DNA from: Aquella oligotrophica | GTDB taxonomy: Bacteria > Pseudomonadota > Gammaproteobacteria > Burkholderiales > UBA11063 | Assembly (NCBI RefSeq): GCF_002892535.1 | Contig: NZ_CP024847.1 | Location: 1,240,001 to 1,304,000, forward strand | Reading direction: 5' to 3' | Length of the DNA: 64,000 nucleotides | Program-made: the position numbers and the translations under genes | Notes under the pieces: model-generated | Databases searched by the model: none | What the model was told of the DNA's origin: nothing | Seen by the model: only the letters and a program-made list of their open reading frames with translations | In this document: piece after piece, positions 1-64,000 of the stretch | Numbering within the stretch: the first letter of the stretch is position 1 | How the letters are laid out: every line of letters starts with the position of its first letter

Positions 1-1
1 T

Positions 2-409
2 ATCCATAAGGCTTCTGATGATACAACTTATTCATCTTATGTAATTCGTAATGGTACAACTCCAATTTCCAAATATAAAATCTATCCAGATGGAATTGGT
101 TCTTACAAATCTGGTGAGATTGTAATGGATGGTAGTAATGGTAAGATGTATTCATGTAAGTATGTTTCATGGTGTAACTCAAAAGCATATCCATTAAACT
201 CTGATGCTTGGATGGTATATGATCCAAAACCAGCTCCAGTTGGTTATGAGACATATAAAGAAGGAACTACTTATTCAAAAAATCAGGTAGTTGCTGGTAC
301 TGATGGTAACTTATATGAGTGTATCCAGCCGGGTTGGTGTAGTGGTGCAGCTTGGGCATATGCTCCAGGAACAGGTACTGCATGGACGCAAGCGTGGGCT
401 AAAAAGTAA
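2..409 (+). CDS. C-terminal part of a secreted chitin/carbohydrate-binding protein (5' end outside window)
   Basis: The reading frame is open from base 2 to the stop at 407-409, so the gene begins before the window. The visible ~135 residues carry two modules of the CBM5/12 (ChiC-like) type: one around GEIVMDGSNGKMYSCKYVSW and one around YSKNQVVAGTDGNLYECIQP, each with the Y/K-S-G/N-x-V, D-G-x-x-Y-x-C and terminal AW pattern, and each with a Cys pair. Such modules bind chitin or related polysaccharide and usually sit at the end of chitinases, proteases or lytic polysaccharide monooxygenases. The catalytic part is not visible, so the enzyme class is unknown. Family assignment is by pattern only. 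Confidence 0.7.
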   Translation: MHKASDDTTYSSYVIRNGTTPISKYKIYPDGIGSYKSGEIVMDGSNGKMYSCKYVSWCNSKAYPLNSDAWMVYDPKPAPVGYETYKEGTTYSKNQVVAGTDGNLYECIQPGWCSGAAWAYAPGTGTAWTQAWAKK

Positions 410-423
410 TACGTATTATCTTA

Positions 424-454
424 ATAAAGGGTGGTAGTTGTTATCGCCCTTTAT
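424..454 (+). terminator. Hairpin after the chitin-binding gene, possible terminator
   Basis: ATAAAGGG (424-431) is complementary to CCCTTTAT (447-454) across a 15-base loop, 15 bases after the stop codon. There is no T run after it, so it may be a weak or Rho-assisted terminator, or an mRNA end stabiliser. Confidence 0.4.
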
Positions 455-470
455 GTAAAGAATAATAGTT

Positions 471-500
471 TTGACAAACTGTTTCAATCTGATTTATACT
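471..500 (+). promoter_or_regulatory. Strong sigma70-type promoter for the Cys-rich peptide
   Basis: A perfect -35 TTGACA (471-476) and a -10 TATACT (495-500) are separated by 18 bases. This is the best consensus promoter noticed in the window. It lies 55 bases before the ATG of the small Cys/Gly-rich peptide at 555, which predicts high-level constitutive transcription of that peptide. Confidence 0.8.
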
Positions 501-554
501 GTAGCTTTATTTTAATAATTTATTAACTGATAATTATTGTTGGAGTATTTTTAT

Positions 555-701
555 ATGTCTACAATTCAAAAAATTTTGGCGTTACAAGCACTAAATGCAT
601 GTAAAAAAGAATCATGTATGGGTGGTGGTGGCGGTTCATGCAGCAAAGGTAAATGTAGCGGTAGTTGTTCAAGCAAAAGTAATTGCAACCACATTGGTTA
701 A
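555..701 (+). CDS. 48-residue Cys/Gly/Ser-rich small peptide
   Basis: ATG at 555, stop TAA at 699-701. Residues 1-15 (MSTIQKILALQALNA) look like a short amphipathic leader or helix. Residues 16-48 are rich in Cys, Gly, Ser and Lys, with six Cys at 16, 21, 29, 34, 38 and 44, a GGGGG run at 23-27 and a C-terminal NHIG. A consensus promoter lies just upstream and a good intrinsic terminator just downstream, so the peptide has its own short transcript; this makes a real gene likely despite its size. The next gene is a GRDP-like protein, a family whose larger members carry Gly/Cys-rich tails. Possible roles are a metal- or thiol-binding peptide or a ribosomally made, modified peptide precursor. 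No modification enzyme was recognised nearby and the function is unknown. Confidence 0.7.
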   Translation: MSTIQKILALQALNACKKESCMGGGGGSCSKGKCSGSCSSKSNCNHIG

Positions 702-726
702 TTTGCTAAAAATAATTTGCTATATG

Positions 727-758
727 GCTGATGGAGATTCTTCATCAGCATTTTTTTT
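727..758 (+). terminator. Intrinsic terminator between the Cys-rich peptide and the GRDP-like gene
   Basis: GCTGATGGAG (727-736) pairs with CTTCATCAGC (740-749), one G-U pair, around an ATT loop; A750 and eight T (751-758) follow. It sits 25 bases after the peptide stop and directly before the downstream coding region, so the downstream gene would be expressed only by read-through. Confidence 0.8.
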
Positions 759-763
759 GGATA

Positions 764-1243
764 ATGAGAATGAGATTACCTGAAAAATCTGTCATTGATA
801 GTTGGGAGAATACGCCAACTATTTACCGTTTAATGCATGAAAATCGCTGGAGTAGACAAATTGCCAAGCAATGGTTTACTGATTTTATGCGCTGGCTTTA
901 TACCTCACATCGGAGTGAGCTTGAAAATGGTAAATATTTTATGATGGATAATTTACATTATTTGGATGATGTTTGGCATGCCTATATTTTAAGTACGCGT
1001 GATTATTTTAAAATGAGTAGGGAGCTATTTGATGTGGAATACATTCATCATAATCCGGAAAACCCCTTCTTAGCAAGTCCGATGCCGGATGATGTCACTG
1101 CTTATCAAATGAATATGCTCCTTGAGGACTGGGGTGAGGAATATATCGACCGGGTATGGAATTATGGTGCGGATATGTATGATATTGTTGCTGCTGCCGA
1201 AACAGCTAAATCAGAGGCTAAAAATAATGAGGCAAATGTATAA
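764..1243 (+). CDS. GRDP-like (PF07173/DUF1399-type) protein
   Basis: 159 residues from the ATG at 764. An ATG at 731 would lie inside the terminator stem and give an N-terminus encoded by the hairpin, so it is not used. The centre carries LDDVWHAYILSTRDYF (residues 68-83) followed by IHHNPE (94-99). This matches the D-x-x-W-H-x-x-(I/M)-L-x-x-x-x-Y ... H-H-(D/N)-P pattern of the glycine-rich-domain-containing-protein-like family; the conserved His residues suggest metal binding. There is no signal peptide, so it is probably cytoplasmic. The ribosome site is weak (GG at 759-760). It is cotranscribed by read-through with the 48-residue Cys/Gly-rich peptide and overlaps the next gene. The bacterial function of the family is unknown to me; a role in handling the adjacent peptide is inference. 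Confidence 0.75.
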   Translation: MRMRLPEKSVIDSWENTPTIYRLMHENRWSRQIAKQWFTDFMRWLYTSHRSELENGKYFMMDNLHYLDDVWHAYILSTRDYFKMSRELFDVEYIHHNPENPFLASPMPDDVTAYQMNMLLEDWGEEYIDRVWNYGADMYDIVAAAETAKSEAKNNEANV

Positions 1244-1790
1244 AAGCTTTTTTATAACTCTAGTACTGTGTTTTTTGCTAAAACCAGCATTAGCAGTTTC
1301 ATCGGTAGAAAAACAGCAAGTTTTAGCTTCAATGAATAATTTTTTGCGAGTTTTGGATAATAATGAGTCATGGAATAAATTGACTCCATATATTGATTTT
1401 CCTGATGCAGGAGTACCTGATTGTGGGATGTTTATCGAAAGCTATCATTCACATTTATTAATGATTAATGATACCAGAGCTAGTGTTCGGGTTCAGTTTA
1501 ATGTCGCTGGCGAGTTTGCTGGGTTAAATTATTATCGTTATCCCCAGTCAATAAAAAGAGAGGTAACTTATCGGTTGGTATATACTAATCGTTCGTGGTC
1601 AGTGATAGATGAATCCGAGGTAACAAGTTATATTCCATCCTTTAATGGCACTTCTTCGTGGAAAGTACGTACAGCTGATATTGCTTTTATGAATATTCGT
1701 TTTATTGACTGGCATATGAGATATTATTCGCCACATACGACAGATCGGATTAAAACTGCGTTTCCTCCACAACATTGTTGGGTTAGGTAG
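1227..1790 (+). CDS. Secreted protein of unknown function
   Basis: 187 residues from ATG 1227, preceded by AGAGG at 1213-1217. It overlaps the end of the GRDP-like gene by 17 bases, so the two are probably translationally coupled. Residues 1-23 are a Sec signal peptide (basic start, hydrophobic core, cleavage after ALA). The mature part is about 164 residues, mixed alpha/beta in appearance, with two Cys (in VPDCGMF and PPQHCWVR) that could form a disulfide in the periplasm. The region around RVQFNVAGEFAG...VTYRLVYTNRSWSVIDE looks like an NTF2/SnoaL-like or DUF-type beta-sheet pattern, but I do not recognise the family. Confidence 0.7.
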   Translation: MRQMYKSFFITLVLCFLLKPALAVSSVEKQQVLASMNNFLRVLDNNESWNKLTPYIDFPDAGVPDCGMFIESYHSHLLMINDTRASVRVQFNVAGEFAGLNYYRYPQSIKREVTYRLVYTNRSWSVIDESEVTSYIPSFNGTSSWKVRTADIAFMNIRFIDWHMRYYSPHTTDRIKTAFPPQHCWVR

Positions 1791-1827
1791 TGCTTATATT
1801 AGTGTCAGTTATTTGTAAGGGTGGGGT

Positions 1828-2832
1828 ATGGAAATAGAATATCAGTTAAATAAAAAACTGGAATCAGTTAAGCCTGAATATAAAGGTAATTTGAAGAAAA
1901 ATGGTAGATTTCTTAACTATCAGAAGGTTGCTGCACCAAAATTAAAAGATATCCTGCGTTGGAAAACTTCAAAAAACCCACAAATGGAAGAAAAGCGTGC
2001 AGATGCCTTTCGTCTTGATACACTTGATGATCCAGCAATATTTGATCGCACTCGAGATAAGGTTGTTTGGCTTGGTCATGCCAGTTTTCTTGTGACTTTA
2101 AATGGTTGCAATATCCTTCTTGATCCAGTATTTGCGGATATTCCCTTAGTTAAGCGGCGGGCAAAAATTCCCTTTCAGCTTAAAGATTATGATTCAATTG
2201 ATTATATTCTGATTTCACATGCCCATTATGATCATTTGGATAAAAAAACTGTGAGGAGGCTTGCTAAAATAAATCCTGAGCTTAAAATCTATTGTGGTCT
2301 AGGGACGGCAGAGTTATTACAGAAAAGATGGAGAATTAGCAATACCGTAATTGAAGCTGGTTGGTATCAAAAATTTCCACTATTTGCCGATGGGGTAGAG
2401 ATTTATTTTATGCCTGCCCTACATTGGTCGAATCGTAGTTTGCGTGATCGTAATTTACGTTTGTGGGGAAGTTTTATAATTCGTGGTAAAAATTCAACCA
2501 TTTATTTTATGGGTGATAGTGGTTATTCACCACACTTCGCGGAAATTGGACAACTTATTCCGGATATTGATTATGCCATATTGGGGGTTGGTGCCTATAT
2601 GCCAAGAAATATTATGCAGTATAGTCATATCAATCCAGAAGAAGCCAAGCAGGCTTATCATGATTTGGGGGCGAAGTATTTGATACCGATGCATTATGCT
2701 ACTTATGATCTTACCGATGAGCCTTATAGTGAGCCACTCAAAAAAATTCAAGGTTTATTCATCGAAGAAAAAGATAAGCTAAAAGACATTGGCATTGGGG
2801 AAATCCTTGATCTAAAAAGCAATGACTCTTAA
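1828..2832 (+). CDS. Metallo-beta-lactamase-fold hydrolase, NAPE-PLD/RomA-like
   Basis: 334 residues with an excellent ribosome site (AAGGGTGGGG just before ATG 1828). The metal-binding motif HAHYDHLD (H-x-H-x-D-H) lies near residue 131, preceded by VWLGHASFLV, and later metal ligands are visible in MGDSG and PMHYATYDL. This arrangement (N-terminal WLGHAS, then HAHYDHLD, then GDSGY and HY) is typical of the RomA / N-acyl-phosphatidylethanolamine phospholipase D-like branch. It has no signal peptide. The substrate cannot be read from sequence; members act on phospholipids or are of unknown function. It lies 37 bases after the secreted protein gene and may be in the same operon. Confidence 0.85.
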   Translation: MEIEYQLNKKLESVKPEYKGNLKKNGRFLNYQKVAAPKLKDILRWKTSKNPQMEEKRADAFRLDTLDDPAIFDRTRDKVVWLGHASFLVTLNGCNILLDPVFADIPLVKRRAKIPFQLKDYDSIDYILISHAHYDHLDKKTVRRLAKINPELKIYCGLGTAELLQKRWRISNTVIEAGWYQKFPLFADGVEIYFMPALHWSNRSLRDRNLRLWGSFIIRGKNSTIYFMGDSGYSPHFAEIGQLIPDIDYAILGVGAYMPRNIMQYSHINPEEAKQAYHDLGAKYLIPMHYATYDLTDEPYSEPLKKIQGLFIEEKDKLKDIGIGEILDLKSNDS

Positions 2833-2874
2833 TGATTAACTTCTTAATATTATTTTAGTTTTATGTAAATAAGC

Positions 2875-2904
2875 TTTGCAGATGCTAATTTTTCTTGTTA
2901 TAAT
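2875..2904 (+). promoter_or_regulatory. Possible sigma70 promoter for the membrane protein/L,D-transpeptidase pair
   Basis: TATAAT at 2899-2904 with TTTGCA at 2875-2880, 18 bases apart, 31 bases before the ATG at 2936. The -10 is perfect and the -35 poor. Confidence 0.45.
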
Positions 2905-2935
2905 CGCTGCCAAATAAACAGATACTTTGATATAA

Positions 2936-4231
2936 ATGATAAAGAAATCCCCATGGTATTATATTTGGGCTAATCACTTTAGTGCTATCGAGCAAAAACA
3001 GATACTAGCCTTTTTCCTCCGAGTCGTTATTGAGTATTGTGGCTATTTTCTTCTTTTGTCACATCACCATTCTATTGCCATGCTTATTTTTAATACTAAT
3101 GGCTGGTATCCGGTAACAATCTATTTTGAGCTGATCTTTTGTCTTACAATTATTGGTAGTTTTATTGTTGCTTATTTATTGTTTAATAAAAAATATTACA
3201 GGCTGAAGTTCCGATATTTGGAATATTTTAGTTATTTTGGTTTATTTTTATATTTGTCATTTTTTGCCTTGGGACTAAAATTATTTAAACTACATTATCC
3301 CGATAGTCTTAAATTTACTTTTGTGTTGACATCTGTTGTCTTTTTATTTTGTAATGGCTATGAAAAGCTCCTTCGAATAAGCAGCTTACTTGTAATCGCT
3401 AAAGATAGAAGTAAATATTTATTTCTGACACAGGGCTTTTTTATTTCAATTGCGTGTGGGTTATTTGCTGCTAGCTTTTGTATCAAGGCATCGGTAATTG
3501 GTGGTAGTCATCATTTTAATCAAATGGAAGTTATGGTTATACCTACGCTTGCATTGAGTTTTCTAACTGCTATTTTTGACTGTTATCTTCATAAGTATTC
3601 TTTAGTGAGTTTCCAACTATTGCCAGTTACAAGTATTGTAGCCAAACTTAAATCTAGTCGCAAAGAGCTAACAGCACGATTAGCCGTTAATCTGATGACT
3701 GGAGTCTTTCTTGTAAAGTGGTATTTTAATTTACCTTTTTTATTGCAATATGGTGAGAACTGGTCACCAACTGCGATTGCAAATATAATTTTAATTTGTA
3801 GTATAGTTTCACTGCTTGGTGGAGTGTTTTTTCGCTATTTATTTCAGAAGGTTGATGTTTCAAAATTATTTACCTATTGTATCCTAGCTTATTTTCTGCT
3901 TATAAGTATTATTCACTTTAATCTATATTTCCACTATCTAGTTGGTTTAAGCGTTGTAGTTATGGCATTACTTTATAATTTTTTAAATAGCATTATTAAC
4001 CGAATTGTTCATCATGATTATTTTGATATTCCTGTAAATATTATTCTTCTTATTATTGGCTCAGCGATTGGAATTGTTGTAGTTGGTTATGTAAGTAGCA
4101 GCCTTAGCATTTTCTTTGCCAAACAAATTGGAGTTAGCTCTACACCAATAGTTAATGCTTTGGTACTATTATTTGTGAGTATCTTGGGATTAGTCGGCTT
4201 TTATAGGATGGGGCAGGATAATGATTTTTGA
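2936..4231 (+). CDS. Polytopic inner-membrane protein, unknown (MFS-like size)
   Basis: 431 residues made almost wholly of hydrophobic segments, roughly 11-12 transmembrane helices by eye, with short Lys/Arg loops. The length and helix number resemble a major-facilitator transporter, but no family signature motif (such as the GxxxDRxGRR loop) is seen, so a substrate cannot be named. It overlaps the following L,D-transpeptidase gene by 11 bases, which suggests translational coupling and a joint role at the cell envelope. Codon use and base composition match the neighbourhood. Confidence 0.75.
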   Translation: MIKKSPWYYIWANHFSAIEQKQILAFFLRVVIEYCGYFLLLSHHHSIAMLIFNTNGWYPVTIYFELIFCLTIIGSFIVAYLLFNKKYYRLKFRYLEYFSYFGLFLYLSFFALGLKLFKLHYPDSLKFTFVLTSVVFLFCNGYEKLLRISSLLVIAKDRSKYLFLTQGFFISIACGLFAASFCIKASVIGGSHHFNQMEVMVIPTLALSFLTAIFDCYLHKYSLVSFQLLPVTSIVAKLKSSRKELTARLAVNLMTGVFLVKWYFNLPFLLQYGENWSPTAIANIILICSIVSLLGGVFFRYLFQKVDVSKLFTYCILAYFLLISIIHFNLYFHYLVGLSVVVMALLYNFLNSIINRIVHHDYFDIPVNIILLIIGSAIGIVVVGYVSSSLSIFFAKQIGVSSTPIVNALVLLFVSILGLVGFYRMGQDNDF

Positions 4232-4817
4232 TGAAAGATTATTTGGCGAACTAACTAAGTTAAATATATTTCAGTTAGTTGTTGTGAATATCTCTCCTGA
4301 TATACCTGTGGCTTCTGTAAATTTATTTTCTTATAATGAGGGTAAATGGACTAGCCCATTAATTGATCTTCCTGCTGTAGTTGGTAAAAATGGAGCAACA
4401 GGCAATAAACAGGAAGGGGATAACAAGACCCCACTAGGTTTATATAAAATAAGTCTTATTTTTGGCACTTTATTAGATTCAAAGATAAATAAAATGCCTT
4501 TTCGGCGGATAAGTTCTGAAGATAAGTATATTGATGATTCGGAGCATCCAGATTATAATTGTTGGATAAGTGGGGGTACTTCTGCTAGAAGCTATGAAAT
4601 AATGTTACGTCCAGATGGCTTATATGCTTTGGGCGCAATAATTGATTATAATACCAACCCAGTAATTCCGGGAAAAGGTAGTGCAATTTTTCTACATATT
4701 TGGCGTGGGCAGAGAACTGGAACAGAGGGGTGTATCGCTATGAGCTTGACTAATTTAAAACTCTTACTTGAATCGCTTAAATTTTCTAGAAATCCACATA
4801 TTTTAATTACGTCATAA
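4221..4817 (+). CDS. L,D-transpeptidase (YkuD)-like protein
   Basis: 198 residues. The C-terminal half has the YkuD catalytic pattern: His159 in FLHIWRG and, after a short gap, GTEGCIAMS with the presumed nucleophile Cys171. The upstream stretch KTPLGLYKIS is typical of the family (K-T-P-x-G-x-Y). L,D-transpeptidases make 3-3 cross-links in peptidoglycan or attach proteins to it. No signal peptide is visible, which is unusual for an enzyme acting in the periplasm; the overlapping membrane protein might supply localisation, or the true product may be periplasmic by another route. The canonical SHGC is replaced by TEGC. Confidence 0.8.
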   Translation: MIFDERLFGELTKLNIFQLVVVNISPDIPVASVNLFSYNEGKWTSPLIDLPAVVGKNGATGNKQEGDNKTPLGLYKISLIFGTLLDSKINKMPFRRISSEDKYIDDSEHPDYNCWISGGTSARSYEIMLRPDGLYALGAIIDYNTNPVIPGKGSAIFLHIWRGQRTGTEGCIAMSLTNLKLLLESLKFSRNPHILITS

Positions 4818-4930
4818 TCTTTCTACTTTAAAAACTGAATTTTTTGGTCCATTTTGGATTAGCATCTGAAGATAAAGTATGCTAATATTGCATAATTATT
4901 TAAAAAATATTTCGCAATAAGTGAGGGGTT

Positions 4931-5902
4931 ATGAAAAACTGTAATTTTGCTATTTTATTATTGGCGAGCATATCGGCAATAAATTTAAGTTCATGTAATG
5001 GTGGTAGCAGCAGTAGCCCAGCCCCAACTCCTGCTCCGTCGCCAACACCCAGTCCAACTCCTACTCCGTCGCCAACACCAGGTCCATCTTCATATTCGAC
5101 GGTGGCATGGTTTTGCCCTTACAATCAACAAACATTAAATAATCTTGGAATGACAAGCATTTCAAATGAAATCTGTAGTTCAACAGCAAGAACTCTTACA
5201 GGTAATGGAATTCCTTCTGATCAGATGGTTGGGACATTTCCAAATACCTACTGCCCCAATACGATTAGTTCTCAGAATGTATCATTTACAGCAACTGTTA
5301 CTCCAATTATAGGTAGCGTCAAAGCTGTAGCACCAACAGTGGGGTATATGAATAATGGCGTGGCACTTGATCCGGGGACTGCCGAAGTAGTTAGAAATGA
5401 TGGGAAAATTTGGAATATTGAAGCAATAAATCCATCTTCAGAGTCGCCAAATAAAGCACTTAATCTTGGTTTGGATAATGATAATGGGCATGTCCAACCC
5501 ACGGGAAAATACCACTATCATGGATTACCAATTGGTTATCTTGATTTATTATCTGGTTCTACTGGAGTACCTTCCAAACCCATACTTGGTGGCTGGGCTG
5601 TGGATGGCTTCCCTATCTATCTTTTATATGGTTATAGTGATCCCAATAATATCTCAAGTAGTGTTGTGGCAATGGTATCAAGTTATCAGTTAAAAACTAC
5701 GCCTGATGCAGGTAGACCATCAACTACACAATACCCCATGGGAACATTTACTCAGGATTATGAGTATGTTGCCGGACTTGGAAATCTTGACGAATGTAAT
5801 GGGGCAACGGTAAAAACCCAGGAATTTCCTGATGGGATATATGCATATTTTATAACCACAACTTATCCTTACATTCAACGTTGCGTTAAAGGCAATTATT
5901 AA
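4931..5902 (+). CDS. YHYH-domain lipoprotein with Pro/Thr linker
   Basis: 323 residues, ribosome site GAGGGG before ATG 4931. A lipoprotein signal peptide ends in the lipobox LSSC (Cys at about residue 22), then a GGSSSS spacer and a Pro/Thr/Ser linker of about 28 residues. The globular part carries the name-giving motif GKYHYHG, followed by LGGWAVDGFPIYLLYGYSD and a Cys-containing C-terminus, as in the YHYH protein family. This family is found on bacterial surfaces and its biochemical role is not established. It abuts the next membrane-protein gene (1-base gap). Confidence 0.85.
   Translation: MKNCNFAILLLASISAINLSSCNGGSSSSPAPTPAPSPTPSPTPTPSPTPGPSSYSTVAWFCPYNQQTLNNLGMTSISNEICSSTARTLTGNGIPSDQMVGTFPNTYCPNTISSQNVSFTATVTPIIGSVKAVAPTVGYMNNGVALDPGTAEVVRNDGKIWNIEAINPSSESPNKALNLGLDNDNGHVQPTGKYHYHGLPIGYLDLLSGSTGVPSKPILGGWAVDGFPIYLLYGYSDPNNISSSVVAMVSSYQLKTTPDAGRPSTTQYPMGTFTQDYEYVAGLGNLDECNGATVKTQEFPDGIYAYFITTTYPYIQRCVKGNY
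5024..5083 (+). repeat. Two 30-bp in-frame tandem repeats coding the Pro/Thr linker
   Basis: Bases 5024-5053 and 5054-5083 are near-identical copies that each code for ten residues of the PTPxPSPTPx type inside the YHYH lipoprotein linker. Such repeats change copy number easily and would vary spacer length. Confidence 0.7.
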
Positions 5903-5903
5903 A

Positions 5904-6968
5904 TTGCGGACTAGTCTAATAACTGAACTTATCACAATTATGTGTGCCAGCCTAACAGTTGGCTTTTTTATCACCACCAAATTAGGTATCAAATTTGGTG
6001 TTAGCTTTTTAATATTTTCATTAAGTTCGCTTATTGGAGCTTTTTATCTGAAAAATAAAATAGATTCAAATAGTAGAATACTTATTATTTCATTTGGTTA
6101 TTCCATTATTAGCTGGGTATTTTTTATTGCTGCCAATCCATTATTTCAAATGCCATTTCATCCTGAATACCTTTTTCTTGGGTTACTACTGTCTGGTGGA
6201 ACACTTTTGGTTAAGCAATCATTTGTTGGAATTCACACATTAATCTTTACATTGTTAACGGGATTAATAGCTGGAATATACCAGTTATATAAAGTGAGTA
6301 GTGGAGCATTGCAGAATATTTCTGATTGGCATTATATCTCTGCAATGATGATCATTATTGTAAATATTAGGATGTTATACAACCTCTTTTTCAGAAAATA
6401 TTCTGAAAGTTGTATAATCATGAAGCCTTCTTTAAAACATTTAAACCTGTGGTTTTCTTTATTATTGGTTTTATGGATATTGTCTATAACGATGGTAATT
6501 ACAGCTAATGCATTAACCCCAGGATTTATTTGTATCTTATTAGCATCTATAATATCGCTACTTATCTGGAGGTTTAGGAGAGTTGATGCTACGGTAAATA
6601 TTAATAAGGAGCTATTATTAATAATAGTATTATTGACAATTAATTTTCAAGAAAAAGCATTTTTTCAGTTTGCGCCAAGGGTTGGAGTGCTTCTAAATAC
6701 CTTAGACTATTCTATTATTGAAAATTCAGCGGTTTTGATTATTGGCGTATTGGCAATTATTAAGATTTCTCAAGAAAATCTATTGGGTGAATTATTTTCT
6801 TTAGTAATTTGTCTATATATTATTTTAAATCAGCCTTTGAACTATATTTACCCATTTATCGAGAACAACCATTACCATCTGGGGATTCATTATTTTCCCG
6901 GGGTGTGGACAGCCTTACTGTCAATTCCAGTTGCAGTAGAGTGTTTGTTGAAAATAATTGTGAAATAA
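5904..6968 (+). CDS. Polytopic membrane protein, unknown
   Basis: 354 residues if it starts at TTG 5904, one base after the stop of the YHYH lipoprotein; an ATG at 5940 is the alternative. About ten to eleven transmembrane helices by eye, with few charged residues. I do not recognise the family. The tight junction with the lipoprotein gene suggests one operon, and AAGG at about 5888 could serve the TTG start by reinitiation. Confidence 0.65.
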   Translation: MRTSLITELITIMCASLTVGFFITTKLGIKFGVSFLIFSLSSLIGAFYLKNKIDSNSRILIISFGYSIISWVFFIAANPLFQMPFHPEYLFLGLLLSGGTLLVKQSFVGIHTLIFTLLTGLIAGIYQLYKVSSGALQNISDWHYISAMMIIIVNIRMLYNLFFRKYSESCIIMKPSLKHLNLWFSLLLVLWILSITMVITANALTPGFICILLASIISLLIWRFRRVDATVNINKELLLIIVLLTINFQEKAFFQFAPRVGVLLNTLDYSIIENSAVLIIGVLAIIKISQENLLGELFSLVICLYIILNQPLNYIYPFIENNHYHLGIHYFPGVWTALLSIPVAVECLLKIIVK

Positions 6969-6973
6969 ATAAA

Positions 6974-7041
6974 GAAGCCATCAGCTAGATACAGAGGGAG
7001 AAAAGCAAAAATGGAGTAAGTTATACCTAGCAGATAGCTTC
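6974..7041. repeat. Imperfect 18-bp inverted repeat between convergent genes
   Basis: 6974-6991 and the reverse complement of 7024-7041 match at 15 of 18 positions, separated by 32 bases. It lies between the convergent genes ending at 6968 and 7057 and has no clear T run. It may be a two-way transcription barrier or an old mobile-element remnant. Confidence 0.35.
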
Positions 7042-7056
7042 ATAGTCTTAAAATTC

Positions 7057-7338
7057 TTAACGACAACCGTTAACAACTGCGGTTGGTGAATCACTAGCAA
7101 AATCACATTTTACATTTTTACCAGTAGTATCGTTTTTAAATTTTACCTCATACATACCATCATGTTTTTTCTCATCTGCAATCAGACAATTATCCTGTAC
7201 TTGTTTTAACGTTGTCGCAGTTGTGATATTTAGTGGCTTTCTATCTGGACTAGTTTGACATTTTAGTGTGCTCATATCCAATGATGCAGCAAAAGATAAT
7301 ACAGGCAACGCCATAATAAGTGCTAATAATTTACGCAT
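7057..7338 (-). CDS. Small periplasmic/secreted protein with four Cys
   Basis: 93 residues from the ATG at 7338 (AAGG lies upstream); a longer frame to 7395 has no ribosome site and would mask the signal peptide. Residues 1-18 (MRKLLALIMALPVLSFAA) are a Sec signal peptide. The mature protein of about 75 residues has four Cys (LKCQT, DNCLI, VKCDF, NGCR), which could make two disulfides, and reads as a compact beta-rich domain. The family is not recognised. Its promoter shares the surface-gene architecture (7405-7451), which groups it with the lipoproteins and pilin. Confidence 0.75.
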   Translation of the reverse strand: MRKLLALIMALPVLSFAASLDMSTLKCQTSPDRKPLNITTATTLKQVQDNCLIADEKKHDGMYEVKFKNDTTGKNVKCDFASDSPTAVVNGCR

Positions 7339-7404
7339 AATAAAACCTTTAAAATAATTAAAGTCAAAAAGCTTGTTTGACCAATAAAAGATCAAAGCAG
7401 GCGA

Positions 7405-7451
7405 ATTTTACATTAATACATAGTTAGTAGTTGTCCATTTTTGTGCCAAAA
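7405..7451 (-). promoter_or_regulatory. Surface-gene promoter, copy 1
   Basis: On the minus strand: TGGCACAAAAATGGACA, then 21 bases, then TAAAAT (7405-7410). The transcription start would be near 7398, giving a leader of about 60 bases to the ATG at 7338. The 17-bp element would be centred near -42, the position of a class II activator site; there is no proper -35 box at 16-18 bp. Confidence 0.7.
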
Positions 7452-7461
7452 TTGGTTAATT

Positions 7462-7488
7462 AAAAAAGCTCATGAGAATCCATGAGCC
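7462..7488 (-). terminator. Intrinsic terminator of the 798-residue lipoprotein gene
   Basis: GCTCATG (7468-7474) pairs with CATGAGC (7481-7487) around a six-base loop, with an A run at 7462-7467 that reads as T on the minus strand. It lies 17 bases after the lipoprotein stop codon. Confidence 0.8.
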
Positions 7489-7504
7489 TTTTTACAGATT
7501 ATAA

Positions 7505-9901
7505 CTATTGTCCACCAGATAACGGATAACCTGTTGTTGGAGCGCCACTTCCATAATATTGGCTAGGAATACTACCATCGAGGACAACAAAACTAAGTGT
7601 TTGATTTGGTTCTCCTGGGAAGAAACAATAACCATAACCACCAGTATTACCAGTTGTATTACATTGGGAAATTGTAATATCACCCAACCCAATAGTATAT
7701 AAATCATTCAGCGCCTGTGCAGTATTCACGATTCCAACCGCATAAGTCTGATCAGAAACATTAAACTGTAACCAATTACTAATAGAGCTGTTGTTAACTG
7801 GATATGCACTACAGCTACCATTAAATGATTCCATTGGGCATTGCAGACTCATACCACCATTACTATTATTATAGCTATAACCTAGATATAGCGGCAAAAT
7901 AGTACCATTTGGAGTTGTAACCTGAACATAACCCACCTCGGTATTACTTCCTCCACCGCTAGTTAATTCACCATTACTGCCCATATTAAAACCGATCATC
8001 AAATTAAAGTTATTGGAACTAATAATGGTATTACTACCCGCCCAGCTAGTATTATTCAAATACACACTATAGCCCTGATGCGTTGAATTGGTAACAAATG
8101 AGTTTACGCCACTAGCGACGTTGGGTGAGTTTGGATTCCAATAATCAGAGCAGGTATAAGGACTGATACAACTTTGCGTAGACCAATTGATGCCATTGGC
8201 ATTAGTAGTTAGGCTTGAAGATAATAACGACGCTCCTGGCTGAGTACTAAAATTAGCATAGGTATTACATTGCATAGTACCATGCGTATTTGCGCTAATT
8301 CCCGATTCTGAGCCGCTTACTGCTGGCATATTAGCACCCAGATTAGTTAATGGTGCGCTATAATTCGCACACCAGTTAAGGTTAATTGAATTAGTCTTAT
8401 TTTGTGCTGTTACCGCAGTTAATGTCGTACCGTCATAATAGCCTTGTGAAGGCGTCGTAAAAATTAGTGGACAATTAATTTGGTTATTGTTATACAAGTT
8501 TGAAGCGCACTGTTTGTACGCACCCAAATATGGATTTTCATAAAGATTCATACTTTCAATCCAGCTGCCGACTGGTACCTGATTAGTAGAAACCGCATAG
8601 CCCGTTGGATTTGTTGGACTTAAACTACCCTGCATAGTTTTGGCAATAGTGGCTAAATTAATCATGCTCTGATAACTTTCAGCATAATTATTGATTACCG
8701 CTTGCCCAGATAGCGCCGGATCGGTAAACGATGCAACCATTAAACTCAGATATAAGCCATTAATCATCTGCCCAAAAAACTTGGCAAGATTGGTTTGTGC
8801 CAAAATATAGGCATTATATGCTTCAGGGCTGCCTGGAGTACAGGTTCCCTTACAATTATACTGTGTTGCTAGTGGCAAAGCTGAACCATCTAATGGGTTA
8901 CTATACGGAGGGTTACTATACGGACTGGCATAACGAATATAGTTAGCAGTGGCTTCAATATTATACGCAGTTTGTAGCGAAGCTATTGATGATTCATAGA
9001 TATTGACCAAATACAAATTATAGCTATTTAAGTTGGAAACTAAATTTGTAGTAACACTATTGGCAATTGCGCTCCCACCAGTAAATGGAACATAATCTAA
9101 TACCAACGATTCCATTTCATAAAGCGCCCCGCCAAGATCGGTATAGTTTTGACTATTAATCGCGATATAAGATAAATTATAACTAGTTCCATTCCAAATA
9201 GTATCGCTTGTTGCATTGGTATTGGTAATCGAAGTATAATAAGAGCTGGTTGCCTGATAATCTAACCAAGTTGTATTATAGATATTTGCAAAATCCTTAA
9301 CCCCAGTAGGACTATTAACGAAACTTTCGATACTGTTATATTCATCAACAGTATTAAATAAGCTATTCCAGATTGGATAAACACCAATAACCGCATTATT
9401 GTAACTGACTAGACTATTATGGGTAGTATCCTGATTCATTTCAACAATTAGATTGGTAATATTATTATTTGCATCATTAAGATCGGTATTAATCTGCGTG
9501 GTAATCTCGGTTAAATACTGAATGCTGCTTTCGATGGCATTAAAATCAGAATTTAAGGTATTTTGTGGAGTATTGCCAGTAATTAAATCAAAGGTATCAC
9601 TAATTGCTTCTACACCATAATAGGCAAATTCGGCATAAGGCACCAAATCCATAATCCCAAACTTTGCTAAGCTAGAGGTAGTGTTACTGTTTAAAGATTT
9701 GGCAGTTAAATTACGTGGAGAAGTTGTATAATAGTTATAAAATTGCCCATCAATAATTTGGGGATTTATCGGACCATCGGTTACCGGGATTAGGTTATTA
9801 CTTGGATTAGAATTTGAACTATTCCCACCTGAGCTACAGGCACATAAACCAGCACCAAATAATAAAACTGCGGCTAAGTTTGATAAATTAGTTTTATTCA
9901 T
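7505..9901 (-). CDS. Giant Asn/Ser/Thr-rich lipoprotein 1 (798 aa), unknown
   Basis: Start ATG 9901 with AAGGACA just upstream. A lipoprotein signal peptide ends in LCAC (Cys at about 22), followed by a SSGGNSSNSN spacer. The mature 775 residues are unusually rich in Asn, Ser, Thr, Tyr and Gly with very few charged residues. An N-terminal region (about 80-330) reads as helical (EFAYYGVEAISDTFDL, IESSIQYLTEITTQINTDLND), and the C-terminal half is Cys-containing and beta-like. No known domain was recognised. It resembles in style, though not clearly in sequence, the next lipoprotein upstream on the same strand. A role as a surface adhesin or matrix protein is inference. Its own upstream region lacks a clear copy of the shared promoter motif. 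Confidence 0.8.
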   Translation of the reverse strand: MNKTNLSNLAAVLLFGAGLCACSSGGNSSNSNPSNNLIPVTDGPINPQIIDGQFYNYYTTSPRNLTAKSLNSNTTSSLAKFGIMDLVPYAEFAYYGVEAISDTFDLITGNTPQNTLNSDFNAIESSIQYLTEITTQINTDLNDANNNITNLIVEMNQDTTHNSLVSYNNAVIGVYPIWNSLFNTVDEYNSIESFVNSPTGVKDFANIYNTTWLDYQATSSYYTSITNTNATSDTIWNGTSYNLSYIAINSQNYTDLGGALYEMESLVLDYVPFTGGSAIANSVTTNLVSNLNSYNLYLVNIYESSIASLQTAYNIEATANYIRYASPYSNPPYSNPLDGSALPLATQYNCKGTCTPGSPEAYNAYILAQTNLAKFFGQMINGLYLSLMVASFTDPALSGQAVINNYAESYQSMINLATIAKTMQGSLSPTNPTGYAVSTNQVPVGSWIESMNLYENPYLGAYKQCASNLYNNNQINCPLIFTTPSQGYYDGTTLTAVTAQNKTNSINLNWCANYSAPLTNLGANMPAVSGSESGISANTHGTMQCNTYANFSTQPGASLLSSSLTTNANGINWSTQSCISPYTCSDYWNPNSPNVASGVNSFVTNSTHQGYSVYLNNTSWAGSNTIISSNNFNLMIGFNMGSNGELTSGGGSNTEVGYVQVTTPNGTILPLYLGYSYNNSNGGMSLQCPMESFNGSCSAYPVNNSSISNWLQFNVSDQTYAVGIVNTAQALNDLYTIGLGDITISQCNTTGNTGGYGYCFFPGEPNQTLSFVVLDGSIPSQYYGSGAPTTGYPLSGGQ

Positions 9902-9988
9902 GATTAAATGTCCTTTGTTGAGTATAAGCCACTATCTTGATACATAATTTATTCAATATTGATAAATTTGAGTTGTTCCTCATTTGAA

Positions 9989-10020
9989 AATAGAAACCAC
10001 CATAAACGGCAGTTTCTATT
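9989..10020 (-). terminator. Probable terminator of the 856-residue lipoprotein gene
   Basis: AATAGAAAC (9989-9997) is the exact reverse complement of GTTTCTATT (10012-10020), loop 14 bases, followed on the minus strand by TTTTC. It lies about 60 bases after the stop at 10078. Confidence 0.55.
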
Positions 10021-10077
10021 CCTAGATTAAACAAAAATTTAAATGGTATCATCCTGTTAGATCAAGTCTAATTAATT

Positions 10078-12648
10078 TTATTGCCACCAGTTAAAACCGA
10101 AGAAATTACTAATTGGTGAGAATGTGAATGTTATTGTCTGCTGAATACTATTTACAGTAAAAGCATCTGTAGGATTGTTACTTAGAGCTAACCATGCCGT
10201 CCCACTTGGTGAACCACATAGGTAGTTATAACCATTTGGATTACCATAGCCATAGGCTATCGTTGAGTTGCCAGTATCAACATTTGGCAAATAGACACCA
10301 GCATAACAATGGCTTGGAGTATTTGTAGTGCCTGTAGTGGTAATAAAACCGCTAGTAGTATAAGAAAAATTCATTAGTAAACTGCCAGCAGCCAGCTGAG
10401 CGATACTAGGTATTTGAGTTGTTATACCAACGCCCCAAGTAGAGGTAGCGTAATTTTGACTTTTTGAGGAATCTTGTGTATAACTACCAGCGGCAATTAC
10501 CTTGTTTAATCCCACACTTTCGATTGTAGCTGGTGTAGTTTGCCCAAAAGTGATCATTGGCTGCGACTTATTTGAAGTGTAAGAAACAAAATAAAGCGAG
10601 CTTGTTGGATAGTTGACTAAATTACACACTTCTCCTCCAGCATCCAATGGTTGCCACCATTGTGTACAATTATAAGACGTACCATAATTATAGTAGGTAT
10701 TATTGTTTGTTGTACCCAAAGTTGGAGTTGTTACGCTTGGATAAATGTATCCACCCGTTGAAGCCGGTGAGTTTCCAAATTCACTTGAATTTTCTGACTG
10801 ATTAAAGTATGCCATTCCTAATTGAATCATGTTTCCACCACGAATCATATCTCCATTCCAATAGCCGGTACCTACTTCAGAATAATTAATTTCATATTGT
10901 AGTGCCACTGAATTATTTAGTAGTAACTCTTGTAGTGAACCAGAAGCAGGTGTTGAATTACCATAAAGCTGATAAACATTATTAGGTAACCCTGATAATG
11001 AGAAACTGGCATTTGAACTTTGCAGAACAATATTTTCATTACATTGTGATGGGTTTAGAGTTGGGTAGCTTTCCATGATTGCATCATAACAGTTATTTGC
11101 AACGGTAATTATTCGATTGGAGTCATTTAAATAGCTGTTAGCAATATTCTTGAGTACCGAAGCTTCATTACTGGTTGTTAAGCCAGGCATACTCCCTAGA
11201 AAATTAGCTCTGGCAGCCAAGGTATTCAGTTGATAAGCGACTCCGATTGCGTTAATAAGCGATGGAGCATAATTTGCATATGGGTCAACAATAGCATTAC
11301 TTTCTGATATGTTAGGGGAGTTTGCCGCAACTATCTGAATATTTGCATTAGTGACATTAGCAGAAACGGTTGGGTTTTTATAGCCACTTGATGTGATACC
11401 AGTTGCATTAATTGTATTAATATTGATTCCATCTGAAAATGGATAGAGTGTAGTATATGCTGTTGAATTTGTTGCCTCAACGGCTGTTTGCGCATATCCC
11501 ATTCCCGCTAAAATTGCACTAGACATGGCCGAATTGTAGTTTGAGCAAGCAGACATATCTGGAGGGTTTGCTGTACATGCAATATAGTTTGCACTTTCAC
11601 CAGCCATTGCATTTGCTATATATGAACTATAATAACTGGCGCTTTCACCGTATATAGTTTCAGTCTGTACAAATTGCACATCACCATATAAGTCATAAGT
11701 GAAATCAACCGCTGAATAATTACTACTATTAGAACTACTACTTGTATATGCGTTTGATACCGAGTCAGAATTATATCCGGCTGCGACCGAGTCTGAAAAA
11801 GATTGTGCAGCCGACTGTGAGCTTGCTGTAACATTCATGTTTAAGGTTGTTAAGATCCCACCAATATATGCTTCCAGGGCTGAAGATCCACAATTTTGTA
11901 AGAACTCATTTGGATATTGTTGATACATACTTTCTGAATTACTCGTCAGATTATTAGTAGAAGGTACCCCAGTTTGAACAACTGCTGCTAGCGCAGCAGC
12001 CAGATTATATGAACTGGTTGCATTGGCTGATTCATAACTATTAGCATAGGTATTGCTATTACTTGTGCTAAATCCTGCAAATCCTACTGATATATTATCT
12101 GAGTTTGAAACAGTGCTTTGGTTTTGTTGGTTTGCAGTAGTAACTACGAAGCTTGATGAAGAGCTAACAGTATCTGGTTCAATATACGGGTTAGAGGCAT
12201 AACACTCGCTATTTCCAGATCCTAAAAGTATGTTTTGTGTTGATGGGATAACCCCAAGAAATAGCCCGCCTGCTGTTGATTCGAAAGCATTTGACAACCC
12301 AGCTAATTTATTCATTTTAGCTTTTTTATTAGTATTTAATACTGGTGGATTACTAAAGCGAGCGTCCAATTGTGGTAATGCTTGTTCAAATTTGTTCAAT
12401 GAATCAAAAACATGTGTTTTTATATCAGATGGCATTTTACCTGGAATATAATGGACTCTTAATGCCGGATTTACTTTACCTGCTAAAAACATATCCCATT
12501 CATACAGTTTACCATCTTTTGTATATGCAACTATTTTTTGGTTAGTAGTAGCTGTATTTGCTGAAGAAGAACTACTTCCCGAGCTACAAGCAAATAATGC
12601 CGCACCCATAGTTAAAATGGCAATTAAATTAATTTTATTTCTTTTCAT
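10078..12648 (-). CDS. Giant Asn/Ser/Thr-rich lipoprotein 2 (856 aa), unknown
   Basis: Start ATG 12648 with GAAAGGAAA upstream. The lipoprotein signal peptide ends in LFAC (Cys at about 21), followed by a SSGSSSSSA spacer. Residues 40-120 hold a more ordinary region (KDGKLYEWDMFLAGKVNPAL, IPGKMPSDI); the rest is dominated by Asn, Ser, Thr, Ala and Tyr with Ser-rich low-complexity stretches around 180-310. The C-terminal 250 residues are Gly/Tyr/Asn-rich with several Cys (CTQWW, GEVCNL, HCYAG, YLCGS). No domain was recognised. It is transcribed from a copy of the shared surface-gene promoter. A surface-exposed, possibly glycosylated or fibre-like role is inference. Confidence 0.8.
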   Translation of the reverse strand: MKRNKINLIAILTMGAALFACSSGSSSSSANTATTNQKIVAYTKDGKLYEWDMFLAGKVNPALRVHYIPGKMPSDIKTHVFDSLNKFEQALPQLDARFSNPPVLNTNKKAKMNKLAGLSNAFESTAGGLFLGVIPSTQNILLGSGNSECYASNPYIEPDTVSSSSSFVVTTANQQNQSTVSNSDNISVGFAGFSTSNSNTYANSYESANATSSYNLAAALAAVVQTGVPSTNNLTSNSESMYQQYPNEFLQNCGSSALEAYIGGILTTLNMNVTASSQSAAQSFSDSVAAGYNSDSVSNAYTSSSSNSSNYSAVDFTYDLYGDVQFVQTETIYGESASYYSSYIANAMAGESANYIACTANPPDMSACSNYNSAMSSAILAGMGYAQTAVEATNSTAYTTLYPFSDGININTINATGITSSGYKNPTVSANVTNANIQIVAANSPNISESNAIVDPYANYAPSLINAIGVAYQLNTLAARANFLGSMPGLTTSNEASVLKNIANSYLNDSNRIITVANNCYDAIMESYPTLNPSQCNENIVLQSSNASFSLSGLPNNVYQLYGNSTPASGSLQELLLNNSVALQYEINYSEVGTGYWNGDMIRGGNMIQLGMAYFNQSENSSEFGNSPASTGGYIYPSVTTPTLGTTNNNTYYNYGTSYNCTQWWQPLDAGGEVCNLVNYPTSSLYFVSYTSNKSQPMITFGQTTPATIESVGLNKVIAAGSYTQDSSKSQNYATSTWGVGITTQIPSIAQLAAGSLLMNFSYTTSGFITTTGTTNTPSHCYAGVYLPNVDTGNSTIAYGYGNPNGYNYLCGSPSGTAWLALSNNPTDAFTVNSIQQTITFTFSPISNFFGFNWWQ

Positions 12649-12716
12649 AGATTTCCTTTCGTCTATTAGATTCTGAATCCTTTGCAGCTAATCATATATA
12701 ATTTGCTGATGAATTG

Positions 12717-12763
12717 ATTATAAATCTATCAACGGGCGAATATTGTCCACTTTCGTGCCAACT
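12717..12763 (-). promoter_or_regulatory. Surface-gene promoter, copy 2
   Basis: On the minus strand: TGGCACGAAAGTGGACA, 21 bases, then a perfect TATAAT (12717-12722). The -10 lies about 70 bases upstream of the lipoprotein ATG at 12648. The 301-base gap 12649-12949 between the two divergent genes holds this promoter and the weaker plus-strand site at 12837-12880. Confidence 0.75.
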
Positions 12764-12836
12764 CTGATTTTTGAGGGGGTTACGCTAAAATAGTATGAAT
12801 CTAGCTAATATTAGCTGTAGCTTTTTTGCAGTGTAG

Positions 12837-12880
12837 TGACAAGCAATAGGACAGAGGAGCCAGCAAATTCTCGAAAAAAT
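12837..12880 (+). promoter_or_regulatory. Degenerate copy of the shared element before the LuxR-type gene
   Basis: TGACA-N7-GGACA (12837-12853) is followed after 21 bases by AAAAAT (12875-12880). This is one mismatch in each of the first half-site and the -10 box compared with the four strong copies, with all spacings kept. It points toward the regulator gene and ends 97 bases before its ATG. It could be a weak autoregulatory promoter. Confidence 0.4.
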
Positions 12881-12949
12881 ATGCAAATAATCAATTAATT
12901 TAGTATAATAAACTTTGTCCAATTAACGTTTCCCTTATATACCTTGATT

Positions 12950-13672
12950 ATGACTGACGAAAAAGCTTTACAGTTAATTGCAGAAGCGAATGATACTGTT
13001 TTTGATGGCAATTATAATTTGATTGCTAATCTAGATTACATTGTGATTAGTGCTGATAAATTTGGTGCTGCACTTACCAATACGCCTGGTGGTTCATATT
13101 TGGGTAAAAATCTCCTCACCATGACCAATGATGAATGGCGAACTGATATCTATCGTAAATCTTTAGAATATTGTAAGCAAACCAGACAAAGTAAACAATG
13201 GTTATCACTTAAATTTGCACGGAGACCAGAATACTGGTTGATAATCATTAGTTTTCAGCCACTAGTAAACTATGCTACGAATAATGTGATTGGTTATAAA
13301 ATTACCGGACGTGTACCGGAAAATATCATGCTGCCATTTTTTGGCTTAAAGGAGATTATAAAAGAAAGTCAGCCTCGTAAACGGGAACTAGGTAGCAAAA
13401 CTGATGAATGGTTAACTAACCGGGAGCATGAGGTTTTATTTTTGTTATTTAACTGTGATACCTATCAGCATATTGCTAATTTATTAAGTCTCAGTCATCA
13501 AATTAACTATACCAGCTCCATGGTTGCAAAGATAGTTAATCGTAACTTATATGCTAAATTTAATGTTTCTAATCTTGAGTCTCTAAAAAAACTGGCATAT
13601 CAAATGGGTTATCATAAAAATATTCCAGCATCACTCTTTGGCGAATTTATGTTGCCACTAAATAAATTATAA
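12950..13672 (+). CDS. PAS-LuxR-type transcriptional regulator
   Basis: 240 residues from ATG 12950; a TTG six bases earlier is possible and neither has a clear ribosome site. Residues 1-130 resemble a PAS-like sensor (NLDYIVISADKFGAALTNTP, ...GYKITGRVP). Residues about 152-215 form a LuxR/GerE-type helix-turn-helix beginning LTNREHEVLFLLFN and continuing YQHIANLLSLSHQ...VNRNLYAKFNVSNLESL, which matches the usual LTxREhEVLxLl...a.I...L.iS..TV...l..i..KL.v.n. layout. An insertion-like INYTSS stretch replaces the usual TV core, so the recognition helix is atypical. It sits among the surface genes that share one promoter element, and is the obvious candidate regulator; that link is inference. 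Confidence 0.8.
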   Translation: MTDEKALQLIAEANDTVFDGNYNLIANLDYIVISADKFGAALTNTPGGSYLGKNLLTMTNDEWRTDIYRKSLEYCKQTRQSKQWLSLKFARRPEYWLIIISFQPLVNYATNNVIGYKITGRVPENIMLPFFGLKEIIKESQPRKRELGSKTDEWLTNREHEVLFLLFNCDTYQHIANLLSLSHQINYTSSMVAKIVNRNLYAKFNVSNLESLKKLAYQMGYHKNIPASLFGEFMLPLNKL

Positions 13673-13696
13673 AGCTGCCAATTTCGTGGCAGCTTT
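13671..13696 (+). terminator. Intrinsic terminator of the LuxR-type gene
   Basis: AAAGCTGCCA (13671-13680) and TGGCAGCTTT (13687-13696) form a ten-pair stem with a six-base loop, followed by more T. It overlaps the stop codon and lies between convergent genes, so it may also serve the DUF1554 lipoprotein. Confidence 0.85.
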
Positions 13697-13707
13697 TTTA
13701 GATCAGC

Positions 13708-16251
13708 TTACTGAGTAATTACGCAGTAGTGTTTATGTGTCGCAGTACATGCGTTACTAGAAGTTGATCTCCAACCCGAAGCATTGGTATTTGCCATTCC
13801 ATATTCTCCTGTTCCGCTGGTTGTTGTCCAATTAGAGCAGTTAGAACCCGCACCATCATTAACCCCACCTGTCCATACACCACCTTGATATGCAGCATCA
13901 ATAGGATTCCATAGACTATTTGCATTGCCAACTAGATTATCAAAGTTACCATTTGCTGCGATTCCAACCGGTTCATAGTTTTTATTCCAGTATAAGCGCC
14001 CCGGGATAGTAGCATTATTTCCGCGTAGTAGGGCTTTTACATCGCTAACATAATACGGATTACCCGTAGGATGCATATCATTAAACGAACACAGACTATC
14101 AGCTGTAGCGTAGCCACCACTACCTGCCGCACCAGACAAATTATTTGATAGAGTGATGTAGGAAGTTTTTCCACTATCAACAATGTAAGCAATTTGGTTA
14201 ATAGTATTAGATGAGTCAGTCATATTAGTAAATCCAAAATTTCTATCGATATTACTAGCAAACGGTGTCGCTATTGCATAAATATTACATTCCTGATTTG
14301 AACTGATAACACAGTCAAAAACACCGTTACGCGTCCAGTTACCATTGGCATCAACAAAGCTTACGCCATCATTATTCGTAAAAATTCGGATTTCTTTTGG
14401 ACCAATATTATTTCCCATAATCTTCAAGTTTAACTTAATATATTGCCCTTGAGCCATGTGGTAATAACCATCGCTAGCACGCTCAACACTAGGAGTAACA
14501 ATTACCGAATATGCGAGACTAGCACTGAAATAGAAATTTCGGGTAGTTGTTAGGGTTGCTCCATTCGGTCTTGCCTGATCTGTCCAATTGGCAACCGTCT
14601 GGACATTACTAAAATTATTACTACCGCTACTATTAGTGGTTATAGAATAGGTAACATTACAAACCGCACCGTTATTAAAGGTTATTTTAGAATTTAGCGT
14701 GCCGCAAGTCGTACTAAATAGCTGCCAACCATTACTAAGTCCTGTCGTACTAACATAGAAATTCTGCGCTGGCTGATTACCCGTATTCGTATAAGTAAAA
14801 CTTATATAAGCAGTCGCTCCAATATTAAAAATCCATGGGTCGCCTATAGTGCCCGCTCCAGAGACTACTCCTCCAGTTGATGGGCTTGCAATTGCATTTA
14901 TTGTTGCATACGTTGCGTTTGCAGTTAAAAGTCTGAATTTTCTGCTATAGTTCTTACGAACACCATTTGCTAGATAATTTCCATTGATATTTATATTAAA
15001 TTGAGCTACAGTAAAAGCAGAAGTCTCTGAAAGGGTAAAGCTACAGCTTGCTAGCGAATGCAGGCTACTACAATTACTATTGCTGATAGTGCCTGGGACT
15101 GAACTTAAATTAATGCTTTCAAGAGTATTTTGTCCTAGGTTTTGAATAGTTATTATTGTAGCTGCCTGATTATTATAATAAAGAATCGGGTTTTGTGCCG
15201 CAGTTACACCCATCTGCATTACAGAAGATTTTGAATTATACCAAGATAATGTCTGGGTTGAGTGCTGTTGATAATGGATAGTTAAATCACCACTTCCGTT
15301 ATTTGAGTTTGATTCAATATTGAAATAAATATAACAATAAGCATTAGCATTCAAGCTGGAATTACATCTATTAGCACCATTAGCTGCTACAGTACTTTCT
15401 GGATAACTAATCTGGCTAATTTGTGCGGACTCAGTCCCAGAATTAAAAACTACTACCGAACCACTACGCTGATTTAAAGTGTTGATTACTGGAGTCGCGC
15501 CGAAAGTCAGGAATGCACCATTAGGCATTGGAACAACTTCTAGTGGTGCAGATATAGAATAATTATGATTGTCTTCATCATGAACCAATGCGCTTAATTG
15601 ACTATTTTTTATAGTTTCACTATTTTTTAGATTATGGATTTCAACTGCTGTAATATAGTGTTTACTCCCAGCTTCTGCCTCCTGATATTTACTGATGTTA
15701 ATTAGATTACTATCGCTGGCTATCTTGTCTAAATGATAGTTTTTATTAGTTGCTGAATACAAATATACAGTATGATATTGATTATGTGAATTATCTAAAA
15801 TCAGATTATCGCTGAATTTAAACTCTCCCTGCGATGCCTCTTTTTCATCGATTAATGCATAACGGATTAATTGTCTGATAGATGTGCCGTTCTGGCTAGC
15901 TTCAATGATTGCACTTCCAGTGTGTGTTTCTTCACTAAGTAATGGAGTAGTGATATTAAGCTCACAAGTTTCACCAGCTTTTATCGACTCGCAATTAGTA
16001 GCATCTATAAGTAGACTACCACTATCTACCTTATAGCTAATACCATTCAAGTCCTGATTACCATTATTATGAATAAATAATACCGTTTTAGTCTGATCAC
16101 CAGCAAATACTGGAACTACTCCCGGGCTATCAATAATCAATTCGTCAATTGTTTGCCCCGGATTATTACTAATCGTGCTTCCACCTGAGTTATTACATCC
16201 ACTGATTACTAACACCGCGCTTATAAAACATAGCAAATTTGTAAATTTCAT
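13708..16251 (-). CDS. Large lipoprotein with beta-sandwich repeats and a C-terminal DUF1554 domain
   Basis: 847 residues. The lipoprotein signal peptide ends in VISGC (Cys at about 19). The middle (about 30-690) reads as repeated immunoglobulin-like/CARDB or choice-of-anchor beta-sandwich units, each with patterns such as VLFIHNNGNQDLNGISYKV ... C-x-x-(I/L)-x-x-G-x-x-C, and TITIQNLGQNTLESINLS, VVFNSGTESAQISQISYP, ISFTYTNTGNQPAQNFYVS. The last ~120 residues (SLCSFNDMHPTG...VKALLRG...GRLYW...GVWTGGVND...CSNWTTTSGTG...KHYCVITQ) match the DUF1554 pattern known from spirochaete and other outer-surface lipoproteins. Probably an outer-membrane adhesin-like stalk with a terminal head domain. It is driven by the shared surface-gene promoter. 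Confidence 0.8.
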   Translation of the reverse strand: MKFTNLLCFISAVLVISGCNNSGGSTISNNPGQTIDELIIDSPGVVPVFAGDQTKTVLFIHNNGNQDLNGISYKVDSGSLLIDATNCESIKAGETCELNITTPLLSEETHTGSAIIEASQNGTSIRQLIRYALIDEKEASQGEFKFSDNLILDNSHNQYHTVYLYSATNKNYHLDKIASDSNLINISKYQEAEAGSKHYITAVEIHNLKNSETIKNSQLSALVHDEDNHNYSISAPLEVVPMPNGAFLTFGATPVINTLNQRSGSVVVFNSGTESAQISQISYPESTVAANGANRCNSSLNANAYCYIYFNIESNSNNGSGDLTIHYQQHSTQTLSWYNSKSSVMQMGVTAAQNPILYYNNQAATIITIQNLGQNTLESINLSSVPGTISNSNCSSLHSLASCSFTLSETSAFTVAQFNININGNYLANGVRKNYSRKFRLLTANATYATINAIASPSTGGVVSGAGTIGDPWIFNIGATAYISFTYTNTGNQPAQNFYVSTTGLSNGWQLFSTTCGTLNSKITFNNGAVCNVTYSITTNSSGSNNFSNVQTVANWTDQARPNGATLTTTRNFYFSASLAYSVIVTPSVERASDGYYHMAQGQYIKLNLKIMGNNIGPKEIRIFTNNDGVSFVDANGNWTRNGVFDCVISSNQECNIYAIATPFASNIDRNFGFTNMTDSSNTINQIAYIVDSGKTSYITLSNNLSGAAGSGGYATADSLCSFNDMHPTGNPYYVSDVKALLRGNNATIPGRLYWNKNYEPVGIAANGNFDNLVGNANSLWNPIDAAYQGGVWTGGVNDGAGSNCSNWTTTSGTGEYGMANTNASGWRSTSSNACTATHKHYCVITQ

Positions 16252-16292
16252 TCCATCCTAACCTTTAATAACAGTTAATATCTAATAGCATT

Positions 16293-16339
16293 ATTGTAGT
16301 TGAGACATACTCATAAAACTGTCCATATTCATGCCAAAA
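16293..16339 (-). promoter_or_regulatory. Surface-gene promoter, copy 3
   Basis: On the minus strand: TGGCATGAATATGGACA, 21 bases, then TACAAT (16293-16298). It lies between the pilin stop (16349) and the DUF1554 lipoprotein start (16251), so the lipoprotein has its own promoter with a leader of about 35 bases. Confidence 0.75.
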
Positions 16340-16348
16340 AGACGAATA

Positions 16349-16813
16349 TTACGGCTGATTTCTACAGCTAGAAGGTACATAATCTTGATAGTTTGGCTGT
16401 ACGATACACGTCCAATTGATACCGGATGCCGAGGGTGAACCTAAAATTGCAATTGAAAAAGTAGTTAGACCACTGATTGCTAGCGTAACTAAGATAGCTA
16501 TCTGCTCGCCTTGAGAGTCATAGCGTACATCAACTCCTGCGACATTTGTCCCGGTTATACTTGCTGCAGCTGGCAAACCAAAGTCAGTATTTAACGAACC
16601 GCTACCATTTGGGAATGAGCCATTAGTCTGATAGTATTCACTAACAGCTACTTTTGCCATGTCAGCAAAAGTAATTGCCTCAGATACTTTTGCTCTAATT
16701 ATATAGTTCTGATATGCTGGTATTGCAATTGCTGCTAAAATACCAATGATGGCAACTGCTATCATTAGTTCAATAATTGTAAATCCTTTATTTGTATTCA
16801 TATTTTTATCCAT
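16349..16813 (-). CDS. Type IV pilin (major-pilin-like, PilA/PilE type)
   Basis: 154 residues from ATG 16813, where AAGG lies four bases upstream; the ATG 12 bases later has no such site. The prepilin leader ends NTNKG and is followed by [20 protein letters not shown], the conserved N-methylated helix with Glu5. PilD would cut between Gly and Phe. The C-terminus has a Cys pair ([18 protein letters not shown]) as in the disulfide loop of major pilins. Type IV pili mediate adhesion, twitching and DNA uptake. The gene has a ~200-base leader and the shared surface-gene promoter. No other pilus genes lie in the window, so the pilin may be the major or an accessory subunit. Confidence 0.9.
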
Positions 16814-16975
16814 AATACCTTATAAAAATCTAATTCTTAGTTAATAATGAAAAATATTGCAACTAAAATACCTAAAGTAATTAATCCATATCTTTCAAAC
16901 GTTAACAAAGGAGTAGAAAAGATAGTTGTTTGAGTTAGCGCTATATTTAAACAAGACAGCCCTACAACTACTTAT

Positions 16976-16994
16976 AATACAACGCTGTTGTATT
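16976..16994 (-). promoter_or_regulatory. Hairpin near the 5' end of the pilin leader RNA
   Basis: AATACAAC (16976-16983) and GTTGTATT (16987-16994) form an eight-pair stem with a three-base loop, about 20 bases after the predicted transcription start. It could protect the mRNA 5' end. The 348-base gap 16814-17161 holds the pilin promoter, this hairpin and otherwise nothing I recognise. Confidence 0.45.
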
Positions 16995-17018
16995 CAAATA
17001 ACTTTAACTAATGACATT

Positions 17019-17065
17019 ATTTTAATTTAGTGTTGGTTTGAGGTTTGTCCTTGTTTGTGCCACTT
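17019..17065 (-). promoter_or_regulatory. Surface-gene promoter, copy 4 (pilin)
   Basis: On the minus strand: TGGCACAAACAAGGACA, 21 bases, then TAAAAT (17019-17024). The predicted start lies near 17012, about 200 bases before the pilin ATG. Confidence 0.7.
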
Positions 17066-17161
17066 TTAGGGAGTAAGGAGAGTAATTATGGGGTTTTTTG
17101 GGGAGTGTATGCTTGTGGGATAAATATATAACAAATAAGGGGCATTTGTTAGCCCCTTATT

Positions 17162-17497
17162 TTATTTTGCTTTCTTAGCAGTTTTTGCTGCTGGTTTAGC
17201 GACTGCTTTTGGCTTTGTAGCCTTATTAGCAACGGCATCTTTAAGACCTTTGCCAGGCTTGAATTTTGGTGTAACAGTTGCTTTAATTTTTATTTCTTCC
17301 CCGGTCTTAGGATTACGTCCCGTACGCGCGGCTCTTTCAGCAACTTCAAAAGTACCAAAACCAATAAGTGTAACCTTATCCTTAGCTTTTAAAGTAGCAG
17401 TTACAGATTCTGTAATCGCATCTAAAACTTCATCAGCCAATTTTGCAGTAATACCTGTTTGTTCAGCAATACTTTTTACTAATTCAGCTTTATTCAT
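17162..17497 (-). CDS. HU-type DNA-binding protein with Lys/Ala-rich tail
   Basis: 111 residues; the first 90 match HU/IHF (MNKAELVKSIAE ... LIGFGTFEVAERAARTGRNPKTGEEIKI ... FKPGKGLKDAV), including the beta-arm RNPKTGE with the DNA-intercalating Pro. The last ~20 residues are a Lys/Ala/Pro-rich extension not found in the short E. coli HU but seen in some proteobacterial HU proteins, and it probably adds non-specific DNA affinity. The protein bends and compacts DNA. An AAAGGA ribosome site precedes ATG 17497, and a clear sigma70 promoter lies at 17529-17558. Monocistronic. Confidence 0.9.
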   Translation of the reverse strand: MNKAELVKSIAEQTGITAKLADEVLDAITESVTATLKAKDKVTLIGFGTFEVAERAARTGRNPKTGEEIKIKATVTPKFKPGKGLKDAVANKATKPKAVAKPAAKTAKKAK

Positions 17498-17528
17498 AAT
17501 AATCCTTTCGAGACATTAACTTAAAGGT

Positions 17529-17558
17529 ATTATATCCTACTGCTATTAAGTAAAGCAA
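17529..17558 (-). promoter_or_regulatory. Promoter of the HU gene
   Basis: On the minus strand: -35 TTGCTT (17553-17558), 18 bases, -10 TATAAT (17529-17534), about 30 bases before the start codon. Confidence 0.6.
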
Positions 17559-17683
17559 CTTTACATGGTGTCATTTATGATTATTTTTCAAATATGTAGC
17601 TAAAATCGCACATTTAAAACAACTGTTACAGTATTTAAGCATCTGAAGAAGCCAAAAGATAAAGGTTGTGACTGGTATTTGCA

Positions 17684-17714
17684 AAAAAAGACCCCGCTTA
17701 TAAGTAAGCGGGGT
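17684..17714 (-). terminator. Intrinsic terminator of rplU-rpmA
   Basis: ACCCCGCTTA (17691-17700) and TAAGCGGGGT (17705-17714) form a perfect ten-pair stem with a four-base loop; the A run at 17684-17689 gives a T tail on the minus strand. It lies about 30 bases after the rpmA stop. Confidence 0.92.
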
Positions 17715-17742
17715 TCGTAAAATAATTGAAGTATAGTTTAGA

Positions 17743-18003
17743 TTATTCTGCAGCTTCAATACTTACGATACGACGGTTGAATTTACCGCCAACCGAGAAT
17801 TTAACTACACCATCTTCTTTAGCAAATAAAGTATGGTCTTTACCAATACCTACATTGTCACCAGCATGGAATTGTGTTCCACGTTGACGAACAATAATAC
17901 TTCCAGCAGAAACTAACTGACCGCCGTAAGCTTTAACCCCAAGCATTTTAGGATTTGAATCGCGTCCGTTTTTTGAACTACCACCGGCTTTTTTCTGTGC
18001 CAT
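17743..18003 (-). CDS. rpmA: 50S ribosomal protein L27
   Basis: 86 residues, the usual length. The N-terminus [19 protein letters not shown] and the core [11 protein letters not shown]...[19 protein letters not shown] are diagnostic for L27, whose N-terminal tail reaches the peptidyl-transferase centre. It follows rplU by 14 bases in the normal rplU-rpmA operon, ending in a strong terminator. GAGGAGA precedes the start. Confidence 0.97.
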
Positions 18004-18017
18004 CTTAGTTTCTCCTC

Positions 18018-18329
18018 TTAGTTGTTAATAGCATCAATGGTTAACTCAGTATAGTACTGACGATGACCTTGATGTCTTTGATAATGTTTACGACGGCGCA
18101 TTTTAAAAATGCGAATTTTCTTGTGACGGCCTGTTGCCGAAACAGTAGCTTCAACGCTTGCTTTAGCTACAATAGGACTTCCGATAACTACATCTTCACC
18201 GTTAGCAATCATAAGTACTTCAGATAAAGTAACTTTGCTTCCGACTTCTGCAGGTATCAGTTCTATTTTTAATTTATCGCCAACGGCTACTTTATACTGT
18301 TTGCCGCCGGTTTTTATTACCGCATACAT
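18018..18329 (-). CDS. rplU: 50S ribosomal protein L21
   Basis: 103 residues. [20 protein letters not shown] and the C-terminal [21 protein letters not shown] (split here only by description) mark L21, which binds 23S rRNA near L20. AGGAG precedes the ATG at 18329. First gene of the rplU-rpmA operon, with a promoter at 18373-18401. Confidence 0.97.
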
Positions 18330-18372
18330 CGTGTAACTCCTAATGTTAATTAATAAGAATAATAAGGGGCAG

Positions 18373-18401
18373 ATTATAGCATATTAGCTCCTGGATTACA
18401 A
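18373..18401 (-). promoter_or_regulatory. Promoter of rplU-rpmA
   Basis: On the minus strand: -35 TTGTAA (18396-18401), 17 bases, -10 TATAAT (18373-18378), 44 bases before rplU. Confidence 0.65.
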
Positions 18402-18478
18402 TAAATTTTACCTTTTGCTCTAATTTGAGCTTGCTTTATTCTCTAATGAGACCATTTGTTAGCAAGGTTTCAGCTAAG

Positions 18479-19996
18479 CTACTGTCCAAGCAGATTTATA
18501 GTTATAAACATTTGTTGTCCGCCTCGATCTATAAGTAGGGCAACTTGTTTGGCATTGGCTAGATAGCTATTTAATTCACTGGTATTATTAATTTTTCTAT
18601 TATTTACCATGAGAATTACATCTCCACGCCCGATCCCGGCTGCCGCAGCTACATTATTAGCATCAAGCACGACTACACCGTATTTGGCACGAACTTGTCC
18701 GGCAATTCTTGGATCATTTACATTTAAAACCTGTAATCCGAATTTTTCAATATTTTCAGTATTTTGCTTGTCTAGTTTAGGGGTTTTATCTACATTTAAT
18801 AGCGGTTGTTCATCTTCAGGTTCATTTCCTTTGCCTAAAGTAACTTTTACATTACTAATATTACCATTACGAAGAACTGATAGGTCAATAATATCACCGG
18901 GCTTTTTGCTACCAACAATAATTGGTAAATCAGAGGCTTTTATTATTTCCTTACCTTCAGCTTTTAATATAATATCACCAGCTTGAATTCCAGCTTTAGC
19001 TGCACCAGAGTCAGCTGATACATTTGCCACCAGTGCCCCTGATGGTTTACTTAGTCCAAAAGATGCTGCTAATTCAGGTGTTACTTCCTGAATATTTATC
19101 CCTAGTTGTCCATGATATACTTTACCATTTACTTTTAATTGATCGGCGATTTTCATCGCAATGTCAATCGGGATCGAGAAACTGATTCCCATAAAACCAC
19201 CACTGCGGCTATATATTTGTGAGTTAATGCCCACAACTTCACCTTTAGTGTTAAATAATGGTCCACCAGAATTACCCGGATTGATAGCAACATCAGTCTG
19301 AATAAATGGAACATAATTTTCACTAGGCAAATTACGCCCTTTGGCTGAGACTATCCCCGCAGTCACAGTATTATCAAGCCCAAATGGTGCACCGATTGCG
19401 ACAACCCACTCCCCAACTTCTAGACTTTCAGGGTTACCTATTTTAGCTGCAATCAAGCCTCCAGATTCAATCTTGAGTAGGGCAATATCAGTTTTAGTAT
19501 CAAGTCCAATAAGCTTAGCATTAAATGCTTGCTTATTATGAGTAGTTACAGTAATCTTAGTCGCCTTATTAACCACATGCGCATTGGTAAGCACATAACC
19601 ATCATTACTAACGATAAACCCAGAACCAGATGCTCGACTTGGTTTTTGTTGCTGTGGCTGAACTCCAAAATAACGATATAGTTGAGCTAACGGATCATTT
19701 GGGTCAATTCCTAAATTTGCATTTCTTTGCGTTGGATTTATTTCGGCACTTATGTTTACAACACTATCACCAACCTGTTTTACTAGATTAACAAAGTTTG
19801 GTCCACCAAGTGTACAATTTGCCATAGATGAGGGATTATTTTGGTCGATTGTTGTTTCCTGCTGTTTCGCAAGGGTTGCATGTTCTATTTGCTTATCATT
19901 GCCTGATTGTTTTTCTGGTTGATTGGAGCAGGACATAATTAATAAGCTAAGTATTAGAGGAATGAGTCTTTTACGGTTAATTAGTTTTTCTAACAT
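18479..19996 (-). CDS. Do-like periplasmic serine endoprotease (DegP/MucD family)
   Basis: 505 residues, usual length for DegP/MucD. An N-terminal signal segment with a possible weak lipobox (LIMSC, Cys23) suggests export and perhaps lipidation. The trypsin-like domain has the triad His140 (LTNAHVV), Asp170 (TKTDIALL) and Ser243 (NPGNSGGP). Two PDZ domains follow at about 290-385 (QLGINIQEVTPELAASFGLS) and 410-500 (FGLQVLNVNDPRIAGQV). It degrades or refolds misfolded envelope proteins. Monocistronic, with its own promoter region upstream of 19996. Confidence 0.93.
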   Translation of the reverse strand: MLEKLINRKRLIPLILSLLIMSCSNQPEKQSGNDKQIEHATLAKQQETTIDQNNPSSMANCTLGGPNFVNLVKQVGDSVVNISAEINPTQRNANLGIDPNDPLAQLYRYFGVQPQQQKPSRASGSGFIVSNDGYVLTNAHVVNKATKITVTTHNKQAFNAKLIGLDTKTDIALLKIESGGLIAAKIGNPESLEVGEWVVAIGAPFGLDNTVTAGIVSAKGRNLPSENYVPFIQTDVAINPGNSGGPLFNTKGEVVGINSQIYSRSGGFMGISFSIPIDIAMKIADQLKVNGKVYHGQLGINIQEVTPELAASFGLSKPSGALVANVSADSGAAKAGIQAGDIILKAEGKEIIKASDLPIIVGSKKPGDIIDLSVLRNGNISNVKVTLGKGNEPEDEQPLLNVDKTPKLDKQNTENIEKFGLQVLNVNDPRIAGQVRAKYGVVVLDANNVAAAAGIGRGDVILMVNNRKINNTSELNSYLANAKQVALLIDRGGQQMFITINLLGQ

Positions 19997-20111
19997 TTTT
20001 TAATTCCAATTGCTAAAGTCATTAAACATCGATGGTTAGGCATTAAGAGTATTATCAACTTACTATTTGTGGTTGCCTTTTCAAAATTTCAAGACTAGAG
20101 ATGTCAAATTT

Positions 20112-21317
20112 CTAATTTATATACTTGCGAAAATAAAAGACTAAACTTGTTGCACACCAAGTAGTAACCATTGCAGAAACTACAAATATGGTGAAAATCT
20201 GCGTCGAAATAAAACCAATTTCATGAAACACTCGCATCATAATAATCTCCGTAACGCCGCGAATGTTTAGTAACGATGCTAAGAATGCTGATTCACCTTC
20301 AGGGTGTTTGTAGATATAGCTGTTCGGAATATAAACTGCAAAGAATTTAGATGCAAAGGCTATTAATGAAATGATTAACCCCATTAATAATAAATTTGTG
20401 TTGTCTATAATATTTATTTTTGCCAGAATTCCAACTTGAGCAAAGAAAATTGGCAGAAAGAAAACAGTAATAAACTCTTCCAGATTTTTACATACTTCGG
20501 TTATTAATTTGTTTTTTCTTGGTAACATTAATCCAAAAATAAAAGCTCCAAAGACTTGGTGAATATTGGCGCTATCAGCAATTACACAAGAAATTAGGCA
20601 GCCACATAAAATAAATGCCAGTGTTGCTACGGTAGATTTAATATGTGAGGTAATATACTGAATTAACCGAGGGAAAATATATGTCATTGAGATAACATAG
20701 ACGCTAAATGTCCAGAAAAGGTTGTAACGAATTATCTCATCTTTCTGGAGTGCCAGTAATAAGCCACCATAGACAACCCAGAATAATAAATCATCTATTC
20801 CTGCCGCCATTAGACCTACATGACCAATTGATTTACTGATAAGCTTGGTTTGGTTTAGAAATAGCGAGATTAGAGATAGTGAGGCAATCGACATGCACAA
20901 CCCAACAATCAGAGAAAATTCAAATTTGTTGATTGGAGCTAGAATATTATAATGATAGATAAATGGACCAGTAATCATTCCACAGGTAAATGGTACAATT
21001 GCACTAATTATTGAGACTGTGAGACTACCTCTGCGCTTTTTTAATAGAAGGTAATTGAATCGTGAGCCCAGAATCATCAAATAGAAGTTTACTCCAATAT
21101 CGCCCATGGTCGCACAGCTACTAATATCAAAGTATTGTTTTGGTAAGTTTAACCATGAAATAATTACTCCGGCAAAAACTCCACCAAAGACTAGAGGTTT
21201 ATTAAAAAATTTCATCACCCGATACATACAAAAAGTTGTAATCATTAGGATGATGATGGTCGTCATAGTGGTATCAATGCTATCTAATGCATTAATAACT
21301 ACCTGAGTTGATCCCAT
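20112..21317 (-). CDS. CPA2-type cation:proton antiporter (Kef/NapA-like)
   Basis: 401 residues with about 12-13 hydrophobic segments. The layout fits the Na+/H+ exchanger (PF00999) CPA2 branch: an early FGGVFAGVIISW segment, GLMAAGIDDLLFW with an Asp-Asp in a membrane helix (ion-binding position), HQVFGAFIFGLMLPR and NIRGVTEIIMMRV. It lacks the C-terminal TrkA-N domain of KefB/KefC, so it is the short antiporter type. It exchanges Na+ or K+ for protons at the inner membrane. It starts 2 bases after the nth stop, so it probably belongs to the dnaB-nth operon. Confidence 0.85.
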   Translation of the reverse strand: MGSTQVVINALDSIDTTMTTIIILMITTFCMYRVMKFFNKPLVFGGVFAGVIISWLNLPKQYFDISSCATMGDIGVNFYLMILGSRFNYLLLKKRRGSLTVSIISAIVPFTCGMITGPFIYHYNILAPINKFEFSLIVGLCMSIASLSLISLFLNQTKLISKSIGHVGLMAAGIDDLLFWVVYGGLLLALQKDEIIRYNLFWTFSVYVISMTYIFPRLIQYITSHIKSTVATLAFILCGCLISCVIADSANIHQVFGAFIFGLMLPRKNKLITEVCKNLEEFITVFFLPIFFAQVGILAKINIIDNTNLLLMGLIISLIAFASKFFAVYIPNSYIYKHPEGESAFLASLLNIRGVTEIIMMRVFHEIGFISTQIFTIFVVSAMVTTWCATSLVFYFRKYIN

Positions 21318-21319
21318 TG

Positions 21320-21967
21320 TTATTTGGCTTTCAGAGTTTTATAGTAATCACAATATTCAGTAATCTGACATTTTTCACATTCTGGTTTTCGTGCCTTACA
21401 GATATAGCGTCCATGCAAAATTAGCCAGTGATGCGCATCAAGCAAATATTCTTTTGGTACTACTTTAAGTAGTTTTTGCTCGACTTCTAGAACAGTTTTT
21501 CCCTTGGCTATTCCAAGACGATTCGAAAGCCTAAAAATATGGGTATCAACAGCCATTGTTGGCTGCCGATATAGTGTATTTAATATAACATTTGCCGTTT
21601 TTCTACCAACTCCCGGTAATGCTTCTAGTTCCTCACGAGTTTTGGGTACTTCGCCATTATATTTTTCATTAAGAATAGTTGCCATGGCTATTACATTCTT
21701 GGCTTTAGTTTGATATAAACCAATAGTTTTGATATAAGGAATGATGCCATCTATTCCCAAAGCTGCTACTTTAGCTGCAGTATTTGCAACGGGAAATAAT
21801 TTTGCTGTTGCTTTATTTACACCAACATCGGTTGCTTGCGCTGAAAGAATTACCGCTGTCAATAGCTCAAATCCATTTGAATAGTTTAGCTCTGTTGTTG
21901 GGTTAGGGTTAGCTTGTTGCAAGATTGAAAAAATCTGCCGAGCTTGCTCTTTACGTTTGATCGACAT
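21320..21967 (-). CDS. nth: Endonuclease III (base-excision repair DNA glycosylase/AP lyase)
   Basis: 215 residues from ATG 21967, which starts one base after the dnaB stop; a longer frame to 22006 would run into dnaB. The helix-hairpin-helix LPGVGRKTANVIL contains catalytic Lys123 and the next helix VDTHIFRLSNRLG contains catalytic Asp141. The 4Fe-4S ligands Cys190, 197, 200 and 206 have the correct C-x6-C-x2-C-x5-C spacing. It removes oxidised pyrimidines. Coupled to dnaB upstream and the antiporter downstream. Confidence 0.96.
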   Translation of the reverse strand: MSIKRKEQARQIFSILQQANPNPTTELNYSNGFELLTAVILSAQATDVGVNKATAKLFPVANTAAKVAALGIDGIIPYIKTIGLYQTKAKNVIAMATILNEKYNGEVPKTREELEALPGVGRKTANVILNTLYRQPTMAVDTHIFRLSNRLGIAKGKTVLEVEQKLLKVVPKEYLLDAHHWLILHGRYICKARKPECEKCQITEYCDYYKTLKAK

Positions 21968-21968
21968 C

Positions 21969-23351
21969 CTAGTGTTCACTTTCCCATTCGTAAGCAAGAT
22001 TTTCAAATCTGGTATATTGGTTTAGGAATGCTAGTTTTACGGTTCCAGTTGAGCCACTCCGGTTTTTGGCAATATTTAATTCGGCAATCCCTTTTTCCTT
22101 GCTATCTTCACGATTATAATAATCATCGCGATATAACAATAAGATGATATCCGCATCCTGCTCTAGGGCACCAGACTCACGTAAATCTGAAATATTTGGA
22201 CGTTTATCAGTTCTACTCTCGACATCACGATTAAGTTGTGATAATAAAATAATTGGTACATCGAGTTCTATGGCTAGAGTTTTCAATGAACGCGAAATTT
22301 CAGCAATTTCCTGCGCTCGATTAGAACCCGGACCAGTACTGATTCCCGTCATAATCTGGACATAATCAATTACGATTAAACCTAGTTTGCCAACTCGATC
22401 AGATAATCTGCGTGCCCGAGCTCTTAGATCAATTACATTAATTCCAGAGGTTTCTGCAATATGAATTGGGGCATTTTTTAGTTCATTCATGGCAATATAG
22501 ATCTTTTCCATATCGTCGTGAGTAACATCGCCACGCTTCATTTGGCTTTGATCTACACGGGCACACGAGCTAAGCATCCTTTGTACTAGTTGAACTGCTG
22601 GCATCTCCAGCGAAAATACCGCGACTGGCATTTTATTCCGGATAGCGATATTTTCCGCAACATTTAGCGCAAATGATGTTTTCCCCATACCCGGGCGCCC
22701 GGCAACGATAATTAATTCTCCACGTTGTAGACCTGAAGTATATCGATCTAGTTCGCTATAATGGGTTGCAACTCCGGTGATTCCATCTTTATCATCGCGT
22801 TGGGCGGCTTCCATCATTTTGGCAATTACTTCATCGAGCAAGTCTCGAAATTGTGAAAATTGCTTATTACTAGCGTTTAGATCTTTAATATTAAAGATTT
22901 TTTGTTCTGATTCATCAAGAATCTGATCAACATTTCGTCCTTGCGGTGCGTAGGCAGTATCGGCAATTACATTACTGGCACTAATCAGTTCACGCAGGAT
23001 AAAGCGTTCACGGATAATTTCGGAATAACTTTGGATGTTGGTGGAGGAGACGGTTGATTCAACCAAATTATGTAGATAATCAATTCCACCCGTGAATTCA
23101 AGTTGATTGTTTAATTTTAGTGATTCGGCAACAGTGATTGCATCAACATTTTTATTATCAGCCTTGAGTTTACTAATATGCTCAAAAATTATCTGGTGTT
23201 CTTTACGGTAAAAATGCTTGGGAAATAAAGAACCTCCAATATAATCAAAAGCATTCTCGTCAAGAAGAACTCCACCCAGTAAGAATTGTTCTGCCTCTAT
23301 TGAATGAGGTGGGGTTTTTAGTGCAGTTAAAGTATTATCAGAAATAGCCAT
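21969..23351 (-). CDS. dnaB: Replicative DNA helicase
   Basis: 460 residues, usual length. The N-terminal domain (PHSIEAEQFLLGGVLLDENAF) is followed by the RecA-like domain with Walker A AGRPGMGKTSFALN, the VFSLEMPAVQLVQRML motif and Walker B LGLIVIDYVQIM, and the DnaB H4 region RSLKTLAIELDVPIILLSQL. It is a hexameric helicase that unwinds the replication fork. First gene of a dnaB-nth-antiporter run. The DciA-like gene at 49125 codes for a predicted DnaB loader, consistent with absence of a DnaC. Confidence 0.97.
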   Translation of the reverse strand: MAISDNTLTALKTPPHSIEAEQFLLGGVLLDENAFDYIGGSLFPKHFYRKEHQIIFEHISKLKADNKNVDAITVAESLKLNNQLEFTGGIDYLHNLVESTVSSTNIQSYSEIIRERFILRELISASNVIADTAYAPQGRNVDQILDESEQKIFNIKDLNASNKQFSQFRDLLDEVIAKMMEAAQRDDKDGITGVATHYSELDRYTSGLQRGELIIVAGRPGMGKTSFALNVAENIAIRNKMPVAVFSLEMPAVQLVQRMLSSCARVDQSQMKRGDVTHDDMEKIYIAMNELKNAPIHIAETSGINVIDLRARARRLSDRVGKLGLIVIDYVQIMTGISTGPGSNRAQEIAEISRSLKTLAIELDVPIILLSQLNRDVESRTDKRPNISDLRESGALEQDADIILLLYRDDYYNREDSKEKGIAELNIAKNRSGSTGTVKLAFLNQYTRFENLAYEWESEH

Positions 23352-23507
23352 TATGTTTTATTCTTATTTATAATTTTAAGATACACATTTTATCATGCTA
23401 CAATTTTTATGATTGCAGCATGTTATTATAATAGCTCAGATATGTATTGTTGAAAAGAAATGAGTTCATATTTTATGATTAATTATTGCTATCTGGAATC
23501 CATTTTA

Positions 23508-24752
23508 TCACCGGGCAAGTTTTTTTATCGCCCATTTGAATGTTCCTCCCTGAATTAAAATAGAACAGATCACAACAACGTACGTAATTGCAACTAGACT
23601 ATCAGGAAACTGCTCTATTGATAATGCAAGTGCGATTGATAATCCACCGCGAATTCCACCCCAAGCCATTAATGTGCTTTTATTAAGGGAGAAATTCATT
23701 CCTTTTTTACGGAAAAGATTACTGATTATCAAATCCGGGAAACAGATACTTAAAAGCCTTGCAATAAAGACAATAATCACACAAACCAAACCAGCAATAA
23801 TTGCATTTTTGTCGATATTGATGTTTATCATTGCAAGACCAATTAATATGAATAGAAATCCATTTAAAATCTCATCAATGAGCTCCCAAAAGTTGTTGAT
23901 TACAAGTGTATTATCTGGACAAAAATGTTCTTTTTTAGCAAGACCACCAATGATTAAACCAGCTACAACCATTGTAATAGCTCCTGAGAAATGAAACCTG
24001 TCAGCAGAAATGTATCCTCCGCTTGAGATTGCTATTGTGATTAATGTTGCTACTTCTGGCGATTTTGCCTGCTTTATCAGAAAGCTTGCAATATAGGCAA
24101 TTACTACTCCCCATAGTATTCCGCCACCTGCTTCTATCACGAGTTTTTCTATAACCCCCAAAAAGGTTAAGTGGACATCATAATAGACAACTTCAGTTAA
24201 AATAATCAGCATTAATATAGCACCAGCATCATTGAATAATCCTTCTCCAGTAATCAGAGTTTTTAACCTTTGAGGATATTTTTCAATAGATTTAAATGTG
24301 CCTAGCACTGCAATTGCATCAGTGGGTGAAATAACTGCCCCAAAAATCAGACATTCTCCAAGAGTAAATGGCAGTTTAAATAAACCACTTAGATAATAAA
24401 GCATATAACCAGTCAGGAATGTTGAAATAACAACTCCAACGCTTGCAAGGTAAATAACCGGCTTCATTTCTTTTTTTAACTCAATTGAGTTCATGTGTAA
24501 CCCACTAGCAAAGAGCAGATACCCAAGCATTACGTTAAGGACAGTGTACTTAAAGTCAACACTTTTTACCATGTGATATACCGGACCAATGTGTCCAGGT
24601 AAACTTTTTGATACGGTGGTTACGATTATCGCAATTAATATACTTATAATAGTAAGGGCGATAGTCTTTGGTAATTTTAGGTAGCGATCATTAACTATCC
24701 CAGCAAAGGCGGTTAGTGCTACTAATGTTGCAAATAATTCATGATAATTCAT
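23508..24752 (-). CDS. CPA1-type Na+/H+ antiporter (NhaP-like)
   Basis: 414 residues with about 12 transmembrane segments. The signature LIFGAVISPTDAIAVLGTFK (the PTDP-like motif in helix 5) and TGEGLFNDAGAILMLII (helix 6 with the ND pair) are typical of the CPA1/NhaP exchangers, and MAWGGIRGGLSIALALS is the conserved late GGxRGG motif. It expels Na+ for H+ and helps pH and salt homeostasis. Monocistronic; a GC-rich hairpin lies just upstream (24785-24842). Confidence 0.9.
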   Translation of the reverse strand: MNYHELFATLVALTAFAGIVNDRYLKLPKTIALTIISILIAIIVTTVSKSLPGHIGPVYHMVKSVDFKYTVLNVMLGYLLFASGLHMNSIELKKEMKPVIYLASVGVVISTFLTGYMLYYLSGLFKLPFTLGECLIFGAVISPTDAIAVLGTFKSIEKYPQRLKTLITGEGLFNDAGAILMLIILTEVVYYDVHLTFLGVIEKLVIEAGGGILWGVVIAYIASFLIKQAKSPEVATLITIAISSGGYISADRFHFSGAITMVVAGLIIGGLAKKEHFCPDNTLVINNFWELIDEILNGFLFILIGLAMININIDKNAIIAGLVCVIIVFIARLLSICFPDLIISNLFRKKGMNFSLNKSTLMAWGGIRGGLSIALALSIEQFPDSLVAITYVVVICSILIQGGTFKWAIKKLAR

Positions 24753-24784
24753 AATTGTTTAGTAAAAAAACAAAATTTAATATT

Positions 24785-24842
24785 ATGCGGGGGTAGGACA
24801 AATAATTAATTCGGTGAAGAAATATTTAACCCACCCCCGCAT
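24785..24842. repeat. Long GC-rich inverted repeat between bcp and the NhaP-like gene
   Basis: ATGCGGGGGT (24785-24794) and ACCCCCGCAT (24833-24842) are exact reverse complements with a further GG/CC pair inside (24796-24797 with 24830-24831) around a 32-base AT-rich loop. It has no T tail, so it is not a standard terminator. A second inverted repeat, TAAATAGG/CCTATTTA (24868-24875, 24893-24900), lies next to the bcp stop. Confidence 0.5.
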
Positions 24843-24910
24843 ATTTTTCGTAGTTTATTGGAGTTTATAAATAGGCTTCTTATAAAGCTAGACCTATTTA
24901 ATTATGCTCC

Positions 24911-25348
24911 CTAACCAAGGCTTTTTATAAATTCAAGTACTTCTTCAGCATGATTATCTACTGTAACCTTACGCCATTCTTTAATAATGTTTTTCTCTTT
25001 ATCAAGGATAAATGTGCTTCGCTCAATGCCACGAACAGGTTTCCCATACATTGTTTTATCTTTCATGACATTAAAAAGGTTACAGACTGTTTCTTCTGGA
25101 TCTGCTAATAACTGATGGGTAAGAGCATGTTTTTTCTGAAAATTACAGTGCGTAATATGTTTATCTCGTGAAATACCTAATACTTCATAGCCAGCTTTAA
25201 TAAACTCAGGATATAGGCGGCTAAAATCCTGATTTTCAACAGTACACCCTGGAGTGTTATCTCGTGGGTAAAAGAATAGTACTAATGGTTTAGTCAGTTC
25301 ACTTAGTTTAAACTCACCGCCAGAGGTAATTGGTAATGAAAAATCCAT
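24911..25348 (-). CDS. bcp: Peroxiredoxin, bacterioferritin-comigratory-protein type
   Basis: 145 residues. The thioredoxin-fold motif VLFFYPRDNTPGCTVENQDF holds peroxidatic Cys35; no nearby resolving Cys at +5 is present, so this is a one-Cys or atypical member. The C-terminal RSTFILDKEKNIIKEWRKV is the usual BCP/PrxQ pattern. It reduces hydroperoxides in the cytoplasm. The start at 25348 is shorter than E. coli BCP by a few residues, because the typical leading A-P-x-F is given by the MDFSLP start. GGGAGAA precedes it. Confidence 0.92.
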   Translation of the reverse strand: MDFSLPITSGGEFKLSELTKPLVLFFYPRDNTPGCTVENQDFSRLYPEFIKAGYEVLGISRDKHITHCNFQKKHALTHQLLADPEETVCNLFNVMKDKTMYGKPVRGIERSTFILDKEKNIIKEWRKVTVDNHAEEVLEFIKSLG

Positions 25349-25495
25349 AGTAGTTCTCCCAAAAAATTTGCAATAGAGCTACATTATAAAACACTTGGGG
25401 CGGTAGATTATAAAAATAAGTTGGTGTGCTGATAGTGGGGTCAATAATCCTATTCTGCTTATGATATATAATCAATAGGCGGGTGAGTCCTTTGG

Positions 25496-26578
25496 CTAGG
25501 ATTCTTTTTTTAATATAACGAGCCAACCTATCCCAAAGAGTAAGACAGTCGGAATAGTTGCAGAAAGCACAGCATTCCAATTATAGATTACGGCTATGAA
25601 ACCAATTAATTTATTACTAAAGAAAAAGGTAACACCAATCAGAATACCAAAAAAAAGTTTAGTGCTAAGATTAATATTTCGCCCATTATTTGGAATAAAG
25701 CCAATAGCAATAAAAGCCATTGAAATACATGCAATTGGATAGAGTAATTTACTCCAGAAAGCAATTTCATAACGGTTAACCGCTTGGTTATTATTCTTTA
25801 AATGTTGAATATATTTTTGCAGACTAAAGGCTGGCATATCTTCGGGAGTAATGACAAGCACATTAAAATAGCTTGGATCAATACTTGATTGCCAACTGAA
25901 ATCTTTTGGGGATTGAATTTGAATTTGATTACTTTGATAACTATATATTGTGGGGTAATGTAATTGCCAGCTATGGGTACCAGTTTGATAGTCACCACTT
26001 TCAGCAACTATATATTTTTTTAATTGCTGTTTATCATCATAAGCAAAAATCTGGATACCCTTGATTGTATTACTATTATTTTGATCAATTTGTTTTATAT
26101 TAATTATATTATGTTCCCCATCTTTACTCCATACTCCAGAAGATAATTCAGTTGATACCTGTTCATTCATCTTATTCATTTTGTAAACTTTGGCGAAGTG
26201 GCTAGAGGTTGGTGCGATTACTTCACCAACTAGAAATGTAATAATGGTAAAAATGATACCAAATATTGCCAATACTTTTGTAATATCACCAAGAGATACT
26301 CCTGAAGTTCGCATTATGGCATATTCTGAAGTTTTTACTAATCCAAGCATACCTGTCATAACACCAATTAGTACTGCCAGTGGTACTAGGAGATATATAT
26401 AGGTCGGTAGTAATGCACCAAGATAGATAAACATGGATAAAGTAGTATAGCTGCCTTTTCCAACGCTACTAATTTCACTGATGGCATTAATAATTGTATA
26501 TATCATCGAAAATGCAAATAGCAATGTTGCTGTATTAAGGAAGCATTTTTTTAGGATGTAGCGAGAGAGGGTATTCAT
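25496..26578 (-). CDS. lptG: LPS export ABC transporter permease LptG
   Basis: 360 residues of the LptF/LptG (YjgP/YjgQ) family: three transmembrane segments at the N-terminus (ILKKCFLNTATLLFAFSM...LVPLAVLIGVMTGMLGLVKTSEYAIMRTSGVS), a periplasmic beta-jellyroll region, and three C-terminal segments. With LptF and LptB it extracts LPS from the inner membrane and passes it to LptC/A. Its start overlaps the lptF stop by four bases. The coupling helix EYAIMRTSGVS is the contact with LptB. Confidence 0.92.
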   Translation of the reverse strand: MNTLSRYILKKCFLNTATLLFAFSMIYTIINAISEISSVGKGSYTTLSMFIYLGALLPTYIYLLVPLAVLIGVMTGMLGLVKTSEYAIMRTSGVSLGDITKVLAIFGIIFTIITFLVGEVIAPTSSHFAKVYKMNKMNEQVSTELSSGVWSKDGEHNIINIKQIDQNNSNTIKGIQIFAYDDKQQLKKYIVAESGDYQTGTHSWQLHYPTIYSYQSNQIQIQSPKDFSWQSSIDPSYFNVLVITPEDMPAFSLQKYIQHLKNNNQAVNRYEIAFWSKLLYPIACISMAFIAIGFIPNNGRNINLSTKLFFGILIGVTFFFSNKLIGFIAVIYNWNAVLSATIPTVLLFGIGWLVILKKES

Positions 26579-27672
26579 TTATTTTTTGAGCGAAAATAAC
26601 CATTTGGTTTTGTTTTTACATAGGTAAGGGCAAGTGCTAGTCCAATAATAATTATATGTACTGGCATTGTCCAGAATGCAGAATATATTTTGTCATCATT
26701 AATCTGCGCATTTATTGTCATGATAATGTTTTGATAAACACCATAGATGATAGGGGGGAAAATAAATACCAAGCTATTTTGTACTCTGGAAGTCTGCATA
26801 CTAAGAGGTACTGCAATTAGTCCCATTACAAATGTCATAATCATGATTGATACTCGCCAAGATAGTTCACCTCGATTGTGCGGTTCAGAATATAAGCGTA
26901 TCAAATCTCTGGTGGGGTATGATTGGGTATTTAGCTGTGCACGATCGCGGATTGGGTCATATGCCTGTTTTAATGTTGCGGTAAAAGTTTTGAATGACAT
27001 CAGTAGAACATTCCCACTTTCATAGTTATCAAGTTGATAGCGGTTACCTTTATAAAGGGTTAGTTTAACCATACCCTGATTATTACTAACCATACCTTCG
27101 TTAGCGGTAATGTTATAGTTTATATTACTTTCATCCTGATATTTGAGGAAGATATTTTTGGCATAGCCATCTTTTAATGAGTATTTTTCTATGTAGTAAA
27201 CATCTTTGTTGTCTGGTGATTCTTTGAATACACCTTCAGTAAGAGCCATTGTTGCGGACTGTTTTGCAAGAAAATTGGCATACTGGTTTGACTGGCGAAC
27301 TGCCCATGGCGTAATCAGCATTGAACATATGCCGCAAGTTAGTGCTAAAGGCGTTACAAATATTGCAGTTTGCTTGAGCCAGCGAAAAGGGGAAATCCCA
27401 CAGGAGAGCCAAATGGCAAGTTCATGATCTTTTGAGTAGCGATTAAAAGTTATTACGATGGAGAGGAAAGTCGCAATGTTTAATATCATCGGAAAACTGG
27501 CAAGAGTACCGTATAAAGTTAGTGTAAACAGTGTTACTTTTGGTATATGTCCAGCCGAAGCTTGGTCCAGTAGTTTGAATAATTCTGTAATGGGTAAAAT
27601 TATAACTAGAACAACCAGAATCCTGGCTGCATTAGAAACTAATTCCCGATAAAAAACGTTCTTGATTAACAT
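26575..27672 (-). CDS. lptF: LPS export ABC transporter permease LptF
   Basis: 365 residues if it starts at ATG 27672 (MLIKNVFYRELV), the usual N-terminus of LptF; the frame is open to an ATG at 27711, but that adds 13 residues and neither start has a clear ribosome site. It has the family layout of three N-terminal and three C-terminal membrane helices around a periplasmic domain, with the coupling segment HELAIWLSCGISPFRWL. It forms the LptB2FG complex with LptG encoded next. It is divergent from pepA, an arrangement common in betaproteobacteria. Confidence 0.92.
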   Translation of the reverse strand: MLIKNVFYRELVSNAARILVVLVIILPITELFKLLDQASAGHIPKVTLFTLTLYGTLASFPMILNIATFLSIVITFNRYSKDHELAIWLSCGISPFRWLKQTAIFVTPLALTCGICSMLITPWAVRQSNQYANFLAKQSATMALTEGVFKESPDNKDVYYIEKYSLKDGYAKNIFLKYQDESNINYNITANEGMVSNNQGMVKLTLYKGNRYQLDNYESGNVLLMSFKTFTATLKQAYDPIRDRAQLNTQSYPTRDLIRLYSEPHNRGELSWRVSIMIMTFVMGLIAVPLSMQTSRVQNSLVFIFPPIIYGVYQNIIMTINAQINDDKIYSAFWTMPVHIIIIGLALALTYVKTKPNGYFRSKNK

Positions 27673-27745
27673 GATAAATGCTAGAATATCGTAATTAGTG
27701 TATTTTAACATATATGAGTCATAGCCGGGAAAGGTAGTTACAGTT

Positions 27746-29194
27746 ATGCAGTTTAAATTTAAACATACAAAGATAAATTTTGTCGAAAAACCAAAGTCAA
27801 GCGGCGGATTTAATATTCAATTTGATTTTGGCGAGCAATTAAAATCTTCTTATCTAGAATTGAGTCAGCTTGATAAAAAATATGTAACTGTCGATTTGTC
27901 CAAAGCTGGCGCGATACTCACTCATGCTAATAATGTGTTTGTAAGTTTTGGCAATAAGGAAAAATTTAATGCCAATTCTGTTGTTTCAGCAGTAGCAGCT
28001 ACATTGGCACGCTTTATTAGTGGGAACAAGATAGATGAAGTAACCATCCATCTCAATGATCAGTTACTGGAAGATAATAAGCTTGCTACAACTGAGTTTG
28101 TAGAACAGCTTTTAGTTGAAATGATTAATGGTCTTTATTATTTTGATGATTTTAAATCAGAAAAAAACTCTTTGAAGCTAGGTAAGATTAATTTTAAAAG
28201 TAAGACTGATTTAGGTAAATCAATCACTAATGCAATAGCGATACTTGAAGGATTATTTATTGTTCGCGATCTTGGTAATAATCCGCCAAATGTGGCTACA
28301 CCAACGTATTTAGCAAAAACAGCAAAAGACTTTGAGAAGATTAATAAGAATGTTAGTGCTGAGATATTGACTGAGAAAGAAATAAAAGAGCTTGAGATGA
28401 ATGCTTTTTTAGGCGTTGCGAAAGGTTCAAAAGAAGAGCCACGATTCATTAAACTTGAATATAAGGGTGGCAAAAAGAACGCTAAACCAATTGTTCTAGT
28501 TGGTAAGGGGATTACCTTTGATTCTGGCGGAATTAGCCTGAAGCCAGGTGCAAATATGGATGATATGAAATTTGATATGTGTGGTGCAGCAACTGTGCTG
28601 GGTGTTTTTGCTGCTGTTGCCGGGCTTGGACTTGAGGTTAATTTGATTACTCTTGTTGCAGCATGTGAAAATATGCCTTCTGGTAAGGCACAAAAGCCAG
28701 GTGATATAGTTACCTCAATGTCTGGTAAAACTATTGAAATTTTAAATACTGATGCTGAAGGTCGGTTAATTTTATGTGATGCACTTCATTATGCCAAACA
28801 ATTTAAGCCCGAATTTGTAGTCGATGTGGCAACCTTGACTGGTGCATGCGTTATAGCCTTAGGTAATGTAGCCAGCGGTTTATATGTTAACGACGAAGAT
28901 TTATACGTTGATATTGAGGCTGCTTCATTGAAAGCTAATGATAAAGTTTGGCGGATGCCACTTTTTGATGAATATACGAAAATGATTCAAGGTAATCATG
29001 CTGACCTACTAAATATTGGCGGTTGGGGTGGTAAAGGTGGTAGCGCCACTGCTGCGGCTTTTTTGAAAGAGTTTATTGATTATAAGTGGGCGCATCTTGA
29101 TATTGCAGGAGTTGCTAACTCGCCTGAGGCAAAAGGTGCTACTGGACGGCCTTTTAAACTCTTGGTAGAGTTGATTCGCTCTCGAATTAAATAA
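27746..29194 (+). CDS. pepA: Cytosol (leucyl) aminopeptidase, M17 family
   Basis: 482 residues, near the usual ~500. The metal site is intact: VGKGITFDSGGISLKPG (Lys and Asp ligands), MKFDMCGAATVLG and the M17 signature NTDAEGRLILCDAL. It removes N-terminal residues from peptides in peptide turnover; PepA homologues in gamma-proteobacteria also bind DNA, which cannot be assessed here. A strong terminator follows at 29255-29308. Divergent promoters shared with lptF lie in 27673-27745. Confidence 0.95.
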   Translation: MQFKFKHTKINFVEKPKSSGGFNIQFDFGEQLKSSYLELSQLDKKYVTVDLSKAGAILTHANNVFVSFGNKEKFNANSVVSAVAATLARFISGNKIDEVTIHLNDQLLEDNKLATTEFVEQLLVEMINGLYYFDDFKSEKNSLKLGKINFKSKTDLGKSITNAIAILEGLFIVRDLGNNPPNVATPTYLAKTAKDFEKINKNVSAEILTEKEIKELEMNAFLGVAKGSKEEPRFIKLEYKGGKKNAKPIVLVGKGITFDSGGISLKPGANMDDMKFDMCGAATVLGVFAAVAGLGLEVNLITLVAACENMPSGKAQKPGDIVTSMSGKTIEILNTDAEGRLILCDALHYAKQFKPEFVVDVATLTGACVIALGNVASGLYVNDEDLYVDIEAASLKANDKVWRMPLFDEYTKMIQGNHADLLNIGGWGGKGGSATAAAFLKEFIDYKWAHLDIAGVANSPEAKGATGRPFKLLVELIRSRIK

Positions 29195-29254
29195 TCTTTT
29201 AATCATTTAAAGGGTAGGGGAATACTGCAAATTGCCTAGCTCTTAGCTACTATA

Positions 29255-29308
29255 AAAACAGATAGATTTTGCTTTTGCTAAATTGCAATTAGGGAACTAT
29301 CTGTTTTT
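29255..29308 (+). terminator. Intrinsic terminator of pepA
   Basis: AAAACAGATAG (29255-29265) pairs with CTATCTGTTTT (29297-29307) around a long 31-base loop, followed by more T. The stem is 11 pairs. Confidence 0.65.
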
Positions 29309-29343
29309 TTATTTTCAAGAGATTTTTAAATTATAAATTAGAA

Positions 29344-30788
29344 CTAATATAGGTAGCTAACCATTAATTGTGCTTGATAAGTATCACCACCTAGGTCATC
29401 ATCATAAGAGGTATAAGTTGGTTGCTGAAGATAGCCGTAGCCTCCAAAGAATGTTAACCCTTTTACTTGTGGTACTGAATAACTGATCTGAATATCATAT
29501 TCTATGCCTGCGGGCATGAATGTTGTAGCATAATACTGGTAGCTAGGGGTTATTATCAGATTATTATCAAGCAGTGATATTGAGGGGGCAATCTTGAATG
29601 CTTGTCCCGCAGAGCGTTCCACCATCCCCTGAATCCAGCCAGTGGTATATAAGGGATCAGTTGCATATTGATAGGTATATGGAGAAATAATTCCACCACC
29701 TTCATAACTATCCTCTGGACCCCAAATGTTATTATAACCAAGTTGCAAGCCAAAAATTGAGTAATTAAACCCTAGTTGCAAACCTAGCATGTTACTATTT
29801 ACATTGTTTCCATAACCTGCGTTATTAAGAATGTCTCCTTCACCATTTTGTCCTTGCATTGAGCCCTGTGCCCCAAGTGTAAAACCTAGTTCGTCATTTA
29901 CCGACAGCTTAATTGTCGTATCTGCATATGCCATGTTGGCATAGTTAGCAAAAGAGTAGCCCCATAATCTTGCATTAACCATTTGTCCTGGGCTAGTCCA
30001 GCTTGCTCCCATTGCGTAAGTGCTTGAGCTACCTTGGTCGCCAATCTTACCTGTGCCAGTGCCATTATCCCATTCACTATTATACATGGTCTGCTGACTA
30101 AAGCCTTGTTCACCAAGTAATTGTGCACCATTAATCGCAAATCCGGTTAGTAGCCACCCCCGCCTGGATTTACATTTACCAGTGCACCTTGGTAAGTAAC
30201 CATATTTAGGGCGTTATTCTGGTAATATGTCATCCAAGGACTATTATTAATACCTATCCATCCTACATCAGCTTGAACAATGTTAGAAAACTGGTATTCT
30301 GCAAATAGTTCCTGCGGTGTAACCTGCTTGAGAACAGATAGGCCTTGTGCCTGATCAGCTGGATCAGAAGGATTCCATTGACTACTAAAAAATGGATTGG
30401 CAATGGTAAATAATCCACCAAAAGAGAACCCGGCAACTTGACCTGTTTGTGCAAAAATATTTACTGCATAACCATAATTGTTCGCCCCATTTTGGTTGAC
30501 ATAGCTTGCAGCACCAAAGATATTCCATGTTCCATCAGTAAACCATTTTTGGGCTACATTATCTCGAGCAAATTCACTTTCATTAATATTTTGCGTACCA
30601 CCGCCACTTGGCATACCTATATATGGATTCTGGATATAATTACCACTAAAGATATAGCCTGTATCTGCTATTTCTGGCTGGCTTTCAACCTTTTTTTCTT
30701 GCATCACCACTTGAGATATTTGTTGCTCATCTGCATAGGCAAAAAAACTGCCTACTGATATTAGTGCAGTGAGAATTTTTTTTGTCAT
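29344..30788 (-). pseudogene. OprD-like outer-membrane porin, split by a frameshift
   Basis: The first part (30788 to 30147) begins with a Sec signal peptide (cleavage near FFAYA) and runs to a stop after NPGGGGY. The second part continues in the -1 frame from WLLTGFAINGAQLLGEQGFS to the terminal VSYLY, with an aromatic last residue as in outer-membrane barrels. Adding one G to the five-G run (C run 30157-30161 on the plus strand) restores a single 481-residue protein. The C-terminal EYDIQISYSVPQVKGLTFFG and scattered GLQLGYN strands resemble OprD-type substrate-specific porins. A Fur-like box lies 46 bases upstream of the start. The break may be a real slip at a short homopolymer, phase variation, or a base-calling error. 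Confidence 0.7.
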
Positions 30789-30833
30789 TATTCAACTTCC
30801 ATAAAATATTCTTATCTAGCCCCTTATTATAAA

Positions 30834-30854
30834 TGCAAATGATTCTTATTTGCA
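30834..30854 (-). promoter_or_regulatory. Fur-like box upstream of the porin
   Basis: TGCAAAT (30834-30840) and ATTTGCA (30848-30854) are perfect arms around GATTCTT. The 19-bp core GCAAATGATTCTTATTTGC matches 13 of 19 positions of the classical Fur box. It is 46 bases before the porin ATG, where it would overlap a promoter, predicting iron-repressed expression. Confidence 0.65.
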
Positions 30855-30967
30855 ATATTTAACTAAGGTAAGTCTTGTTGTAAAAAGAAGGGTGTTTTAG
30901 AACCTGTTTGGAATTAAATTGCCAAAAGGATTAAACTACTGGCTGTTAGTAATAAAGAGCGAGTACA

Positions 30968-31324
30968 ATGAGAAAATCATATCCAAGCGACGTAAGCAGA
31001 GAACAATTTGAGTTAATATTGCCAGAATTAGAATTAGCACGTAAAAAGACAAAACCTCGCAAAATAGATCTGTACGATGTATTTTGCGCAGTCTACTATG
31101 TTCTCAAAAGTGGTTGCCAATGGCGAATGTTACCAAGTGATTTTCCAAAATGGGAAACAGTTTATTTTTACTTTAACATGTGGGCAAAAAAGCCAGAAAG
31201 CAATGAAGACAGTATTATAGAGATAGTCTTAAAAAAAATTGGTAGGCTTAGTACGTACCGAAAATGGCAGGAACGCAATGACGAGTTTCTGCATAGTAGA
31301 CGCACAAAGCGTGAAGAATACTAA
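30968..31324 (+). CDS. IS5-family transposase, N-terminal frame (OrfA)
   Basis: 118 residues: RKSYPSDVSREQFELILPEL...DLYDVFCAVYYVLKSGCQWRMLPSDFPKWETVYFYF is the DUF4096-type N-terminal domain of IS427-group transposases. The proper reading leaves this frame at an A8 run (31231-31238) and enters OrfB; downstream residues up to 31324 are off-frame. Removing one A joins the two into a 263-residue transposase. Confidence 0.85.
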   Translation: MRKSYPSDVSREQFELILPELELARKKTKPRKIDLYDVFCAVYYVLKSGCQWRMLPSDFPKWETVYFYFNMWAKKPESNEDSIIEIVLKKIGRLSTYRKWQERNDEFLHSRRTKREEY

Positions 31325-31760
31325 TACAGCCGAGAATAAGGGCTATGATGCGGGTAAAAAAGTATCAGGAATAAAGCGTCACATTGCAGTAGACACGCAG
31401 GGACTACCACATGCTATTCATGTTACAACTGCAAATGTAACTGACCGCGCAGGAGCAATATTAATGTTTGAAGGAGCCAAACGTAATCTGGCTGGGGTAC
31501 AGAATATATTGGTAGATGGAGGTTATAGAGGCGATAGCTTTGCAACCGAAGTCCATCGAATATTAAATGCTAGAGTTGAAGTTGTTAAAAGAAATGAGCT
31601 GCATCAGTTTGTGGTTTTACCCAAGAGATGGATTGTTGAGCGTTCCTTTAGCTGGCTTGAGAAATGCCGTAGATTATGGAAAAATTGTGAGAGATACTTA
31701 GGTACTAGCCTACAAATGGTATCTCTTGCTTTTGTAGGCTTAATTTTGAAAAGATTCTAA
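31239..31760 (+). CDS. IS5-family transposase, catalytic DDE frame (OrfB)
   Basis: About 173 residues from the first codon of the open frame; a native start is doubtful and the product is probably a fusion with OrfA by slippage at the A8 run. The DDE catalytic residues are visible: Asp in FCIVDAQSVKNT, Asp in ILVDGGYRGD and Glu in RWIVERSFSWLEKCRRLWK. It runs to within 10 bases of the right inverted repeat. Confidence 0.85.
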   Translation: MVGLVRTENGRNAMTSFCIVDAQSVKNTNTAENKGYDAGKKVSGIKRHIAVDTQGLPHAIHVTTANVTDRAGAILMFEGAKRNLAGVQNILVDGGYRGDSFATEVHRILNARVEVVKRNELHQFVVLPKRWIVERSFSWLEKCRRLWKNCERYLGTSLQMVSLAFVGLILKRF

Positions 31761-31929
31761 ACAGGTTCTTAGAGAATTTAGGTGGTCTGATAAATGATTT
31801 TTATTCGTTACTTGTAGTAGTGTGATTCAAACCATAGTAAATATTTAGGCTGGGAAATTATCCTGTCTATTTATTATTACTTATCAGCTATACTTCTGGC
31901 TGTAAAAATATTTTCAGCAAAGGATTATT

Positions 31930-32592
31930 ATGATTACTAAACAAAGCATAATCGAGGCGTATAAATGGCGTCACGCATGCAAGGAATTTATTGCTGGGCA
32001 AAAAATCAGCGAAGAAGAAATAAAATTTCTTCTTGATACTATCAGCCTTTCACCATCATCGTTTGGCTTGCAACCCTATGATGTTTTTGTTCTATCTAAC
32101 CAGGAATTATTGAAAGAATTGCATCCACACATGTGGGGTGCGCAAAAACAATTGTTTAGTGCTAGTCATGTATTAATGTTTGCAGCCAGAAAAGATGTGA
32201 CTGTTGATGATGATTATTTTCATTATGTGATGCGTGATATTCAACAGGCACCAGCAGAAGTTGTCGAGTTATATACGGGACTTGTAAAAGAACACCAGTT
32301 GAGGGAAGTCAAAATATCAGAGAGTTCACGTTATCTGGTTGAGTGGGCAGCAAAGCAGGCATACATAGCTTTGGGTAATCTGATGACTGCTGCGGCTATG
32401 ATAGCTATTGATTCATGCCCAGTTGAGGGATTTATTTCGGATGAAATAAATCAGATTTTATTAGAGCATCAAGTTCTTGATCCAGAGAAGTACCAGATTG
32501 CTGTATTTTGTTTTCTTGGCTATCGGCTTAACGAGCCAGTGCGACCAAAAACACGGCGTCCAATTGAGAATCTGGTTAAATTTATAAACTAG
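31930..32592 (+). CDS. NAD(P)H-dependent nitroreductase-family flavoprotein
   Basis: 220 residues, usual length. The N-terminus has the family FMN-binding pattern YKWRHACKEFIAGQKISEEEI followed by SLSPSSFGLQPYDVFVLSN, and the end has FCFLGYRLNE. It belongs to the NfsB/FMN nitroreductase fold, dimeric, using FMN to reduce nitro-compounds or quinones. It is monocistronic, downstream of the IS element, with AAAGGATT before the ATG and a terminator at 32613-32647. Confidence 0.88.
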   Translation: MITKQSIIEAYKWRHACKEFIAGQKISEEEIKFLLDTISLSPSSFGLQPYDVFVLSNQELLKELHPHMWGAQKQLFSASHVLMFAARKDVTVDDDYFHYVMRDIQQAPAEVVELYTGLVKEHQLREVKISESSRYLVEWAAKQAYIALGNLMTAAAMIAIDSCPVEGFISDEINQILLEHQVLDPEKYQIAVFCFLGYRLNEPVRPKTRRPIENLVKFIN

Positions 32593-32612
32593 TAAATCAT
32601 TAGCTTATTTGT

Positions 32613-32647
32613 AGTCGCAACGGTAAAGCCATTGCGACTTTTTTTGT
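32613..32647 (+). terminator. Intrinsic terminator of the nitroreductase gene
   Basis: AGTCGCAA (32613-32620) pairs with TTGCGACT (32632-32639) around an 11-base loop, followed by a T run. Confidence 0.88.
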
Positions 32648-32692
32648 GTTTAACCTAAGTCAAAGTATTACCTGATTGTGATGAATGGGCTT

Positions 32693-34255
32693 TTAAAACC
32701 AGCTTTTAATTTTGTTACTAATTTTCTTAACAGTTGAATCAGTAGCCTTGCCTACATCCTTACCAGTTTGGATCAGAGATCCTCCTAGATTTTGGACAAT
32801 CTGTTTATTGACGCTAGTCCAGTCTATTGAGTCATCGGGGCTGTCAGGACGTCCAGAAATGGTTGCTGGGTAGATGATTTTTCCAGTAAGGCTATTTGGG
32901 TCAGCAACAAACTGGGCATTTACCTGATAGTTCATATAGTTCTTATTGATGTCTAGTTTTCCATTTGCATTGGCACGTAAATCAGGACCGGATAAAACCA
33001 AATTATGGTTTTCAATAGTCTTACCTGTATATGTTACCTTGCTTGTGAGGTGACCAAGAGTACTTGTTATTGCAAGGTTTTTTTGTCCTTTGGTATTTGC
33101 GGCTGCAATTGAGTTCTGAATTTGTGTTATGGTTAACGGTACACTTATAATTTTTACCGGATTACTTAAAATGGTTGCTATCTTTACTGACAGATTATGT
33201 AGGTTATAGCCATATAATATTAAATTCTGGATGGCTAGATCTTGGTCTGCATAGATCTGCTTGTCCCGTTCAACAAAGTTACCCTGAGATGTAAGGTTGC
33301 TAGCTTTTAGGCGATAACCATTAAGGTCTATGTAATCAGCGATATCAAGATGATTAATCTGAATTGAATTATATCCACTTATTGGATTAAATGAATTTAC
33401 GGTTGCTTTAGCCATTATTTGACTATCTGGAGTAGTAATTTGAATGCTGCTGATGTTTAGATTTTTATCTGTACCACTGATATTGGAACTTACCTTCATT
33501 TGCTGGAGTTGCTTACTTGAAAATATTTTCGGTAAATTATCTATGCCGACACTATTCGCTAGTGGAATTAATGAAAAAGAGTCAGTCACATAGTTTAGAT
33601 TAAATAGATTATCTGCATAGCTTAAATCAAGTGTACCTGTCACGATATTATTCAGGCTGAATTTTACCTTATTTAGGCTAAGGAGATTTGATTGAGAATA
33701 GTAGTTTATACTCCCAATTGTGGTTGGTGATAATGTTAGGTTGATACTTTGCAAACCAATAGCAAGATTATTGGCAAAATTTGTGTAAGCAAAGCTAGTA
33801 TTTGTAATCTTTATTTCATGAAGGTCTAGGCTATAATTTACATTATCAAGCTTATTATTTAAAGGAAAACTCCAGTTATTTTGAATTCCGTTGCTAACAA
33901 GGCTAATTTTGCCATTATCAATAAACATTTTATTTATGCTTACTTTTTTATCTAATAATGGCAACAAGTTAAGCCCCAATTCCATCCGATTTATTGTAAA
34001 AATAGGTGAGCGATTGATTTCTGGATTGGTGACTAGTGAAACATCGTTAATTATTAGTCCTAAAGTTGAACCAACCAGCCCCCATTTTACATTTCCCATG
34101 GTAAATTCCGAACCAGTCTGCTTTTTAATTACAGCCAAAATTGTATTCTTATATTGGTTTGGATCTACTAACGTAACAATACTAACAATTACAGTAGCAA
34201 ATAGTATGACGATACTAATTAATATTCCAATTAGTATTTTAAGTAATTTCCCCAT
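32693..34255 (-). CDS. AsmA-family envelope protein
   Basis: 520 residues. An N-terminal membrane anchor (LLKILIGILISIVILFATVI) is followed by the AsmA start VDPNQYKNTILAVIKKQTGSEFTMGNVKWGL and long beta-strand-rich repeats to the C-terminus. AsmA-like proteins are inner-membrane-anchored, periplasmic, and thought to bridge the envelope for phospholipid transport or influence outer-membrane assembly. No neighbours share its strand; probably monocistronic. The precise role of this paralogue is not known. Confidence 0.85.
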   Translation of the reverse strand: MGKLLKILIGILISIVILFATVIVSIVTLVDPNQYKNTILAVIKKQTGSEFTMGNVKWGLVGSTLGLIINDVSLVTNPEINRSPIFTINRMELGLNLLPLLDKKVSINKMFIDNGKISLVSNGIQNNWSFPLNNKLDNVNYSLDLHEIKITNTSFAYTNFANNLAIGLQSINLTLSPTTIGSINYYSQSNLLSLNKVKFSLNNIVTGTLDLSYADNLFNLNYVTDSFSLIPLANSVGIDNLPKIFSSKQLQQMKVSSNISGTDKNLNISSIQITTPDSQIMAKATVNSFNPISGYNSIQINHLDIADYIDLNGYRLKASNLTSQGNFVERDKQIYADQDLAIQNLILYGYNLHNLSVKIATILSNPVKIISVPLTITQIQNSIAAANTKGQKNLAITSTLGHLTSKVTYTGKTIENHNLVLSGPDLRANANGKLDINKNYMNYQVNAQFVADPNSLTGKIIYPATISGRPDSPDDSIDWTSVNKQIVQNLGGSLIQTGKDVGKATDSTVKKISNKIKSWF

Positions 34256-34572
34256 TTTACTCTCTAAGGTTAAGTGAATTTAATTCCATTATTTTAGCAG
34301 CTTCGATACTTCTTAATTGGTAGAATTGTTGTAATTTTGCAAATGTTTTTGAGGTTTAATGTGAAATCTTATTGTGGTTAGTTAAATCATTGATATGTTT
34401 ACGTTTGTATGTCTATAGTTATGGTCGGTTAATTCCAAGATTTAAAGTACTTTACTTAATAAATGCTGCTGAAGTTTGATACTAGGAAAATGACATGTTA
34501 CAATCAAGGCATATCGATGCTTTGGGTAAAGTAAAATATAATTGACGTATAATATTCAAGGGGGTATAAACT
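34256..34572. other. 317-base gap between divergent asmA-like and zinc-ribbon-like genes
   Basis: AT-rich and without a credible gene. A TATAAT at about 34547 and the ribosome site GGGGGT at about 34560 serve the small gene at 34573. AAGGCATATCGATGCTTT (about 34507-34524) is a small imperfect palindrome. Nothing else is recognised. Confidence 0.4.
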
Positions 34573-34809
34573 ATGCTTCAAGCAAACAATAGCACCTTAC
34601 GTTCAGATAATGTTCACTCGAGTGTTTTAAATGATTCACAGCAATCATTTCCTCTGTCAACAAAAAATCATGGCTATTGCCAAGTACATGAAGAAGAAAT
34701 GGAACGGCATGAGAGTGATAGTCAGATTGTTTATAAATGCCGTAAGTGTGATCGTTCATATATAGAATTAAAAGATACCGCAGGAAAATGTCATAAACGA
34801 CGTAAATAA
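34573..34809 (+). CDS. Small Cys/His-rich (zinc-ribbon-like) protein
   Basis: 78 residues. The N-terminal 30 residues are Ser/Asn-rich and disordered; the C-terminal half has C-x-x-H (YCQVH), then about 20 residues later C-x-x-C (YKCRKCDRSY) and a final C-x-K (KCHKR), a pattern that could hold one zinc ion. It ends in a basic KRRK. It may bind nucleic acid. The gene has a good ribosome site (GGGGGT, nine bases before the ATG) and lies 12 bases before a small lipoprotein-like gene, likely an operon. Family not recognised. Confidence 0.65.
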   Translation: MLQANNSTLRSDNVHSSVLNDSQQSFPLSTKNHGYCQVHEEEMERHESDSQIVYKCRKCDRSYIELKDTAGKCHKRRK

Positions 34810-34821
34810 GGAATATGTTCC

Positions 34822-35199
34822 ATGCTCAGAACTCTTGGTAACTGGTGTTTCTTATCGGCGCTAATTACATTGCAGTTATCATGCTCTGATCAAGAACATA
34901 AAAGTATTGCTGATAGATGGCAAAATGAGAATGGAAATGTTCTTGTTATTGATGAATCAATAGCTGGTGATTATAAAATTAGTGTTGAATTGAACTCCTA
35001 CGAATCCGCCATAATAAAGCTATCTAATTCATGTACTGGTGAGATTACTCTTTCCAAAAATGCATTGGTGTGTGATGGTTCTGAATCTTCAATGAAAGTT
35101 ATTTTAAGTTTTAAACCAGAACAGGATTTACTTCAGTTACAAATTGGCAATGAATCTTCTTTTGAAAATTTTTATCGGGTGACTGAGTCATCTATGTAA
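34822..35199 (+). CDS. Small lipoprotein-like secreted protein
   Basis: 125 residues. The N-terminus LRTLGNWCFLSALITLQLSC is a signal peptide with a weak lipobox (LQLSC; Gln rather than Leu at -3). The mature part (DRWQNENGNVLVIDESIAGDYKISVELN...) reads as a small beta-barrel like lipocalin-type or META-type domains, with an internal Cys pair (SNSCTGEI, LVCDGSE). Family not recognised. It lies in line with the small zinc-ribbon-like gene and the orn gene downstream. Confidence 0.65.
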   Translation: MLRTLGNWCFLSALITLQLSCSDQEHKSIADRWQNENGNVLVIDESIAGDYKISVELNSYESAIIKLSNSCTGEITLSKNALVCDGSESSMKVILSFKPEQDLLQLQIGNESSFENFYRVTESSM

Positions 35200-35263
35200 A
35201 TTTAATATAAGTTATAGCAAAATTAATAGTGCGCGGGTGAATTTTAATTTTAGAAAGTGTCAG

Positions 35264-35836
35264 ATGACGGTAATAAAAAATGAATATAATTTGGTTTGGT
35301 TAGATATGGAGATGACGGGACTTGATCCGGCAAATAATGTGATACTAGAAGTTGCTGTTGTTATTACTGATGGTCAGTTGAATGTTCTTGCAGAAAGTGA
35401 AAGCTACGCTATAGCTCAACCGGAAATAGAGCTCGCAAAAATGGATAAGTGGAATGTTAGTACTCATACTAGATCAGGGCTTATAGAGCGAGTGAAATCA
35501 GCAGGCATTGAAATTGCACTTGCCGAAAAAGAGCTTCTAAAGTTAATTAAAAAATATACCTATAAGAATAAATCTCCATTGTGTGGAAATACTATTTATC
35601 AAGATCGAAAATTTATTGTTAAATATATGCCAGAGTTAGAAGCGTATTTACATTATAGGAATGTTGATGTAAGTAGTATAAAAGAGCTTGCTAGACGCTG
35701 GTATCCAGAGATTCTTGAGGGATTTAAGAAGCATAATAAGCATGAAGCATTGGCAGATATACACGAATCAATAGAAGAGTTACGCTACTATCGACAAAAA
35801 ATAATGCTGCCATCTGGTGGTGGTAATCCGGCGTAA
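35264..35836 (+). CDS. orn: Oligoribonuclease
   Basis: 190 residues from ATG 35264 (an upstream in-frame ATG at 35237 lacks a ribosome site). DEDDh exonuclease motifs: LVWLDMEMTGLDP (Asp/Glu), a central FIVKYMPELEAYLHYR, and HNKHEALADIHESIEELRYYR (His/Asp). It degrades 2-5-nucleotide RNA and pGpG, completing RNA turnover and c-di-GMP signalling. Convergent with pgeF (2-base gap). Confidence 0.95.
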   Translation: MTVIKNEYNLVWLDMEMTGLDPANNVILEVAVVITDGQLNVLAESESYAIAQPEIELAKMDKWNVSTHTRSGLIERVKSAGIEIALAEKELLKLIKKYTYKNKSPLCGNTIYQDRKFIVKYMPELEAYLHYRNVDVSSIKELARRWYPEILEGFKKHNKHEALADIHESIEELRYYRQKIMLPSGGGNPA

Positions 35837-35838
35837 TA

Positions 35839-36573
35839 TTAGTCTTTCCAGATTAAGGTGGCTATCCTTCCCGTTTTAGGATTTGTTCGGTATGAGTAAA
35901 ACCACTGAGGGTTACATTTAGTACAGATGTCGCGATTGCTGATGTTTTTTTCTAGTAGTCCAAGTCGAATTAGTTTTAATTCTGCAATCTTCCTGAGATC
36001 TGCCTGATATTTATCGGGGCTGGCTCCTAATATGAAGTACTTACATGTTTCCGGGTCTTTTTCCTTAAATTCAGTAAATACAATATTATCAACTTCGAAA
36101 CATTTCTGACAGATTGCTGGACCAATAAAAGCAACCATTTGCTTTGCTTGATAATTACTTAATTGAGCTATTGTTTTTTCTATTATTCCATTTATAAGTC
36201 CACGCCAACCAGCATGAATTGCAGCTACAAAATCACCATTTTGATTAGTTAATAGAATTGGTAGGCAGTCAGCTGTCATTACTAAACAGGGTTTCCCCAC
36301 TTCTTCACTATATATTGCATCGGCATTTGGGGTGATGGAACTTGAGGTGCTATACTGAACTACTTCTGTGCTATGTACTTGGTTTAACCATAACGGGGAT
36401 GCAGGCAAAATTTCACCAAGTTTGGTGCGGTTATTGGCAACTTTTAGCGGGTCATCGTTAACGTGACTTGCAATATTAAAGTTGTTTACGGAGGTCGTGA
36501 TGCAGGTGTGGATATTTGCTGGTGCATTCCATGTCGCTTGTAAGAACATTGGTTTATTAATGGTCGTATGCAT
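35839..36573 (-). CDS. pgeF: PgeF/YfiH-type laccase-domain protein (purine nucleoside phosphorylase, polyphenol oxidase family)
   Basis: 244 residues. The family metal-site residues are visible: His in NQVHSTEVV, Cys in VMTADCLPILL and His in AAIHAGWRGL; GPAICQKCFEV and IATLIWKD end the protein. PgeF trims or corrects peptidoglycan precursors with wrong amino acids and the family also has adenosine deaminase/phosphorylase activity. It overlaps rluD by 17 bases, the common rluD-pgeF pair. Confidence 0.9.
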   Translation of the reverse strand: MHTTINKPMFLQATWNAPANIHTCITTSVNNFNIASHVNDDPLKVANNRTKLGEILPASPLWLNQVHSTEVVQYSTSSSITPNADAIYSEEVGKPCLVMTADCLPILLTNQNGDFVAAIHAGWRGLINGIIEKTIAQLSNYQAKQMVAFIGPAICQKCFEVDNIVFTEFKEKDPETCKYFILGASPDKYQADLRKIAELKLIRLGLLEKNISNRDICTKCNPQWFYSYRTNPKTGRIATLIWKD

Positions 36574-37618
36574 AGATTACCTCCCAGTTACCATCATCTT
36601 CATTATCCCAGTCATCCTCAGTAAAGCCAATTTCTTCATCAAGGGTTAATGCTTTTAATAAATTGCGGATGTCTTCAGCTAATCTACTTTTAAAGTGAAT
36701 GGGTTCTCTGGTTTCTGGATGGATAAAAGATAGTTTGATTGCATGTAGTGCTTGCCTTTGCAATTCTTCTATTGCATTTACCACTTCTGGGCTATAGTTT
36801 ATTTTGCGGGTACCATAGACAGGATCTCCAATTAATGGGTGACCACGATCTTTCATGTGTACCCGAATCTGGTGGGTGCGTCCAGTTTCAAGTTTACATT
36901 CGATATAGCTCATCGATTTAAACTGTTTTAAAACTCGATAGCGAGTAATCGCCTCTCTGCCGCCAAATTCAAGCGTTGTCATTCTCAAGCGGTTATTCAT
37001 GTCGCGCCCAATATTCTTATTGATAATTCCTTCTTTATGTGGGCTACCTTCAACGATGGCGCGATAAATCCGGCTAACGCTTCTATCTTGAAGCTGTTTT
37101 ACTAGATCAATCTGTGCGCCTAATGTTCTAGCAACAACCATTAATCCGGTAGTGTCTTTGTCTAAACGGTGAACTATGCCAGCACGTGGAATGTTTGATA
37201 ACTCAGGAAAATGGTAGAGTAGTCCATTTAGCAGCGTACCAGACCAGTTGCCATTCCCCGGATGCACGGTTAATCCTGCTGGTTTATTAATGACTATGAC
37301 CTGTTTATCTTCATAAATGATATTTAACTCTATATTTTCCGGGCTAAATGCGTTTTGTTCTTCATCAAATGGTGGGGTAATGACAACCTCTTCATCTCCT
37401 GCCACTTTGTCTTTGGGGCGTGCCTGTTTTCCATTAATCAGGATGTGTCCAGCCTTTAGCCAATTTGTTAATTTGCTTCTGGATAAATCTGTTATAATCT
37501 CGGCTAATGCTGCATCGGTACGTATGCCAATGTAGTTATTTGGTATATTAAAAGCAATATTTTCCGATTCAATATCTGAGATAGTAATTTTAAAATTTGA
37601 TTGGGCGTAAAGATTCAT
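36557..37618 (-). CDS. rluD: 23S rRNA pseudouridine synthase D
   Basis: 353 residues. An S4-type RNA-binding domain lies near residues 30-80 and the RluA-family catalytic motif RAGIVHRLDKDTTGLMVV has Asp153. It makes pseudouridines in helix 69 of 23S rRNA, important for ribosome assembly. It starts at ATG 37618, one base from the divergent bamD ATG at 37620, with no alternative start nearby. A C-terminal Asp/Glu-rich tail is an extension. Confidence 0.94.
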   Translation of the reverse strand: MNLYAQSNFKITISDIESENIAFNIPNNYIGIRTDAALAEIITDLSRSKLTNWLKAGHILINGKQARPKDKVAGDEEVVITPPFDEEQNAFSPENIELNIIYEDKQVIVINKPAGLTVHPGNGNWSGTLLNGLLYHFPELSNIPRAGIVHRLDKDTTGLMVVARTLGAQIDLVKQLQDRSVSRIYRAIVEGSPHKEGIINKNIGRDMNNRLRMTTLEFGGREAITRYRVLKQFKSMSYIECKLETGRTHQIRVHMKDRGHPLIGDPVYGTRKINYSPEVVNAIEELQRQALHAIKLSFIHPETREPIHFKSRLAEDIRNLLKALTLDEEIGFTEDDWDNEDDGNWEVIYAYDH

Positions 37619-37619
37619 A

Positions 37620-38435
37620 ATGCTAAGTTCATTGCGTAAAATTTTTATACCAGTTATTGTAGCACTTTTTGTTGCATCCTGCTCTTCTGATAGTCTGGAT
37701 CCTATTCGTGAAGAAACAAAGGGCTGGTCAGTTGAGAAGCTTTATAATGAAGCAAGTACCCAGTTGGCGAAACATAGCTGGAGTAAGGCAATCAAGCTTT
37801 ACGAAGTACTTGAAGCCACTTATCCGTACGGTATTTATGCACAGCAGGGTATGCTGGATCTGGCATATGCATATTATAATAGTGATACCCCTGAATTGGC
37901 GATTCCTGAAATTGATTTGTTTATTAGAACATATCCAACTAATGCTAACATGGATTATGCCCTTTACTTAAAGGGATATATAAATTATTACAACGATAAT
38001 GGTTTATTGTCTAGCTTTAGTAAACAGGATTTAAGTGAACGAGATCCAAAAGGCTTACGTGATGCTTATTTTGCTTTTTCAGAGTTGGTTAAAAAATATC
38101 CTAATTCTAAGTATGCGCCGGATGCCAGAGATAAAATGAACCGATTGGTTAATGCCTTGGCACGTGGTGAGTTGTTTAGAGCTAGGCATTATATGCAGAT
38201 TAAAGCTTATCTTGCTGCTATAAACCGGGCACAGGCATTGATTCGTAACTATCCAAATACAGTTTATGTTGAAGAAGCGCTTGCTATGCAGGTAGCAGCA
38301 TATCGTAATTTGGGAGAACTGACTTTAAGTCAGCAAACACAGCGGGTATTAGCCATGAATTTTCCCAAAAGCAAATATATACAAAAAGAATGGGAATTTC
38401 AGGATATGCCGTGGTATTCTTTTTGGCGTGATTAA
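37620..38435 (+). CDS. bamD: Outer-membrane assembly lipoprotein BamD (ComL)
   Basis: 271 residues. The lipoprotein signal ends in LFVASCSSD (Cys at about 21). Five tetratricopeptide-like repeats follow (YNEASTQLAKHSWSKAIKLYEVLEATYPYG, LAYAYYNSDTPELAIPEIDLFIRTYP, ...), and LSERDPKGLRDAYFAFSELVKKYPNSKYAPDA is the conserved BamD region. It is an essential partner of BamA in beta-barrel insertion. Its start codon is one base from that of rluD, so its promoter lies within the rluD coding region. Confidence 0.95.
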   Translation: MLSSLRKIFIPVIVALFVASCSSDSLDPIREETKGWSVEKLYNEASTQLAKHSWSKAIKLYEVLEATYPYGIYAQQGMLDLAYAYYNSDTPELAIPEIDLFIRTYPTNANMDYALYLKGYINYYNDNGLLSSFSKQDLSERDPKGLRDAYFAFSELVKKYPNSKYAPDARDKMNRLVNALARGELFRARHYMQIKAYLAAINRAQALIRNYPNTVYVEEALAMQVAAYRNLGELTLSQQTQRVLAMNFPKSKYIQKEWEFQDMPWYSFWRD

Positions 38436-38527
38436 CGTTTTATTATAGCCTTTCAGGGTTCAATAATTGTTAATTACAGGGGTTTTATTTATAATCTATA
38501 ATCGGTGTTATATTTTTGGAGCTATTG

Positions 38528-40363
38528 ATGAACGATAAAATAATGACGGTTGCAGTTGGTGTAATCCTAGCTGTATTGTGCATTGTTCCATTTGCGATTC
38601 CCTATGCTTACTTTCCAATTTCAAAATTTTATTCTGAATCGGTAAGTCTGATTGGTGGGGTTTTGCTTTTTGCAGTTGCAGTATTTACTAGAGCAAAGCT
38701 AAAAATTTCTCCGGTAGCAATAGCTTCCTTTGCATTTGCTGTTTTTATCCTTATCCAGCCATTATTTGTACATATTTATTTTCCTGGTAATAATTACTAT
38801 GTTGCAATGTTATTCTTTATTATGGGATTGGTTGCCGTTGGAATTACTTCGGTTGTGGATGGTGATGAGCTGATCCAAGGACGAATCCTTTTAATTTTAT
38901 GCTGGTCGTTGGTTATTTCCGCTACTTTACAGGCGATTATAGCTTATATGCAATATACTGGCAAAGCAGCAGGCTTCTCTGATTGGATTTTGGTTTCACC
39001 AGATAATCCGGGTGACGGTTCAAACATTTTTGGGAATATTGGGCAGCCAAATCAGTTTACTGACTTTATGTCAATCGGTGTTGTTGCCTTATGTTATTTA
39101 TTCTTTATCGGGCAAATTAATCTAATTGTCTTTATTGCATATGCGTTATTATTTGCTTTAGCGATTACCTTTACGGCGCGTCGCGGGGTTTTATTATATT
39201 ATGTAATTATCTTGTTTATTGCAGGTTGGAAAGCATTTAGTAATCGTAATAATGAAGATAACAAACTGGCAATGAAAAAAATTGCAATTGTTTTGGTCGG
39301 GTTCTTTATTGGATTAATCGCTGTTCAGTTTATGTTACCAAAAATTGTCGCAGCTTTTTCAGCTCATCCAGAATCAGTTACTACTGGTATTGCACGTTTG
39401 TCTGGGGATGCGATTGGGCAAAGCACCTATCGTCGCTTTTATGAGTGGTATAAAGCAATAGTTCTTTTCATGCATCATCCTTTATTTGGTGTTGGCTGGT
39501 ATCAGTATCCACGTGAGGGTATTTATATTATGCTGACTGAGCAGTTCATGTATATACCACAAAATATGAAGTTATATACTCATTGTCATAATAGTCTTTT
39601 TAATGTAATGGCTGAAACGGGTATTATCGGAACATTCATTACTATAATTTATGGTATTGGTTATTCTTTATATCTATTACTTAAAAAAGTAAATACTCCA
39701 CAGAGTTTATTTGTGGTATTTTTGACTGTTCCTATTTTGACTCACAGTTTCCTTGAGTATCCATTGTGGTATGCTTACTTTCAGGTACTATTGGTAGTCT
39801 TTCTGGCTTTTGCTCCAGCTAAATATTCGATTGATGTCAATGGTATGATAAAAACTGTTGGTGGAATTATCGTTGCAGCTTTAATGATGGTTGCATATAA
39901 TGCGTATCAGGCTAATAATCAGTTAACAGCATATACTCAGACCCCAACTGATTATGATGATTATGTTGCTAATGTTACTGGTTTACGTCAATTTATTGAT
40001 AATAATAGTATGTGGTCATTACCAGCCATAATGGTTCTTGATAATTACATCATGCCAGGTTCGCAGGCAACGAGTAGTGCCATGACACCGCAAGATCAGT
40101 TAAAGTATATTGATCTTCTAGCATTTGATCTGCCATATCCTGGGTCATTATTTAAACAGGTTATTATTCATAAAATGCTTGGGGATAATGAAGGTGCAAA
40201 TAAATATGCAAATTTACTTGTTCATGCTTATCCATATTATCAGGAACAGTTTATTAAACAGCTGAGCTCTAACCCAGCCTTTGCCGATGTAGTTCAAACC
40301 ATGCAGGCATTCCATTATCAAGATAAGTCAGAATTAAGTAAGATATTTAGTAAAGGCAAGTAG
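38528..40363 (+). CDS. pglL: PglL-type O-oligosaccharyltransferase (Wzy_C family)
   Basis: 611 residues from ATG 38528, with GGAG at 38518-38521. About 12 transmembrane segments in the first 430 residues, and a soluble C-terminal region. The N-terminal PglL_A-like stretch ([19 protein letters not shown]), [37 protein letters not shown] and the periplasmic [17 protein letters not shown] loop are those of pilin-glycosylating ligases. It would move a lipid-linked glycan to Ser/Thr of periplasmic or pilin proteins. A Wzy or WaaL ligase cannot be ruled out, but the PglL reading is favoured by the QPNQF motif and length. Confidence 0.8.
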
Positions 40364-40365
40364 TA

Positions 40366-40974
40366 ATGATAGAAATGAATAATCTAGTTCCAGTAGTAGT
40401 AGAGCAAAGCGCTAGGGGTGAACGATCTTTTGATATTTATTCGCGTTTACTACGTGATCGGATTATATTTTTAGTTGGTGAAGTAAATGATCATACTGCT
40501 AATCTGGTAGTTGCGCAAATGCTATTTCTGGAAGCTGAAAATCCAGATAAAGACATTTATTTTTATATAAATTCACCAGGAGGATCAGTAACAGCTGGGA
40601 TGTCGATTTATGATACTATGAATTTTATTAAGTGCGATGTAAGTACTTTATGTATTGGTCAGGCTTGTAGTATGGGAGCGTTTTTATTGTCTGCTGGTAC
40701 TAAAGGTAAACGTTTTGCACTACCTAATTCACGGGTTATGATACACCAGCCACTTGGCGGCTTTAGAGGGCAGGCATCGGATATTGAGATTCATGCTAAA
40801 AATATCCTTTTTATGAAACGCCAATTAAATGAAATGCTAGCGAAACATACTGGACGAAGTATCGAAGAAATTGAACGAGATACAGATCGGGATAACTTTA
40901 TGACCAGTCAAGAATCAGTAGATTATGGTTTGATTGATAAGGTTTTAAGTAATCGCCGAGAAATTAGTGAATAG
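40366..40974 (+). CDS. clpP: ATP-dependent Clp protease proteolytic subunit
   Basis: 202 residues; starts 2 bases after the pglL stop. The catalytic triad is Ser102 ([11 protein letters not shown]), His127 ([12 protein letters not shown]) and the Asp in RDTDRDNFM. It forms a barrel of two heptamers with ClpX or ClpA caps. It is separated from clpX by a GNAT gene. A start at ATG 40375 is also possible. Confidence 0.96.
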
Positions 40975-40985
40975 CGAACTGAAAG

Positions 40986-41813
40986 ATGTATGAGTTAGAT
41001 ACTGGAAGCTATCGGAAAGTCACTCATTTATTTGAAAATGTACCGATCAACACCTGGTTTGCTCAGGCTGTTATTAATGGTGTGGCAAACGGTCAGGTTT
41101 TTGTTGATAATTTGCTAAATCCTGAAGTGGTATATATAATTCATAACTATGGGATGTCTCTTATTCTGGGGGATTCTACAAATACAGGGTTTAACCAGTT
41201 TCTTATTGAATACTGGTCAAAAGCTAGGCGCAGCCACAATGAGTTTTTGCAAGCATATCCAGAGTCTTGGGACAAGATTATCCCAACATTATTAACCAAT
41301 GACTTACTGATAGAGGGAGTGGATTCTGCTGAAAAAATAATCCAAGCAAAGAATGTTTTACACACCCGTGTAAATTTTTCTTTTAATCCGAAAAAATATT
41401 CGCAATTGCGGACAAAGGTTAATCTTGATGATTATGATATAAGGGAGTTTGGCATAGATGATTTTGCTAATTATAGCGGTAGTGTAGTACCTAATTTATT
41501 TTGGCGAGATGCTGATACCTTTAGAAAAAATGGAAAAGCTTATGCTGTTTATGTTAAAGGTGAATTAGCCAGTGTAGCTTTCTCCTCTTGTCAAAATGAT
41601 GAAATACTTGAACTTGGTATCGAAACTAACCCTGATTTTCGGGGGTGTGGTTTGGCAAAAATAGCCTGTATTCGCTTGATTGATTATGCGCTAGATTGCG
41701 GGCTAACTCCAATTTGGGCATGTCGGAAGGGTAATCTAGGTTCATATAAACTTGCGGAGAGTATTGGGTTTGTTGTTGATTGTGAATTAGCTTATTATCA
41801 GCTAAAAATGTGA
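40986..41813 (+). CDS. GNAT acetyltransferase inserted between clpP and clpX
   Basis: 275 residues. The C-terminal half has the GNAT fold: IETNPDFRGCGLAKIACIRLIDYALDCGLTPIWACRKGNLGSY is motif A (R-G-x-G-x-A) and motif B, and the N-terminal half (INTWFAQAVINGVANGQVFVDNLLNPEVVYIIHNYGM) is the companion domain seen in the GNAT acetyltransferase family PF12746. Its substrate is unknown. It starts 11 bases after clpP and ends just before clpX, so all three are one transcript. Codon use and composition match the neighbours, so it is not clearly foreign. Confidence 0.8.
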   Translation: MYELDTGSYRKVTHLFENVPINTWFAQAVINGVANGQVFVDNLLNPEVVYIIHNYGMSLILGDSTNTGFNQFLIEYWSKARRSHNEFLQAYPESWDKIIPTLLTNDLLIEGVDSAEKIIQAKNVLHTRVNFSFNPKKYSQLRTKVNLDDYDIREFGIDDFANYSGSVVPNLFWRDADTFRKNGKAYAVYVKGELASVAFSSCQNDEILELGIETNPDFRGCGLAKIACIRLIDYALDCGLTPIWACRKGNLGSYKLAESIGFVVDCELAYYQLKM

Positions 41814-41831
41814 AAGATAGTGAGTATTGAT

Positions 41832-43028
41832 ATGAGTGTAAAAAAATGTTCGTTTTGTGGTAAACTTGAAAATCAGGTTAAGCATTTAATTGCCGGACAA
41901 CAGGGCTTTATTTGTGATGAGTGTATCAAACAATGTGGTGAGATTTTAAAATCAGCACCTGATGATAAGGATATAAATTCTCAAGAAGCAGTTGAAGTTG
42001 AAAAACCAATTCCTACGCCACGTGAAATAAATTCGGAGCTGGATAAATATGTAATCGGACAGGAACAAGCCAAAAAGATTTTATCCGTTGCGGTATATAA
42101 TCATTTTCACCGAGTGCGCTCCAATAAACAAAGCGAAGATGATATTGAGCTAGCTAAAAGTAATATTTTACTAATTGGTCCAACAGGGTCAGGAAAAACA
42201 TTATTGGCACAGACACTGGCTAAGTTTCTTGATGTGCCATTTGCGATAGCCGATGCTACCACTTTAACTGAAGCTGGTTATGTTGGTGATGATGTTGAAA
42301 ATGTCTTGACCAGATTATTGCAAAATTGTGATTATGATGTTGAAAAAGCTCGGCACGGGATTGTTTATATCGATGAAATTGATAAAATTGCGCGAAAAAG
42401 TGAAAATCCATCAATTACTCGTGATGTATCCGGTGAAGGGGTACAGCAAGCATTATTAAAGCTAGTTGAGGGGACAGTTGCCAATGTTCCACCACAAGGC
42501 GGACGTAAGCATCCCGGTAAGGAAATGATTCAGCTGGATACTAGCGAAATCCTATTTATCTGTGGTGGTGCGTTTGATGGACTCGAAAAAATTATTCAAA
42601 TGCGTACCGAAAAATCGGGTATTGGCTTTGGTGCACAGGTAAATAGCAAGTCAGATGTTATCAGTAAAAACCAGTTTTTAAAAGATACTGAGCCATCCGA
42701 TCTGGTACGTTTTGGTTTGATTCCTGAGTTTATCGGGCGCTTGCCTGTTCATGCAATTTTACAGGAATTAGATGAGGATGCTTTGGTGGAAATCTTAACT
42801 CAACCAAAAAATGCCTTAGTCAAACAATACCAGAAAATATTTAATTTACATAATGTAAATCTTGAATTTGCTGATGGTGCAATCAAGGCGGTTGCTAAAA
42901 AAGCTCTAGCTCGCAAAACTGGTGCTCGTGGCTTACGTTCAATCATGGAAAATCTACTTTTGGAAAAAATGTATGATTTACCAGAACTTCAATCTGAGAA
43001 GGTCGTTATAACTCCAGAGATGATTTAG
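41832..43028 (+). CDS. clpX: ATP-dependent Clp protease ATPase subunit
   Basis: 398 residues from ATG 41832, with AGTGAG six bases upstream; a GTG at 41820 is also in frame. The N-terminal four-Cys zinc domain (CSFCGK ... CDECIKQC), Walker [13 protein letters not shown], Walker [11 protein letters not shown], and the pore loop GYVGDDVEN are present. It unfolds substrates and feeds them to ClpP. C-terminal length is slightly short of E. coli but complete ([14 protein letters not shown]... ends [12 protein letters not shown]). Confidence 0.96.
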
Positions 43029-43037
43029 GTCTCGTTA

Positions 43038-43616
43038 ATGAAGAAGTTTGTTTGGCAATTTCTAAACCTATTAAACAAATATATAGCCAAGCCAAGAATG
43101 GTGCTTGGCTATACTTCTTTTGATGGTACCTATCTGGCAAAAACTCGCATTAGTAATACAGTGGATATTGTAAACCCTGAGAATCTTAATATTGCTGATA
43201 ATGTTTTTATTGGGCATTATAATATTCTTGATGCTAGTAATCGCATTATGATTGGTGAAGGGTGCCAGATTTCTAATTTTATCAGCATTCTTACTCACTC
43301 ATCGCATCAATCTGTTCGACTCTACGGTAAGCACTATATTCCGCATAATGGTCGCCATAAAGGATACATTACTGGTGAGGTAATAATCGGTAAATATACC
43401 TTCATTGGTGCACATTCAGTAATAATGCCGGGAAGTAAAATTGGCAAGGGTTCACTGGTTACTGCTTATAGCCTAGTAAAAGGAGCGTTTCCTGATTTTG
43501 CAATAATTGCCGGGAATCCGGCTCAGGTTGTTGGTGATACTCGGGTAAAAGACAGTAAATTACTCAATGAATATCCTGAATTAGCAGAGTATTATGCGGA
43601 ATGGGCAAATGACTAG
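43038..43616 (+). CDS. Left-handed beta-helix acyltransferase (sugar O-acetyltransferase type)
   Basis: 192 residues with hexapeptide repeats from about residue 60 to 165 (VFIGHYNILDASNRIMIGEGCQ, GEVIIGKYTFIGAHSVIMPGSKIGKGSLVTAYSLVKGAFPDFAIIAGNPAQVVGD). This is the WbbJ/Maa-type fold that transfers acetyl or other acyl groups to sugars. Starts 9 bases after clpX and overlaps the glycosyltransferase gene by 23 bases. It probably decorates the glycan made by the following genes. Confidence 0.85.
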   Translation: MKKFVWQFLNLLNKYIAKPRMVLGYTSFDGTYLAKTRISNTVDIVNPENLNIADNVFIGHYNILDASNRIMIGEGCQISNFISILTHSSHQSVRLYGKHYIPHNGRHKGYITGEVIIGKYTFIGAHSVIMPGSKIGKGSLVTAYSLVKGAFPDFAIIAGNPAQVVGDTRVKDSKLLNEYPELAEYYAEWAND

Positions 43617-44670
43617 TAAGCTCGTAGTAATTGGCTCTAATTCAATCCATTGTAAAAGATTTATTCAAGGAATACTTGATAATAGTAATTATGAAGTTGC
43701 AATTGTTACTAATCTGCAAATGCCAGAATTTGCTGATTTAAAACAATATACAGTCAATTTTGCCTTAACTAATATCAAAGCTAAAAAACAGATTGCCGAG
43801 ATACTAAATATTGAAAAGCCGGAGATTGTCCATATTCATCAAGCAAATAGTTATGCTTGGCATAGCTTACGTGCCATCCGAAGCTTAAAATTTAAGCCAA
43901 AAACAATCCTAACCGCCTGGGGATCGGATGTTCTTCTGTTGCCCAAAGAGAACCGGATTCTTGCTAGAATAGTTAGATATAGTCTAATAAATGCCGATGT
44001 TATTACCTCAGACTCACTTTATATGTCGGGGGTGATCAATCAATTACTAAATGGAGTTACCAAGCCGATTCATACGATTAATTTTGGAATCCAAGAGCTA
44101 CCATTAAAGCATGAGATTCGTAATAAAAAGAAACTAATTTTATCAAATCGATTACATAAACCACTATATCGGATTGATAAGATTATTAGTGCTTTTGCTG
44201 GCTTAATAAATAATCAACTGCTGGATGCTGATTATCAACTAATAGTAGCCGCAGGTGGCGAAGAAAGTGATAATTTACGTAAATTAGCCCAGAAGCTTGG
44301 AGTTGCAGATAATATCCAGTTTACTGGCATGATTCCATATAAAGAGCTGGTTGAATACTATAAAATAGCAAGAGTATTTGTTTCAGTTCCAGAAAGTGAT
44401 GGTACTGCATCAAGTCTTCTTGAAGCGATGGCGTATGGCTGTGTCCCGGTTTTATCAAATTTGCCTGCTAATCTGGAATGGGTGATTAATGATTATAATG
44501 GCTTTATTTCTGTTAATCTAAATGAGCTACAGCTTGAGATTATTAAGGCTGCGAAAATAGCGGATAATCCTGAAGCCTATCAGAGTTTATACGATTTCAA
44601 TTATCAGTTGATAGAAAATAAGGCAACGCTAAAATGTAATATTAATAAATTTATTGAATTATATCAGTAA
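43594..44670 (+). CDS. Glycosyltransferase, GT4-like
   Basis: 358 residues. The C-terminal half has the GT-B donor pattern: KKLILSNRLHKPLYRIDKIISAF, then VFVSVPESDGTASSLLEAMAYGCVPVLSNLPANLEWVI, the E-x7-E signature of GT4. The N-terminus starts VVIGSNSIHCKRFIQG. It probably adds a sugar to a lipid-linked glycan. The acceptor is unknown. In the same run as the acyltransferase and flippase. Confidence 0.88.
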   Translation: MRNGQMTSKLVVIGSNSIHCKRFIQGILDNSNYEVAIVTNLQMPEFADLKQYTVNFALTNIKAKKQIAEILNIEKPEIVHIHQANSYAWHSLRAIRSLKFKPKTILTAWGSDVLLLPKENRILARIVRYSLINADVITSDSLYMSGVINQLLNGVTKPIHTINFGIQELPLKHEIRNKKKLILSNRLHKPLYRIDKIISAFAGLINNQLLDADYQLIVAAGGEESDNLRKLAQKLGVADNIQFTGMIPYKELVEYYKIARVFVSVPESDGTASSLLEAMAYGCVPVLSNLPANLEWVINDYNGFISVNLNELQLEIIKAAKIADNPEAYQSLYDFNYQLIENKATLKCNINKFIELYQ

Positions 44671-44687
44671 ATTTTAGGTTTATTTAA

Positions 44688-45962
44688 ATGTCATTGCCAA
44701 AAATTGTCAATAAACTAAAAGGCGAATTTTTCTTTACGCTCTTTGCCAATGTCTTTTCTTACTTAATTACTTTCTGTGGCTCAATTATCTATGTTCGACT
44801 ATTAGGGAAACATGATTTTGGTGTCTATACCTTTGCTTTTAATATTATTTCATTATTCCTCTTATTAAATGGCTTTGGCGCAGCAAGCGGAGTACTTCAA
44901 TATGTAAGTAGGTCAAAAGACCAATCTGAAAGAGTTGCCGTTCTTCAGTTTGCTTTCAAAGTTGGGATTTTTTTCAATCTCCTTATTGCTATTGTTATTA
45001 TTGCTTATGCATTAATTTTTCCCTTGCCGATTCCAGCAGCCAGACCAATTTTACTGACGATGGCATTATTCCCGGTTGGCAGATTATATATTGATATTTT
45101 TCAGGCATATTTGCGTGCCAGTGGACAAAACCGAATACAAGGTTATTTTCTTATTATAAATAATAGTCTACTCTTATTAGCGAATATAGTTGGGATTATG
45201 CTATTTCACCTCTATGGACTGATCTATTTTACTTATATTGCTTATGTTATTATGCTGATATTTTCAAGTTGGAAATTTAAGCTTCCTGCTATTATTGGTT
45301 TTGCCAAAAAAGATACTAGCTTGATTAATCGAAAACAATTTATCAGTTATTCTTTTTTTACCACACTGGCTAATGCTTTTTCTGGACTGTTATTTGTATT
45401 AGATATAATAATTATCAGTTATATAGTTAAGGAACCGCAATTAATTGCGAGCTACCGAGTAGCCACGATAATTCCGTTTGCAATTAATTTTATTCCAAAT
45501 ATTGCGGTAAATTATTTTTACCCTGAATTTGCCAAAAATGCGCATGATCCAGCTAAGATAAGACAGTTATCACGTTATATCTTTTTAAGAATGTTTGCTT
45601 TTAGTGCTAGTACTAGCTTTTTTCTTATTTTGCTTGCCAAGCCATTAATTTTATTAATCTTTGGTAAGAGTTATCAGGATAGTATCTTGCCATTTCAGAT
45701 TATTAGTTTTGGGTACTGGATAATCGCATCATTTAGGACTATTAATGGTAACATTCTTGCAGCAATGGGTAAAGCCAGACTTAGCTTTTATTTAACGGGA
45801 TTTATACTAGTAGTAAATATTATTGTTACCTATTTGATGGTTAAGTATTATTCAATCAATGGTGCGGCAATTGCGGTTGTTTTTATGTATGCTTTTTCTT
45901 CGTTTATTGGTTATATTGCATTGAAATTGGTATTAAGGAATTTGGAGCCAACGCGAGGCTAG
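44688..45962 (+). CDS. Polysaccharide/oligosaccharide flippase (Wzx/PST family)
   Basis: 424 residues with about 12-14 hydrophobic helices in the MOP/PST pattern: FFTLFANVFSYLITFCGSIIYVRLLGKHDFGVYTFAFNII is the typical first two helices, and later segments repeat the pattern (SYFF..., AIAVVFMYAFSSFIGY). It moves undecaprenyl-linked oligosaccharide to the periplasm, where PglL or an LPS ligase would act. It starts 17 bases after the glycosyltransferase. Confidence 0.88.
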   Translation: MSLPKIVNKLKGEFFFTLFANVFSYLITFCGSIIYVRLLGKHDFGVYTFAFNIISLFLLLNGFGAASGVLQYVSRSKDQSERVAVLQFAFKVGIFFNLLIAIVIIAYALIFPLPIPAARPILLTMALFPVGRLYIDIFQAYLRASGQNRIQGYFLIINNSLLLLANIVGIMLFHLYGLIYFTYIAYVIMLIFSSWKFKLPAIIGFAKKDTSLINRKQFISYSFFTTLANAFSGLLFVLDIIIISYIVKEPQLIASYRVATIIPFAINFIPNIAVNYFYPEFAKNAHDPAKIRQLSRYIFLRMFAFSASTSFFLILLAKPLILLIFGKSYQDSILPFQIISFGYWIIASFRTINGNILAAMGKARLSFYLTGFILVVNIIVTYLMVKYYSINGAAIAVVFMYAFSSFIGYIALKLVLRNLEPTRG

Positions 45963-46003
45963 GGCAATTATTATTAAGTGAAAGTTCACTTTTAGGATGT
46001 TAA

Positions 46004-46600
46004 ATGATTACTTTTGAAAACTTACAGAATATTCATATTCAGCATGAATTAGTTACTATCCGTAATTATCGTGATAGTGATCTTGATGGTTTGAGGGCAA
46101 TATTTGATTCAGAGTTTTTTACTTGGTTTTTCACTCAATATCCAACTTGCGATGATTTTGTTAATGAAAAGCTCGCCGAGGTAGCGAAGGAAAGTCTCGC
46201 ATTACTAGTAATTATTGATAATAAAACAAAAAAGATCATTGGTACTAGTTCTTTATATGAAATTAGCTTCAGGCATAAGCGTCTAGAGATGGGGTCAAGC
46301 TGGCTAGCTAAAGAATATCAGGGTAGTGGCTATAATCCATTAAATAAATATCTACTAATTGATTATCTGATAAATACGCTTGGCTTTAATCGAGTGCAAT
46401 GGAAAACCGATGCGCTTAATGAAAAATCAAAGCAAGCCATGCTAAAATTAGGCTTTATCCATGAAGGTATACTAAGACGCCATGCAATTACTCAATCTGG
46501 CAGGGTGCGTGATTCGTTGGTATTTGCGGTTACTGATCAGGATTGGGCAGAAGTGTCTTTGATAATGTCAGAGCGGATTCAGTTAAAATTCTCCTCATAA
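46004..46600 (+). CDS. RimJ/RimL-type GNAT acetyltransferase
   Basis: 198 residues. The pattern is that of the RimJ/RimL family: VTIRNYRDSDLDGLRAIF at the start, IIGTSSLYEI, and WLAKEYQGSGYNPLNKYLLIDYLINTLGFNRVQWKTDALNEKSKQAMLKLGFIHEGILRRHAITQSGRVRDSLVFAV. The acetyl-CoA-binding loop usually Q-G-x-G is here QGSG, with the following residues conserved. The substrate may be a ribosomal protein N-terminus or a small molecule. Its location after the glycan genes does not prove a link. Confidence 0.85.
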   Translation: MITFENLQNIHIQHELVTIRNYRDSDLDGLRAIFDSEFFTWFFTQYPTCDDFVNEKLAEVAKESLALLVIIDNKTKKIIGTSSLYEISFRHKRLEMGSSWLAKEYQGSGYNPLNKYLLIDYLINTLGFNRVQWKTDALNEKSKQAMLKLGFIHEGILRRHAITQSGRVRDSLVFAVTDQDWAEVSLIMSERIQLKFSS

Positions 46601-46639
46601 CAATCAGTTTTATATATAAAATGGTACGATAAAGTAAGA

Positions 46640-47446
46640 ATGACAAAACAGAAAAAAATAATTTATATCTTAATTGAGATTTTCTATGGATTTTATCAGA
46701 AAGATGGTTTACAAAAAGCGAGTTCCTTGGCATATACATTTCTAATGTCTTTTGCGCCTTTTTTTATTTCAATTGCCAGTATTATTACTTTATTTATTCC
46801 GGCTAAAATATACACGCAATATGAAAATCAGATTTTTACCAATTATTTGCCTGTTATTGGTAAGCAGGTTGCTCGTTATATGCAGAATTTTCAAGCACAT
46901 TCGCTAGATTTATCAATTATCAGTCTAGCAGTTCTTTTTATTACTTCATTATTAATGATAAATACTTTGCGTTATTGTATGGATCAGTTATTAGGGTTTA
47001 ATGAAAGTGATCTGAATATTGGTTTAAAATTGATACTAATTTTGGCTGTTTTTGCTGGGTTAATTTTAAGTGGGATTATTTTATTTGGTGCACACGAAGT
47101 ATTAACTCATTATTTACCACTTTATTCTTTTACCAGATTTTCTTTCATTATTAGTTTTTTGCAATATTTAAGTTCTTTTCTTGCCTTTAGTCTCATCTAT
47201 AAATTTGTTCCCCACACACCTATACCATTCAGATTAGCTTTTATTGCTGGACTTACATCAGCAGTGCTTTTTGAGTTGGCAAAGTTTGGCTTTGCTGTTT
47301 ATATTCGAAGTTTTAGTAATGCTCAAAATATACTTTATGGATCATTGGCCGCTATTCCGATTTTTCTTTTATGGTTATATATTATTTCTATTATTTTCCT
47401 TCTTGGAGCTCAGATTATTTCTGTGTTAATCTCTCTTGAAGAGTAA
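46640..47446 (+). CDS. YihY/virulence factor BrkB family membrane protein
   Basis: 268 residues with six transmembrane segments. The family signature pattern is seen: GLQKASSLAYTFLMSFAPFFISIASII, YMQNFQAHSLDLSIISLAVLFITSLLMINTLRYCMDQLL, KFVPHTPIPFRLAFIAGLTSAVLFELAKFGFAVYI and ILYGSLAAIPIFLLWLYIISIIFLLGAQI. Function is not established; once called RNase BN in error. Convergent with the peptide transporter gene (15-base gap). Confidence 0.9.
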   Translation: MTKQKKIIYILIEIFYGFYQKDGLQKASSLAYTFLMSFAPFFISIASIITLFIPAKIYTQYENQIFTNYLPVIGKQVARYMQNFQAHSLDLSIISLAVLFITSLLMINTLRYCMDQLLGFNESDLNIGLKLILILAVFAGLILSGIILFGAHEVLTHYLPLYSFTRFSFIISFLQYLSSFLAFSLIYKFVPHTPIPFRLAFIAGLTSAVLFELAKFGFAVYIRSFSNAQNILYGSLAAIPIFLLWLYIISIIFLLGAQIISVLISLEE

Positions 47447-47461
47447 TTAATAGATTCAAAG

Positions 47462-48964
47462 TTAATGCTCAATATCTTCTTTTATCTGATGTGGTAATTT
47501 ATCTCCAGTAAGTTTTTTTATCAACGGCAGAAATATAGTATAAACTGTAATCATTATTGCCATACCTATCGAGCATTTTGAAAAAAGGCTAAAATATGCC
47601 TCGGAGCTAATTGCTACGGTAATTTCACCTTTAGGTAATGTAACTAGACTTGAGAGTAAGCCAGATATATAAGAACCGATTGAACTTGCCAAGAACCATG
47701 ATCCCATTAAAAATGCTGCAAATTTTTCTGGTGCCATTTTACTAACGATTGATAGTCCAACCGGTGAAATGCATAATTCGGCACAGGTAAGTAAAAAAAT
47801 ACCAAAGATAGGCCAAAACATTGAGCTTGGTTGTCCAGAGGATTGCGCAAGGTATGCGCCAAAACTTAGTACCGAAAATGAAGCCAAAGTAAAGAGTAAT
47901 CCAATTAGAAATTTTGTTGGACTAGATGGATTCTTACCTTTACTTTCAAGTACCATCCAGATTTTGGCAAATACTGAGGCTAGTAGAATAATGAAAATTG
48001 AATTAGGAACTAGTACAAACATTCCTGTCGGAATTACGTTACCCATAAAGCTTCTATCAATGTCTTTATCAATAAATAGTGCCATTGAATTAAACATTTG
48101 TTTATATAATGACCAGAAAAATACCGCAGTAATTATGAAGATAAGAATTGATAATACCTGATTACGTTCCTGTTTGGTATCACAGCGAAAAGCCAGAATT
48201 GCAATATATAAAAGCATGCCAATACTTATCGCTGTAATAACAATCTTGGTATTACCAGGTGAGCTTAATAATATAAAAATCAGAGTTATACAAAGAATGG
48301 TGCCAATAATGAGCCAGATTGCACCATTGAAAAGAAGGATTTTCCGTTTCAGATTTGCCTGATTAACGATGTTTGAGGTTTCCGAGTAAACACCTTTTTT
48401 ATAACCAGTTATGAAAATAGCCAGACCAAAACCCATACCAATTGCAATTAATACAAATGCATAATGCCAATTAATCATTTCTGCAACATAAGAAATGATT
48501 AATCCGGCAAGAATTGAACCAAGATTTATGCCCATATAGAATATTGTATAAGCACTATCACGCCTATTATCATCTTTAGTGTAGAGCTGACCAACCAATA
48601 CTGAAACCGTTGATTTTAAAAAGCCCGTTCCAATAGCTACAGTTGCCAGTCCAAGATAAACTCCCTCGATACCTGTTGGTAGTGCTAGAATAACATTTCC
48701 GGCAAAAATAATGATTCCACCAATTATAACCGACCAAGTATAGCCAATTAATTTGTCTGCTACCCAACCACCAAGTATTGGCGCGAGGAAAGTAAATGCC
48801 ATATATGCACCAGAAATAAGACTTGCATCAGTAGCGCTTACATTTAAGGCTTTAGTGAGGTAAAGAACAAGGATTCCCGAGATACCATAAAAACTAAATC
48901 GTTCCCACATTTCTGTAAGAAAGAGAAAGATTAGACCTTTTGGATGTCCTTGCTGTTTAGCCAT
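47462..48964 (-). CDS. Proton-dependent oligopeptide (POT) transporter
   Basis: 500 residues, about 14 transmembrane segments, as expected. The POT signature is at the start (FLFLTEMWERFSFYGISGILVLYL, with ExxERF) and YTIFYMGINLGSILAGLI. It takes up di- and tripeptides with protons. Fits with pepA and the peptide-based nutrition suggested by Neisseriales relatives. No promoter or regulator is obvious. Confidence 0.9.
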   Translation of the reverse strand: MAKQQGHPKGLIFLFLTEMWERFSFYGISGILVLYLTKALNVSATDASLISGAYMAFTFLAPILGGWVADKLIGYTWSVIIGGIIIFAGNVILALPTGIEGVYLGLATVAIGTGFLKSTVSVLVGQLYTKDDNRRDSAYTIFYMGINLGSILAGLIISYVAEMINWHYAFVLIAIGMGFGLAIFITGYKKGVYSETSNIVNQANLKRKILLFNGAIWLIIGTILCITLIFILLSSPGNTKIVITAISIGMLLYIAILAFRCDTKQERNQVLSILIFIITAVFFWSLYKQMFNSMALFIDKDIDRSFMGNVIPTGMFVLVPNSIFIILLASVFAKIWMVLESKGKNPSSPTKFLIGLLFTLASFSVLSFGAYLAQSSGQPSSMFWPIFGIFLLTCAELCISPVGLSIVSKMAPEKFAAFLMGSWFLASSIGSYISGLLSSLVTLPKGEITVAISSEAYFSLFSKCSIGMAIMITVYTIFLPLIKKLTGDKLPHQIKEDIEH

Positions 48965-49124
48965 TGGTGATACTCAATAAAAATTAGAATTTAAAATTAT
49001 AGCACATGTGCCTAATAGAAAATGCCAGCTTGTTATTGATTGCTACTTTTTTGGCATGTATAGTTCTACAATTTGGAGCATCTGTTGCTAAAAGATGCAA
49101 ATTATGTTTAATGGAAGATGAAAA

Positions 49125-49592
49125 TTAAAGTTTTATTTCCCATCCTTCTTCAAGTTCTTCTTTAGCTTCATGATGCTCTTTTAGCAAATCAGGTCGATTT
49201 ATTGCTGTTGCAAATTTGGCGAGCATTTCTTTTTGTTTATCTGTTAATTCTTTTTTAGCTTTTTTTCTGTTATTAATTGGCTGATAGGCTGATGGTCTTA
49301 CCTTGACTAGAATTTTATGAAAATTTATTCCATTATTTTCAAGATATGTTCTTATGTATGGGATCTGCTGATTTATCTGATGGAAGCTAGCATTGTTTTT
49401 GCAATATAAAACTAAAGTATCATTTGGATAATCTATTGCTCCAGCGTGACAGAAATCAAGGAAGTTAGTAGCGTAATTCGCTAGTGCCTTATTTATTTGT
49501 TGCAATTCACTTGCTATTGCGCGGATATTACTAAGGTCGCTGCTTTGGTCCAGATATTCTTCCGCCATAACAAACGCTTTTTTACGCTGCAT
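49125..49592 (-). CDS. DciA-like (DUF721) DnaB-loader protein
   Basis: 155 residues from ATG 49592, whose ATG overlaps the restored prmA stop (TAATG). The N-terminal half holds the DUF721 pattern: ALANYATNFLDFCHAGAIDYPNDTLVLYCKNNASFHQINQQIPYIRTYLENNG. DUF721/DciA proteins are thought to help load the replicative helicase in bacteria without DnaC. The C-terminus is Lys/Glu-rich and low in structure. A frame upstream to 49616 would start at TTG inside prmA and is not used. Family call is by weak similarity. Confidence 0.7.
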   Translation of the reverse strand: MQRKKAFVMAEEYLDQSSDLSNIRAIASELQQINKALANYATNFLDFCHAGAIDYPNDTLVLYCKNNASFHQINQQIPYIRTYLENNGINFHKILVKVRPSAYQPINNRKKAKKELTDKQKEMLAKFATAINRPDLLKEHHEAKEELEEGWEIKL

Positions 49593-50475
49593 TAGCGTTT
49601 TATCCCTTCTAAACAAACCCAGCCCTCCATAATCTTATAAACCTGCATGTCAAACCACCCCTGATATATACCACTCATTTCTTCTATTTGGCTATCAAGA
49701 ATACCGGATAAAACTATTTTACCCCCGGACGTACATATCCTGCAAGAGCACTTGCTAGCATTCTAAGTGGATTAGATAGTATATTAGCAACAACAATATC
49801 ATATGTTGTGGGTTTAAACTTATCTGGTAGGAAGAAATTTACCTGAGTCTGATTTACTTCCGCATTATAAAGACTTGACTCGATTGCTTGTTTATCAATA
49901 TCAACCCCAGTTACTGCTTTTGCACCCAGCTTTGCAGCAGTAATTGCAAGAATACCTGAACCACAACCATAATCAAGTATATTATTGGTGATTGATACAT
50001 TTTTTGCAAGCCATTCAAGACACATGAATGTAGTAGGGTGGGAACCAGTTCCAAATGCTAACCCGGGATCAAGAATGATACCAGTTGCATCAGCAATCGG
50101 AAGCTCGTGCCATGATGGAACAATAAATAACTTATTAGTAATCTTAATTGGCTCAAATTGGCTCTGAGTTAATCTAACCCAGTCTTGATCATCTATATTT
50201 TCAATTTCATAATCAAAATTAAGCTTAGTTTTTTTCTGTACATTACTTACAATTTGATCAATATCACAATCTTCTGTTAATAAAACAACTAACAAACTAT
50301 GTTGCCACAGTTTCTCAACTTCCATACCCGGTTCATTAAAGATAGGTTCTTCAAATTCAGTGCCTTCAAATTGATCCTCAACACTTACCGATAGGGCATC
50401 TTCAGCAAAAAAAGCATCACCTAATAAATCTGCTTTTTCTGAATCAACCTTGATTTTTAATTGTTTAAAACTCAT
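49592..50475 (-). pseudogene. prmA: Ribosomal protein L11 methyltransferase, frameshifted near its end
   Basis: The first 253 residues end at a stop (49714) after SALAGYVRPGVK. The motif ILDPGLAFGTGSHPTTFMCLEW and ILDYGCGSGILAITAAKLGAKAVTGVDID (SAM-binding) and VANILSNPL (NPL motif) are intact. In the run of five G just before the stop, adding one G gives GGKIVLSGILDSQIEEMSGIYQGWFDMQVY... to a stop that overlaps the next ATG, for a total of 294 residues, the normal PrmA length. PrmA trimethylates L11. The break is thus either a real frameshift at a homopolymer or a base-calling error. Confidence 0.85.
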
Positions 50476-50501
50476 TTTTTATTATTCTTTTATAAAATTA
50501 A

Positions 50502-50523
50502 AAGCACGGACAAATCCGTGCTT
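50502..50523 (-). terminator. Intrinsic terminator of accB-accC
   Basis: AAGCACGGA (50502-50510) and TCCGTGCTT (50515-50523) form a nine-pair stem with a four-base loop; on the minus strand a TTTTAATTTT tail follows. It separates accC from prmA. Confidence 0.8.
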
Positions 50524-50546
50524 AATCAACTATGTATCAGGCTAAA

Positions 50547-51896
50547 TTAGCCTTTACGTTGTTTTAGATAGTTCTCAAGGTAGTGGATTGATTGTCCACC
50601 TTCAACAAAACCACGTTCAGACAACATTTCTTGATGTAATGGAATATTGGTTTTTATTCCCTGAAAGTTAGTTTCTTTTAATAATCCTTGCATCTTATTA
50701 ATTGCATGCAGTCGGTTTTCAGAGTGAACAATCAGCTTTGCTATCATTGAATCATAGTATGGCGGTACAGTATAACCATCATAAACATGTGAATCAACAC
50801 GAACACCGTTACCACCACCAAAATGACACATTTCAATTTTGCCTGGCGACGGTACAAAGGTAAATGGATCTTCAGCATTTACACGGCATTGAATGGCATG
50901 TCCATTTAGAACAACATCTTCTTGTTTATAACGAAGTTTTTCACCACTCGCAATATATAACTGCTCTTTAACAATATCAATACCAGTGATCATTTCGGTA
51001 ATCGTATGTTCAACCTGAACGCGAGTATTCATTTCAATGAAGAAAAACTCTCCATTTTCATACAAGAACTCGAATGTACCTGCACCACGATATTTGATTA
51101 ATTTACAAGCGGCAACGCAAGCTTCACCGATTTTTTTGCGTTCAGCGGCAGTTATACCTGGAGCAGGAGCCTCTTCAATAACTTTTTGATGACGACGCTG
51201 CATTGAGCAGTCGCGTTCGCCCAAATAGATAACATTGCCATACTCATCAGCTAATACTTGAATCTCGATATGACGAGGTTTGGTTAGATAGCGCTCCATA
51301 TATACCGCAGGATTCCCAAAACCTGCCTCAGCTTCACTACGTGTAATCTGTAATGCATTAATTAGTTCGCTTTCTTCGTGAACAACACGCATTCCACGTC
51401 CACCACCACCCGCAACTGCTTTAATGATTACCGGATAGCCAACTTTTTTCGCAATTTTGATAACTTCTTTATCATCATTAGGTAATTCACCTTCAGATCC
51501 AGGTACTACAGGAACGCCAGCTTTAATCATTGCTTCTTTGGCTTTTACCTTATCTCCCATAGTTGCAATTGCATCAGCTCTTGGACCAATAAAGACAAAA
51601 CCACTTTCTTCAACCCTACGGGCAAATTCAGCATTTTCAGACAAGAAACCAAAGCCAGGATGTACTGCCTGAGCATTAGTTATTTCACAGGCTGCTATTA
51701 TTGATGGGATATTTAAATAGCTTTGTGCTGAGCGAGCAGGACCAACACAAACTGCTTCATCGGCTAGTTTTACGTATTTAGCATCGCGATCCGCTTCAGA
51801 GTAAATTACTACTGACTTAATACCTAATTCTCTACATGCCCGCTGAACACGTAAAGCTATTTCACCACGATTTGCTATCAGAACTTTTTCAAACAT
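50547..51896 (-). CDS. accC: Biotin carboxylase subunit of acetyl-CoA carboxylase
   Basis: 449 residues, usual length. N-terminal [20 protein letters not shown], the ATP-grasp Gly-rich loop [17 protein letters not shown], the ExxIQ-like [24 protein letters not shown] and [21 protein letters not shown] are diagnostic. It carboxylates biotin on AccB, the first step of fatty-acid synthesis. Follows accB. Confidence 0.97.
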
Positions 51897-51924
51897 TTTT
51901 AGTTCCCTTATTTGGATAAATTAA

Positions 51925-52395
51925 TTAGGCAATTACAAATAAAGGTTGACCATATTCAACTGGCTTGCCATCTTCAGCCAAAATTTCTTTGATTGTTCCA
52001 GCTTTATCAGCTTCAATCTGGTTCATAAGCTTCATCGCTTCAATAATACATAATACTTGTCCAACCTTAACTTCTTGCCCAACTTGAATGAATGGGTTAG
52101 AATTAGGTGAAGAGGCACGATAGAAAGTTCCAACCATAGGTGAATTAATTGTTTCGCCTTCAATTTGCTTTGGTTTATTTTCTTCTGGTTGATGGGTTAC
52201 TGTAGTCTGTTGTGGCAATGAAGTAGGGATAGAAACCTGATGAATTGATGGAGCAGCAGCAAGTGGTTGCACTGGCGCAACAACGCTACTTACGCAAGAT
52301 ACGCGTAATTTATCCTCACCTTCAGTTATTTCAAGTTCGGCAATCCCTGATTCCTTGATCATATCAACGATTGCTTTGATTTTTTTGATATCCAT
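51925..52395 (-). CDS. accB: Biotin carboxyl carrier protein
   Basis: 156 residues from ATG 52395, which follows GGAAGG and overlaps the end region of aroQ; an upstream frame is spurious. The C-terminal biotinyl domain has [20 protein letters not shown] with the biotinylated Lys in EAMKLM. A Pro/Ala-rich linker lies between the N-terminal helix and the biotin domain. Second gene in the aroQ-accB-accC run. Confidence 0.96.
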
Positions 52396-52397
52396 TA

Positions 52398-52847
52398 TTA
52401 TCTTCCTTCCTGTTGTTGTAAGTATTTTACTGCATAAGTCATGGCTGCTGTATAGCCATAAGCTCCTAATCCACAAATTACACCAATTGCTACATCTGAT
52501 AGGTATGAGTGATGCCGAAATGGTTCTCTTGCATGCACATTTGATAGATGTACTTCAATGAATGGTATTTTAGTAGCCAGAAGTGCGTCCCTGATTGCAA
52601 CACTGGTATGGGTGTAAGCTGCCGGGTTAATTATTATGAATTTAACTTCATTGTCTAAGGCATTTTGAATTTTATCGATAATATTGCCCTCGTGGTTACT
52701 TTGGTAAAATTCAAGTTCGTATCTGCTACTGCTAATAGTATTTTTCAAGTTTGATTCAATTTGTTGTAAAGTTGCCACACCATAAATCCCGGGTTCACGA
52801 GTTCCCAGCATGTTCAAATTCGGACCATTTAGTACCATGATCTTCAT
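52398..52847 (-). CDS. aroQ: 3-dehydroquinate dehydratase, type II
   Basis: 149 residues, usual length. [49 protein letters not shown] and [20 protein letters not shown] are the characteristic motifs. It makes 3-dehydroshikimate in the shikimate pathway. It lies one base from the DUF3579 gene, typical aroQ-accB-accC order. Confidence 0.97.
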
Positions 52848-53161
52848 TAGCTGGCTTTTGCCTTGTCTTTAAAGCTGGCACAATCAGTAACGACTAGCTT
52901 GTTATCATTAGCAAACTGCATCAAAAAACTAAATGCCGATGGGCTTTTGTCTTCAAGTTCACGTTTGATTGCTACGCATTGCATATCTTTAAACATCATT
53001 GGCCTTAAATATGGGGAGTATGATACTTTGTGTCGCTCAAATTGAGCAAGCATTCCACATAGTCTATCAACCCAGTCGCTTGGTCTAAATTTTTTGCCAT
53101 CTGCAGTTTGGCCTTCAATAATTACTTCGTCTAAATAACATATTTCTAAATTATCAGTCAT
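52847..53161 (-). CDS. DUF3579 protein
   Basis: 104 residues from ATG 53161, with AGAAGAAAG upstream; an ATG at 53215 lacks a ribosome site. The pattern [29 protein letters not shown] ... [40 protein letters not shown] is that of DUF3579, largely found in betaproteobacteria. Function unknown. It overlaps the aroQ start and probably heads the aroQ-accB-accC operon. Confidence 0.85.
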
Positions 53162-53316
53162 AGGTACTTTCTTCTGTAGCAAGTGGTCGTTAAGATTAAA
53201 CGTACTTTTGCGCATAAATTAAGCTAAAATAAATTTTCTAGGGAATTATTTTAACCTATAACTACCTCCAGGATTTATTCATTTTGTAGGGCGTCATAAA
53301 ATAATGATAATTTTAG

Positions 53317-53346
53317 TTGACGAAATAAGTTTTTATCTATTATTAT
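53317..53346 (+). promoter_or_regulatory. Possible promoter of acpP
   Basis: TTGACG (53317-53322) and TATTAT (53341-53346) with an 18-base gap; an overlapping TATACT lies at 53344-53349. It is about 90 bases before the acpP start. Confidence 0.45.
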
Positions 53347-53437
53347 ACTGACTTATAGTAATTGCATTTATGGCAAAGTTTTACTAATTGTTTTATATTG
53401 ATGCAGCCAAATTAGCATTTTTTTGAAAGGTCAAAAC

Positions 53438-53671
53438 ATGGAAAATATTGAAGCTAAAGTTAAGAAGGTTGTTGCTGACAAGCTAGGAATAGATGAAGCA
53501 ACAATTAAAGATGATGCTTCTTTTATTGAAGATTTAGGTGCTGATTCACTAGATACTGTAGAGTTAGTTATGGCTTTGGAAGAAGAGTTTGGCTGTGAAA
53601 TACCAGATGAAGAAGCTGAAAAAATTACAACTGTACAAAAAGCTATTGATTATATCAAGGCTCATGTGTAA
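53438..53671 (+). CDS. acpP: Acyl carrier protein
   Basis: 77 residues from ATG 53438, with GAAAGG upstream. The phosphopantetheine site is Ser37 in [21 protein letters not shown]. It carries growing acyl chains in fatty-acid synthesis. Unusually it sits alone, away from the fab genes, but close to accBC. It ends in a strong terminator. Confidence 0.97.
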
Positions 53672-53686
53672 TAGCAGATTTTTATT

Positions 53687-53714
53687 AAAAGCCGGGTTTT
53701 CCCGGCTTTTTTTT
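53687..53714 (+). terminator. Intrinsic terminator of acpP
   Basis: AAAAGCCGGG (53687-53696) pairs with CCCGGCTTTT (53701-53710) around TTTT, with a further T run. Confidence 0.93.
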
Positions 53715-53785
53715 ATTTAGATCATTAAATATGTCAATATGATGTATAATATTATAATTTCAATAATCTTTAAATTTTTGAATAA

Positions 53786-54817
53786 ATGATTAAAACTGAT
53801 AATTTGATAACAGAACCTCGGATAAGTACTCCTAAAAAATTTGAGCCAGCAGAGGATGCTCTTGAACGTGCATTACGTCCAAAATCACTATCTGATTATA
53901 TTGGTCAGGAGAAGATCAAGGAGCAGTTAGGTATTTTTATCCAAGCTTCAAGAAACCGTAATGAAACGTTGGATCATGTTCTTCTGTTTGGACCCCCCGG
54001 ACTTGGCAAAACAACTCTTGCACATATAATTTCTCGTGAAATGGGGGTGAATCTTAGACAGACATCAGGTCCTGTTCTTGAGAAACCTGGTGATTTAGCC
54101 GCATTACTAACCAATCTTGAAGCTCACGATGTGTTATTTATAGATGAAATACATCGGATGTCACCTATAATTGAAGAGGTTTTATACCCAGCTTTGGAAG
54201 ATTTTCAGTTAGATATCATGATTGGCGAGGGTCCTTCCGCAAGATCAATAAAGATTGATTTACCTCCCTTTACCTTAATCGGTGCTACAACAAGAGCTGG
54301 GATGCTGACCAATCCACTACGAGACAGATTTGGAATTATTTCTCGGCTGGAGTTTTATACTAATGATGAGTTGGCGATTATTGTAAAACGATCCGCTCAG
54401 TTATTAAACATGCAGATTGATAGTCAGGGTGCATTTGAAATTGCCTCTCGCTCAAGAGGGACTCCTCGCATAGCTAACCGTTTGCTAAGGCGGGTACGTG
54501 ATTTTGCTGATATCAAGAGTAATGGCGTTGTGAGTAAGGAAGTAGCGGATGCTGCCTTAAAAATGCTAGATGTTGATAATCTTGGTCTTGATATAATGGA
54601 TCGCAAGCTTCTGGATGCAATTGTCAATAAATTTGATGGTGGACCGGTTGGTCTTGATAATCTGTCGGCAACTATTGGTGAATCAACAGATACAATTGAG
54701 GATGTTATTGAGCCATATTTGATGCAAACTGGTCTCCTACAAAGAACCCCACGAGGGCGAATAGCCACTAAAACCAGCGTTGAACATCTTGAATTACTGG
54801 AGAAGGTATGGAATTAA
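53786..54817 (+). CDS. ruvB: Holliday-junction DNA helicase RuvB
   Basis: 343 residues, usual length. [20 protein letters not shown], Walker [14 protein letters not shown], Walker [12 protein letters not shown], sensor 1 [10 protein letters not shown] and a C-terminal winged helix ([15 protein letters not shown]). It drives branch migration with RuvA. ruvA and ruvC are not next to it. It contains a C6 run (53993-53998) that stays in frame. Confidence 0.97.
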
Positions 54818-54889
54818 ATAGCTTGATAGCTTGAAATAAATGGATACATCGCTATATAATAGTGGATGAGTAGTTAATTATCAAAAGAA

Positions 54890-55894
54890 ATGGTTGCAAT
54901 GAATACGAATCTAAAAAAAGTTGGAATTATATTATTGACAGGAAGTATTTTATTTAGTCAAAATGCTTTTGCTGCCAGAATGGGGAGTGGCAAAAATAGT
55001 GGTATGCAGCGTAATGTAAATACGCAGCAGTACTCAAATAGTCAGAGTGGAGCCAATTCAGGAAATGCTGGTGGTTATGCCGCTCAACCAACGGGACAGC
55101 AGCGTAATGGTCCAGGCATGGGAGCTGTTGTCGCTGGTGCAGCAGCCGGAGCTGTTGGTGGTTATATGCTTGGTAAAGCTATGAATAGTGACAAATCAAA
55201 TAGTTCTCAAGTGGTAAGAGAAGCAGCACCGTCTTCGACCTCAAATATTCCTTGGGGTATAATAGCTATTCTTGGGATGCTTTTGTTCATTGGGTTAATG
55301 ATATTTCGTCGTAAGACAATGCCTCAAGGACAGGGTGCATCGAATCCATTTGGTACAGCTACAGGTTCAGCTCCAGTAAATAATAATTTTGAGATCCCCG
55401 GGATAAGAAAAGATAATGTTGCTTATACACCGCAAAGTCAACAACCTCAGCCAGGAGTTGGTGGAAATACGCAGCAGCAAGGAAATATCCAGTCGCAAAT
55501 TCCGGCAGGAATGGAGCGAATGGCTGATGGTGTTGAATCTCAATATTTTCTGCGTCAAGCAAAAGGTATGTTTCTACATATCCAAAGTATGAATACTCCA
55601 GAAAATGTTGGTGAAGTAGAAAAATATATGACACCAGAGTTATATCAGGAATTAAAACAAATGATTTCAGGAAATGATTATGTGGCTGATTTTAGCCAGT
55701 TAGATAGTCAATTAATGCAATCAACTGTTGAAAATAATAACTATGTAGCTTCGGTTCGCTTTTACGGTAAAGTGAGTGAATCACCGACGTCACCTGCGGT
55801 TGATTTTAATGAAATGTGGCATTTTACGAAACCTATTCAAGGTGAAAATACCAAATGGAGAGTGGCTGGAATTCAGCAATTAAACGTTAATTAA
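54890..55894 (+). CDS. Tim44-like domain exported/membrane protein
   Basis: 334 residues from ATG 54890; the ATG at 54899 is also possible. A signal peptide (TGSILFSQNAFAAR), a Gly/Gln/Asn-rich linker, one transmembrane segment near residue 125-140 (IIAILGMLLFIGLMIF) and a C-terminal Tim44/TIM44-like lipid-binding domain (FLRQAKGMFLHIQSMNTPENVGEVEKYMTPELYQELKQMI...VDFNEMWHFTKPI) are visible. Common in betaproteobacteria, near ruvB or similar genes; function unclear, probably membrane-associated. Confidence 0.82.
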   Translation: MVAMNTNLKKVGIILLTGSILFSQNAFAARMGSGKNSGMQRNVNTQQYSNSQSGANSGNAGGYAAQPTGQQRNGPGMGAVVAGAAAGAVGGYMLGKAMNSDKSNSSQVVREAAPSSTSNIPWGIIAILGMLLFIGLMIFRRKTMPQGQGASNPFGTATGSAPVNNNFEIPGIRKDNVAYTPQSQQPQPGVGGNTQQQGNIQSQIPAGMERMADGVESQYFLRQAKGMFLHIQSMNTPENVGEVEKYMTPELYQELKQMISGNDYVADFSQLDSQLMQSTVENNNYVASVRFYGKVSESPTSPAVDFNEMWHFTKPIQGENTKWRVAGIQQLNVN

Positions 55895-55925
55895 AAAAGA
55901 TGCCTTGATTAGGCATCTTTTTTTT
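55894..55925. terminator. Bidirectional terminator between the Tim44-like gene and glgA
   Basis: AAAAAGATGCC (from 55894) and GGCATCTTTTT (from 55912) with a short loop give a stem ending in T on both strands. It serves both convergent genes. Confidence 0.88.
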
Positions 55926-57381
55926 ATCTGGCTATCTGCTTATAAATTTGCAGATATTCAGTAGCTGAATTGCTCCAGCCAAAATTACTTTGCATTGCTC
56001 TTTTCTGGGTTTTCTTCCAATCTGCTTTCCGACTATATAATGCAAATGCACGTTTTACAGCTGCTTTATAGGCATCAAGCTCAAACTCATTGAAAATAAA
56101 GCCTGTAGCCGTATCTTCTGCAAGATTTTCCAAAGAAGAGTCGGTTACTGTGTCATGAAGTCCACCAACATTATGAACTAATGGCAATGTTCCATAAAGT
56201 AATCCGTAAAGTTGAGTCAATCCACATGGCTCAAAGCGCGAAGGAACAAGAATAATATCCCCACCGGCAATTAGACGATGAGCGTGTTCTTCATCATAAC
56301 CAATCTGGACTGAAACCTGATCTTTATGTTTTTTGGCAATTGCTTTATAAGCTTTTTCTAATTCTTTATCACCAGAACCAAGAATAACTAACTGTCCACC
56401 TTTTTCTATAATTTCATCAATTCCAGCAAGAACTAGATTAAGTCCCTTTTGTTCCGTTAAGCGACTAACAACTACAAAGATTGGTTTGTCCTCTTGAACA
56501 GCGATCTTTGCATATTCTTGCAATGCTATTCGACATTTTTGTTTGCCTGTTAGCGATTTTACAGTATAATTTGCTGCAATTATAGGGTCTTTAGCTGGGT
56601 TCCAGACATTTTCATCAACCCCATTTAAGATTCCACTAAGATCGTTTCTACGCGTGTTTAATAAGCCCTGTAAACCACATCCCTGTTCTTCAGTTTGTAT
56701 TTCTTTTGCATAAGTTGGACTAACGGTAGTAATTTTATCTGCATAAAAAAGTCCAGCCTTGAGGAATGAAATCTGACTATAAAATTCTAGGCCATTTACA
56801 TTATAGAAGTGATTTGGCAAATTTAATTCAGCGAAGGTATATGCCGGAAAAACTCCCTGATAAGCAAGATTATGTACCGTAAATACTGAACCAGCGAGTT
56901 GAACGCCTTGAGTTAATTCCATGGCTTTGATATAAGCTGGAGCTAATCCTGCATGCCAGTCATGACCATGTAGGACTTGCGGGCGCCAGTTTGGATCTAG
57001 ATCGTTAGCAATTTTAGCCGCAATCCATCCAAGGAGAGCAAAACGGCGGTAGTTGTCTGAATATGGTTGATTATTGCTATCTGCATATGGGTTACCTGAG
57101 CGATCATATAGATCAGGCGATTCAATTATATATGCGGTAATATTTGTACCGGGTAGTTTCCCCATAAGAAGTTTAACATTAAGTCCACCAAATTCATCTG
57201 TTAGATCAGCAATAATTTCTTTTTCATTAATTCCCTCCATAAATGCGGGGAATCCGGGAACCAAAACTCTATTTTCAGAGCCTAAAGATTCGAGTGCTAG
57301 TGGCAATGCACCTGCAACATCAGCCAGTCCACCAGTTTTTAAGATAGGGTATAATTCACTACAAACATGAAGGATGCGCAT
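55924..57381 (-). CDS. glgA: Glycogen synthase (ADP-glucose)
   Basis: 485 residues. N-terminal [16 protein letters not shown] (ADP-glucose-binding Lys), then [26 protein letters not shown] and the C-terminal donor site [12 protein letters not shown] ... [37 protein letters not shown] are complete. It adds glucose from ADP-glucose to glycogen. Downstream of glgC. Confidence 0.96.
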   Translation of the reverse strand: [485 protein letters not shown]

Positions 57382-57419
57382 TAGAAGTCCTCAATAAATG
57401 ATACATTATAAGTAAAATT

Positions 57420-57437
57420 CTGGGCTAGAAAGCCCAG
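57420..57437 (-). terminator. Hairpin between glgC and glgA
   Basis: CTGGGCT (57420-57426) and AGCCCAG (57431-57437) form a stem with a four-base loop; the minus-strand tail is AATTTTAC. It may be a weak terminator or attenuator, which would separate glgC and glgA expression. Confidence 0.55.
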
Positions 57438-57475
57438 AGAGTTTATTAAAAAACAAAATAGCTACGGCTAATTTT

Positions 57476-58747
57476 TTATAAATCAGCCAGCATTTGTTTT
57501 GTAACCAAAACAATACCATTTTCAGTTCGATAAAACCTTTTTGCATCTAGTTCTGCATCTTCACCAATTATTGTTCCAGCTGGAATAACACAGCCACGGT
57601 CAATCACTACTTTACTAAGTTTACAGTTTTCGCCAATATAAGTGTTAGGCAAAATTACTGCTTGTTTTATGGTACAGAAAGATTTTACTCTTACATTTGA
57701 AAATAAAACTGAGTGAGAAACATTAGATCCAGAAATTATGCATCCTCCAGAAATGATGGTGTTAGATGCAACACCATTGGTTCCTTTATCATCCGGTACA
57801 AATTTGGCAGGAGGTAATTGTTCTTGATGGGTCCAGATCGGCCAATCTTTATCATATAGGTTTAGTTCTGGCCAATTTGAGGCTAAATCAAGGTTGGCTG
57901 CCCAAAATGCATCAACAGTTCCTACATCGCGCCAGTATGGTTCTATGCCATCGCCACGAGGAACACAGGATAAGCCAAATGGATGGGCTAATGCTTTACC
58001 TTCACTTACCACGTGTGGGATAATATTTTTACCAAAATCGTGCTCTGAATCCGGGTTGGCAAGATCTTCTTCCAACAGTTTATACAGATAGTTAGCATTA
58101 AAAACATAGATTCCCATACTTGCTAATGAAACTGTATCGTTTCCTGGAACTGTTGGTGGATTGGCTGGTTTTTCAACGAAGGCGGTGATTTTACGAGTGT
58201 CGTCAATAGCCATAACACCAAAAGCAGTCGCTTCTTCTTTTGGCACTTCAATACAGCCAACCGTACATCCTGCACAACTAGCCACATGATCCTGAATCAT
58301 AATTGAATAATCCATTTTATAAATGTGATCACCTGCCAAAATTACAATATATTCTGGATTGTATGATTTTAATATATCAATATTTTGATAAACAGCATCA
58401 GCAGTGCCACGATACCAATGTTCTTCATTTACTCGCTGTTGAGCTGGTAGCAAATCAATAAATTCATTTAATTCACCACGCAAAAAGCCCCAGCCACGTT
58501 GTAAATGGCGAAGTAGCGAATGCGATTTATATTGAGTGACAACACTAATTTTACGGATTCCAGAATTAAGGCAGTTAGAAAGGGCAAAATCAATAATCCT
58601 GAATTTTCCACCAAAATATACTGCTGGTTTTGCTCTAACATCGGTTAGCTGTTTTAGACGAGAGCCTCGTCCACCAGCTAAGACTAGAGCCATTGTACGT
58701 TTGGTAAGCTGATGGCTTAAACTGGGATCAAAATTCAGATTACTCAT
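57476..58747 (-). CDS. glgC: Glucose-1-phosphate adenylyltransferase
   Basis: 423 residues. [40 protein letters not shown], the catalytic [31 protein letters not shown], and a C-terminal left-handed beta-helix. It makes ADP-glucose, the first committed step of glycogen synthesis, normally activated by fructose-1,6-bisphosphate. It lies 69 bases from pgm, in the same direction. Confidence 0.96.
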
Positions 58748-58816
58748 AATGACACTCTTTCAAAAAACATAATTCAAAAATAAGGGATAATTAACTTGTT
58801 TAGCATATAGCTGATT

Positions 58817-60481
<1,665 letters not shown>

Positions 60482-60606
60482 CTAATTTTAAGCCATAAAC
60501 TATAGGTAACGGAAGAATATTTTGAAAATCCTAATTTTCTTCTGGTAGCTATATTCTATATTTTGGTTATGCTTTATGGTAAATTTCTTAGGACTATAAT
60601 TGTAGC

Positions 60607-60786
60607 ATGTATAGCCTCCCTATTATAAAAAGACTCTTGATTTTTTGTTTATTTGTGATTTGTCCAGTTTTTGGAGAAGAGGTGCTTATTGTGGAATCAG
60701 ATGTCTTAGCCATGAGTTTTATGCTACAAATTACAACAGTTAGTATTCCAAAATGTATGTTGATTAATGATATTTATGATGTTTAA
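60607..60786 (+). CDS. Possible 59-residue secreted peptide (doubtful)
   Basis: ATG 60607 to TAA 60784-60786: an N-terminal hydrophobic signal-like stretch (IIKRLLIFCLFVICPVFG) and a short mature part with one further Cys. A TATAAT lies just upstream but no good ribosome site (AGGA is 13 bases away). The 412-base gap 60455-60866 between divergent pgm and glgB holds this frame, the promoters and otherwise nothing recognised. Confidence 0.35.
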   Translation: MYSLPIIKRLLIFCLFVICPVFGEEVLIVESDVLAMSFMLQITTVSIPKCMLINDIYDV

Positions 60787-60866
60787 ACTTCAGCAGTAAA
60801 TAATCGAGGTAAATATTGTGGTAGAATATCAAACTAATTATGCATAAATTTTAGGAGTGGTTGAGA

Positions 60867-62776
60867 ATGAGTTCTTTTAGCTGGCAAAATAGTTTCAGTG
60901 ATGTAGATTTATATCTTTTTCATGAAGGAAAACATTTAAATGCCTATAAATTTATGGGGGCTCATGTTAGAACAGAGGATGGCGTAGAGGGGGTTAGATT
61001 TACTACTTGGGCGCCTAATGCTAGTCGAATAGTTGTGATTGGTGATTTTTGCCATTGGGAAATGCGCGATGAAAATGCTATGCAGCGAATTAGTGATTTT
61101 GGTACTTGGAGTGTATTTATCCCAAACGTTAAGCATGGAATGAAGTATAAATTTGCGGTAACCAATCAACATAGCAATCACACAGTCTATAAAGCTGATC
61201 CATATGCTATTACTTCTGAATTAAGACCTAATACCGCTTCAGTTGTAAATTCACATACCGAGTATCAATGGACGGATGGCGATTGGCTGGAAAAGAGACT
61301 TACCATTAATCCTTATGCTAGTCCGATAAATATTTATGAATTACACCTTGCTTCATGGCGTACTAATAATGGCAAGTTTCTTAGTTATGAAGAGTTAAGT
61401 GAAGTCTTGCCGGGTTATATTAAAGAAATGGGTTATACCCATGTAGAGTTTATGCCATTACATGAGCACCCTTTAGATAAATCATGGGGATATCAGGCGA
61501 CAGGTTATTATTCGGTAACTTCACGGCATGGCGATTTACGTGGGCTTAAACAGCTAGTTGATAGGCTGCATAAAGAAGGTATTGGTGTTATTCTTGACTG
61601 GGTTGCAGGACACTTTGGTAAAGATGAGCATGGGCTGATAAATTTTGATGGTGGTGCTTGCTATGAATATCAGGATTATCGTAAAGCTAATAATAAAGGC
61701 TGGGGAGCACATAATTTTGATTTGGGCCGTAATGAGGTAAAAAGTTTTTTGATTTCTAATGCAATGTACTGGATTAATGAATTTCATATTGATGGATTAA
61801 GAGTTGATGCAGTATCCAATATTTTATATCTTGATTATGATAGAAGTCATGGTGAATGGGAAGCTAATATTTACGGAAATAACCATAATCTTGAGGCAAT
61901 TGGTTTTCTGAAAGAGTTCAATTATCAGGTAAAACACCATGCTAAGGGTGTATTGACAATTGCTGAGGAATCGACTGCTTGGGCGGGAATTACTACTCCG
62001 GTAGAGTATGGTGGGATTGGTTTTGATTTTAAATGGAATATGGGGTGGATGAATGATACTTTACGTTACGTAAATCTTGATCCGATTTATCGTAAATATC
62101 ATCATCATCAGATAAATTTTTCAATGTTATACCATTACTCCGAAAAATTTGTTCTCGCTATTTCTCATGATGAGGTTGTCCATGGTAAGGGGGCTCTGAT
62201 TGATAAAATGTGGGGGACTTGTGGAATAAATACGCAGGACTTCGCCTTTATGCTTCATATATGATGGGACACCCGGGTAAGAAACTACTATTTATGGGCT
62301 GTGAATTTGGTCAATTCGTAGAGTGGCGTGAAAATGAATCACTTCAGTGGCACGTTTTAAATGAATTTCCTGTACATCAGCAAACACAAAGCTTTTTTAA
62401 AGCACTTAATAAACTATATCTGGAACACTCTTCGCTCTGGGAGTGCGATCATGATCATAATGGATTCCAGTGGATTGATGCCGATAATAATCAGCAAAGT
62501 ATCTTATCATTTATTCGGTACAATCATGATCATTCTGAGGTTTTGCTGTTTGTAATTAATTTTACACCAATGACTTATTTTGATTATAGTCTTGGAGTGC
62601 CTAAGGCTGGTAAGTACAAAGAGATATTCAATTCCGACTTAATAGAATTCGGTGGTTCCGGACAAAATATTGAGGAAGAATTATTTACTGTACCTGAGGC
62701 ATCTCATTCTTTCAATCAACGACTTACTATAAAAATTCCGCCAATGGCAGCCGCGGTATTCAAGTTTTTAGATTAA
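60867..62776 (+). pseudogene. glgB: 1,4-alpha-glucan branching enzyme, frameshifted
   Basis: AGGAG at 60853-60857 precedes ATG 60867. The first part runs to 62264 and has the CBM48 domain ([10 protein letters not shown]), and the GH13 domain with [37 protein letters not shown] (catalytic Asp), TIAEESTAW (catalytic Glu) and [21 protein letters not shown]. It stops off-frame. Adding one G to the G5 run (62212-62216) continues as [34 protein letters not shown] to the natural end at 62776, 636 residues, normal for GlgB. It makes alpha-1,6 branches in glycogen. Confidence 0.88.
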
Positions 62777-62802
62777 TTTTGATAAGGCATTGGTTATAGT
62801 TT

Positions 62803-64000
62803 ATGTGGGGACAAGATAAGTTTGGTAACTTTAGGCAAATAAATGGATTACAGTCGATAAAACCAAGCCCGGAATCTAATAGCATCAGATTTAAATTGCG
62901 GTTTAAAGGGTTTTTATATGGTTATGTAGTTGGTGATTTCAATAACTGGCAAAAGCATGAGGATTATCGGTTAAATTGGAAGCCAGATTACAATGATGGT
63001 GTTCTTAGGATGATAAAAGATGTGTCATTCAGGGAAAAACTATCTTCAGGGCGGCATGAATATACTTATATTTTAATTGACAGTGAGGGTAATGAGGTTA
63101 AGTTATCCCTGTCAGATCAATCGTTTGAGCCTTTCTACTTTACTTGGTTTGCCATTAATTATGCTACTGAAATAAAATCATCTGAGGATGTAGTAACTGT
63201 TGGTTTTCCCCTTGATCTTGTAGCGATACAAAATTCTTCACATAATCGCAAGGAAGTTGTGGATGTAAAGTGGGCAGTGTTTCCCAAGACAAATGATATA
63301 ACAATTAGTGAAAATGGACAACTACTTATTTTAGATAATCCAGATGAGCTTGAAGAAATAAAAATAAAATGTTATGACCAACATAATAATACTGTAGCGG
63401 AGAGGATTTTTAAGGTTATAACTCAAGCACGTGAAACTAGCAGGGTTCACTTTATCAAAATGGATAACATCTATAGTGGTAATAATTTTTGTTGGGACAT
63501 CTGGGCATTTGATGAGGATAAACCTTCGAAAGTTGTAAACTTTGCTGGGCATAGTGATTTTGGCATAGTGGCTGATTGCGATATGGCTAATATAATTGTT
63601 CGTAAAAAGGTCTGGGGGAGGGGTGGTGTAATGAATGGTCTGAACAAACGCCTTCTTTTAATTTAAAAAAGCCTTCGCGGAATTTCTATGTTATTTATGG
63701 TGATGATAAGATTTATACATCACTTAAAGATGTTGTTACTTATACTAATCCTAAGATTGAATATGCTGTCATGGATGATAGTGACAAAATTACGGCATAT
63801 CTTTCCCATGAGCCATTAATTGGAACGCAATTTGAACTATTTATTGATAGCATTAAGCAAGATGGGGTGATTGCTATCATAAAATATGAGCGTAAGCAGG
63901 TAATTTTTACTAACCTTCCTTCTTCAGTAAATTCTCAGCAGTTAATTGAAATTCGGGCAACTAATACATTTCTTCCTACTAGAGTTATTTTGCGTGATTA
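62803..64000 (+). pseudogene. Type I pullulanase-like protein (N-terminal region), frameshifted and cut by window end
   Basis: The first frame (62803-63666) has an E-set/CBM48-like start (YGYVVGDFNNWQ ... EYTYILIDSEGN) and then a PUD/CBM41-type starch-binding module: NFCWDIWAFDEDKPSKVVNFAGHSDFGIVADCDMANIIVRKKVW. It goes off-frame at a G5 run (63614-63618). Adding one G gives GEGWCNEWSEQTPSFNL...RNFYVIYGDDKIYTSLKDVV and stays open to the window end. This layout is that of type I pullulanases, which debranch alpha-1,6 links. The catalytic GH13 domain lies beyond the window, so the enzyme name is inference. Confidence 0.65.

Follow-up and report, generated by a model that had tools for sequence, protein, structure and literature searches.

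The window analysed here, a 64,000-nucleotide stretch of the Aquella oligotrophica P08 genome (2,820,660 bases in one contig; habitat, tap water), contains a gene for a putative PAS-LuxR regulator with a LuxR/GerE-like C-terminus, and this gene is flanked on both sides by genes that carry the same short DNA element upstream. The locus raises the question of which protein reads this element, and whether the regulator in its midst governs its neighbours, itself or both. The published description of strain P08 (PMC6612550) mentions neither a regulator nor LuxR, PAS, lipoprotein, pilus or secretion. The regulator ORF spans 12944–13672 with a TTG start, and the ATG at 12950 is an alternative start. 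A two-way terminator-like stem lies at window 13671–13696, between the regulator and the convergent lipoprotein gene 13708–16251.

The element, TGGCA-N7-GGACA, is present in five exact window copies. Four are intergenic, all on the minus strand and upstream of genes, and each is followed by a TANAAT −10 hexamer exactly 21 nt downstream (N21; Table 1); the fifth (14589, +) lies inside the lipoprotein ORF 13708–16251. A scan for canonical −35/−10 promoters missed all four window element promoters, none of which has a −35 hexamer at the right spacing. Element 1, as we call it, is an imperfect dyad, TGNC-N9-GNCA (TGGCAY-N6-GGACA), centred 30.0 nt upstream of the −10 start; its symmetry is weak, with a score of 3.0 when only pairs complementary in every one of the five members are counted. 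The genes downstream are predicted targets; for the small exported-looking protein, a Pfam search returned nothing at E 0.01. Lipoprotein gene 7505–9901, downstream of 10078–12648, lacks an element of its own and is a possible co-transcribed target.

Table 1 Features of the regulator locus (window positions) and of candidate elements elsewhere (genome positions).
Feature	Position	Strand	Details
PAS-LuxR-type one-component regulator gene	12950..13672	+	ORF, ATG start
Predicted target: 856-aa lipoprotein gene	10078..12648	−	ORF, lipobox by eye; element 96 nt upstream
Predicted target: 847-aa lipoprotein gene	13708..16251	−	ORF; element 69 nt upstream
Predicted target: type IV pilin gene	16349..16813	−	Pfam Pilin 2.8e-14; element 233 nt upstream
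Predicted target: small exported-looking protein, 93 aa from internal ATG	7057..7338	−	ORF; element upstream
798-aa lipoprotein gene	7505..9901	−	ORF; downstream of 10078-12648
Predicted operator TGGCACGAAAGTGGACA	12744..12760	−	−10 TATAAT at 12722-12717; upstream of lipoprotein gene 10078-12648, divergent from regulator
Predicted operator TGGCATGAATATGGACA	16320..16336	−	−10 TACAAT at 16298-16293; upstream of lipoprotein gene 13708-16251
Predicted operator TGGCACAAACAAGGACA	17046..17062	−	−10 TAAAAT at 17024-17019; upstream of pilin gene 16349-16813
Predicted operator TGGCACAAAAATGGACA	7432..7448	−	−10 TAAAAT at 7410-7405; upstream of small-protein gene 7057-7338
Degenerate copy TGACAAGCAATAGGACA, candidate weak autoregulatory site	12837..12853	+	N21-AAAAAT; noise-level score
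TATAAT, likelier −10 of regulator's own promoter	12904..12909	+	direct reading
Candidate element A GTGGGTnTTTnTGCCCnTATAC	587596; 591317	; −	591317 is the regulator's own promoter
Candidate element B CTAAGTAAAAATGTAGTTGTT	1221018; 1226662
Candidate element E AGAYAAAATCATCTATTG	2444953; 2450077
Candidate element F GTCAAAwTTGAC	251298; 317358		across loci; score 32.9, below cut-off of counts
Element C CTTCTATwwATAGCTATAT	2391118; 2394415; 2397269; 2435086		L121, L122

The element on which the earlier note relied is borne out by the genome: the 2.82-Mb sequence contains seven exact matches and none to the reversed pattern, with the −10 at N21 in all four window promoter copies. Beyond the window, the exact match at 845245 was rejected as lying within an ORF (463 aa, fumarase by eye). 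The other, at 2008429, is accompanied 79 bp away by a one-mismatch copy at 2008508, and both stand between the closest paralog of the window regulator (hereafter the sister) and a divergent gene for an 870-aa lipoprotein. One of these tandem copies is 17 nt from the sister's start codon and the other is 9 nt before a TATAAT that faces the sister. Promoter-type copies therefore amount to six sites at two loci: four in the window, 2008429 and 2008508. TANAAT is found exactly at N21 in five of the six (2008508 has TAGAAT), the exception being 2008429 with ACATAT.

A 23-column PWM built from the six sites scored them at 29.9–36.4 (19.7–34.6 on leave-one-out), and everything else at no more than 11.0 across 471,334 bases of paralog loci and no more than 13.1 across 991,596 own-genome bases (about one-third of the genome), where eight other places scored 10.9–13.1. 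Looser forms are background. With two mismatches the window has 33 matches against 40.4 expected, and with up to one mismatch there are 125 genome places compared with 44 for the reversed pattern, nearly all of those examined lying inside ORFs. Among the 103 of these 125 that we covered (94 in fetched stretches and nine in 23 loci), 12 fell outside ORFs of 70 aa, comprising the six sites, the copy at 12837 and five that scored below 10, and only the six sites were both non-ORF and above noise. One-mismatch sites such as those at 621309, 926016, 1405830, 1918258 and 1482087 were rejected because they lie within ORFs.

In the 23 genus genomes together, the exact pattern occurs 36 times (seven of them in this genome) and the reversed pattern 13 times. 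The earlier note had held that finding the element in relatives lacking the regulator would speak against the assignment, and no such case emerged: among the 27 examined of the 29 matches in the other 22 genomes, none is an intergenic copy with a −10 at N21. Twenty-six lie inside ORFs (one of only 76 aa), and the remaining match (L158) is at a locus without a downstream ORF. Conservation of a promoter-type copy across species was likewise not found, including in the two genomes (G022 and G002) with relatives that are 48% and 41% identical.

Self-control by the regulator, also proposed in the earlier note, hinges on the degenerate copy at 12837, which is present with the spacing described: TGACA-N7-GGACA, with one mismatch and AAAAAT after exactly 21 nt. 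No other sense-strand match in the 301-bp region upstream of the regulator scores higher, and a score this high came up in just 2 of 5,000 dinucleotide shuffles and at 2 of the 238 other promoters compared. However, that score, 10.8, falls far under those of the six sites and within noise, which reaches 13.1; its −10 is poor, while the regulator has a perfect TATAAT at 12904–12909; and the sister regulator has no element facing itself (best score, −10.8). In favour of such control, the 2008508 site would cover the −35 region of the TATAAT facing the sister, making self-repression plausible there, and at locus A a regulator's own promoter (591317, −) bears the locus element. Overall, we consider it rather unlikely that the window regulator also controls itself through the 12837 copy.

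A pointer to the protein that reads the element came from the sister regulator (2007693–2008412), which is 55% identical to the window regulator. In the recognition-helix region (residues 189–203), the sister matches the window regulator at 13 of 15 positions, whereas none of the 52 remaining aligned paralogs exceeds 7 of 15; over residues 155–210 it has 43 of 56 matches and the next best paralog has 29. Identity in the N-terminal part is 71/151 (47%). The sister thus shares the helix residues and the element despite its diverged sensor part, so that operator sharing follows helix sharing. What the DNA shows directly is where the sites lie, that their spacing is fixed and that they occur together with the regulator and a helix-matching paralog. 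Since promoter-type copies were found only beside the window regulator and this paralog with a near-identical helix, the PAS-LuxR gene is the likely regulator of the neighbouring surface-protein regulon, as the earlier note had supposed.

Alternatively, the PAS-LuxR gene might be a bystander and the element be read by another factor, such as sigma-54, a LysR-type protein or a regulator encoded at an unlinked locus. Sigma-54 promoters have a −24 box like TGGCAC, which the element resembles, and a −12 box with GC 5 nt after TGGCAC; this GC is missing in all six sites, which have GA instead, and a sigma-70 −10 is present in five of the six. A LysR gene (by eye; L038 13936–14847) lies about 5 kb from the sister site, and another element, C, tracks at another locus with a pair of LysR proteins that are 48% identical, but no LysR gene was recognised at both loci of element 1, none having been seen in window 1–20 kb. 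Near the window sites, no other specific transcription factor was recognised among 13 ORFs searched with Pfam and the rest of 1–20 kb inspected by eye; the gene at 17162–17497 was read by eye as that of HU, a general DNA-binding protein. With the PAS-LuxR pair the only specific regulator recognised at both element loci, a reading by some other factor is distinctly unlikely.

We propose that the PAS-LuxR protein encoded at 12950–13672 is a dimeric one-component regulator that would bind the imperfect dyad, which would occupy the −35 region with its centre about 30 nt upstream of the −10 start (around −42). Once bound, it would act as a class II activator, bringing RNA polymerase to promoters with a −10 but no usable −35. 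In the window, its targets would be the genes for the two large lipoproteins, the type IV pilin and the small exported protein, and the lipoprotein at 2,008,581 would be a further target, through the sister regulator or cross-talk with it. We infer binding, dimerisation, a ligand-controlled PAS domain and activation rather than repression; the class II mode is suggested by the constant N21 and by the lack of a −35 in the window promoters that carry the element. Binding as a repressor is very unlikely: sites over the −35 region could block polymerase, but four window promoters with no −35 at the right spacing and a fixed N21 are expected of class II activation.

How the protein might sense a signal was approached through its domains, which are faint in the window protein and clearer in its family. 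By itself, the window protein matched GerE below the Pfam cut-off (E 0.0085; 16.1 bits against 23.5), had no PAS match at E ≤ 1 and had no AHL-binding or receiver domain by Pfam; its AlphaFold model was poor (mean pLDDT 48.4). Within a 15-member family alignment, 4 members matched GerE at E ≤ 0.1 (best 0.00069), 5 matched PAS at the same threshold (best 0.0026) and 3 matched PAS_9 (best 0.00062), and some family members also matched PAS_4, PAS_8 or PAS_10 at E ≤ 0.1. PDB chains with a GerE domain were also hit by the family profile. An L-T-x-R-E start and the HTH scaffold are conserved across the family. The PAS-like domain named in the earlier note is thus undetectable in the window protein alone and supported at the family level. 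The HTH insertion that the note had described as unusual and in the core is real, comprising six extra residues (183–188) relative to 19 short-turn paralogs, but it sits in the turn between the scaffold and recognition helices and belongs to the subfamily at large rather than to this gene: 35 of 54 aligned paralogs have an extended turn (six residues in 21, five in 14).

The best PDB matches of the family profile (A1) were 6ugl, 6kju and 6ide (E 1.6e-8 to 1.8e-8, with the C-terminal part matching best); 7dwm matched at E 2.9e-8 over 29–234 of 242, N-terminal part included. The match takes in the C-terminal tail with its 'iP..Ll' motif. We take these four chains to be VqmA proteins; the window protein alone matched them weakly (E 0.19–0.48). 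According to PMC10426928, residues F67, F99 and K101 of VqmA are critical for its ligand DPO, which is made by Tdh in Vibrio. Window residues I102 and F104 align with F99 and K101 (mapping inferred; F67 unmapped), and since F104 aligns with the ligand-critical lysine, the ligand of the window regulator probably differs from that of VqmA. The column of residue 104 holds a lysine in 23 of 54 paralogs, some of which may keep a DPO-like pocket. A tdh (threonine dehydrogenase) gene scores over the curated cut-off at genome 282665–283708 (−). VqmA redox cysteines are given as C48, C63 and C134 in PMC7387800; the cysteines of the window protein are C77 and C171 only. By analogy, a small-ligand or redox signal, as the earlier note had suggested, is plausible.

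The nearest known counterpart is VqmA of Vibrio cholerae and phage VP882, a quorum-sensing receptor with a combination of PAS, LuxR-type HTH and C-terminal tail that the window protein probably shares. VqmA binds palindromic promoter DNA (GG-N6-CC, GG-N9-CC) and activates the small RNA gene vqmR, as stated in PMC8284805. The predicted Aquella targets are surface-protein genes rather than vqmR; the window protein has I102 and F104 in place of F99 and K101, and it carries a turn insertion that the PDB chains presumed to be VqmA lack. It may therefore work like VqmA without being filed as VqmA. PimM-type PAS-LuxR activators of Streptomyces have a 16-bp palindromic operator in the −35 region of their targets, with one consensus, CTVGGGAWWTCCCBAG, across several species (PMC9774167). 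Compared by description, the window protein would resemble them as a one-component PAS-LuxR activator with an operator in the −35 region; PimM-type proteins share one consensus, whereas the operators of Aquella paralogs appear diverged. Classical LuxR/TraR and NarL-type activators offer a probable likeness in their GerE-type HTH and in the class II position near −42, where the lux box lies, and a difference in that the window protein has no matched AHL-binding or receiver domain and an extended HTH turn. An extended turn, altered ligand residues, a large one-genome family and apparently private operators would set it apart from known PAS-LuxR activators.

The family itself is large. Its profile matched 59 times in this genome, in 57 ORFs (about one per 50 kb). 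At E ≤ 1e-6, 20 of the 23 genomes of the genus had a match, with counts of 29, 26, 25 and 25 following the 57 here (several genomes being incomplete drafts). In a sample of 200 genomes of the order, seven had a match, six from the genus and one weak. The family of approximately 57 PAS-LuxR paralogs is nearly confined to this genus. In the family alignment the scaffold is conserved, while the exposed positions of the recognition helix differ widely. Our literature search, which covered few subscription papers, found no earlier report on a PAS-LuxR family in Aquella; expansion of LuxR genes is described for Streptomyces in PMC3466318.

Signs of further private operators came from comparing the 26 bp located 17–43 nt upstream of −10-like hexamers among 423 promoters in 34 paralog locus clusters; a first promoter comparison, swamped by duplicated DNA, was replaced by later ones. 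This de novo comparison recovered element 1 as a five-member cluster at N21. Among pairs scoring at least 34, 7 of 11 fell within one locus, or 5 of 9 without element 1 (a count that still includes two element C pairs), against about 5% expected. The overlapping region 30–56 gave 1 same-locus pair of 9, and four regions further upstream in the paralog loci gave none at 32 or more. In 20 control loci without paralogs (326 promoters), there was no pair at 33 or more at 17–43, one of two pairs at 32 was same-locus, and the two furthest upstream regions had one same-locus pair each at 33 or more (1/1 and 1/2).

Each of three other PAS-LuxR loci (A, B and E) has a different element of its own at this distance, and element F adjoins two regulators with near-identical helices. 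Dyad centres lie 30.0 nt from the −10 start for element 1, 32.5 for A and 31.5 for both E and F; element B has no clear dyad centre. Inverted repeats sorted by distance from −10-like hexamers peak at 31–32 nt (7 at 32.0, threshold 12), but other distances reach up to 4–6, and this distribution is not decisive. Element C, centred best at 27.5, is found upstream of a pilin, lipoproteins and another gene; it was rejected as a PAS-LuxR operator because the LysR pair is present at both of its loci, and LysR is probably its owner. Two further sets of cross-locus pairs, D (576083/1047472) and G (42620, 2007383, 2596458), were set aside, as the recognition helices next to them are unlike. The element B copies (L145), 21-bp identical and beside a PAS-LuxR paralog, precede an efflux-like run of MFS, HlyD and outer-membrane-factor genes (by eye) and a second gene for a membrane protein.

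Together, these comparisons raise the possibility, which we hold tentatively, of an array of approximately 57 paralogous PAS-LuxR sensors that differ in ligand pocket, have one private class II operator apiece and are individually wired to neighbouring surface lipoproteins, pilins or transporters. The array is an extrapolation, because elements were found for a minority of paralogs only. An extended HTH turn and a hypervariable recognition helix would provide the means to gain new specificities without cross-talk. If true, the 2.8-Mb genome would supply a naturally occurring set of about 57 related one-component sensors, the operators of some being readable. It could then be tested directly how the DNA specificity of paralogous transcription factors diverges while cross-talk is avoided, and there would be a route to the small-molecule signals of a poorly studied freshwater lineage. 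Ready-made test cases would be the window and sister pair, in which helix and operator match and the sensor has diverged, and loci A, B, E and F, where helix and operator both differ.

Paralog neighbourhoods are enriched in lipoprotein genes: 24 of 52 paralogs have a gene for a lipoprotein of at least 300 aa no more than two genes away, compared with 39 of 221 control-locus genes (Fisher p 3.7e-5, with neighbours not independent; when tried on 8 known lipoproteins, the lipobox rule failed to find 1). Over half of the paralogs therefore lack a lipoprotein neighbour of that size. Three lipoprotein genes, at 117048–119627 (−), 588305–590410 (+) and 2340348–2343146 (+), begin with the same N-terminal sequence and are preceded by about 300 bp of identical DNA; they differ in length (701–932 aa) and look like cassettes beside PAS-LuxR genes.
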